Under the pieces are notes generated by a model. The model made no database searches. It saw only the letters and a program-made list of their open reading frames with translations, and was not told where the DNA came from. Below, piece after piece: positions 1 through 37,142 of a stretch of DNA of 37,142 nucleotides. The position numbers and the translations under genes are program-made. Source of the DNA: an uncultured Pseudomonadales bacterium (GTDB lineage: Bacteria; Pseudomonadota; Gammaproteobacteria; Pseudomonadales; Pseudohongiellaceae); contig CAJQHM010000022.1 of assembly GCA_905478195.1 (NCBI GenBank), forward strand, positions 1-37,142, written 5' to 3'. Each line of letters begins with the position of its first letter. Position 1 is the stretch's first letter.

Positions 1-1
1 C

Positions 2-184
2 CCCCCGGTAACGCGAACCCGTGAGATTATCTATGTGGACAATTCAAGCTCTCGCAGTGCCACGCCCGTTGCCAGCGGCCGGCGTCTTCTGCGCGACCTC
101 GAAGGCAATTGCTTTGAAAGAATTGTCGATGAACAGGGCAATGAAATTCGTGTACAGCTTGAAGCGGAGCAGTGTAATTTCTAG
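2..184 (+). CDS. C-terminal end of an unidentified protein (partial)
   Basis: An open frame runs in from the left edge and ends at a TAG at 182-184, giving 60 residues with no start codon inside the window. The tail is hydrophilic and acidic, ending in the motif LEAEQCNF, with two cysteines near the C-terminus (GNCFERIV and EQCNF). The overlapping frame that begins at position 21 is a poor alternative because it runs into the protease gene only by chance and lacks protein-like composition there. I do not recognise the family. The two late cysteines could form a disulfide if the protein is exported. The gene is 73 bp upstream of the M48 protease gene and on the same strand, so they may be co-transcribed. 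Confidence 0.6.
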   Translation, partial: PPVTRTREIIYVDNSSSRSATPVASGRRLLRDLEGNCFERIVDEQGNEIRVQLEAEQCNF

Positions 185-257
185 ACAGATAGAACTGGGT
201 CTGCGCTATACTTCTCTATCGTCGAATGCTCAATCGGTTAAGAGTTGTTTACGAGTT

Positions 258-1043
258 ATGAGAAGACTTAGCGCAATCTGCACACTCCTATTTTCTCTTG
301 TTGCTTGCACCAGCTCCCCACTGGACAGACGTCAGGTGGTGCTCTATTCCGATGCCGATATGGCGCGGCAGGGAATTAGTGCCTACCGCGAGATGCAGGC
401 CGAGATACCGGCAACGAACAATCCCCGAGAGCTTCAATACGCCCAGTGCGTCGCCAACTATGTGGTAACGGCTCTAGATCCGGAAGATCAGTCTCGCTTC
501 GACTGGGAGGTCACGGTATTCGACAACGAGCAAGCGAATGCCTTCGCTTTGCCGGGCGGAAAAATTGGCGTCTATAACGGCCTATATAGCGTTGCTGTCA
601 ACCAACATCAATTAGCCGCGGTGATGGCGCACGAAGTCGGGCATGTTTTGGCCAATCACAGCAATGAACGCGCCAGCCAATCGGCCCTGCGAAGCGTAGG
701 CGTGGCCGCCGCGCAGATTCTCGGCGCCTCCGATACGACGCTGCAGGTTTTAGATGTGGGTTCGCGCTACGGCATCTTCCTGCCTTTTAACCGCACTCAG
801 GAGAGCGAAGCCGATGCCATCGGTGTTGTTCTAATGGCAGAGGCTGGATTCAACCCCGAAGAGAGCATCAACCTGTGGATGAATATGAGCGCAGATGGTG
901 GCCCGAGGCCTCCCGAGCTTCTATCCACTCACCCGTCGCCTTCTTCGCGCATGGCTGAATTGAGGCTTCTCATGCCCGCGGCAAATACACTGAGGGATTC
1001 TGCGAGAAGCCAGGGACGCAATCCTGATTGCGTTCTAAACTAG
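258..1043 (+). CDS. M48-family zinc metalloprotease, lipoprotein
   Basis: A periplasmic, membrane-anchored zinc endopeptidase of the M48 (BepA/LoiP-like) family, whose members act in outer-membrane protein quality control. I start it at ATG 258, which gives 261 residues and opens with a lipoprotein signal ending in the lipobox LVAC. An upstream in-frame ATG at 21 would bury this signal behind about 80 unlikely residues. The zinc motif HEVGH (within MAHEVGHVLANHS) is present, and the third ligand glutamate lies in ESEADAIG about 60 residues downstream, as in M48 enzymes. The C-terminal STHPSP segment is also typical of the family. No TPR domain follows, so it is a short form like LoiP or YcaL rather than BepA. 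The ribosome binding site is weak. Confidence 0.88.
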   Translation: MRRLSAICTLLFSLVACTSSPLDRRQVVLYSDADMARQGISAYREMQAEIPATNNPRELQYAQCVANYVVTALDPEDQSRFDWEVTVFDNEQANAFALPGGKIGVYNGLYSVAVNQHQLAAVMAHEVGHVLANHSNERASQSALRSVGVAAAQILGASDTTLQVLDVGSRYGIFLPFNRTQESEADAIGVVLMAEAGFNPEESINLWMNMSADGGPRPPELLSTHPSPSSRMAELRLLMPAANTLRDSARSQGRNPDCVLN

Positions 1044-1289
1044 CTGCCAGCACGCTGCAATTCCTCCTCTCTCCAACGCCAATATCGAGCGCTTATAAGC
1101 TTTCTCCAATATAGTAAAGTAATAACTTTAGTATATTAGGAAGGTCTCAGAGCAGCGTTTTATTGACGGAGATGTCCCCCTTAAGCAGTTGGCCCTGCGC
1201 AAGCCAAATCTCTTGAGATTATCTACATATGGTGGTATTGTCTGTTCCGCAACGCAAGATAATGATTTCTTCATGTTTTGCAATCACTC

Positions 1290-1320
1290 CGGCGCAGTCG
1301 CCACGCCTCACTCTGCGCCG
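1290..1320. other. Stem-loop with 8-bp GC-rich stem
   Basis: CGGCGCAG at 1290-1297 pairs perfectly with CTGCGCCG at 1313-1320, leaving a 15-base loop. It sits 16 bases before a second, longer hairpin in the same non-coding region. No T-run follows, so it is not a simple terminator. It may be part of a structured RNA or a repeat element. The pairing is visible and the role is unknown. Confidence 0.5.
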
Positions 1321-1336
1321 AGGTGCTCCTTGAGAC

Positions 1337-1375
1337 TTCCCACCCTCTGGACCCTTCGGGTCTGGGGGGAGGGAA
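1337..1375. terminator. Long, nearly perfect hairpin, possible terminator
   Basis: Bases 1337-1354 pair with 1358-1375 around a TTC loop: the inner stem is GACCC/GGGTC, followed by a CCCTCTG/TGGGGGG section with G-T wobbles, one A-A mismatch and TTCCC/GGGAA at the base. That is 17 pairs with one mismatch. The right side is followed by AATGTTTT, a weak T-tract, so it could end rightward transcription from the M48 gene about 300 bp upstream. It could equally be a mobile palindromic element. Confidence 0.45.
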
Positions 1376-1584
1376 TGTTTTAGGATCCTACTCTCGCAGC
1401 TAACCCACTACCTGTTAGAAAAATTTCACTTGCCTAGACGGTATGACCCGCACCTAATTCGCGAGCCCTGGATCCAGCAGGTTTAGATCAGCTCTACGCA
1501 ACCGATAGAAAATAGGAATGGGACTCTCGCTGTATAGGGCATAATGTCAGGCTATTGATAAGACACAGGAAATAAACCAGCACC

Positions 1585-2594
1585 ATGAGCACTGTCTCAA
1601 CTGCGGACATCCGCTGTCGGGCAACTATTGTGGGAACTGTGGGCAGGAGGCGAAGGAACTGCGACGCCCCTTCTTCAAGCTAAGCCGAGAGGCTGTTCAA
1701 TCTCTCTTCGAATTGGATGGTCGCGCCTTTCGCACCCTATTCTATTTGCTCACCAAGCCAGCATTCCTGTGTACTGAATATTTCAATGGTAGACGCATTC
1801 GCTATAGTACACCGCTGCGACTGTTCTTAGTAATAAGTGTCTCATTCTTTCTGCTGGTTAGCTTCTATAGCTCGGTGCAGTCCATCGAGAACGCCCTAAC
1901 TGAAAGTGAAACCGAAGAAGCCACAGGGCAAGACATTGCGACCACTCCAGACGATGAGCCACTCATTAGAATCGGAACCGATGTAAATGTGGAGGATGAC
2001 CCATTTTCTAGTTTTGGAGACGAGTTTGTTGACGAAAATGACGAAGAGAATGACATAGAAGGGATATTAGCTTTTGTTGATGCAATCAACCTACCCTTCT
2101 TCGATGCACAGACCAACGTGAATCTGCGCAGGGTAATGCGCGCTCAAGCCGAGGAGAATGTAAATATACTGCTAGAGAACCCTAGCGAGTTTTTACGGGG
2201 CTATCTGGAATATATCACCTTCTTTATTTTGTTTATGATTCCGTTGCTGGCCTTTATCCAGAAAATAATTTACTTCCGCACGGGACACTACTACGTAGAA
2301 CATCTAGTGCTAACGCTACACAACCACGCGTTCATCATTCTAGTCGTGTTCGTCAACATGCTTAACGACATGATAGCGACAAGTGAGCTGCCGATTATCA
2401 GTCCTGTATTTGGCTACCTAGGTACTGCTGTATATATATGGATGTGGGTTTAGCTATACATGAGTCTAAAGAATTATTTCCAGCAGGGTTATGGCATAAC
2501 CCTGCTGAAATACATAATAACTACTATTTTTTACGGCATGGCTTTGGCTGTCGGCATCTTCATATTTTCAGGCATTCTTTTTTTCCTGTTTTAG
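1585..2594 (+). pseudogene. DUF3667 membrane protein, disrupted
   Basis: The reading frame holding most of the gene encodes an N-terminal zinc ribbon (CLNCG, then about 10 residues later CGNCG), an amphipathic stretch, and hydrophobic helices. This is the layout of DUF3667 proteins, whose role is unknown. Two lesions are visible. First, the only good ATG (1585, before AGC) is one base out of frame with the zinc ribbon, and the ribbon's own frame has no ATG, GTG or TTG between the upstream TAA at 1542-1544 and 1712. Second, an in-frame TAG at 2451-2453 follows IWMWV, yet the same frame continues with LYMSLKNYFQQGYGITLLKY and another membrane helix to a TAG at 2592-2594, which looks like the genuine C-terminus. 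A start at ATT 1554 could rescue the first lesion but not the second. A decaying gene or assembly errors both fit. Confidence 0.7.
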
Positions 2595-2627
2595 ATGCTT
2601 CTTACTACGCCTTTTCGTTAAGAAGCA

Positions 2628-3437
2628 TTAAGTCTCTTTGCTGACATGCACGTCCATTTGCGGGAATGGGAAAGAGAGACCCGCATCGCCAAAAGTCTTG
2701 TACACATCTTCATTCATCTTGAAGAATACGCCCCAGTAATCAGGTGCGTTTACCCAGACCCTAACCACAATATTTACCGAACTGTCGGCAAGAGTTTTTA
2801 AGGCCATGAAAGGCGCCGGATCTTTCAGGATTCGCTCATCGGCCGCGATCAATTTATTCAACACCTCATAGGCCTTGTCGACATCATCACCATAGGAAAT
2901 TCCAAATTCCCAATCGACCCGACGGGTTTCCTGCGTGGAATAATTGATCATAGACCCTGTAGCTAAAGGACCATTGGGAATCAATACAGTCTTGTTATCG
3001 GGAGTAGTTAAGATAGTGACAAATATCTGTATCTCTTTGACCGCTCCCGTATAGCCTTGCGCCTCAATCACATCGCCGACTTTATAAGGCTTGAAGAAGA
3101 GTATCATCACGCCGCCTGCAAAATTCTGCAGGGTACCGGATAGCGCCAAGCCAACCGCCAAACCAGCAGCACCGAGTATGGCGATGAAGGATGTCATCTC
3201 AACGCCCAACATGCCTAGGGCCGTGATATAGACCATCACCTTCAGCAGGATGGCGACCATGCTTCCCAGGAAGCTAGTAAGAGAAGGGTCGACTGCGCCC
3301 TTGTTTAGAAGTTTCTTTGTGAGCGAGACCAGCATGTTCGCAATAAACAGCCCCACTAGAAGTGTAACTAGAGCAGAGACCAGCTTTATGCCATAAGGAA
3401 TTGCCAGTGCGGTGAGTTCCGCGGCATTAAATTCCAT
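2628..3437 (-). CDS. mscS: Small-conductance mechanosensitive channel, MscS type
   Basis: A heptameric inner-membrane channel that opens under membrane tension to release solutes during hypo-osmotic shock. The 269-residue length is close to that of E. coli MscS. Three N-terminal hydrophobic helices are visible. The third contains the glycine/alanine-rich pore pattern GAAGLAVGLALSGTLQNFAGG, ending in the NFAGG kink region. It is followed by the beta domain (FFKPYKVGDVIEAQG) with the family's PNG motif in LIPNGPLATG, then the cytoplasmic vestibule. ATG 3437 is preceded by AAAGG at a good distance. It is convergent with the broken DUF3667 gene, 33 bp apart. I see no sign that it is truncated. 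Confidence 0.93.
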   Translation of the reverse strand: MEFNAAELTALAIPYGIKLVSALVTLLVGLFIANMLVSLTKKLLNKGAVDPSLTSFLGSMVAILLKVMVYITALGMLGVEMTSFIAILGAAGLAVGLALSGTLQNFAGGVMILFFKPYKVGDVIEAQGYTGAVKEIQIFVTILTTPDNKTVLIPNGPLATGSMINYSTQETRRVDWEFGISYGDDVDKAYEVLNKLIAADERILKDPAPFMALKTLADSSVNIVVRVWVNAPDYWGVFFKMNEDVYKTFGDAGLSFPFPQMDVHVSKET

Positions 3438-3599
3438 AGTGTTACCTTTATTAGTATAAGTTTTCTAGAATAAATCGGGGAAGGTCAATTCATCTTCTCC
3501 CACAGGCCTAGCAATTACTTTCCTGTTTTATGGGCCAATACGAATTGTTTTCTCAGTTCAAAGCTTCACAGATTTGCGCGAGACTCCTCTTATGATTCT

Positions 3600-4391
3600 T
3601 TACAGGGACTTCAGGAATGCCAGTAATTGCTGCTGTTCCTGCGCAGCCAGATTGGCATAGTTATCGGGCATTAGTGACTCTTGTGAATCTCTAACCGCTT
3701 TTACCCGCTCCTTGAAATAGGTCACCCAGCGCCGGCCATCCTCGCTCTGAATCTGTACAGCTAGCTCAGAGTCGTTCCTATAGCGACCTCGAACTACGGT
3801 ACCGTCTTCCTGCTCGACTTCTTTTGCCTCGAATCCATTAACGATCGTTGCGGATGGATTCATCAAGGCCTGCATCAGTGCATCATCGTCCAATCGATTG
3901 CCAAGGCCATCTAGCGATGGACCTACACTCCCCCCCTTATCACCATAAGAGTGGCACGTGGCACAATCGGCGGAACCATTGAACAGCTGCTCGCCCGCTA
4001 TGACGAGAGGGTCATCACTGGGGCCGGAGTCACTATCGTCCAGGTTCAAGGCTGGCTTTCCCTGCAGGTTGCGAATATAGCTAGCGATATCGAAGATTTC
4101 CACTTCACTAAGCGAACCTTCCCAGGCAACCATGCCAGTACCCGCACGACCATCGGTGATAACATCGATAAGCTCTTGATCCAGCAATCTATTCGCCGGA
4201 CCATCGGTCAGAGGCTTGCCCATTGTCTGACCTTCGCCCAGAGCGCCATGACAGATCTGACAGTAGGCATTGTAGAGTTCCTGACCCTCACCAACACCGG
4301 CGAAGGAAGCCGCCGACGCCATGCTTAAAGCAGCAGCGACTATCACTATTTTGATACTCAGCGTCGGTAGTAATACAGCAGATAATTTCAA
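3600..4391 (-). CDS. Diheme c-type cytochrome
   Basis: An exported electron carrier with two class-I cytochrome c domains. The first heme site is CQICH at residues 44-48 and the second is CATCH at 143-147. A methionine in AGTGMVAW (about residue 87) is a likely sixth ligand of the first heme. A hydrophobic leader ends near ASAASFA. The start is a TTG at 4391 with GGAAG six bases upstream; a nearby upstream ATG runs straight into a TAA. The gene follows the PQQ dehydrogenase gene on the same strand after 67 bp, so the cytochrome is probably the dehydrogenase's electron acceptor. The acidic linker DDSDSGPSDD separates the two domains. Confidence 0.85.
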   Translation of the reverse strand: MKLSAVLLPTLSIKIVIVAAALSMASAASFAGVGEGQELYNAYCQICHGALGEGQTMGKPLTDGPANRLLDQELIDVITDGRAGTGMVAWEGSLSEVEIFDIASYIRNLQGKPALNLDDSDSGPSDDPLVIAGEQLFNGSADCATCHSYGDKGGSVGPSLDGLGNRLDDDALMQALMNPSATIVNGFEAKEVEQEDGTVVRGRYRNDSELAVQIQSEDGRRWVTYFKERVKAVRDSQESLMPDNYANLAAQEQQQLLAFLKSL

Positions 4392-4458
4392 TTTAGTCTT
4401 CCATCTCTTTACGTGTATTTGTCTGCGTTCTGTTTATCTTAGTTCCAGCAATCCAGAG

Positions 4459-6096
4459 TCAGAGGCTAAACAGAATATAGTTGCCGGTAGCGATACCCGT
4501 AGCAACACCTGCGCGTGTCACAGGATTGCGTGTGCCGGAGGCGACGCCCAGGTATTGCTTGCCATCGATTGTGAAGCTAGTCGGTGGCGCATAGATGCCG
4601 CTTCCAGTCTGAAACTTCCATAGGACTTCACCTGTCTCATCGTTCATGGCGTAGACGTGGCCATCTGGGGCGCCTGAGAAAACGAGTCCGCCGCCAGTGG
4701 ACAGCGTGCCTGCCCAGTTGAAGTTACCCGGCATCTCTTTCTGCCAGGCGATCTCTCCGCTAAGCATATCGAAGGCCACCACCCATCCGGTACCCGTGGT
4801 ATCGAACTGTGGAATACCACCCAGGTCCATGGTGCCGGGCCGGCCTTCGCCGTCGCGACGAATAAAGCGCGTCCCCCACTCGGTAGTAGGGATATAGAGC
4901 ATATGTGTGTCTGGGCTATAGGAAGCCGGCGGCCAGTTCTTGCCGCCGTATAGACCAGGGAAAACCATGGTATCTGCAGGTTCATACAACTCTTGCTTCA
5001 GTACTGGCTTGCCGCGCTCATCACGCTCAGCCCAGTTCACTCGCGTGTACTCGCCGGCATAGAGAAAGTCGCCATTCATGCGATCGAGTGCGTAGACGTG
5101 CCCATTTCGGGAAACTTGCACAATCATCTTGCGCATTTGCCCGTTAAACATCTCTTCGATGATCATCGGCTCGGACGTAGAATCGTGATCGAATTCATCT
5201 CTTGGCGATGTCTGGAAGTACCAGCGTAGATCGCCGCTATCGGCATCCAGGGCAACAACAGAGTTGGAATACAGATTGTCTCCGGCTCTTACCGCGTTGT
5301 TGATGTCTGGCCAAGGGTTACCCGTGCCCCAGAAAACCATGTCAGTTTCCGGGTCATAGGTTCCCGTTACCCAGGTAGGTGCGCCGCCTGTCTTCCAGGA
5401 ATCTCCCAGCCAAGTCTCATTGCCCGGCTCGCCTTCGGCGGGGGTGGTGTAGAAGCGCCAGCGACGCTCACCGGTATTTACATCGTAGGCATCGATATAG
5501 CCGCGAATGCCGTATTCACCGCCACCCACGCCGATTAGAACCATGTCCTTAACGACTAGTGGCGCGCCTGTTACGGAGAAGGACTCGCGGTGATCGCCGA
5601 CCTCCGCATCCCATAATTGAATGCCTGTAGCAGCATCGAAGGCCAATAGATGCGCATCCAGAGTGCCCCAGAATACCTTGTCTTCATGGAGCCCTACGCC
5701 CCGATTATGCGGGCCGCAGCACAGATCGACATTCTCGAAGTCGTGGTCATAACGCCATAGTTCATCGCCGGTTAGGGGATCAACAACTAGCAGGTGGCTG
5801 TTCGCCGTAGTCAGGTACATGCGGCCATCGTTAACTAGAGCGGTAACTTCATAGGCACCCCCGGTTACGCCATTTTGCTTGATCCAAACGGGTCGAAGGT
5901 TTGCCACGGTGTCGCGGTTGATCTGGGCATCGGGCATATAGCGCCAGGCGCCGTAGTTCTTGCCATAGGTAACCCAGCGATCAGAATAGTCCTGGGCATT
6001 TTCCAGAATCTCGGTAGTCACGTTCTGGGCTGTCGCCGCCGATGAAAATAGACCCATACCGAGCAGTACGAGCAATGACTTTGAAAATTTACTCAT
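4459..6096 (-). CDS. PQQ-dependent alcohol dehydrogenase, probable lanthanide type
   Basis: A periplasmic quinoprotein that oxidises alcohols or aldehydes and passes electrons to cytochrome c. It has a signal peptide ending near SSAATAQ and repeated propeller tryptophan motifs (GELWRYDHD, GIQLWDAEV, GDLRWYFQT). The vicinal cysteine pair is C126-C127 (LCCGPHNRG). Metal-site residues can be read off: E194 in GGEYGIRGY, N260 in WGTGNPWP, and D303 in DEFDHDS, with a second aspartate, D305, two residues later. In the XoxF and PedH families this extra aspartate marks lanthanide rather than calcium use. At 545 residues it is shorter than XoxF. Substrate is unknown. A promoter and the downstream cytochrome gene suggest a two-gene operon. 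Confidence 0.85.
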   Translation of the reverse strand: MSKFSKSLLVLLGMGLFSSAATAQNVTTEILENAQDYSDRWVTYGKNYGAWRYMPDAQINRDTVANLRPVWIKQNGVTGGAYEVTALVNDGRMYLTTANSHLLVVDPLTGDELWRYDHDFENVDLCCGPHNRGVGLHEDKVFWGTLDAHLLAFDAATGIQLWDAEVGDHRESFSVTGAPLVVKDMVLIGVGGGEYGIRGYIDAYDVNTGERRWRFYTTPAEGEPGNETWLGDSWKTGGAPTWVTGTYDPETDMVFWGTGNPWPDINNAVRAGDNLYSNSVVALDADSGDLRWYFQTSPRDEFDHDSTSEPMIIEEMFNGQMRKMIVQVSRNGHVYALDRMNGDFLYAGEYTRVNWAERDERGKPVLKQELYEPADTMVFPGLYGGKNWPPASYSPDTHMLYIPTTEWGTRFIRRDGEGRPGTMDLGGIPQFDTTGTGWVVAFDMLSGEIAWQKEMPGNFNWAGTLSTGGGLVFSGAPDGHVYAMNDETGEVLWKFQTGSGIYAPPTSFTIDGKQYLGVASGTRNPVTRAGVATGIATGNYILFSL

Positions 6097-6186
6097 TTGA
6101 TTAGCCTTCTTTAGCGATAAATAGCTGATTTTTTGCGGTTACAGCAGTAGGCAGGCGAAACTGTGTCGCCGGCAAACCGGAGCACA

Positions 6187-6215
6187 ATTAAGCTATAAAC
6201 CCCTACTAGTGTCAA
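6187..6215 (-). promoter_or_regulatory. Sigma-70-like promoter for the PQQ dehydrogenase gene
   Basis: On the minus strand a perfect -35 TTGACA (6215-6210) is 17 bp from a -10-like CTTAAT (6192-6187). It points at the dehydrogenase start at 6096, leaving a leader of roughly 85 bases. Confidence 0.55.
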
Positions 6216-6237
6216 TTCGGATACCCCGAAATTGCCC

Positions 6238-6255
6238 CTATTTGGCGCCAAATAG
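6238..6255. promoter_or_regulatory. 18-bp perfect palindrome, candidate operator
   Basis: CTATTTGGCGCCAAATAG is its own reverse complement. It lies between the two divergent predicted promoters, roughly 60-80 bp upstream of either expected transcription start, where a shared activator would bind. The binding protein is unknown and no regulator gene lies next to it. Confidence 0.45.
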
Positions 6256-6282
6256 CCTAGAATTGGCGCGTGATCTAGCAAA

Positions 6283-6311
6283 TTGCACAAAAATCAGCTG
6301 CGTCATATCAT
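6283..6311 (+). promoter_or_regulatory. Sigma-70-like promoter for madLM and the CoA ligase
   Basis: TTGCAC (6283-6288) and TATCAT (6306-6311) are separated by exactly 17 bp. They are about 55 bp upstream of the madL start at 6366. Confidence 0.5.
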
Positions 6312-6365
6312 CAGGCCTTCTACGGCCCGCTTCGGCAGCCTAAATAATAAAAACAAGGATACAAA

Positions 6366-6746
6366 ATGATCGTCTACGGTGTTGCTCTGCTCTCTGCCTG
6401 TTTGATTCTTGGGATGCTACTTGGGGAGGCCTTAGGTGTGGCGCTCAATGTCGAGGCCAACGTGGGCGGCGTGGGAATCGCCATGCTGTTTCTGGTGCTC
6501 GCCAGCAATTCGGATAAGTTCAAGTCATTGGTCGATGGAGCTTCGGGTGCTGGAATTCAGTTCTGGTCTGCCATGTATATTCCCATCGTTGTAGCCATGG
6601 CCGCTAGGCAGAACGTTGTTGCGGCATTTGAGGGGGGTATGCTGGCCGTGGTTGCGGGCGTCGCCGCAGTTATCGTCAGCTTCGCACTGGTGCCTGTTAT
6701 CAGCAAGATCGGCGGCAGCAAGGTTTCGATCGAGGAGAAGCAATAA
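6366..6746 (+). CDS. madL: Malonate transporter subunit MadL
   Basis: The small subunit of the two-component, sodium-coupled malonate importer MadLM in the inner membrane. At 126 residues it has the expected length. It opens with the characteristic MIVYGVALLSACLILGMLLG helix and continues with VGGVGIAMLFLVLASN and two further hydrophobic segments. ATG 6366 has AAGGAT upstream. Its stop overlaps the start of madM by one base (TAATG), so translation is probably coupled. A predicted promoter lies just upstream. The presence of MadM next door makes the assignment firm. Confidence 0.92.
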   Translation: MIVYGVALLSACLILGMLLGEALGVALNVEANVGGVGIAMLFLVLASNSDKFKSLVDGASGAGIQFWSAMYIPIVVAMAARQNVVAAFEGGMLAVVAGVAAVIVSFALVPVISKIGGSKVSIEEKQ

Positions 6747-7504
6747 TGGAAATCCTCGAAACAGTTTTCGTTCGCAACTCGCTGGTCGTTGCCTTCGCCG
6801 TTATCGGCATTACTATTTGGCTTTCGTATTTTCTGGCGGACAGATTGACCAACGGCCGGATTCACGGCTCGGCAATCGCAATCGCTCTGGGCCTAATTGC
6901 CGCCTATTTCGGTGGGCGGGCAACTGGAGGCAGTACGGGAGTTGCTGACATCACTCTGTTAGGGGGCATAGGCTTAATGGGTGGCGGCATGATGCGCGAC
7001 TTTGCCATCGTTGCTACGGCCTTCGGCGTGAAATTGAGCGAATTAAAGAAGGCCGGTTTAGCTGGCGTGGTATCGATCTTCGCGGGCGTTGTCGTTTCAT
7101 TTATCGTAGGCGCTGTGGTTGCCGTGCTGTATGGATACACCGATCCGGTTACAGTCACCACTATAGGGGCGGGCGCCGTAACCTATATCGTCGGCCCGGT
7201 CACCGGCTCAGCATTGGGTGCTGAGTCGGATATTATCGCGCTAAGCGTAGCGGCAGGACTCATCAAGTCGATCCTGGTAATGATAGGGACGCCGCTGGTT
7301 GCGAAGTCAATTGGTCTCGACAATCCACAATCGGCAATGGTATTCGGCGGGCTAATGGGCACTACCTCAGGGGTCGCCGCAGGATTGGCAGCGACCGATC
7401 CGAAGCTCGTACCCTACGGCGCAATGACAGCGACTTTCTATACTGGTGTAGGATGCCTGTTGGGCCCCTCGATCTTATTTTTCATCGTCAACGCCGTACT
7501 CTAA
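6746..7504 (+). CDS. madM: Malonate transporter subunit MadM
   Basis: The large membrane subunit of the MadLM malonate importer. The 252-residue protein is mostly hydrophobic, with about eight helices and small-residue-rich segments such as LLGGIGLMGGGMMRDFAIV and GAVTYIVGPVTGSALGAESD that are typical of this family. Its start overlaps the madL stop. An acyl-CoA ligase gene follows after about 80 bp, suggesting that imported malonate is converted to malonyl-CoA. No malonate decarboxylase genes (mdc/mad) are in the window. Confidence 0.92.
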   Translation: MEILETVFVRNSLVVAFAVIGITIWLSYFLADRLTNGRIHGSAIAIALGLIAAYFGGRATGGSTGVADITLLGGIGLMGGGMMRDFAIVATAFGVKLSELKKAGLAGVVSIFAGVVVSFIVGAVVAVLYGYTDPVTVTTIGAGAVTYIVGPVTGSALGAESDIIALSVAAGLIKSILVMIGTPLVAKSIGLDNPQSAMVFGGLMGTTSGVAAGLAATDPKLVPYGAMTATFYTGVGCLLGPSILFFIVNAVL

Positions 7505-7586
7505 TATTTCAAAGAACGTAACAACATGAAACTTTTAACGGCGTCGGCTCGATTGCCCGATGTCGCAGTATAAGGAAAGGCTAAGA

Positions 7587-9071
7587 ATGTCAGATCAGAA
7601 TTTTCCGCATCTAAATAATTCCAATAACAAGACAGCTTTAGTTGAGGGCGACAACAGCTATAGCTATGCCGAGCTCAATCAGCGTATCGATAAATTCGCC
7701 ACTGGATTGCTGAATGGCAAGGACGATCTGAACGAGGAGCGTATCGCCTTTTTTATTCCAGCCAGTATTGAATACGTGACTACCATGCATGGCATATGGC
7801 GTGCCGGTGGAATAGCTATTCCGCTCAATGTCGCATCGGCCGTCGCCGAGTTAGAACATTATCTCAGCTGTGCAAGTGTGACGCGCATGGTCGCAAACGG
7901 TAAGTATCAAGAATCACTTCGCGAACTCTGTGCACAGCTCAATATCGAACTGGTCAGCGTCGACGACGTTATGGCAGAGAAGGCTGGAGCCTTACCGACG
8001 ATTCTCGCAGAACGTCGAGCGATGATTCTTTTCACTAGCGGTACGACGAACAAGCCCAAGGGTGTTGTGAGTACGCATAAGACTATTCGCGCCCAGATTA
8101 CTACGCTTGTCGAAGCATGGAGCTGGACCGATCAGGATTCCATTCCACTATTTCTTCCACTTCACCATATTCATGGCATCATTAATATTCTAAGCTGCGG
8201 CCTGTGGGCGGGCGCGACCGTGCACCCGTTTGCGAAATTCGATATTCCGAAAATTACGGCACAGATTGTTGCAGGCACCTACAATGTCTTCATGGCCGTG
8301 CCTACTATCTATGTAAAACTTATTCAGTACTTCGACACCATAGATGCCAGTGAAGTAAGCAAGATTTGCGATGGCTTCAGGCCTATGCGTCTAAATATAT
8401 CTGGCTCCGCCGCCTGTCCGGTTAAACTCTTCAATCAATGGAAAGAACTAACCGGCCAGGTATTACTGGAACGCTATGGCATGACGGAGATCGGCATGGG
8501 TCTTTCTAACCCTTACATTGGCGAACGACGTGCCGGACATGTCGGACAAGCACTGCCGGGAGTAGAGGCGCAACTCTTCGACGAAGACCATAATCCGATT
8601 AGCGAGGAAAACACTCCGGGCGAGATTCGCATCAAGGGTGATAACGTATTCCTCGAGTACTGGGACAATGAGAAAGCTACGAAGGAAAGTTTTCACGACG
8701 GCTGGTTCTGCACCGGCGATGTCGCTGTCGTTGATGACGGTTACTACCGCATCATGGGTCGCTCCTCCATCGACATTATCAAGTCTGGTGGCTACAAGTT
8801 ATCCGCTCTGGAGATTGAGGGCACATTACTTACCCATGAGGATATAGCGGAGTGCGCCGTGATCGGAGTCGAAGATGAAACATGGGGAGAATCTGTCATG
8901 GCGTTCATCGGCCTAAAGCCTGGCGCATCAATGGAGTATGCGGACCTTAAGAGTTGGTGTGATGGTAAGATGTCTTCTTACAAAATACCGAAGGCAATAA
9001 AAATTATCGATGCTCTGCCGCGTAATGCGATGGGCAAAGTGACCAAGCCTGACTTGAAGAAATTGCTGTAG
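7587..9071 (+). CDS. matB: Malonyl-CoA synthetase-like acyl-CoA ligase
   Basis: An ANL-superfamily adenylate-forming enzyme that probably activates malonate to malonyl-CoA using ATP and CoA in the cytoplasm. The ATP-binding loop is FTSGTTNKPKGV, followed by ERYGMTEIGMGLSNP with the conserved YGMTE, RRAGHVGQALPGVEAQL as in MatB/ACSF3 ligases, the hinge GRSSIDIIKSGGYKLS, and the C-terminal catalytic lysine region PRNAMGKVTK. I choose ATG 7587 (494 residues) because an AAAGG lies six bases upstream. The in-frame ATG at 7560 has none. The malonate specificity is inferred mainly from the adjacent madLM genes and overall similarity to MatB. Another short-chain acid is possible. Confidence 0.78.
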   Translation: MSDQNFPHLNNSNNKTALVEGDNSYSYAELNQRIDKFATGLLNGKDDLNEERIAFFIPASIEYVTTMHGIWRAGGIAIPLNVASAVAELEHYLSCASVTRMVANGKYQESLRELCAQLNIELVSVDDVMAEKAGALPTILAERRAMILFTSGTTNKPKGVVSTHKTIRAQITTLVEAWSWTDQDSIPLFLPLHHIHGIINILSCGLWAGATVHPFAKFDIPKITAQIVAGTYNVFMAVPTIYVKLIQYFDTIDASEVSKICDGFRPMRLNISGSAACPVKLFNQWKELTGQVLLERYGMTEIGMGLSNPYIGERRAGHVGQALPGVEAQLFDEDHNPISEENTPGEIRIKGDNVFLEYWDNEKATKESFHDGWFCTGDVAVVDDGYYRIMGRSSIDIIKSGGYKLSALEIEGTLLTHEDIAECAVIGVEDETWGESVMAFIGLKPGASMEYADLKSWCDGKMSSYKIPKAIKIIDALPRNAMGKVTKPDLKKLL

Positions 9072-9155
9072 TTCAGTTGTTACGACGTCCGATGTTTTGC
9101 GATTTTATCTTGGTTCGAACGAGCTTAAGTTAACATTTTTCTAGGAGCCAAAGTA

Positions 9156-9644
9156 ATGAAAAAATTAGGCGACACCATAGAACAAACTTTTGGCCTTGCG
9201 GTCTTATTGTTAATGTTACCAATAAATTCTCAGGCGGCGGAAACCTTGCAAGAAATTAAGCAGAAATTTGTAGGAGATTTCGAACTCGTTAGCTACTTTC
9301 AGTTCCCCGAGCAGGGAGACGCTATCGATATGAATTACGTGGGTCGATTAAGCTACGATGCTTTTGGCAATATGTCTGGCCTGGGCATGCCCCGCGACTT
9401 GCCAGAACGAAACCGAGACTCGCAGGAGAGAATTACCGGGGGTTTTGCCTACTGGGGAAAGGTTTCATTCGATGTTGATAACAGCATTGTGATTCATCAC
9501 GTAGAAGGATCTCCCATGGTGCCGGAATGGGTGGGTGGTGAGAATGTGCGTCATTTCGAGTTCAGTGATGGCTTTCTAAAGCTCTCCCTAAAGAACGCTT
9601 CCGGGCGAACCACGGGTACGCTTAGCTGGAGAAAGCTACCCTAA
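9156..9644 (+). CDS. Exported lipocalin-like domain protein
   Basis: A 162-residue protein with an N-terminal hydrophobic segment ending in NSQAAE, likely a signal peptide. One lipocalin-like domain follows, of the kind with the pattern F-V-G-D-F-E-L-V-S-Y near the start, GRLSYDAFGNMS in the middle and HHVEGSPMVPEWVGGENVRHFEF toward the end. These proteins are small beta-barrels and mostly uncharacterised. A strong AGGAG stands eight bases before ATG 9156. It follows the CoA ligase by 84 bp and precedes the radical SAM gene by about 100 bp, all on the same strand, but a functional link is only suggested. I see no active-site signature. Confidence 0.72.
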   Translation: MKKLGDTIEQTFGLAVLLLMLPINSQAAETLQEIKQKFVGDFELVSYFQFPEQGDAIDMNYVGRLSYDAFGNMSGLGMPRDLPERNRDSQERITGGFAYWGKVSFDVDNSIVIHHVEGSPMVPEWVGGENVRHFEFSDGFLKLSLKNASGRTTGTLSWRKLP

Positions 9645-9747
9645 GCCCTTTATCTGAAAGTATTAGTTCATATACGGGTCTTATTCGAGCGCTGGACACT
9701 CTCTCAATACCCGGATTTACGTTAAGCCATTTAGACAAGGAAATTTG

Positions 9748-10818
9748 ATGGAATCGATCTACTACGTGCTCTGCTGGCATTGCCACCGTCGCTGCAAGCA
9801 TTGCTATGAGTCCCGCTTTCGCCCCTATATCAGGGATGAACTCGAAGATGTTGTGAAAGAAGCGGAAACCAATTTCCCCAAGATCATCGCCAACCTTCCT
9901 CCGCGCATGACGTTTCTTGAGCCGAGTGATGATTCCAAGAGCCCCGATTCTTATACTGAAAAAACTGGCAAGATAATTTTATCTGGCGGCGATGTGCTTA
10001 CCGAACCGGTGCGCGAACGAATCCTCTACCCTGTGCTTGAGGCGCTGCAAGAGAAGTATAAGGACAATGGCGGCATAAAAGTCGTGGTGCAGACTACGGG
10101 CGATCTACTAACGCCGAAGATTATCGAAGAGTTGCTGAGCCGTGATGTCTGGTCAATTTCGGTCTCCGGGATGGATGACTTTCATGTTGGCATGGAAGGC
10201 GACAAGAAGAACGTTCTGGCCGAAAAGGTGATAGCGATGCTTGAGGCTGCCGGCATTAAACAGGCCGACGGAGAACCTGATGAGCGTATGTTAGAGACGG
10301 GACCCATCTTCAGCATGTTCGGTGCTAGTGAAGATTCCTGGATAGGTAAGTTATGGCCCCGTGGTCGTGCATGGAAGAATGGGCTTTCTCAGGCGACTAT
10401 CGAAGATAATTTTTGCAACGCATGGTCTGGCGGACTGAATTTTCTACAACACGGCTATGCAGGTTCTGAAGTATCAATCGATCCAACCGGAGATGTTTAT
10501 CCCTGCTGTATCAAGACAGCTCACCCTCTGGGCAATCTGACCGAAGAACCGCTAATAGAAGTTCTCGACGACCTTGCGGGCATCCCGGCGATAGACGCTA
10601 TCAACGCCGGGCGACCGGAACGCATGGGATTGACCCACGGCTGGGATGAAGCCAAGTTTATCGCGGAGTCAGCAACTACCACACCGACCGGTGATGACTA
10701 CGAAAATTTCTGCATTGGCTGCGATAAGTTCCATGTGGAAGTATTGGGCTCAGTACTCGATGAAAGACGTCGCGAGCGTCGCGCTCAGCGTCTGGGCGTT
10801 CTCGCGAGCACAGGTTAA
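9748..10818 (+). CDS. Radical SAM protein with C-terminal cysteine motifs
   Basis: A radical S-adenosylmethionine enzyme. The [4Fe-4S] motif Cx3Cx2C is at residues 12, 16 and 19 (CHRRCKHC), and a GGD motif follows in ILSGGDVLTEP. The C-terminal third carries further cysteines (FCNAW, VYPCCIKT and FCIGCDKF), as in SPASM or twitch domains that hold an auxiliary cluster. The segment SIDPTGDVYPCC followed by HPLGNL is typical of SPASM proteins. ATG 9748 has AAGGA upstream. An in-frame TTG lies one codon earlier. The substrate is unknown. No small peptide gene is evident beside it, but a YnjBCD-type importer follows after 32 bp, so it may act on the imported compound. Confidence 0.82.
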   Translation: MESIYYVLCWHCHRRCKHCYESRFRPYIRDELEDVVKEAETNFPKIIANLPPRMTFLEPSDDSKSPDSYTEKTGKIILSGGDVLTEPVRERILYPVLEALQEKYKDNGGIKVVVQTTGDLLTPKIIEELLSRDVWSISVSGMDDFHVGMEGDKKNVLAEKVIAMLEAAGIKQADGEPDERMLETGPIFSMFGASEDSWIGKLWPRGRAWKNGLSQATIEDNFCNAWSGGLNFLQHGYAGSEVSIDPTGDVYPCCIKTAHPLGNLTEEPLIEVLDDLAGIPAIDAINAGRPERMGLTHGWDEAKFIAESATTTPTGDDYENFCIGCDKFHVEVLGSVLDERRRERRAQRLGVLASTG

Positions 10819-10850
10819 TTTCTTGTTGGCTTTTGTACTCTGAGAATCTA

Positions 10851-12083
10851 ATGGAAGCGCCGGAAACTCATTCTTTCTCCATTCGATTTATTCTGCTAGG
10901 CATACTCTTGCAGCTGACATCGCCTGCCACAGCGCAATCGATAGACCTTTCTGATTGGCAATCGTTGGAGCGGCAGGCGCGTGGTGAAACCGTTTACTTT
11001 AATGCCTGGGGCGGCGAACCAAGAACCAACAACTACTTAGCCTGGGTTAGCGAGCTGATGCTTGAACGCTATGACATCACTTTGCAGCATGTGAAGATCT
11101 CAGATACGGCCGAAGCAGTCTCCAAGGTCGTAGCGCAGCGGCAAGCCGGCAACGATGACAATGGAAGCATCGACCTGCTGTGGATAAATGGCGAAAACTT
11201 CGCCGCGTTGAAGGAAAACGATCTACTCTACGGCCCCTGGGCGGAGTCGTTGCCCAATTTCAAGCTTGTTAATGCCGACCGCTTTCCCGAGATGCTTGAG
11301 GATTTCACTGTGCCCACTCAGGGCTTTGAGTCGCCATGGACTCGCGCACAACTTGTCTTCTACTACGACAGCCAATGGCTAGCAGAACCCCCGCAGGACA
11401 TCCGACAAATTCTGGAATGGTCAATCTCGAACCCTGGGGAGTTTACCTATCCTCGCCCACCTGCATTCCTGGGCAGCACTTTCCTGAAGCAGGCACTTAT
11501 TGAACTCTCCGATCGTGATCCTGCGTTGTACGCACCGGTGTCCAGTGCCGAATTCGAACGACTAGCTCAGGTCTTGTGGGAATACCTCGATGCGCTGCAT
11601 CCAAGCCTGCTGCGTTCGGGTAGATACTTTCCTGCCTCTGCTATAGACCTGAGACGGCTTATGGGAGATGGAGAAATTTCTCTCGCGTTTGCTTTTAATC
11701 CAAACGAGGCGCTGCTTTCGGTACGAAGCGGAGAACTACCGCCTAGTGTTCGAAGCTATGTTTTGCGCAATGGCACGATTAGTAATGTAAGTTTCCTCGC
11801 CATACCTTACAACGCGAGTCAAAAGGCGGGGGCAATGGTAACGGCCAACTTCCTGCTCTCAATAGAAGCACAGGCCAGAGCCAGTGATCCGGATCATATG
11901 GGTAGTACACCAGCAATTTCAATCAGCGATCTGGACAGCAATGCTCGCCGCTCCTTCGAAACGATTACCAGGGACCTGGCAGCACCTAGTGCAGAAGATT
12001 TAGATCGCAAGTTGCAGGAGCCTCACCCCTCGTGGACTCCCGCATTAGAGAGAGCGTGGATTCAGCGCTATAGCGCAAGGTAG
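10851..12083 (+). CDS. ynjB: ABC transporter substrate-binding protein, YnjB family
   Basis: A periplasmic solute-binding protein for the importer encoded by the next two genes. A signal peptide ends near SPATAQS. The mature part begins with the YnjB-like block TVYFNAWGGEPRTNNYLAW and continues with SKVVAQRQAGNDDNGSIDLL and WINGENFAALKENDLLYGP, which I recognise from E. coli YnjB. Length (410 residues) also fits. ATG 10851 lies 32 bp after the radical SAM gene. The alternative in-frame TTG at 10833 has no better ribosome binding site. The transported compound of the Ynj system has not been established to my knowledge. Confidence 0.85.
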   Translation: MEAPETHSFSIRFILLGILLQLTSPATAQSIDLSDWQSLERQARGETVYFNAWGGEPRTNNYLAWVSELMLERYDITLQHVKISDTAEAVSKVVAQRQAGNDDNGSIDLLWINGENFAALKENDLLYGPWAESLPNFKLVNADRFPEMLEDFTVPTQGFESPWTRAQLVFYYDSQWLAEPPQDIRQILEWSISNPGEFTYPRPPAFLGSTFLKQALIELSDRDPALYAPVSSAEFERLAQVLWEYLDALHPSLLRSGRYFPASAIDLRRLMGDGEISLAFAFNPNEALLSVRSGELPPSVRSYVLRNGTISNVSFLAIPYNASQKAGAMVTANFLLSIEAQARASDPDHMGSTPAISISDLDSNARRSFETITRDLAAPSAEDLDRKLQEPHPSWTPALERAWIQRYSAR

Positions 12084-12086
12084 ACG

Positions 12087-13766
12087 ATGCTACGCTGGGC
12101 AAGCCATAGTCTACTCATTCTGCTGGCGGTACCGATCCTGCTCGGTACACTCATTGCCATTTTACCTGCCTTCGGCTATTTCCCAACCCTGGGCGGCACG
12201 GAATTCTCCCTGGATGCATGGCGCGAGCTGGTTCAAGTACCGGGCATTAAGAGAAGCATTCAAATTAGTTTGCTATCGGGAGTTCTAACGCCGCTTATCG
12301 CGCTTGCCCTTGTATTTCTTTATCTCGCGAGCGCCAGTGGTAGCAAGCTGGATAACTGGATGCGGCGACTCGTTTCACCACTGCTTTCTTTCCCACATGC
12401 TGCGGCAGCATTTGGTCTCGCGTTCTTGATTGCACCATCTGGCTTGTTAAGCCGCCTTATATCGCCGGGACTTAGTGGCTGGGAACGGCCACCTGATCTT
12501 CTCATTATAAATGACACATGGGGACTAACCTTACTGTTTGGACTGATAGTAAAGGAGGTCCCCTTCCTGTTACTTATGTCGCTGGCTGCTCTGCCACAGT
12601 TACAGCCATCGAAGCATGTCGAATTAGCCCGCTCACTAGGATATCGGCCCACTATTGCATGGCTGAAAGTTATCGCGCCTAATCTATATCCCCTGATACG
12701 ATTGCCAGTGGCAGCTGTCATCGTCTTTGCTTCGGCTACTGTCGATGTGGCACTTATCCTTGGTCCTACATTACCTCCCACATTAAGTGTTAGGGTTCTA
12801 ACGTGGTTTAATGACGCGGATCTCAACTTCCGTTTTCTGGCTGCGGCAGGCGCGATCTTGCAACTGGGAACGAGTTTGCTTGCGATTACTATTTGGCTAT
12901 GCTTGGAGAAACTATGCGCAGTTCTCTGGCGCTTCTGGGTAGCTACTGGTGACCGCGGCACCGGCGAACGCCTAGTGTTTTTCTCGGGACGCGGAGCCAT
13001 GCCAATCGTCTTGCTGGTAATCACGGGAAGCCTAGTGGCTCTGCTGGTGAATGCATTTGCGGGGCCCTGGCGCTATCCCTCTGTGCTTCCCGCCTCATGG
13101 ACATTTTTGCACTGGACGAACAATTTTCAGAACTTGTTAACGCCGCTGCTGAATACATTGCTGATCAGCGTAGGTTCTACCTTATCGGCTTTGGTGTTGG
13201 TGTTGGCGACTTTAGAGTCAGAGCGACAATCCGGGAAGCTGAGGGCTACGGCAATGTGGTTGCTGTATCTCCCATTACTGGTTCCTCAAATTGTGTTTCT
13301 GTTTGGCTTTATCGTGTTAACTGAATCCATGAGATGGCAGGGTACTATGAGCCTTGTGATATTCGGTCACTTTCTATTTGTGCTGCCTTATGTTTTCTTA
13401 TCACTCTCAGAAGCCTATAGACAATTGGACCCCCGCTGGTCGCAAGTTGCCTCCACGCTGGGAGCCAGCCCGTTTAAGTCGTTCTGGCGTATTCGAATCC
13501 CCTTATTACTGGCACCCTGCCTAACGGCCATCGCCATTGGAATGGCAATTAGCATCAGCTTATTTCTACCGACACAACTGTTGGGTGCAGGACGAATTAC
13601 TACTATTACATCGGAAGCGGTAGCACTAAGTTCCGGCGCTAGCCGAAACCTGATCGCGGTATGGGCAGTAGTCCAGCTCTCACTGCCAATGTTAGGCTTC
13701 TTAGCGGCGCTAACAGTACCCAGGCTACTATGGCGTAATAGAACAGGAATGCGAGAGATTCGATGA
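12087..13766 (+). CDS. ynjC: ABC transporter permease, YnjC family (two fused domains)
   Basis: The inner-membrane channel of the YnjBCD importer. With 559 residues and about twelve hydrophobic segments it contains two permease halves in one chain. Each half has an EAA-type loop: LARSLGYRPTIAWLKVIAPN in the first and VASTLGASPFKSFWRIRIPL in the second, which contact the ATPase. It begins three bases after the ynjB stop, with AAGG six bases upstream of ATG 12087, and overlaps the ATPase gene by four bases (ATGA). The three genes are therefore one translation unit. Confidence 0.87.
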   Translation: MLRWASHSLLILLAVPILLGTLIAILPAFGYFPTLGGTEFSLDAWRELVQVPGIKRSIQISLLSGVLTPLIALALVFLYLASASGSKLDNWMRRLVSPLLSFPHAAAAFGLAFLIAPSGLLSRLISPGLSGWERPPDLLIINDTWGLTLLFGLIVKEVPFLLLMSLAALPQLQPSKHVELARSLGYRPTIAWLKVIAPNLYPLIRLPVAAVIVFASATVDVALILGPTLPPTLSVRVLTWFNDADLNFRFLAAAGAILQLGTSLLAITIWLCLEKLCAVLWRFWVATGDRGTGERLVFFSGRGAMPIVLLVITGSLVALLVNAFAGPWRYPSVLPASWTFLHWTNNFQNLLTPLLNTLLISVGSTLSALVLVLATLESERQSGKLRATAMWLLYLPLLVPQIVFLFGFIVLTESMRWQGTMSLVIFGHFLFVLPYVFLSLSEAYRQLDPRWSQVASTLGASPFKSFWRIRIPLLLAPCLTAIAIGMAISISLFLPTQLLGAGRITTITSEAVALSSGASRNLIAVWAVVQLSLPMLGFLAALTVPRLLWRNRTGMREIR

Positions 13767-14395
13767 GCGAGTCCAAGCTAGAACTAGACAAGGTAAGCAT
13801 TGCGCTTAACGGCAAGCAATTACTGACAGTCGATAGCAGTGTAGGCCCCGGGGAAGTGCTCACAATAATGGGACCCTCGGGCTCGGGTAAGTCTTCGTTG
13901 CTCGCTTATATAGCTGGATTTCTGGCACCCGTCTTCGAGGCCAGCGGCGGGGTATTTGTTAACGGAGACGATATCACCCCCCTTCCTGCCGAGCGTCGTC
14001 GAGTCGGCTTACTGTTTCAGGACCCTCTCCTATTTCCCCATCTATCGATCGCAGGAAATTTGCGCTTCGCTATCGATGATCGTAGTGCCGATAAAGCATC
14101 GTTAATTCGCCAGGGACTGGATGAAGTAGGTCTGGGCGGCTTCGAGGAGCGTGACCCCGGCACGCTGTCGGGCGGTCAGGAATCCCGTATCGCGCTGCTG
14201 CGGCTGCTGCTGTCCAGTCCAAACGCGGTGTTACTGGATGAGCCCTTCTCCAAACTTGATAGCCAGTTGCGCGCAGAAATGAGGACTCTAGTCTTCTCCA
14301 AACTGCGCGCCTCGGGTCTACCGAGCATCCTCGTGACCCATGATCAGGCCGATGCCGATAGCGCTGGCGGTGAAATTATCACTCTAGAACAGTAG
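13763..14395 (+). CDS. ynjD: ABC transporter ATP-binding protein, YnjD family
   Basis: The cytoplasmic ATPase of the YnjBCD importer. Walker A is GPSGSGKSS (residues 37-45), the Q-loop lies in LLFQDPLLFPHLS, the signature is LSGGQESRIALL, Walker B is VLLDEPFSKLD, and the switch histidine is in LVTHDQADA. At 210 residues it is a minimal ATPase with no C-terminal regulatory domain. The start overlaps the permease stop by four bases. No transporter gene follows and the next gene is 270 bp away, so this ends the operon that starts at, or upstream of, the radical SAM gene. Confidence 0.9.
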   Translation: MSESKLELDKVSIALNGKQLLTVDSSVGPGEVLTIMGPSGSGKSSLLAYIAGFLAPVFEASGGVFVNGDDITPLPAERRRVGLLFQDPLLFPHLSIAGNLRFAIDDRSADKASLIRQGLDEVGLGGFEERDPGTLSGGQESRIALLRLLLSSPNAVLLDEPFSKLDSQLRAEMRTLVFSKLRASGLPSILVTHDQADADSAGGEIITLEQ

Positions 14396-14665
14396 CCTGT
14401 GCACTCTCTCCTACAGCCTGACCAAGCGCTGATCCTATAAAGGCCTATTTTCCTTGTCCTCTACAAAGTGTGACCCAGTTCACAGTCGGAGAGCCTGCAA
14501 TCCAAAAATATTGGGGGGATTAGCCACGAAGATGGTGGCATTCTCGGAAAAGCAGTCTTATTGTCTAGAAGCGACTATTCTTGGACAAGGCCAGCATAAG
14601 GCAATTTTCCCACCAACTAATGCACTTACCTAACTGATACTAAACGTTATTTTATGAGTTGAATC

Positions 14666-15865
14666 ATGCCTACAAAACCTTCTCTACTGGTTGCCGATGA
14701 CGAAATTGAGATCGGAGAAATAGTAAAAGCGGTTGCCGAAGGCCTCGGTTTTGAGGTCACCTGTGTAGAAGAAGGCTCGACGGTAGTGGGCTTAGTTGAT
14801 CGAATGAAGCCCGATGTAATTGCGCTAGATCTGCGTATGCCAGGTTCCGACGGCGTTGAGATTATCCGGGAATTGGGCAAAAACCGATGCAAGTCTGGCA
14901 TCCTTCTGATGAGCGGCATGGACCAGCGCACACTCACATCTGTGCAATCCTTGGGCAATGAAAGTAATTTAAATATCGGATCTACCTTGACCAAGCCGAT
15001 GTCTATCGATGCTATCCAGATTGCCTTATCCCCCTATCTGGGAGCTAAAGAGGAATCCAGCCCGCAGACCGGGGTCGAAGCTGCGGACACTCCCTTCGAT
15101 TTTGGCCCAGCGATTCTTTATGAGCCCGAGGTCCAGGTCAAAGCACTACGGGACGAGAGTGCATTACGCATGCGAGTTCACGCCCAGTGGCATTTGGATG
15201 ACAGCCGCGTCATCGATGCACACGAATTATCCACGATGAGCATAGATTGGGGAATCGGCAAGGGTTTGAGCAAGATTCTCTTCACACAATCTTTTAGGAA
15301 CGCACAAGCTTGGGCCAATCAGAATTTCAAACCAGCGATTGCTATCTCTTTGGACGATGCATTTCTAACGGATCTATCAACACCCGATTTCTTCGCCATG
15401 TTTGCTGATCAACACCGTGTGCCGCGAGAGAGGCTTGCAATTGAAATTATGGAAGAATCCCTAAGCAATGAAAAAGACATTGTAAGAGACATTCTTTCCC
15501 GGCTTCGTATCAAGGGATTCAAGATTGATGTCGTAGCAGAGGGCGAAGGAGAGAATATTTTGCCACTGATAGGCAAGCTGCCTATCGACCGGATCGTGAT
15601 TGATATGTCTCACCTGAGCAAGAAGAACAATTTCTATAGCGATATGGAAACCGAGTTTCTATACAGCTCGCTCACATCGGTTGCATACAAAAACGAAATC
15701 AAAGTTTGTGCGGCTCACGTCAACTCCTACGAGATTCTGGAATTTGTAGAAAAATGTAACTTTACTAGTGCAAGAGGTACGCAGATCCTAGCGCCGACCG
15801 AGGCGAATGAAATTCTAACTCTTTATCAAAATGGAAAACTTTCTAAGATTAGTAGAACAAACTAG
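14666..15865 (+). CDS. Response regulator with degenerate EAL domain
   Basis: A cytoplasmic signalling protein of 399 residues. The receiver domain (1-120) is intact: acidic pair D11-D12, phosphoacceptor D55 in ALDLRMPGSDG, and K110 in LTKPM. The C-terminal part has the EAL fold order but not its catalysis. The EAL motif itself is missing, IDDFGTG is replaced by IDVVAEGEG, the KIDRSF lysine site by RIVIDMSHL, AEGVE by AAHVN, and the final glycine-rich motif by GTQILAP. It is therefore probably a c-di-GMP sensor or a protein-interaction module rather than a phosphodiesterase. It lies tail to tail with a canonical receiver-EAL gene, likely its paralogue. The ribosome binding site is weak. Confidence 0.8.
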   Translation: MPTKPSLLVADDEIEIGEIVKAVAEGLGFEVTCVEEGSTVVGLVDRMKPDVIALDLRMPGSDGVEIIRELGKNRCKSGILLMSGMDQRTLTSVQSLGNESNLNIGSTLTKPMSIDAIQIALSPYLGAKEESSPQTGVEAADTPFDFGPAILYEPEVQVKALRDESALRMRVHAQWHLDDSRVIDAHELSTMSIDWGIGKGLSKILFTQSFRNAQAWANQNFKPAIAISLDDAFLTDLSTPDFFAMFADQHRVPRERLAIEIMEESLSNEKDIVRDILSRLRIKGFKIDVVAEGEGENILPLIGKLPIDRIVIDMSHLSKKNNFYSDMETEFLYSSLTSVAYKNEIKVCAAHVNSYEILEFVEKCNFTSARGTQILAPTEANEILTLYQNGKLSKISRTN

Positions 15866-16094
15866 AAAAAGAAAAAATACGGCAGAGCCTGTCATGTCTT
15901 TGAATTACAAATCATTCAAGAATTTCATGTTGATTCGGCCTGCGCAGTGAGTTATCGCGAGCGAATCAATAGCCAGCATAGCGACTCTGACATCTGCAAA
16001 ATACAACTCTTTTGATGAACTAGCTTCTGCTTTCCAAGGTTTACTCAGCCAATGGGAATAACCGCAACCACCAAGAAGCAAATGAATAGCCCTG

Positions 16095-17333
16095 CTAAAC
16101 CTTGAGCTTCGCATAGCGCTCAGCCCACTGCACTTTCCATTCACTCAACTGAGCCACTTGCATAGGCTGCCCGATAAAGAAGCCCTGCGCTAGATCACAA
16201 TCGAAGCCCTCGAGAAATCGCCAGTCAGCCTCGTTCTCAACTCCCTCGGCAACTGTCTTTATACCAAGACTCTTTGCGAGCCGAATACTGCCATCGAAAA
16301 TATCACGCAGAGATGGATTATCATGGGCTGAGTGAACGAAGCTACGATCTATCTTCAGTTCGTTAAAGGGCAGGTCACGTAACTGTGCCATCGACGAATG
16401 ACCGGTACCGAAATCGTCAATCGAGATGTTCACTCTACGTAGGCGCAGCCGCGTCAACAGATCCAGCACTAGGGAATAATCTTTCATGAGTTTCGATTCA
16501 GTAACCTCAAGTATTAAGTCTTGCGGGTTCACACCGGATGCCAGTAACTCATTCTCAAGGAAACTAATAAATTCTCGCGTATCCAGGTTATACATCGAGA
16601 TATTCACCGCAACGGTAATATCTATTCCAGCGGCTTTCCAGACTTTACTGTCTATTAAGGCCCTACTAAGCACCTGTTGTGCTATGCCATCTATCATTTC
16701 ATTCTCTTCGGCAAGATCTATGAAATTATCTGGCAGAACTAGACCGTCATCGGGGTGCTCCCAACGCACCAGCGCCTCAACACCAACCAGTTCGCCGCTA
16801 ATAAGCGACACCTTGGGCTGATAGAAGTTGATGAGCTCTCCGGAGTCAATGGCACTTCTAAATCTCGCCGCCTCATAGGTGGATATTTCCTCATCAATTA
16901 GAGGTTTGCTTTCCTGCAAATCAAGCAAACTCAAATATTTTTCTAATTGCGCATGCTGTATTGGCTTATTTAGATGACCCAGCACCCATAAGTCATGGGA
17001 AGACGCTATCGCATCTGCCGAGTGCAATATTGTCTTGTCTACGCCACTGACTAAGAAAAGAGCACCGTCGAAACCCGTTTCCAGCAATTGCTGCAAAAAT
17101 TCGAGCCCATCCATGTCGGGTATGTTTAAGTCAAGAATGACTACAGTGGAGGCTGATTCCTGACCCCGCATATGATCGATAGCGGTTTGGCCAACATCAA
17201 ATGTGAATACATTTTTATACCCCTGAATAGACAATTGATGAGAGAGCAGCTTTAACTGAAACTGATCGCCATCGATAATTGTAATTTGAGTGATAGATTG
17301 TGAGCCTACTACTTCATGCTCCATATTTTTCAT
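16095..17333 (-). CDS. Response regulator with catalytic EAL domain (c-di-GMP phosphodiesterase)
   Basis: A receiver-EAL protein that probably hydrolyses c-di-GMP to pGpG under control of a histidine kinase. In the receiver domain the phosphoacceptor is D68 (VILDLNIPDMDG) and the switch lysine K123 (LNKPI). The EAL domain keeps its residues: E186 in EALVRW, the asparagine in VNISMYN, the glutamate in LEVTES, IDDFGTG, KIDRSF and AEGVE. I prefer ATG 17333 (412 residues) because AGGA stands seven bases upstream; the longer frame starting at 17387 has no such site. No kinase gene is nearby. Confidence 0.88.
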   Translation of the reverse strand: MKNMEHEVVGSQSITQITIIDGDQFQLKLLSHQLSIQGYKNVFTFDVGQTAIDHMRGQESASTVVILDLNIPDMDGLEFLQQLLETGFDGALFLVSGVDKTILHSADAIASSHDLWVLGHLNKPIQHAQLEKYLSLLDLQESKPLIDEEISTYEAARFRSAIDSGELINFYQPKVSLISGELVGVEALVRWEHPDDGLVLPDNFIDLAEENEMIDGIAQQVLSRALIDSKVWKAAGIDITVAVNISMYNLDTREFISFLENELLASGVNPQDLILEVTESKLMKDYSLVLDLLTRLRLRRVNISIDDFGTGHSSMAQLRDLPFNELKIDRSFVHSAHDNPSLRDIFDGSIRLAKSLGIKTVAEGVENEADWRFLEGFDCDLAQGFFIGQPMQVAQLSEWKVQWAERYAKLKV

Positions 17334-17446
17334 GCTTCCTACTGATTCAACGACTGCATACAGGGGCTTAGAAAGGGGCCATTGCATTAGTAATTCAGAA
17401 CTCTTTGCTCCCTATTAACTCGGGCTCAACTAAAGTTCTTCTAAGA

Positions 17447-18388
17447 CTAACGGCCAGTTGCGGCGCGCCCTCTCTCTAGCGCATCCTGCGCACCTCGGGA
17501 AAGTCCGCCATCTAGACCTACCGTTACAAATCGAAAACCCTGCTCGATTCGCTGCTCCACGGTGCGAGAGTTTGTAGTGATTGCACAGGGCACATCATGG
17601 TCGAGACAGGCTGCGAGCACCGTCTGTATAGCGGCCTCAACCGCGGGCTCTGAAGAGCTTGCATAGCCCATCGATGTGCTTAGATCCGAGGGCCCGATGA
17701 AGATCACCCCAGTTCCCGGGACGGAAATAATTTCTTCAATATTCGCGACGCCTTCGGGAGTTTCAATCTGAATTATGGCTAGTAGTTCACCATTCGGATC
17801 CAGGGGCCACACATCTGCCTTTGCATGGTAATCACGTATCCCCCAATACCAGACAGCATTAGATGGGTTTCTGCCCCGAAGGCCCTCTGGCTCATAGTCA
17901 TCTACACCATTGAGTTGTGGATACCTACTTGCCCGCACGGCCATCTCGGCCTCGGCAGCATTGTTGATGGAAGGGAACATGACGCCGTAGGCTCCTACAT
18001 CCAGCGCCTGCTTAACCTGAGACAGCACATCTTCACTGCCTATTGCCGGAATCCGCACGAAGGGAACAACATTCGGCTGCAGGTTGCCCTTTTCCAGTAT
18101 GGCCCGTTTGTCAGTCATGCCCAACAGGAACTGACGAATCCGCTCGACGTCAAAGGGTGCATGCTCCATATCGACAATAATGAAGTCCAGGCCCGAACGA
18201 GAAAGCGACCGGGCATTGTTAAGCGAATAGTCGAAAGACAGAAGGCCGAAGGCCGTCTCATTGTTCTCAAACAACTCGATTGCCTTATTCAGGCGCACAG
18301 CCGAACCCTGAGCCAATGCGACTAGGGAGTGGAAGGCCAGCAATAGAGCGAGGGTCACGCTAGCGGAGTGCTTTATAGGTTTTATCAT
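17447..18388 (-). CDS. Exported HpcH/HpaI-type aldolase
   Basis: A class II (metal-dependent) aldolase of the HpcH/HpaI (2-keto-3-deoxy sugar acid aldolase) family, which cleaves 4-hydroxy-2-oxo acids to pyruvate and an aldehyde. The key residues are kept: DFIIVDMEHAPFD, the arginine in VPFVRIPA, the block QVKQALDVGAYGVMFPSI, the metal ligands in QIETPEGV and IGPSDLSTSMGY. Unusually it carries a signal peptide (LALLLAFHSLVALAQG), so it should act in the periplasm. ATG 18388 has AAGGAA upstream. A longer frame from 18430 would hide the signal. It is divergent from the selenoprotein gene. Substrate is unknown. Confidence 0.82.
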   Translation of the reverse strand: MIKPIKHSASVTLALLLAFHSLVALAQGSAVRLNKAIELFENNETAFGLLSFDYSLNNARSLSRSGLDFIIVDMEHAPFDVERIRQFLLGMTDKRAILEKGNLQPNVVPFVRIPAIGSEDVLSQVKQALDVGAYGVMFPSINNAAEAEMAVRASRYPQLNGVDDYEPEGLRGRNPSNAVWYWGIRDYHAKADVWPLDPNGELLAIIQIETPEGVANIEEIISVPGTGVIFIGPSDLSTSMGYASSSEPAVEAAIQTVLAACLDHDVPCAITTNSRTVEQRIEQGFRFVTVGLDGGLSRGAQDALERGRAATGR

Positions 18389-18615
18389 CTCGGTTCCTTC
18401 TAAACTCGCATCGATAGAGCTCAGCCTCATTCGCCGCTCCTCTACCAGAACATCAAATAGTGCCCAGAAACAGACAAGGTTTCAATCGCTGCGATCACTG
18501 TCTGCCTAGATTGCAATATCCCCGGCCCTGCCTTGCTGTTATATTGAGCTAGCCGCCCATTGCGGCAGGCCACTTAGTCGTACAGGGTGACTTTATGCCC
18601 CGAAAGGAGATCATC

Positions 18616-19749
18616 ATGAACAGAAAAACAAGCATAGCCGGCATAGCCGCCGCCATGCTGATTAGCGGCGTACTCAACGCCCAGAGCGCCACTGTGCTCT
18701 ATAATGAGCGGGTCGTGGAGCTTGAGCAAACTCTGCCCGATGCTACAGATCTGTGGGTTAAACCGGAAGATCTTACACGGGTGAATGATTTCGTTCTGAA
18801 GCCAGAGGGAGCCTGCCTCGACGCGCTTTGCGTCCCGGTCCTTCAAGATCGAGACAGCGCCATGTTTGTAACCCGACAGGGCCAAGCCTGGTTTAACGTA
18901 ACCGAGTTAGCTGACAAACTCCAGCAAGCCTATGTCACCGACTACAATGACGGCGTTTGGAGTTTCGGTACCATGCCCGTTACCCGGCAGTCTTTTCTGC
19001 GTGGCGGTGAAGCACCCGATTTCGAATTGATGGGTCGCGATGGCGAGCCGGTTCGGCTTTCAGACTTTAGAGGCAAGAAGGTATTACTGCTCACCTGGGC
19101 CTCTTGGTGAGGATGTCGTTACGACGTGCCCGTGTGGCAGTCCATTTACGAAGAACTCAAGTCTGAAAACTTTGAAATTATATCCGTCGCGCAAGACACC
19201 GGCGGTGAAGAAGCTGCCGGGCATTTCTATGATGATGCCAATGTCACTTACACAGCGCTTATCGATGTGAATCATCAAATCAGTTCGCTGTACAATTTGG
19301 TCAATGTGCCCTCCGGCGTTTGGGTCGATGAGGAAGGCAAGATCATGCGCATTAACGAAGGCACCTACGCCAAGACACATTTTGATGGCGCATGGGGAAC
19401 GGATGACTACGTGCCAATCGTACGCGATTGGGTTGCCAAGGGCGCCGACAGTGAATATGTCTGGGATAGAACCAAGGTGCGCGAGAGTATCATCCAGCGC
19501 ACGCCGGAAGCCGAACGCGCACAACCTGCATTTCGTCTGGGCGGTTATTACTTTACCGGCGGCAATGACGAGAAGGCAGAACAGTATTGGACCATGGCAC
19601 AGGAACTGGATCCCACAAGTTGGAACTACCTGCGTCAGGATTTGCAGTATGAAGACGGTGGCTCAGCGGGACCGGAGTGGAACAAAAGACGCGCCGAGAT
19701 CGAGAGTGCTGGCGGAAGCTATTATGCACCCCTGGAAATCGACAACTAA
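18616..19749 (+). CDS. Predicted selenoprotein: thioredoxin/AhpC-like redox protein with in-frame TGA (Sec165)
   Basis: One reading frame spans 377 codons with a single internal TGA at 19108-19110. The TGA falls at residue 165, exactly at the redox site: KKVLLLTWASW, then TGA, then GCRYDVPVWQ. The domain before it (GEAPDFELMGRDGEPVRLSD) and after it (FEIISVAQDTGG, VNVPSGVWVDEEGKI) are continuous parts of one redoxin fold, so the two halves are one protein with a U-x-C site. A SECIS-like hairpin lies just downstream. A signal peptide (ending near LNAQS) implies a periplasmic place. Residues 25-125 form an extra domain with C67 and C72, and the C-terminus is TPR-like. ATG 18616 has AAGGAGA upstream. 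Gene callers would wrongly give 18616-19110 and 19126-19749. The partner machinery (selA, selB, selC and selD) is not in the window. Confidence 0.85.
19123..19142 (+). promoter_or_regulatory. Bacterial SECIS-like hairpin for Sec insertion
   Basis: Starting 12 bases after the TGA, GAC (19123-19125) pairs with GTC (19140-19142) and TGCC (19127-19130) with GGCA (19136-19139), with one bulged G at 19126. The five-base loop CGTGT has G as its second base and contains GT. The loop begins 20 bases after the TGA. These properties match the known bacterial SECIS rules: loop 16-37 bases from the UGA, stem of at least 4 bp, and a G in the first two loop positions. Confidence 0.7.
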
Positions 19750-19800
19750 GCTAGAATCGCATTACCGCAGCTGACGACCGTGGTCAGTTTTTGCAATCAC

Positions 19801-19836
19801 AAAAAAGCCGGGCTGAAATGTCAGCCCGGCTTTTTT
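19801..19836. terminator. Bidirectional rho-independent terminator
   Basis: AAAAAAGCCGGGCTGA and TCAGCCCGGCTTTTTT form a perfect 16-bp inverted repeat around AATG. It lies between the convergent selenoprotein and NHL-protein genes and has a T-tract in both directions. Confidence 0.93.
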
Positions 19837-19857
19837 AATGGTTTACACACTAGGAAA

Positions 19858-20979
19858 TTATCTAGCACTCCAAGGCGGATTGATTAACAATTCTGGATCC
19901 GCTCCGGGCTTGGGTACGAACTTTTGCGTACGACCATACTGGTTGTCACCGCCGTACAAATTACCTTCAGGGTCTACGCTGAAGGAATGTACTTCGATAT
20001 AGCCATCCGGCAGTTCCTGCGGCACTAGCCAGGTGTATTTCAAGTTGCCTTCGAAATCAAAGTTCACAAAGCGAAGTGGCCCTAAGTCTGTAATCCAGAA
20101 ATCGTCTTCGTTCACGATGATATCCAGTGGCAGTGTTAGCTGACCAATCGACTTTACGAACTCGAACTCTACCGGGTCATCCGTTGCTCTCCAGAGGTTG
20201 ACTCGATTGCCGGTACGATCTAGAACAAATACACGCCCGCCAGGTCCAACTGCAACCGAGTGAATCGTCTTAGTCTGACCGGGACCTTCCCCCTCACTAC
20301 CGAACTCGCCTAGATAGTTCATGTCATTATCCATGATGATGATGCGATTATTGTCCAGTCCGTCCGCGATTAGGATACGGCCGTCTTCCATGAAAGCGAC
20401 ATCCTGTGGGCGACCGAAATGTGTTTCATCGCTACCGGACACGTTCTTCTCGCCGTAAGTGGCCAGCACTTCGCTGCCATCGTTGGCGATCACGTAAATC
20501 TGGTGAAATGTTTCATTGATCAGCCAAATGCGCTTCTCATCGTCGTATGGGCTGATACGAATTCGGTGAGGGCCAGGGCCAGCCGAACCTTCACACAGAT
20601 AATCCAAATGATCCCAAACTTCGATAGGCTCGCCGTCTGCATTGACTACGAATAGACAGTTGTTCCAGGTGCGACGCGTAGTGTCTCTTAGTACATTGAG
20701 ACCTACATGACCCGCAAATCCGAGAAAGTCATCGGGCAGTGGATAGGGAAGCACCGTCTCACCGCGCTGGGCGATGATGATACGATCAGCCGATTCGGCC
20801 AAGACACCGGAATTGCCGCCGAAGGCATAACCCGCCTCGGCAAAGGGGTCGGCCCACAGGGATACGACGTTATAGGGGCTGTCTCCGATAGGCCCGCGGG
20901 CATTGCCCTGTTGAGAGAATGCGGAACCCGAGATTAGTATTGCTAGCGTGAATGCGACTAACGGACTTAGTTTTACCAT
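19858..20979 (-). CDS. Exported NHL-repeat beta-propeller protein
   Basis: A 373-residue exported protein with a signal peptide ending near ISGSAFSQQ. NHL-type propeller blades follow, each with a pattern like GRPQDVAFMEDGRILIADGLDNNRIIIMD, VAVGPGGRVFVLDRTGNRVNLW and FSVDPEGNLYGGDNQYGR. The order resembles the lyase half of peptidyl-glycine alpha-amidating enzymes and many bacterial six-bladed propellers. I see no clear catalytic signature, so a binding or scaffolding role is equally possible. ATG 20979 is preceded by AGG. It is convergent with the selenoprotein gene across a strong terminator. Upstream, 20980-21199 shows no gene. Confidence 0.75.
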   Translation of the reverse strand: MVKLSPLVAFTLAILISGSAFSQQGNARGPIGDSPYNVVSLWADPFAEAGYAFGGNSGVLAESADRIIIAQRGETVLPYPLPDDFLGFAGHVGLNVLRDTTRRTWNNCLFVVNADGEPIEVWDHLDYLCEGSAGPGPHRIRISPYDDEKRIWLINETFHQIYVIANDGSEVLATYGEKNVSGSDETHFGRPQDVAFMEDGRILIADGLDNNRIIIMDNDMNYLGEFGSEGEGPGQTKTIHSVAVGPGGRVFVLDRTGNRVNLWRATDDPVEFEFVKSIGQLTLPLDIIVNEDDFWITDLGPLRFVNFDFEGNLKYTWLVPQELPDGYIEVHSFSVDPEGNLYGGDNQYGRTQKFVPKPGADPELLINPPWSAR

Positions 20980-21199
20980 GATTTACCTGCCTCTTTGATG
21001 GCCATTTGATAGCTATTTGGTCTATTTTCATTTTTCTGGCGCCCATCATGACAAATAAAGGGGCAGAATTTCAATAAACTTTCGAAAAACCACAATTTGT
21101 AACCGGTTTAGCTCTTTCAATTCCACTCAGGTAGAAGTTTGTAGATTTCAGAAGCTGAGTAATTGAAAACCACAGGTTAGTAGTTTTGCAGGGTCCATC

Positions 21200-21229
21200 A
21201 AAAAGGTCGGCGCAGAGCCGACCTTTTTT
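21200..21229. terminator. Rho-independent terminator of the 21262-22266 gene
   Basis: AAAAA plus GGTCGGC pairs with GCCGACC plus TTTTT around a GCAGA loop. It follows the stop of the leftward gene by about 30 bp, and its symmetry would also allow rightward termination. Confidence 0.85.
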
Positions 21230-21261
21230 ATTTCCTGGTTTGGGTTCGAGTGCCTGTATTT

Positions 21262-22266
21262 TTACTCCGAAGGGTCCTGATCCTCTATCGGTGTCCCGTC
21301 CCCATTCATGCCCATGGCCTCGTAACGACGCCAACCGGCGAGTATACCGGCGAGACCGTGATTACCTTCATGGCAGGCGTACTCATACAGAGGCATATCG
21401 GTTCGGCGCATCGGTACCTTTGCCGACCAAGACACATCCCATGTTTGGGGGTCTTCAACGGTAAAGTCGTAATCGAGAGTATTCTCATCGACTCGAGTTA
21501 AGCGTTCTGTCACTTGCATGGTGGAAGTGGCACCTCGGGCAGTCTGATAATAGTAGAAGTCCTGAGTATGGATGACTAGCGTGTCACCTTCCCAGTGTGC
21601 CACCGAGTCACCATCCCATTTGATTTGCCGGGTGTGATGTTCACTGTCCAGACGAATAATGCGCGCGCGATGAATCATCTCGTTCACGATCATGATGTGA
21701 TCTTTGGTCTGCACCAGTTGCATATTATTGTTGTAGGCACCCGGCACCATCGGTGGCCCTGCGCCGTTACTCATCAGACAACGGTCGGCGAGGGTGCGTG
21801 CCTCCGGCCCCAAGCTCAATCGTCTGTTCTCGGCAATCATCGCGTTGCGTGCTCTACCCGCTGCATTCATTGCCGGGAGACGTCCATTTGGCGGATCGTA
21901 GATCAGTGACGTACGCCGATCGGCGATCGTCTCAACGCCTCGCTCATACCAAAATTCATTATAGGAAATAACACCGGGTGGATAGCCTGCGCCACCAACG
22001 GAATCAATAATCAGGTCACGATTCTGACGTCGATTCTCAAACGCGGCCCACTCTGTGGCTTCTTCCGCTGTGAGAGTCGCCTTGTCTGCGAGTTCTTTGG
22101 GACGATTGAGAGGTGTCAGTGTGCGGAAAGTATAGGTGCCCTGCAGATCCGGGTGGCCGTACTCCGTGCGGGGAAATTCCGATTCCTGTGCCTGTGCCTG
22201 TAATAGCGGCAGCAAAAGCAGGTTAGCGGCGGCTAAGATCAGACTAGAAGCGACTTTTTGCTTCAT
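21262..22266 (-). CDS. Uncharacterised exported protein
   Basis: A 334-residue protein with a clear signal peptide (LLLLPLLQAQAQES) that I cannot assign to a named family. Proteins with the same opening (RTEYGHPDLQGTYTF), the central block DRCLMSNGAGPPMVPGAYNN and the late segment YEYACHEGNHGLAGILAG occur widely in soil and marine bacteria without known function. The fold is probably rich in beta strands, since the region from QLVQTKDHIMIVNEM to TERLTRVDENTLDYDFTV reads as alternating strands. GAGGAG lies six bases before ATG 22266. It stands alone between a terminator and a quinoprotein gene on the same strand, 171 bp away. Two cysteines could form a disulfide. Confidence 0.7.
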   Translation of the reverse strand: MKQKVASSLILAAANLLLLPLLQAQAQESEFPRTEYGHPDLQGTYTFRTLTPLNRPKELADKATLTAEEATEWAAFENRRQNRDLIIDSVGGAGYPPGVISYNEFWYERGVETIADRRTSLIYDPPNGRLPAMNAAGRARNAMIAENRRLSLGPEARTLADRCLMSNGAGPPMVPGAYNNNMQLVQTKDHIMIVNEMIHRARIIRLDSEHHTRQIKWDGDSVAHWEGDTLVIHTQDFYYYQTARGATSTMQVTERLTRVDENTLDYDFTVEDPQTWDVSWSAKVPMRRTDMPLYEYACHEGNHGLAGILAGWRRYEAMGMNGDGTPIEDQDPSE

Positions 22267-22437
22267 TGTGTCTCCTCATTCTTAGTAGTTGTAGTGAGAG
22301 ATGATTTTCAGAAACTACTCTTGTTGGGATCTATTTCCAAGCAAAATCTGCCCGCGCTAACACGCGTCACTCACATTACTTGCTTCTGTGTGGTGATTCA
22401 ATCGCTCTGTTTATCGATGATTTACACAGAAGCCTTT

Positions 22438-24315
22438 CTAGTCTTGTTTCGGAGCAAACGCCAACAACACGTTTCCTGGCGTTCCCCCCATGCGGCCATA
22501 GCCGGAACCGATGAATAACATGCCGCCACCGGCCGCTATGGAATGACTATCTATTGCTCCGCCGAACCCGGGTACGCCATTGACGGTATCGTATTCCTTC
22601 ACCGTATCGTATTGAAAAAGAATCGCGCCGCTCTCCTTGTCGAAGATATAGAGTCGGCCATCTACACCCGCACTGACTAACGCGCCATCAATCAGCAGTG
22701 GTGTTGCCGAGAGACCGAAGCGCGTCTCGCAGTTGCGCATGCGTTCGGGGCGATCCTCGCAACTTGCTTCTACCTTGAATCGCCAACTCGGCTCACCGGT
22801 GCCGACAAAGAAACTGTACATGCCCGCCTGAGGGACATAGCTGCCCCGGGCTACACCGGGATCATTGATTGGATGGAACACCCTCTCACCGTCTGTTGTG
22901 ATACCCCAATGGTTTCCGCCCAGTGTGGTGCCGGAACCAATACGTTGATTCCACAGCAGCGCACCCGTATCGGGGTTTAATGCCCATAGATCGCCACTCT
23001 TCTGCCCTGCCAGCAGGATGTCTCCTTCCGCTCTTTCTACCAGCACTGCAGAGCCACCGAAGTCTTTATCTGCCAAGGTACTCGGTGCCTGGTTCGGACA
23101 ATTCGGCCCCTGCACTCTGCCGCAGGCGGCATTCCACACGTCGTGGACCATGCCCTGAAAGGCCCATTTCTCGGCGCCCGTATCCATATCCAAGGCAATA
23201 ATCGCATCACTGGTATTGGTTGCAGGATGCGAGGTGTTCTCGCCAGTGGTGACATAGACCGTATTGCGCTTCGCATCTACCGTGGGCGTGGTCCAGATCG
23301 GCGCGCCCGACGGCCCGCGCAGGCGCACGCCAATAGAGCTCACCTCACCGGTATACTCTGCCTCGGCCATAGTGTGATAAACCCACTGAACGGCTCCGGT
23401 GGCGGCGTCCAGGGTAACCACCTCGCCATGACCGACACAGCACTCAAATGTGGCCGTGCCGCCCTGAGAGACGCCAGAGGCAGAAACTGGGACGAAGATC
23501 CTATCTTCGTGCAGCGTCATCGAACCGGTAAGTCGCACTCCGCGCCCATGACTGCGTACATCGCTGGACCAGATCTGAGCGCCGGTTTCGGCATTCAGTG
23601 CATAGACGAAGCCCTCGCCGTCGCCGAAGATGATGGCATTGGGGCCATTCTCGCCCAATGCACCATAGCTAAGAGATGAACGCAGTCGGGTAGGAGAATC
23701 GAACACCCATTTCGCGCAACCTGTCGCTGCATCCAGTGCCAGAATCTTGCGCGAGCCAGTCGCAGAGAAGAAAAGCGTCGAGCCCACCATGACAGGCGAG
23801 GCGCGCAAGGCGCCGACATCGGGAAAGGCCAGCGCCCAGCGCAACTCGAGATTCGCCATGTCTTCTGTCTGCAGACCTGCCTGCACAGAGCTCATATTGC
23901 GACTGCTGTTCGCGTCTACACCAAATCGGGACAGGTAAGCGGGCTGACCTAAATCGACCGATCTATTCGCCTCGGCGCACATAGTCTCAGCCAGCCAGGA
24001 GTCATCGACCTCCGCCGCCAGATAGTCGACGATGGCAGCCTTCTCGGCATTGGACAGGACAGAAGCCTGGCCGTACATAACGCCTTCATTGATAGCGAAT
24101 TCCAATGAGGCTGCGGTCAATCTCTGCAGGCTCTCTAACGTTGGGGCTATCTCGCCAGCGGCGGCGGCATCGGCACCCAGGTGGCAGCTACTGCAATTCT
24201 GCTGAAACACTAGTGCGCCCGGGTGTTGCGCCGAGCTGTCGGTATCCGACTGCGCCACAGCGAAGTTTGCACAGAGGAACAGGAAAAATAGAGGAACTAC
24301 GTTGCTTGTGCGCAT
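22438..24315 (-). CDS. Cytochrome-fused quinoprotein, polyvinyl-alcohol-dehydrogenase type
   Basis: An exported PQQ enzyme with a built-in electron acceptor. The signal peptide ends near FAVAQS. A cytochrome c domain follows with heme site CSSCH at residues 41-45, and then an eight-bladed quinoprotein propeller with tryptophan-docking repeats (GAQIWSSDV, GAVQWVYHT, GALLWNQRI). A vicinal cysteine pair occurs in FECCVGHGE. The N-terminal heme plus propeller order matches polyvinyl alcohol dehydrogenase (cytochrome). Where XoxF-type enzymes have WDxD this protein has HDVWNAACG, so it lacks the extra lanthanide aspartate of the other quinoprotein here. Length is 625 residues. The substrate is unlikely to be polyvinyl alcohol itself; a secondary alcohol is an inference. 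Confidence 0.82.
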   Translation of the reverse strand: MRTSNVVPLFFLFLCANFAVAQSDTDSSAQHPGALVFQQNCSSCHLGADAAAAGEIAPTLESLQRLTAASLEFAINEGVMYGQASVLSNAEKAAIVDYLAAEVDDSWLAETMCAEANRSVDLGQPAYLSRFGVDANSSRNMSSVQAGLQTEDMANLELRWALAFPDVGALRASPVMVGSTLFFSATGSRKILALDAATGCAKWVFDSPTRLRSSLSYGALGENGPNAIIFGDGEGFVYALNAETGAQIWSSDVRSHGRGVRLTGSMTLHEDRIFVPVSASGVSQGGTATFECCVGHGEVVTLDAATGAVQWVYHTMAEAEYTGEVSSIGVRLRGPSGAPIWTTPTVDAKRNTVYVTTGENTSHPATNTSDAIIALDMDTGAEKWAFQGMVHDVWNAACGRVQGPNCPNQAPSTLADKDFGGSAVLVERAEGDILLAGQKSGDLWALNPDTGALLWNQRIGSGTTLGGNHWGITTDGERVFHPINDPGVARGSYVPQAGMYSFFVGTGEPSWRFKVEASCEDRPERMRNCETRFGLSATPLLIDGALVSAGVDGRLYIFDKESGAILFQYDTVKEYDTVNGVPGFGGAIDSHSIAAGGGMLFIGSGYGRMGGTPGNVLLAFAPKQD

Positions 24316-24377
24316 AGGCTTGCCCTTTTTTGTTCTATCTTATGCCATTTAAAAATACTTGGATACGCAGCAATCAA

Positions 24378-26555
24378 CTAGCCGACACGTTCGGCCTTGA
24401 ATTGTTCACGGCGTGCATGTAGCCGGGGTTCTGTATAACCATTCGGTTGCTTCAATCCATCAAAAATAAGATCGCATGCCGCCTGAAAAGCGATAGATTT
24501 TTCATAATCCGCCGCCATGGCAATATACAAGGGATCTTCTGCGTTCTGCTGGTCTACTATTAACGCCATGCGCTGCAAGGTTTCCAAGACCTGTCCTTCA
24601 CTGCATATGCCATGAAGCAACCAGTTAGCTATATGCTGACTGGATATTCGCAGAGTCGCTCTGTCTTCCATCAACTCAATGTTATGAATATCAGGAACCT
24701 TCGAACAGCCAATGCCCTGATCGACCCAACGGACGACATAGCCGAGTATACTTTGGCAATTATTATCCAACTCAAACTGGACCAACGTCGAAGTCAATGT
24801 GCCGATATCGGTTTGCAGAGGTATCGTTAAAATATCCGCGAGCTTGGCAGGCGTTCTTTCTGCTATCTCTCGCTGACGCTCGAATACATTGACTCTATGG
24901 TAGTGAATAGCGTGCAGTACGGCCGCCGTAGGGGAAGGCACCCATGCAGTATTTGCACCCGACATTGGGTGTGCGATCTTTTCTTTCAACATCTTTGCCA
25001 TGAGATCGGGCATGGCCCACATACCTTTACCAATCTGTGCCCGCCCCTGAAGCCCGCAGGCGAGCCCAATATCTACGTTGTGATTTTCGTAGGCGGCAAT
25101 CCAAACTGCTGATTTCATTTCTGCTTTCGGGATCATCGCACCAGCGTGCATGCTGGTATGTATCTCATCTCCGGTACGATCGAGAAACCCCGTATTAATA
25201 AATGCCAGACGACTTTTGGCAGCACGGATGCATTCCTTGAGATTAACCGTGGTGCGACGCTCCTCATCCATGATGCCGATCTTTACGGTGTTTTCTTGAA
25301 GCATGAAAAGTTTCTCAACTGCAGCGAACAAGTCACAGGTAAATCTAACTTCGTCTGGGCCATGCATCTTCGGCTTGACGATGTAGATGCTCCCTGTACG
25401 AGAATTGCTAAGCAGGTTTTGCTTTTTCACATCGATCGATGCGGTCGCGATTGTTATTAGCGCATCCAGGATACCCTCGTAGATCGGTTCGCCATTTTTA
25501 TCAAGGATGGCGCTATTGCGCATCAGAAGACCTACATTGCGAATAAGTTGCAGGCTTCTCCCAGAGAGAAAAAAAGTTGCTCCCGACAGGTCTTGGTATT
25601 CTCTATCTGGATTTAAGGTTCGAGTTAGGCCGGCACCCTGTTTTGTAAAAGTTTCCGACAGGTCTCCTCGCATCAGACCCAGCCAGTTGCGGTAAACCTC
25701 GACTTTGTCCTCGGCATCGACGGCGGCAACAGAGTCTTCGCAGTCTTGAATCGTAGTGACCGCCGACTCTAACAGTATGTCTTCGACGCCTGCCGTGTCT
25801 GTGCTGCCAATTGTAGATTCACGGTCGATGCAAATCTCAATATGCAGGCCATTGTTTACAAACAGTAGGGCGGAGGGAGAATCGGCTTTACCCCGATAGC
25901 CTTTCAATTTATCAGCATCTACCAGCGTTGAAACGCCCTGCTCCAATTCCACCAGTAGATGACCATTGATAAGACTATATGCCGTCACCTCGCTGTGACT
26001 CGCCCCCAGTAGCGGACAGGCCTGGTCGAGAAACTCCTTGGCGAGGTGAATTACCCTGCGCCCTCGAATGGGGTTATAGCCTTGAGATCGGACTGCCCCG
26101 CCCTCTTGCGCGATTACATCTGTGCCGTAGAGCGCATCATACAAACTACCCCAGCGAGCGTTTGCCGCGTTCAGGGCGAAGCGGGCATTCTTCAATGGCA
26201 CTACCAATTGCGGGCCGGCAATAGAGGCAATCTCGGGATCAACATTCTCGGTGTCTATCGAGAAATCGTCTCCCTCCTCAAGCAGGTAACCAATTGCGCG
26301 AAGGAACTGCATGTACTCGGCCGGCTCTATCGCTTGGGAGCTTCTACTGCTGTGCCATTCATCGATCTGGGACTGCATCGAATCGCGAGTAGCTAGGAGG
26401 CTGTCATTGCGCGGTGTGAATTGATCGACTATCGCCTCAAAGCCAGTCCAGAAATCAGGCTTCCCTATTGTTAGCTGTGGCAGCAATAGATCGTTGACGA
26501 ATTCGGCCAACAAGGGGTCGATGTCGAGTTTGCCTATTGTGGTTCGTTCAGTCAT
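24378..26555 (-). CDS. glcB: Malate synthase G
   Basis: The cytoplasmic enzyme that condenses glyoxylate with acetyl-CoA to malate in glyoxylate assimilation. At 725 residues it has the G-isoform length. The N-terminus ([21 protein letters not shown]) and the segments [60 protein letters not shown] and [15 protein letters not shown] are all characteristic. Catalytic residues belong to these blocks (the arginine of DEERRT and the conserved GFLDRTGDE). ATG 26555 has no convincing ribosome binding site. No isocitrate lyase is in the window, so glyoxylate may come from glycolate or other C2 compounds. Confidence 0.96.
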
Positions 26556-26694
26556 AGGAATTGAGTGTACTAATTACGAGCGGAATGTTCACCTTGAGAG
26601 CACGGCTCTAAGACGCAATCACTGCGAAGACGTTAAGATGAATTGGAAATCGAGAGAGCCACAGAGTGCAGCCCCCTGAGGGATGGATTATCCG

Positions 26695-27077
26695 CTAGTC
26701 AGCATTAGACGTATCACCATTATCCCGCGCGGCGAGCTCGGCCATGCGTTTTACTGAATCGTGCATTTCATCGAGTGTGGCCTGAAAACCAGCATCATCC
26801 TCGCCTTTTTCACGAGCAACGGCGGCAGCATTCAGCTTGCGAATGAGCTCAATGATGTTATCGCCCTCTTCCCGAAGATCGATATAACGCCTCTCATTGG
26901 GAAATACCTTGCTGGACAAGCCCCAAACTCCTGCCTCCATCAGCAGGACACCGATCAACGCCAGGGGCAGCTGCTGCTGAATATCCAGTGACGAGCTAAG
27001 CAGCACCGCCGTGAAGATGACCCCGATCCAAGCCCGGTGAGACCTAAATCTATGCTACGTCGAATATTTCGTCTCAC
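26695..27077 (-). pseudogene. Small two-helix membrane protein, apparent frameshift
   Basis: The frame ending at 26695 encodes QQQLPLALIGVLLMEAGVWG, then an acidic, helical cytoplasmic tail (VFPNERRYIDLREEGDN onward) of about 70 residues. In this frame the only start is a GTG at 27006 with no ribosome binding site, and upstream codons still encode a membrane-like segment (WIGVIFTAVLLSSS) back to a TAG. In another frame, a GTG at 27077 has AGGAGG five bases upstream and begins VRRNIRRSIDLGLTGLGSG. One extra G in the G-run (CCCC on the plus strand, 27021-27024) would join the two into one ordinary two-helix protein. I infer a one-base deletion, real or from sequencing. Function unknown. Confidence 0.6.
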
Positions 27078-27182
27078 AACGACCTCCTGTTCCTTTATCT
27101 GCAGCACTTTTGGTTATGACACTCTTTAGTGAGCGCTATTCTCTTTATAATAGGCAAGGATGTAAATCCCATTGAAGAAAGA

Positions 27183-28451
27183 CTAGGGATTAACGCGCAA
27201 ACTTAAGGCCGCAGTATACAGCATAGTTCTATCACGATCTCGCACCGCCCAATCCAGTAGTGTGTTCATATCCTCTGCCACATGACCTACAAAGAGGGGT
27301 CGCCCGTTAACGACCACTCGAACCTCTTCCGAAAAATCTATTTGTTCCGGATTGAGCAGCAGAGTGAAGGCATCGACGGATTCTGCCGTAACGGTAAAAC
27401 TGTTTCCCTCCTGCGTTATGCTCATGAGGCCTGGCTGCCCTTCGACCGTTAGCTCTTCGATCCGCATCCACAGATTACGGTTATAGCGATCGCTACGATC
27501 TGTAACCCAACGGAGTTCTGTGGGAAATGGATCGCGCGGATTATCCAATTTAAACTGCTCTATCATTGGCCGCTCTTCGGGCAGCCAGCTGGTGTTGTGA
27601 CCTCCCCCTTCGATAGCTCTGAACACATGCTCTATGTTTGCTTCTTGCAGGATATTGATGAACGGCACGATAGATGAAACAGGATACAGCGGGTCGTTCT
27701 CGCCATTTACGATGTAAAGCGGCCGGCTCATCAGATTTTCGAAGTAAAGTTTATAACCGGGGCCACTTTGTGGATTTCTTAGCACGCCGGGATGCCCTAT
27801 GTAGGGTAGGAATGCCGCCCATTCAGTAGATTGCTTGAAGGCAAAGAAGTAGGCACCGGTGCCACCATCAGAGACGCCGGTCAGCGTTACCCGATTGTCA
27901 TCTATATTATAAGTTTGCTTTAACTCTCTTAGTATTGAAGGCAGATTGTCGGCCTGATTTTCGTACCACCAGAATGCTGCATTCCACGCTGCCGGCACGA
28001 CGACTATACGGTCCTCTTGCTTGAGTGAATCATACCCGCGTCGCCACCATTCACCCCCAGGGCCCCATTCCGGACGACTAACTCCGCCGTGCAACATAAA
28101 CTCCACAGGGTAGCTGCGCGTCGCATCATAGGTCTCGGGGATTAGATAGACGAAAGGATAGCGCGTGCCGTCCGCACCGATACGCATGCTCTCCTGCTGT
28201 CCAAGCGCTGCGCTCTGCGCATACGCCGGGCCTGTCTTGAGCCATCGGTAGAGCTCCGAGATAGTCGACGCCGCTGCGATCAATTCGCTCTTACTACTTT
28301 CTATTGCCGCCTCGCTACTTGCCGTCCAGAAAGTATTGACGAGCTGCGCACTATCAATTTCCTCGGCGGCATTAGAGTAGGTCTGCCCCAACACCAAAGT
28401 AAGCAAGCAGACACCGAGCTTCCAGTTTGTTTTCAATTTAGAGTTCTCCAC
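27183..28451 (-). CDS. Exported alpha/beta-hydrolase (esterase/depolymerase-like)
   Basis: A secreted serine hydrolase of 422 residues. The leader ends near GQTYSNAAEE. The hydrolase core starts at YPFVYLIPETYD with an oxyanion-type HGG in EFMLHGGVSRPEW. The nucleophile is in GVSDGGTGA, the acid probably D in GENDPLYPVSS, and the histidine in EGGGHNTSWLPEE. The order resembles polyhydroxyalkanoate depolymerase or feruloyl-esterase-like peptidase families. A beta-rich C-terminal domain (MSITQEGNSFTVTAESV) may bind substrate. The start is uncertain: GTG 28451 overlaps the upstream gene by 14 bp, and TTG 28436 has GGAG nine bases upstream. It is translationally linked to the MBL-fold gene. Confidence 0.75.
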   Translation of the reverse strand: MENSKLKTNWKLGVCLLTLVLGQTYSNAAEEIDSAQLVNTFWTASSEAAIESSKSELIAAASTISELYRWLKTGPAYAQSAALGQQESMRIGADGTRYPFVYLIPETYDATRSYPVEFMLHGGVSRPEWGPGGEWWRRGYDSLKQEDRIVVVPAAWNAAFWWYENQADNLPSILRELKQTYNIDDNRVTLTGVSDGGTGAYFFAFKQSTEWAAFLPYIGHPGVLRNPQSGPGYKLYFENLMSRPLYIVNGENDPLYPVSSIVPFINILQEANIEHVFRAIEGGGHNTSWLPEERPMIEQFKLDNPRDPFPTELRWVTDRSDRYNRNLWMRIEELTVEGQPGLMSITQEGNSFTVTAESVDAFTLLLNPEQIDFSEEVRVVVNGRPLFVGHVAEDMNTLLDWAVRDRDRTMLYTAALSLRVNP

Positions 28452-29304
28452 CTAGTTCGGTGTATAGCGCACGCAGAAATCGATCCGGATCACCGTATTG
28501 CGCATTATAGGCTGCGGTAGGATCGGCGGCAGCGACTTGAGCATAGGAGAGATTACGTTCCAACATTTCTTCAACCTGCCCCGATACATCCAGAACCATG
28601 TCGCGAAAGCCTATGACATCCGCTCGACTCGAGACAACACCGTGACCAGGAAGTATTTTGGTATTGGGGCCGGCAACACCGACCAGCCTGCCAAGCGCTT
28701 CGAGTGTTCCCTTTAATGTGCCACCGTTGTTGGTATCTATAACCGGGAAGGCGGTGGTTCGAAAAACATCGCCAGTATGCACTACGTCAGAGTCTTTAAA
28801 ATGCACAAAGGTATCGCCATCGGTATGGGCAGGCGGTACCGGGAAGGCATAGACTTCTTCGCCATTTAGATGAATGGTAATGGCTTCGCTATAGGTGAGC
28901 ACGGGCAACGCCGCTTGTGGTGCCTGCTGAGAAAGCCGCACTCGCACCTCATCACGGGCAAGAATCTGCACACCCATTTTGCCAAGATTCTCGTTACCCC
29001 CTGTGTGGTCGCCATGGACATGGGTATTGATTAGAAAACGGATCTGCCCATCGTTCAGGCTTCGAATAGCAGCGACAATCTTCTCGGTAAGGGGTGCGAA
29101 CTGATCATCGATCATGACGATACCATCCTCGCCGATAGACAGGCCGATATTGCCACCACGGCCCTCTAAATAGTAAACACTCCCTGCCACATGGTGTGGA
29201 ATTATTTCAACGTTACTAAAGTCTTGCTGCGCGAATAAGGTGCTAGTCAGCAGCAGACAGGAAAGGGATAACACTAGAGATTGCAGGCGACGATATCGAC
29301 ACAT
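28438..29304 (-). CDS. Exported MBL-fold metallo-hydrolase
   Basis: A periplasmic metallo-beta-lactamase-fold hydrolase of 288 residues. The signal peptide ends in STLFAQQ. The metal motif HVHGDH occurs in LINTHVHGDHTGGNENLG, the second histidine is in PPAHTDGDTFVH, the bridging aspartate in VVHTGDVFRT, and a last histidine in ILPGHGVVSS. I start it at ATG 29304, which has CCAGGAG upstream; a longer frame to 29409 would put 35 hydrophilic residues before the signal. Substrate is unknown. Beta-lactamase activity should not be assumed, since many exported members act on lactones or have other roles. It ends inside the esterase gene, so the two form an operon. Confidence 0.83.
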   Translation of the reverse strand: MCRYRRLQSLVLSLSCLLLTSTLFAQQDFSNVEIIPHHVAGSVYYLEGRGGNIGLSIGEDGIVMIDDQFAPLTEKIVAAIRSLNDGQIRFLINTHVHGDHTGGNENLGKMGVQILARDEVRVRLSQQAPQAALPVLTYSEAITIHLNGEEVYAFPVPPAHTDGDTFVHFKDSDVVHTGDVFRTTAFPVIDTNNGGTLKGTLEALGRLVGVAGPNTKILPGHGVVSSRADVIGFRDMVLDVSGQVEEMLERNLSYAQVAAADPTAAYNAQYGDPDRFLRALYTELGGEL

Positions 29305-29561
29305 GGAGAGACTCCTGGCCCGGGGGGCATAGATTAGCTTGGCATTATTGAACGGCGTAGAACTAATAGTAGGAGAATAAGAGTCTACTGGCGGAATGTC
29401 CAATGACACGCTACTCGCCGCGGCCTTATTTCGATTCGGCCCTAACTAGTTTAAAGTAAACACTTCTCGAGGTGCTAACTGGGCTCATGGCGTGGTATAG
29501 CCCAAAGCTGCGTATAAGACAGAGACTTTAGGGGCACAGGCCCCCAGATAAGCGGGATCCC

Positions 29562-30341
29562 ATGACAGGAAATGCAGGAATCTTACGGAGACTGAGCCGC
29601 AGAGCCAGCTTTTTCTCAGCTATCGCGACAATAACCTGCTTCGCTCTCAGTGTGCCTGCTATAGGCCAGGACAGCCTCCAACAGCTAGACCTGGATCTAC
29701 CCCTGCGCCTGGACTTCTCTGGCTCCTGGGAGAAGGATTTCCGCCGCAGCGACAACTGGGAAGATGAGCTATCGCGCACCTTGCGTATTCGCCAGGAATC
29801 AGCTGCACGGCAACAGTCTTCGCCGGGCTCTTCAAGAATCCGTGCAACACCGCCGATATCGGTTGGCAATATCAATCTACCGCGGACCCGCAGACGCGGC
29901 GCAAGCATTGTCGACCTTGCCAGACTGGCCGAATACATCAGCCGACAGAACACCATCGAGATCAAACAGACTCGGAACGAGATAATAATCGAACGCAGTG
30001 GTGAGGCAGCCTTGGTCTGCGGAGTGGAGTACGATCTGCAACGGACCTTCGCTAACGAGCACGGTGTGGAGGTTTGTGGCTGGGATGGACAGCAGCTGGT
30101 TTTTCAAATCATGCTGCCGGATGATCTAATTATTATGCACCGCTTCACCGTGTCTTCGAACCAGCAGGTTCTTAACCTGCTGACCAGCATTTACAGCAAG
30201 GGTGGGGAACCCTTCAATCTCATTCAGGCCTTCACCAAATACGAGACGCCTCGGGATGAATTCAATTGCATTCAGACTCTAAGCCGCGGCCAGGTTTGTA
30301 ATCAGTCTGGCGCCGACCTCTCTGGGGTGTTAGACAACTGA
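29562..30341 (+). CDS. Uncharacterised exported protein
   Basis: A 259-residue protein with a signal peptide (ATITCFALSVPAIGQDS) and no family I recognise. The mature part starts with a strongly charged, arginine-rich stretch, includes SGSWEKDFRRSDNWEDELSR, and then a segment with two cysteines near VCGVEYDLQ and EVCGWDG that looks like beta strands. A second cysteine pair lies near the end (FNCIQTL and VCNQSG). The gene overlaps the next by one base (TGATG), so the two products are probably made together at fixed ratio. The ribosome binding site (GCGGGA) is weak. Confidence 0.65.
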   Translation: MTGNAGILRRLSRRASFFSAIATITCFALSVPAIGQDSLQQLDLDLPLRLDFSGSWEKDFRRSDNWEDELSRTLRIRQESAARQQSSPGSSRIRATPPISVGNINLPRTRRRGASIVDLARLAEYISRQNTIEIKQTRNEIIIERSGEAALVCGVEYDLQRTFANEHGVEVCGWDGQQLVFQIMLPDDLIIMHRFTVSSNQQVLNLLTSIYSKGGEPFNLIQAFTKYETPRDEFNCIQTLSRGQVCNQSGADLSGVLDN

Positions 30342-31522
30342 TGCGATATAGCGAAGGCACATCTTCGAATTGGCTCATGTGTGTGGCAACGTCATTATTA
30401 CTCGCCGGCTGCGCACAAACTATTCCCGAACCCATAGAGCGCCCCCTCGATCTAGTTGGCGATGTTCCCCTTAACAGAGCCACCCAGACTCCAGCCGATT
30501 ACGCGCTTTTAGAAGTAGGGGTTGAAATTTTTACAGCGCCGCAAAAGGAATCTGAAGACTACGAAATTGGCGACTGGGTGTTCGATGAAATAATTCAGAA
30601 GGAGACTCAGTTCCTACCCCATCTCTTAAAGAACACCCTGATCGATTCCAATCAGTGGGGTGCCGTGCGTGTGATTCCAGAGAGCGATCCTTCCCTGGAT
30701 CTCTTCATCCGCGGAGAGATCATTCAATCCAATGGGAAGACGCTGGAATTACAAATACAGGCTTTCGACAGTAGCGGACGCGAATGGCTCAACCGCGTCT
30801 ATGCGGACCAGAGTATTCAGGAAGAATATCCGGAATCCACACGCTTCACTCTGGACGATACATTCGATGCCGCAAACTTCGTAGAACCTTTTCAAGATAT
30901 TTATAATCGCCTTGCCAATGACCTCGTTGAAGTTCGCTCTAACCTAGGGGAGCAGGTGCTCACCGAATTGAACCTCGTTACCGACATGCTGTATGCGAAG
31001 GACCTATCACCGGATACCTTCGCAGCATCTTTGCAAGAAACCGAAGATGGTCTATTAAGGATTGATAGGCTACCTTCTCTGGATGACCCTATGATCGCAA
31101 GAGTTGCCGATATGAAATATCGCCATCACCTGTTTATAGATACCGTTGATGAGTACTATCAGACTCTCTATGACGACATCCAACCGGCCTACGTCCTGTG
31201 GCGGCGCTACTCTATAGACCAACTTACTGAAGAGGAAACATCTCGAGAAGAAGCAGGCAGCAGCGACTATGGCAATTCCAGTGGTTTTCTGTCACTAAGC
31301 CAACGCTACGACCGATTCAAATGGAGCAAAATATTTGAGCGAGAGTTTACAGATTTGGCGTCGGGTTTTAATAACGAATTAGCCCCTGCTTTCTTAGAGT
31401 TAAATTCGCAGGTACACGGACTGACCGGCACCATGGAGCAACAATACCGCGAATGGCGCGGCATACTGCGCAGATTGTTTGAATTAGAAAACAGTGACAG
31501 CGCGACAGATTCGTCAAACTAG
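30341..31522 (+). CDS. Uncharacterised lipoprotein
   Basis: A 393-residue lipoprotein whose lipobox is LAGC (SLLLAGCAQT). The mature region starts with a short beta-type domain (YALLEVGVEIFTAP, GAVRVIPESD, DLFIRGEIIQSNGKTLELQI) followed from about residue 170 by a long helical part with charged, coiled-coil-like stretches (VRSNLGEQVLTELNLVTDM and later segments). I do not recognise the family. The first part resembles lipoproteins that help assemble surface or envelope structures, but this is only a shape similarity. It is translationally coupled to the exported protein upstream. Next on the opposite strand, 7 bp beyond its stop, lies the end of a 28-residue open frame. Confidence 0.7.
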   Translation: MRYSEGTSSNWLMCVATSLLLAGCAQTIPEPIERPLDLVGDVPLNRATQTPADYALLEVGVEIFTAPQKESEDYEIGDWVFDEIIQKETQFLPHLLKNTLIDSNQWGAVRVIPESDPSLDLFIRGEIIQSNGKTLELQIQAFDSSGREWLNRVYADQSIQEEYPESTRFTLDDTFDAANFVEPFQDIYNRLANDLVEVRSNLGEQVLTELNLVTDMLYAKDLSPDTFAASLQETEDGLLRIDRLPSLDDPMIARVADMKYRHHLFIDTVDEYYQTLYDDIQPAYVLWRRYSIDQLTEEETSREEAGSSDYGNSSGFLSLSQRYDRFKWSKIFEREFTDLASGFNNELAPAFLELNSQVHGLTGTMEQQYREWRGILRRLFELENSDSATDSSN

Positions 31523-31529
31523 AAGCCAG

Positions 31530-31616
31530 CTAGAGGCTTACTAACATAGCCCAGCAGATTAAGGCCACCACAATCGGCACTACCATCAGAAATACTAGAT
31601 GTCTTACGTGGATCAT
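31530..31616 (-). CDS. Predicted 28-residue membrane protein
   Basis: A short frame missed by length cut-offs. It begins with ATG 31616, six bases after an excellent GAGGAG, and encodes M-I-H-V-R-H-L then a single hydrophobic helix (LVFLMVVPIVVALICWAMLV) ending in a TAG at 31532-31530. The combination of a strong ribosome binding site, one transmembrane helix and positive residues at the N-terminus is typical of bacterial small membrane proteins. It is convergent with the lipoprotein gene. Function is unknown; such proteins often modulate a larger membrane complex. It may still be chance. Confidence 0.6.
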   Translation of the reverse strand: MIHVRHLVFLMVVPIVVALICWAMLVSL

Positions 31617-31736
31617 TTTTTTCTCCTCTCTTACTCTTCTTACTAAGCCCACTATACGCCTAATATTACAGCCGGTGTGTCGCTGCGACACTATGACGCG
31701 GCCCCTCTAACCCCAGGGTTTTTAGGTGCAGCCTCT

Positions 31737-31765
31737 TTAAACCTGGGTTGATCTAGGCGTATACT
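31737..31765 (+). promoter_or_regulatory. Candidate promoter of the 31794 gene
   Basis: A good -10 TATACT (31760-31765) is 17 bp from a weak -35 TTAAAC (31737-31742). A nearby perfect repeat GTGTCGC-T-GCGACAC at 31677-31691 could be an operator. Confidence 0.35.
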
Positions 31766-31793
31766 CATTTCAAAATTAGAAAAGGTACTAACC

Positions 31794-32342
31794 ATGAGTG
31801 AAGAGCAAGCACTTTCCGAGAAGGGCAGTAAAATACGTAATATCCTGATTGCCGCTAGCGGCACTTTGTTGGTGGCTTTTGTCGCCGGCTTTCTTATCTA
31901 CTCCTCAGTTTGTCCCTGTGATCGCACCCCTGGAGGCTTTTTGTTTGGAGAGAGCGTTGACGAACCGGTTAATGACTGGTCGTTTGCAAATGAGGTACCT
32001 CTATGTCAGCTACAAATTTGGGCGGGAGTGAGGCCTCATGCCATTAATCTCAACTGCATGTCGACGCCACAGGGTGAGCTCTATCTGAGCTGCTCGGTTT
32101 GCACGACCAAATACTGGGCTGGAAAGGTTGGTGAAAACGAGAACGGCGTGATGCGCCTGAACGGCGTTGTCTATCCTGTTGTTCTGAACCGCGAAACGGA
32201 CCCTGTTGCCATGGATCGTGCCTGGAGTGCCCGCATATCGAAACTACAAACCCATGGTGGAGGAGCCTACAATCCGGTTCCCGATGAGGATGCACAGCGA
32301 CCCGATCATTGGTGGACTTTCCGGGTAGTCTCTTCAGGCTAG
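31794..32342 (+). CDS. Small membrane-anchored protein, unknown
   Basis: A 182-residue protein with one N-terminal transmembrane helix (LIAASGTLLVAFVAGFLIYS) and a soluble domain on the outside. The domain begins GGFLFGESVDEPVNDWSF and continues with LYLSCSVCTTKYW and VMRLNGVVYPVVLNRETDP. It has five cysteines, including CPC and CSVC. The same order of motifs (GG-F-G, DWSF, LY/LF, K-W, V-R-Y) is found in the gene at the right end of the window and more loosely in the 35768 gene. The overall shape suggests a small beta barrel. AAGG lies upstream of ATG 31794. A bidirectional terminator follows. I cannot name a function. Confidence 0.68.
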   Translation: MSEEQALSEKGSKIRNILIAASGTLLVAFVAGFLIYSSVCPCDRTPGGFLFGESVDEPVNDWSFANEVPLCQLQIWAGVRPHAINLNCMSTPQGELYLSCSVCTTKYWAGKVGENENGVMRLNGVVYPVVLNRETDPVAMDRAWSARISKLQTHGGGAYNPVPDEDAQRPDHWWTFRVVSSG

Positions 32343-32363
32343 AGCGATTCTGCTGCAATGGCT

Positions 32364-32398
32364 AAAAAAAAGGCGATGCTGATGCATCGCCTTTTTTT
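32364..32398. terminator. Bidirectional rho-independent terminator
   Basis: An A-tract and GGCGATGC pair with GCATCGCC and a T-tract around TGAT. It separates the convergent 31794 and dienelactone-hydrolase genes. Confidence 0.9.
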
Positions 32399-32457
32399 GG
32401 GTCTACTTACCAGGAAGAGACAGTGTCAGTTCTCGGTAGCGGTAGCCGAAGCCAGCG

Positions 32458-33336
32458 CTATGCCAGATTATTCTCGAACAGATTCAACAGTCGGCTCCAC
32501 GCGCGCTCGGCCTGCGCCTCGTGATACACCTGCGAGTCTGGCGGGCACCAGCCGTGCAGTGTCCCCTCGTAGACTTCAATCTCTGCCGAAAGGCCAGCAG
32601 CGGCATAGGCTTCCCGCAGGGTGTTCTTTGCGTCCGGTGTACTCTCATCATCGTTAGCAGCCACGCAATGCAGCATCGCCGATTGTGTCTGTGGTATAAG
32701 CAGATGGGGGCTATTGTCGGCATCGGTTGCAAGCCCGCCACCGTGGAAGGTGCCCCCCGCGCCCAGACGACTCGGTACGGCGGCGACTGTGCGCATAACC
32801 ATAGGCCCGCCCATGCAATAGCCCGTAGTTCCGATTCTGCGATTTGTGTCTGTCGCAGACTGCTGATCCAGCCAACTTACCATCGCTCGAGCGTCGGTGA
32901 AATGCGTCTCGGCATTCAGGTTGCGAGCCATAGGCAATACGATCTCTCGCGTTTCCGGCTGACCAAAGCTCGCGCCCTCGCCGACTACCGGTGATTTAGC
33001 ATCTCTATAAAAGGGGTTCACTACCAGAACTGTGTATCCGGATTCAGCGAGGCGCTTGCCCATCATGCGAAAGGCGGGTCTCAGGCCAAGTATGTCGGGC
33101 CATACAATGACGGCGGCATGACTGCCACTCGATGGATGGACGAAATAACAATCGGCGACACCATCGGGAGTCGTAATGTTTACATCTGATTCTGTTACAG
33201 ACTGCGCGTTTGCTACCGGTGGCAGCAACATAGCCAGCCCCGCAGTGGCGGTCAGCTTGTTAAACTTGCGCCGACTAAGCTCCCCATTGCTGGATATAAA
33301 TTCGTCTGCGTCTTTTTGAGTATCTAGATCACACAT
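32458..33336 (-). CDS. Tat-exported dienelactone hydrolase-family protein
   Basis: An alpha/beta-hydrolase of the dienelactone hydrolase family, 292 residues. The twin-arginine signal is SRRKFNKLTATAGLAML (arginines 22 and 23), so it is probably exported in a folded state. The nucleophile is a cysteine in GTTGYCMGGPMVM, the family's C-x-G-G pattern. The early acid-containing segment is IVWPDILGLRPAF, and the catalytic histidine is in GTLHGWCPP. ATG 33336 has GAGGAG six bases upstream. Substrates of this family include dienelactone and other cyclic esters, but most exported members are uncharacterised. It is convergent with the 31794 gene and divergent from a second Tat-exported protein. Confidence 0.85.
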   Translation of the reverse strand: MCDLDTQKDADEFISSNGELSRRKFNKLTATAGLAMLLPPVANAQSVTESDVNITTPDGVADCYFVHPSSGSHAAVIVWPDILGLRPAFRMMGKRLAESGYTVLVVNPFYRDAKSPVVGEGASFGQPETREIVLPMARNLNAETHFTDARAMVSWLDQQSATDTNRRIGTTGYCMGGPMVMRTVAAVPSRLGAGGTFHGGGLATDADNSPHLLIPQTQSAMLHCVAANDDESTPDAKNTLREAYAAAGLSAEIEVYEGTLHGWCPPDSQVYHEAQAERAWSRLLNLFENNLA

Positions 33337-33492
33337 GTCGTTCTCCTCGAGCGTTCTGTGTTTTAACCACTTTTGTTTTATTCTCGACTACTTTTTTGAT
33401 TTATTCGGTACTACCTGCACTAAGGAGTATGAGAGTATTTGGCTCAGGCAGAAAACTCAATAGAATTCTCTACAATCCACCATTGGCGGCCT

Positions 33493-34623
33493 ATGACGAC
33501 ATTCCTGAACAGACGGCAACTCCTGCAACTGAGCCTTGCGGGTTTCGGTATGGCAGGATTACATCGATTCAGCTATGGCCAGCAGACAGTCGTTCGCACC
33601 GTAGCTGGAACCGGCGTTCCCGGCTTCGAAGAAACAGCTGCAGCTGGCGCGCTTGCTCCCGCCACCCCTGTGAATAACCCCTATGGCGTCGTAGTTGGGC
33701 CCGATTCGGCCCTGTACTTTTGCGAGGTAGACAGCGGCAGAACACGCCGCCTCGACCTGAATACGCACATGCTGAGAACGGTGGCAGGCAATGGCGAGAA
33801 AGCCTATGGCGGCGATGGCGGGCTGGCCAGCGATGCCTCCTTCTCGGCCCCTCACGAGATCCGTTTCGACGCGCAGGGAAATCTTTACATTGTGAGCCGG
33901 GATTCACACACAGTGCGCCGCGTAGATCGCGCTAGCGGCAGAGTTAGCACGCTAGCAGGAACGGGGGAAGCCGGCTTTTCCGGCGACGGCGGGCTTGCGC
34001 AGTTGGCGCAGCTACGACAGCCTCATAGCATTGCATTCGATGCCAGGGGCGACTTACTCATCTGCGACATAGGCAATAGCCGCCTAAGGCGTGTGGATAT
34101 GGCCAGCGGCATCATCAGTACGCTTTCGGGAACTGGCGAAAGAACCGTGACACCGGATTCCGCGCCGATAACGGGCACACCGCTACTGGGGCCTCGCTCT
34201 ATCGATACGGATGCCGCGGGCAATGCCTATCTTGTTCTGCGGGAAGGCAATGCCGTCTTTCGCTTGGACATAGCAGCGAATCGTCTGCAACGCATAGCTG
34301 GCACCGGGGAGCGGGGATATCAGGGTGATGGCGGCGCAGCAGTCGACGCTACCTTTAACGGCCCCAAGGGCATCGCCTATTCCCAATCCGATCACAGTTT
34401 GTACATAGTCGATACCGAGAACCATGTTATTCGCCGCATGTCACTGACCACAGGCGTTATCGATACGGTATTAGGCAACGGCGAGCGTGGCGATGGCCCC
34501 GATGGCGATCCATTAACTTGCAGCCTGAATAGGCCCCATGGCGTTTTCGCCCACGAGGGTTTGCTTTACGTAACCGATAGCGAGAGCCATCGGGTGCGGG
34601 AAGTGTCCGGATTGTTTAATTAG
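33493..34623 (+). CDS. Tat-exported NHL-repeat beta-propeller protein
   Basis: A 376-residue protein that starts with a twin-arginine signal (NRRQLLQLSLAGFGMAG). Six or so NHL blades follow with regular repeats: TVAGTGVPGFEE, TVAGNGEKAYGGDGG, TLAGTGEAGFSGDGG, TLSGTGER, RIAGTGERGYQGDGG and TVLGNGERGDGPDG, each paired with an I/L-Y-V-x-D-S/T-x-x-H-R blade end. I prefer ATG 33493 because it places the Tat motif near the N-terminus, although the best AAGGAG lies farther up, near a TTG at 33439 that would add 18 residues. Function is unknown. It is divergent from the Tat-exported hydrolase, so they may share a regulatory region (33337-33492). Confidence 0.75.
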   Translation: MTTFLNRRQLLQLSLAGFGMAGLHRFSYGQQTVVRTVAGTGVPGFEETAAAGALAPATPVNNPYGVVVGPDSALYFCEVDSGRTRRLDLNTHMLRTVAGNGEKAYGGDGGLASDASFSAPHEIRFDAQGNLYIVSRDSHTVRRVDRASGRVSTLAGTGEAGFSGDGGLAQLAQLRQPHSIAFDARGDLLICDIGNSRLRRVDMASGIISTLSGTGERTVTPDSAPITGTPLLGPRSIDTDAAGNAYLVLREGNAVFRLDIAANRLQRIAGTGERGYQGDGGAAVDATFNGPKGIAYSQSDHSLYIVDTENHVIRRMSLTTGVIDTVLGNGERGDGPDGDPLTCSLNRPHGVFAHEGLLYVTDSESHRVREVSGLFN

Positions 34624-34857
34624 CGCTAGTTGATGGGAGCCGGCTCTTGGAAATTTTCCCGTGTTGAGCTAATGCCTGGCTGCTTAGGCTCTGAAATAAT
34701 TAGGAAACATGCACTGCAGATAAGATTGGAAATGGGCAATGATGACGGTAGCAATGTAACCGCAACATTTGACTTCACACTCTGCATGAAGCGCATGTTT
34801 GGGTAGCTCGAAAATCAGAATCAGACACATTTAGACGCAAAAACAGACGGATTTCCT

Positions 34858-35121
34858 ATGAATGAAGAAAAGGTAAAGCAGCTCCTGAAAGAGCTCTTAG
34901 TTGAGATCAAGCAGGGCGAGACGCACGATGAAGAATTACTGGCTTCAGCGCAGCAATTGGAATCAGACATCGATGCCTTGTTGAATCCCGAAGTGGATAC
35001 TTCAGACAATACGGTTATGGATGATGTAGTAGCACTGGAAGCGAGATTCGCAGCCAACTATCCTGTCGCCGAAAAGAATGTGCGCGAATTGGTGAATAGC
35101 CTGAGCCGCATCGGTATTTAG
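34858..35121 (+). CDS. DUF4404 family protein
   Basis: A small acidic, helical cytoplasmic protein of 87 residues. The pattern (KQLLKELLVEIKQ, then LESDIDALL, then ALEARFAANYPVAEKNVREL and SLSRIGI at the end) matches DUF4404, which occurs in many gammaproteobacteria without a known role. The usual length is about 85-90 residues, so the gene is complete. The ribosome binding site is weak. It stands alone: the upstream region 34624-34857 holds no gene or clear structure that I can see. Confidence 0.8.
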   Translation: MNEEKVKQLLKELLVEIKQGETHDEELLASAQQLESDIDALLNPEVDTSDNTVMDDVVALEARFAANYPVAEKNVRELVNSLSRIGI

Positions 35122-35255
35122 AATCCTTGTTACTTATATTGAGTTACTTGAATTAAGTCACTTTATTAGAATCCCTTGTCAAAACGTTGCTACCAAGCAA
35201 ACGCAATTTATAGAAATCACCCCGACAAAATCCTTCAAGTTAGCTGTTGGGTAGT

Positions 35256-35326
35256 TGATTGCGAACAATCAGGGCCGCAAGGCCCGTGAGCAAATAGCTG
35301 CCCAGCAGCTAAGGGCAGGTCTGCCT
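35256..35326. other. Run of four short hairpins
   Basis: In 71 bases there are four consecutive stem-loops: TGATTG/CAATCA with a CGAA loop (35256-35271), GGGCC/GGCCC with a GCAA loop (35272-35285), TAGCTG/CAGCTA with a 5-base loop (35295-35311), and a weaker GGCA/TGCC around GGTC (35314-35325). They lie in the 239-bp gap between the DUF4404 gene and the convergent 35768 gene. GCAA is a GNRA tetraloop, suggesting the plus strand may be transcribed. A small RNA or a palindromic repeat are both possible. Confidence 0.4.
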
Positions 35327-35360
35327 AAGCTACACCCCCGCACAGGGCAAGAGACGGCTA

Positions 35361-35768
35361 CTAATTAACCGGGTGCAGCTCCAGGGGAATAGATCCGTCT
35401 CGACTACCCAGCACGATGGCGAAGAAACTGTCGCCCCAGGTGTACTTCTCCTGCATCATCGCATTGATTTTTTCCGACTTCTCGGGACGCTGCTGAACCG
35501 TGTAGTTATTCGTAGTATCGCCTCTGCGGACTTGAACCTCCCCGTTCTGCAAAATTCGACTAAACCAACCGGAGCCATCGGCTCCTACTCGAAGATACTG
35601 AAAGCCTTCATCGTCCATCACCCACAGTCTAGTGGTCTGCGGTTCGTCAGCTTCGTCAATGGTAGTAAGTTCAACCACCTCGACCCGCTCTGAGGCCAGT
35701 GTCTGCACTACGAGGAAGGCAATCGCCAATCCCATCGGAACACCAATAGCCCAAAGTAGATATTTCAT
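35361..35768 (-). CDS. Membrane-anchored small beta-barrel protein, unknown
   Basis: A 135-residue protein with an N-terminal membrane helix (LLWAIGVPMGLAIAFLVVQT) and a domain of strands: TTRLWVMDDEGFQYLRVGA, GWFSRILQNGEVQVRRGD, then a C-terminal helix with EKINAMMQEKYTWGDSFF. It resembles split-barrel (flavin- or F420-type) small proteins of the pyridoxamine-oxidase-like fold, though I see no certain cofactor-binding motif. ATG 35768 has a perfect AAGGAGG upstream and is preferred over the longer frame from 35810. It is divergent from a MarR regulator across a long inverted repeat and so is the probable regulated gene. Confidence 0.65.
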   Translation of the reverse strand: MKYLLWAIGVPMGLAIAFLVVQTLASERVEVVELTTIDEADEPQTTRLWVMDDEGFQYLRVGADGSGWFSRILQNGEVQVRRGDTTNNYTVQQRPEKSEKINAMMQEKYTWGDSFFAIVLGSRDGSIPLELHPVN

Positions 35769-35820
35769 ATTTTCCTCCTTGTACGAGGTCATCACAACCT
35801 GCATTTTCAAATTACTTTAG

Positions 35821-35869
35821 CATTAAAGTATTTAACATTAAACTATTTAGTATTAAATAGTTTAATGTT
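35821..35869. promoter_or_regulatory. MarR-type operator cluster between divergent genes
   Basis: A perfect inverted repeat of 16 bp (AACATTAAACTATTTA at 35834-35849 and its complement at 35854-35869) surrounds GTAT. A third copy of the 14-mer CATTAAAsTATTTA stands at 35821-35834. The cluster lies between the MarR gene and the membrane-anchored gene, so it is the likely operator of the MarR protein. Confidence 0.65.
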
Positions 35870-35889
35870 GAAGAGATTAGAGCTACAAT
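35861..35889 (+). promoter_or_regulatory. Candidate promoter of the MarR gene
   Basis: TTTAAT (35861-35866) and TACAAT (35884-35889) are 17 bp apart. The -35 element lies inside the operator repeat, so bound regulator would block transcription of its own gene. Confidence 0.45.
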
Positions 35890-35917
35890 TGCAGCATTAA
35901 CTGAAATAGGACACAAC

Positions 35918-36382
35918 GTGGCAAACGATAAACCAATCTCTGCAGATGCATCTGCCCTGTTCATCTATTTCAATGAAATTGGCATCATCGCACAACTGAG
36001 CAGCGCGCAGTTCCAACGAAACCTGCCAGATGGCCTGAGCCATTCTCAGTTTAGCGTGCTGAACTGGTTCCGCCGAGTAGACTCTCAGGCGAGTCCTGGT
36101 CGATTAGCTACCGCCTTTCAAGTAACAGCCGGAGCCATGACCAACACCCTGAAGAAGCTTGAAGCAAAGGGCCTGGTAAAGATAGAACCCGATGAACTAA
36201 GTGGCCGCAAGAAGAAGGTTACTATTACCCTAAAGGGAGAAGAGCTGCACAAACAGGCTATTACTGCATCTGCGCCGATGTTTCAGGAGTTTGCCAAAAG
36301 ATTTCCAATGGAAGGCGTCGCGAAGCAGATCACGGAATTGAGAAAGGTAAGAGAATATCTAGACGAACGCCGTTACCGCTAG
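35918..36382 (+). CDS. MarR family transcriptional regulator
   Basis: A 154-residue winged-helix DNA-binding protein, normally a dimer. The core is LSHSQFSVLNWFRRVDSQASPGRLA, the recognition helix region is AFQVTAGAMTNTLKKLEAKGL, and the wing is VKIEPDELSGRKKKVTITLKGEEL. The start is a GTG at 35918. The long inverted repeat upstream overlaps its predicted promoter, so it probably controls itself and the divergent 35768 gene. The ligand is unknown: no conserved cysteine pair is visible, so a phenolic ligand is as likely as oxidative sensing. A weak ribosome binding site is present. Confidence 0.87.
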   Translation: MANDKPISADASALFIYFNEIGIIAQLSSAQFQRNLPDGLSHSQFSVLNWFRRVDSQASPGRLATAFQVTAGAMTNTLKKLEAKGLVKIEPDELSGRKKKVTITLKGEELHKQAITASAPMFQEFAKRFPMEGVAKQITELRKVREYLDERRYR

Positions 36383-36419
36383 AAGAACCAAAGGCTAGAA
36401 GTGCAGGTAGAACACAGAC

Positions 36420-36461
36420 AAAAAAATGGCCGCCTCAACCCTATAAGGATCACTGGCGGCC
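36420..36461 (-). terminator. Leftward rho-independent terminator
   Basis: On the minus strand GGCCGCC pairs with GGCGGCC, with an inner GATCC/GGGTT stem, followed by ATTTTTTT. It would end transcription going left, but no leftward gene is visible up to the GTG at 36648. It does not look like a good terminator for the MarR gene. The 265-bp gap 36383-36647 otherwise holds only a short TCGGT/ACCGA stem around 36471-36490. Confidence 0.5.
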
Positions 36462-36647
36462 TACAGAGCATCGGTTTTTTGGGAGAGACCGACGCGGGAT
36501 AGCATGGAGAATCACGCCTCAAGAGCAGTTAAGCTGTACGATGCATTAATGCTATCTTTAGTTACGGCAGGTCTCGGCGTTCAGATCACAATTTTTAAAA
36601 ATTTAGCATCATCCCTATTTATCCCCACGAATTATCTGGAGTAGCAC

Positions 36648-37142
36648 GTGAGAAAAATACTGAAATGGACTGGCATCGGCGTAGCCCTGCTTCTGGTCAG
36701 CACCGCCATGCTATTGGGCAGCATGAGGTTTCACGATGGTCCCCTGGAAATACTCTCGGGAGGTCCATTCAAGACCGGCACCCCTGCCCCTGCCCCTGCT
36801 GACTGGAGTTTTCTAAAAGACCGCGCCACCATCGAATTTCAAACGATGGAGCCAGCCCAGTCACGTACCGTTTGGCTCGCTACCTATGAGCAGCGTCTTT
36901 TCGTTGTGAGCGGCTACATGACAACCAATTACGGGGCCATCTGGAAACAATGGCCACATTACCTGGAGGCTGACGATAGAGTCATACTGCGTATCGATGG
37001 CAATCTCTATGAGCAAAGATTGCAGCGCATAATGAGCGGCCCGGCGGTGATACCGGTGCTAAACGAATTCAGCCGCAAGTACGGCGACGGCGAGGCTGCC
37101 AGCGATGATGCTGTAGCAAGCGGCTACACATGGATGTATGAG
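36648..37142 (+). CDS. Membrane-anchored small protein, paralogue of the 31794 gene (partial)
   Basis: This frame begins with GTG 36648, six bases after GGAG, and stays open to the window's right edge (165 codons), so the C-terminus is missing. It has one N-terminal transmembrane helix (WTGIGVALLLVSTAMLLGSM), then GGPFKTGTPAPAPADWSF, a strand-rich domain with RLFVVSGYMTTNY, WKQWPHYLEADDRVILRIDG and a final helix. It shares the GG-F-x2-G, DWSF and LF/LY, K-W, V-x-R pattern with the 31794 protein. The short PAPAPA stretch comes from three copies of a CCTGCC hexamer. Function unknown. The cysteines of the 31794 protein are not conserved. Confidence 0.65.
   Translation, partial: MRKILKWTGIGVALLLVSTAMLLGSMRFHDGPLEILSGGPFKTGTPAPAPADWSFLKDRATIEFQTMEPAQSRTVWLATYEQRLFVVSGYMTTNYGAIWKQWPHYLEADDRVILRIDGNLYEQRLQRIMSGPAVIPVLNEFSRKYGDGEAASDDAVASGYTWMYE

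Follow-up and report, generated by a model that had tools for sequence, protein, structure and literature searches.

The window analysed here, the whole stretch of 37,142 nucleotides, contains a frame of 377 residues that is interrupted by one stop, a TGA at codon 165 in the context TWASW-U-GCRYD (Table 1). This raises the question whether the TGA terminates translation or specifies selenocysteine (Sec), and to which kind of protein the frame would then belong. Judged from its sequence, the gene very probably encodes a UGC-containing, ResA/TlpA-like selenoprotein, in which Sec would be placed at the TGA by means of a downstream hairpin and which would act as an exported thiol-disulfide oxidoreductase. 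The computed steps of this argument are a TGA in the active-site codon of a continuously conserved protein, a full Sec machinery, and a hairpin under silent constraint.

Table 1. Features in and around the predicted selenoprotein gene, numbered along the window.
Feature	Position	Strand	Remarks
Shine-Dalgarno-like AGGAG	18605..18609	+	6 nt upstream of ATG 18616; direct reading
Predicted selenoprotein gene	18616..19749	+	377 aa, Sec at residue 165
Signal-peptide-like N-terminus	18616..18684	+	about residues 1-23; NRK, hydrophobic run, ...NAQ; hydropathy rule
N-terminal beta-rich domain	18682..18966	+	about residues 23-117; conserved Cys67, Cys72
ResA/TlpA-type thioredoxin-fold domain	19003..19383	+	about residues 130-256
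TGA as putative Sec165 codon	19108..19110	+	Cys167 next in the UGC motif
Bacterial SECIS-type hairpin GAC-(g)-TGCC-CGTGT-GGCA-GTC	19123..19142	+	apical loop CGTGT 19131-19135
C-terminal helical region	19408..19746	+	about residues 265-377; one TPR-like repeat (306-334); helices in predicted structure
Terminator-like inverted repeat GCCGGGCTG...CAGCCCGGC then T	19807..19836	.	direct reading of the letters

The TGA codon and its conservation among relatives

Translation confirmed the single frame with only this stop that an earlier note on the DNA had described. When the window was scanned for frames of at least 370 codons with a single internal stop more than 120 codons from both ends, two frames qualified, the second of which arises from two ordinary ORFs in succession, linked by a TAG. 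The terminator-like repeat lies between the gene and a convergent NHL gene.

A protein search gave 588 matches, and residue 165 was counted in the 120 listed. Among these are 53 full-length homologues, 52 of which carry Cys at this position and one Leu (P0009), in line with the earlier proposal that family members have their redox cysteine where the TGA stands. P0009 is nested among acidobacterial Sec copies and retains Cys67, Cys72 and Cys167; its Leu165 means either that the catalytic residue has been lost or that there is an error. The other 67 listed matches are fragments of 207-214 amino acids that start at residues 169-173. At the nucleotide level, we scanned one genome per species with search patterns located downstream of the TGA site, and kept the best 80 of 113 relatives; all 80 loci, which stem from other assemblies, have TGA at the site. 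They belong mostly to Gammaproteobacteria, including many Pseudomonadales and one Pseudohongiella, and further to Acidobacteria/Vicinamibacteria, a planctomycete, two Hydrogenedentota and one organism labelled Alphaproteobacteria.

The distribution of the gene is patchy. A match was present in 10 of the 293 genomes of the order sample, five with the TGA and five without a stop (in G289, which belongs to the stop-free five, there is just an ordinary CGPC thioredoxin), and in 12 of 246 genomes of the planctomycete order, four with TGA and eight with Cys. At E 1e-20, the gene was absent from both other sampled genomes of the genus and from all nine others of the family, and six of these 11 genomes have selB. 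One genome of the same order, G255, carries three TGA-containing members of the family (L020, L029 and L031).

These data bear directly on the possibility that the TGA is a true stop, caused by a nonsense mutation or a sequencing error, or separating two genes with re-initiation at GTG 19126. An ORF from this GTG does exist, the 67 short database proteins have just this form, and three of the 27 ORFs regarded as genes in the window terminate in TGA. However, the same TGA recurs in every one of the 80 loci, the Cys relatives are full length, and a stop at this place would cut the thioredoxin fold at its active site. Moreover, selection at the protein level is strong on both sides: dN/dS is 0.01-0.02 upstream of the TGA (computable for four of nine pairs, as silent sites are saturated in the other five) and 0.03-0.07 downstream of it (seven of nine pairs). 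Such conservation on both sides would not persist in a frame terminating at the TGA. We therefore consider a true stop highly improbable.

Silent constraint on the SECIS-type hairpin

The hairpin with a CGTGT loop noticed earlier is indeed present. It comprises four base pairs and, across a bulge, three more, and its loop begins 20 nt past the TGA. With -7.6 kcal/mol, the 21-nt segment falls within the best 3.3% of synonymous shuffles and lies only just within the limit of the SECIS criterion. Folding the 51 bases from 19105 without constraint, by contrast, gives another minimum-energy structure, whose stability does not exceed that of shuffles (z 0.03). It is consequently conservation, not energy, that speaks for the hairpin.

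For the comparison of copies, 105 loci were clustered at 90%, which yielded 71 Sec and 13 Cys representatives. The TGCC/GGCA stem is found in all 71 Sec representatives versus four of the 13 with Cys (p 2e-9). Since Trp174 and Gln175 largely dictate the 3' side of the stem, the evidence lies in the silent constraint on its 5' side, and the Sec copies hold the silent positions of codons +15 to +27. Asp170 is GAC in 66 of 71 copies (background 0.50), Val171 is GTG in 45 of 45 (0.34), Pro172 is CCC in 53 of 59 (0.27), and Val173 is GTG in 47 of 48 (0.34). Where residue 173 is Gly, all 23 Sec copies use GGT or GGG, although these genes usually encode Gly by GGC (0.46); seven of eight Cys copies have GGC (background 0.58). 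Gly166 is encoded by GGA in 40 of the 71 Sec copies (0.12). The loops read CGTGT (47 Sec copies), AGGTT (15), CGGGT (8) and AGTTT (1).

A further base pair is preserved in Sec copies with Leu at position 171, in which codons 171 and 175 match in 26 of 26 cases (CTG with CAG in 20, TTG with CAA in six); both changes are silent, and together they keep the next base pair intact. The six TTG/CAA rows occupy five places in the tree (L029; L031; L084 with L092; L128; L129). Cys rows with Leu171 and Gln175 served as the control, and eight of 11 match, two having C-A mismatches and one a U-G wobble, so that the contrast with the Cys copies is modest (p 0.02). In Val-type copies, including the window gene, the 171/175 pair is bulged and the Gln175 codon instead tracks residue 176, with CAG next to Ser176 in 15 of 17 and CAA next to Arg176 in 11 of 13. 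The energies across copies are modest as well: compared with synonymous shuffles, Sec copies have a mean z of -1.52 and Cys copies one of -0.50, and 19 of 71 versus two of 13 lie within the best 5% of shuffles. The matched silent codons in the Leu-type Sec stem provide a signature that may aid in finding bacterial selenoproteins.

Selenocysteine machinery and the exchange of Sec and Cys

The genome to which the window belongs (completeness 95.67) possesses selA (contig C136), selB (C133), selD (C76) and the tRNA-Sec gene selC (C75), all above the curated cut-offs, so that the genome check suggested in the earlier note turned out in favour of Sec. Following established bacterial Sec biology, SelB with GTP and Sec-tRNA-Sec would bind the hairpin, so that the ribosome would insert Sec at position 165 instead of stopping at a fragment of 164 residues.

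Of 40 TGA-carrying genomes examined for selB, which represent 40 of the 80 loci, 39 have it; the exception, G681, is possibly an incomplete assembly. The order sample contains selB in five of five TGA genomes and in none of the five other matching genomes (Fisher p 0.008), 39 of the 293 genomes having it overall, and the planctomycetes in four of four TGA genomes (among them G684, also part of the 40-genome count) and in two of eight Cys genomes (p 0.06), both p values being uncorrected for relatedness. It is likewise present in G809, the remaining TGA genome from the phylum sample.

Decoding of the UGA as another residue, for instance Trp by a suppressor or an altered code, has nothing but the open frame in its favour. 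Against it stand the complete set of tRNA-Sec, selA, selB and selD, the Cys rather than Trp found at this position in homologues, and the window ORFs that end in TGA, and we regard such decoding as scarcely credible, even less so than a true stop. Insertion of Sec is hence our preferred reading.

In a quickly built tree of 137 proteins, which has long branches and in which the Leu row P0009 was counted as Cys, the label Sec or Cys changes 10 times, and at least seven of these changes are forced by branches with support of at least 95. Copies with Sec and with Cys thus replace one another while the architecture stays the same, which amounts to a natural experiment. One clade of 19 rows (L020, L021, L022, L081, L091, L093, L095, L097-L101, L104-L107 and L110-L112) is made up of Sec-containing relatives in which the hydropathy rule finds no signal peptide, so that these proteins are probably cytosolic; most share a similar N-terminus (M..YPELRHPF-like).

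Two side observations concern the machinery genes. Some 160 bases separate the tRNA-Sec gene (3712-3803) from an integrase gene (L018:2316-3554, contig C75; NF007246/PRK09692 with 402 bits, slightly below the cut-off of 434), as if the tRNA-Sec gene were an integration site. selD is part of one frame of 757 amino acids without a TGA (L113:256-2529), the first half of which looks like an NADH dehydrogenase; Ndh-SelD fusions are described in the excerpts of PMC2398784.

Architecture, putative function and known kinds

The signal-peptide-like N-terminus supports the exported location put forward earlier, and residues 1-9 have low pLDDT in the structure predicted by AlphaFold2. The N-terminal domain has no clear known fold. 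The thioredoxin fold recognized by the earlier note is of the ResA/TlpA type; the protein matches the AhpC-TSA domain at E 1.2e-17, and its nearest folds and sequences are DsbE-like proteins, ResA and other members of the thioredoxin family. In the C-terminal region, 36 of 46 aligned homologues match TPR_2 with an E value of 0.1 or lower (9.7e-7 at best), the window protein itself reaching E 0.031, below the Pfam cut-off.

The core of the protein shares its type of thioredoxin fold with the ResA/TlpA/DsbE thiol-disulfide oxidoreductases. It differs from them in the UxC in place of CxxC, in Sec as the predicted attacking residue and in the additional N- and C-terminal regions; accommodating the shorter site requires a one-residue gap in the alignment with ResA. 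A role mainly as a peroxiredoxin-like peroxidase appears unlikely, as the motif PxxxTxxC/U (PxxxTxxU in the excerpts of PMC13188914) is absent, T-W-A-S-W preceding Sec165 with Ala rather than Thr three residues before it; in addition, the nearest folds and sequences are those named above, and a Cys two residues past Sec165 suits disulfide exchange. The UxC-bearing core has the thioredoxin fold of the ResA/TlpA type and is no peroxiredoxin.

The chain would be exported and fold into a beta domain at the N-terminus, followed by a thioredoxin fold and a helical tail. As fold and motif suggest, Sec165 would attack and Cys167 resolve, in a UxC site one residue shorter than CxxC, and the protein would act as a thiol-disulfide oxidoreductase that exchanges disulfides with partners in the periplasm. 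It could be re-reduced by its own Cys67/Cys72 pair or by electron flow of the DsbD type, and a transmembrane domain of DsbD is present. Cys67, Cys72 and Cys167 are its only cysteines (with residue 165, the only C/U positions), and each of them is retained in all 137 aligned sequences, irrespective of whether position 165 holds Sec, Cys or, in one case, Leu. In the predicted structure, Cys67 and Cys72 sit on two neighbouring strands, and we propose this pair as an internal redox partner of the UGC site. A self-contained four-residue relay, in which electrons from the pair would reach the UGC selenenylsulfide within the same chain, is a tentative idea that we rate as somewhat less probable than its opposite; were it true, selenium would have been swapped in and out several times at one corner of a fixed relay.

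The earlier note regarded the protein as a new selenoprotein. It is predicted to be a selenoprotein, though not of a new kind: UGC-containing Prx-like/TlpA-like proteins have been catalogued since 2008, when the Global Ocean Sampling study listed 'Prx-like (UGC-containing)' with pfam00578, UGC and 46 sequences (excerpts of PMC2398784). The likeness to that entry consists in the pfam00578 domain, the UGC motif and the occurrence of Sec in aquatic bacteria, and is one of description (motif and domain) rather than of sequence comparison; the excerpts make no mention of exported and apparently cytosolic sub-branches such as those of the present family. In later and related papers, the kind recurs as 'UGC-containing TlpA disulfide reductase family protein' (PMC13188914, Table 1, citing PMC2398784, with a separate entry for a UxxC 'Redoxin family protein') and as 'UGC-containing Prx-like protein' (PMC9312934), and one UXC Prx-like sequence is already included in PMC1088965. 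A word search of PMC5029168 returned no UGC term.

The curated NCBIfam model NF041054 (WAxxUGC_long, 'ResA-like WAxxUGC motif-containing protein'; 354 positions) shares with the protein the WAxxUGC motif (WASW-TGA-GC, codons 161-167) and the ResA-like core, and is matched by both Sec and Cys proteins; our literature search found no paper under the names NF041054 or WAxxUGC. Residues 45-254 align to model positions 5-205, including the region before the core. As the model extends beyond the thioredoxin domain on either side, the extra terminal domains do not set the window protein apart, contrary to the earlier view. Its score of 254.4 bits is below the cut-off of 300, so that the NF041054 rule alone would not name it; motif, domain and fold agree, and we therefore file it under the known UGC kind and not under NF041054. 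Four of 10 picked relatives pass the rule (L026, L027, L031 and L119). A branch with support 100 divides the 128-row clade of the window protein from L026, L027, L030 and L031, while L119 passes from inside the clade. The curated rule misses the window protein and six of the 10 picked relatives, and databases carry such genes as fragments (67 of the 120 listed matches).

Some minor observations may be added. A planctomycete Sec copy (L128) lies in a frame of 873 amino acids that reaches the end of the locus sequence and is possibly a fusion. The neighbour genes of the selenoprotein gene are common to close relatives only; elsewhere in the window, a gene at 22438-24315 combines a c-type cytochrome domain with a PQQ-type beta-propeller and adjoins malate synthase G (24378-26555).
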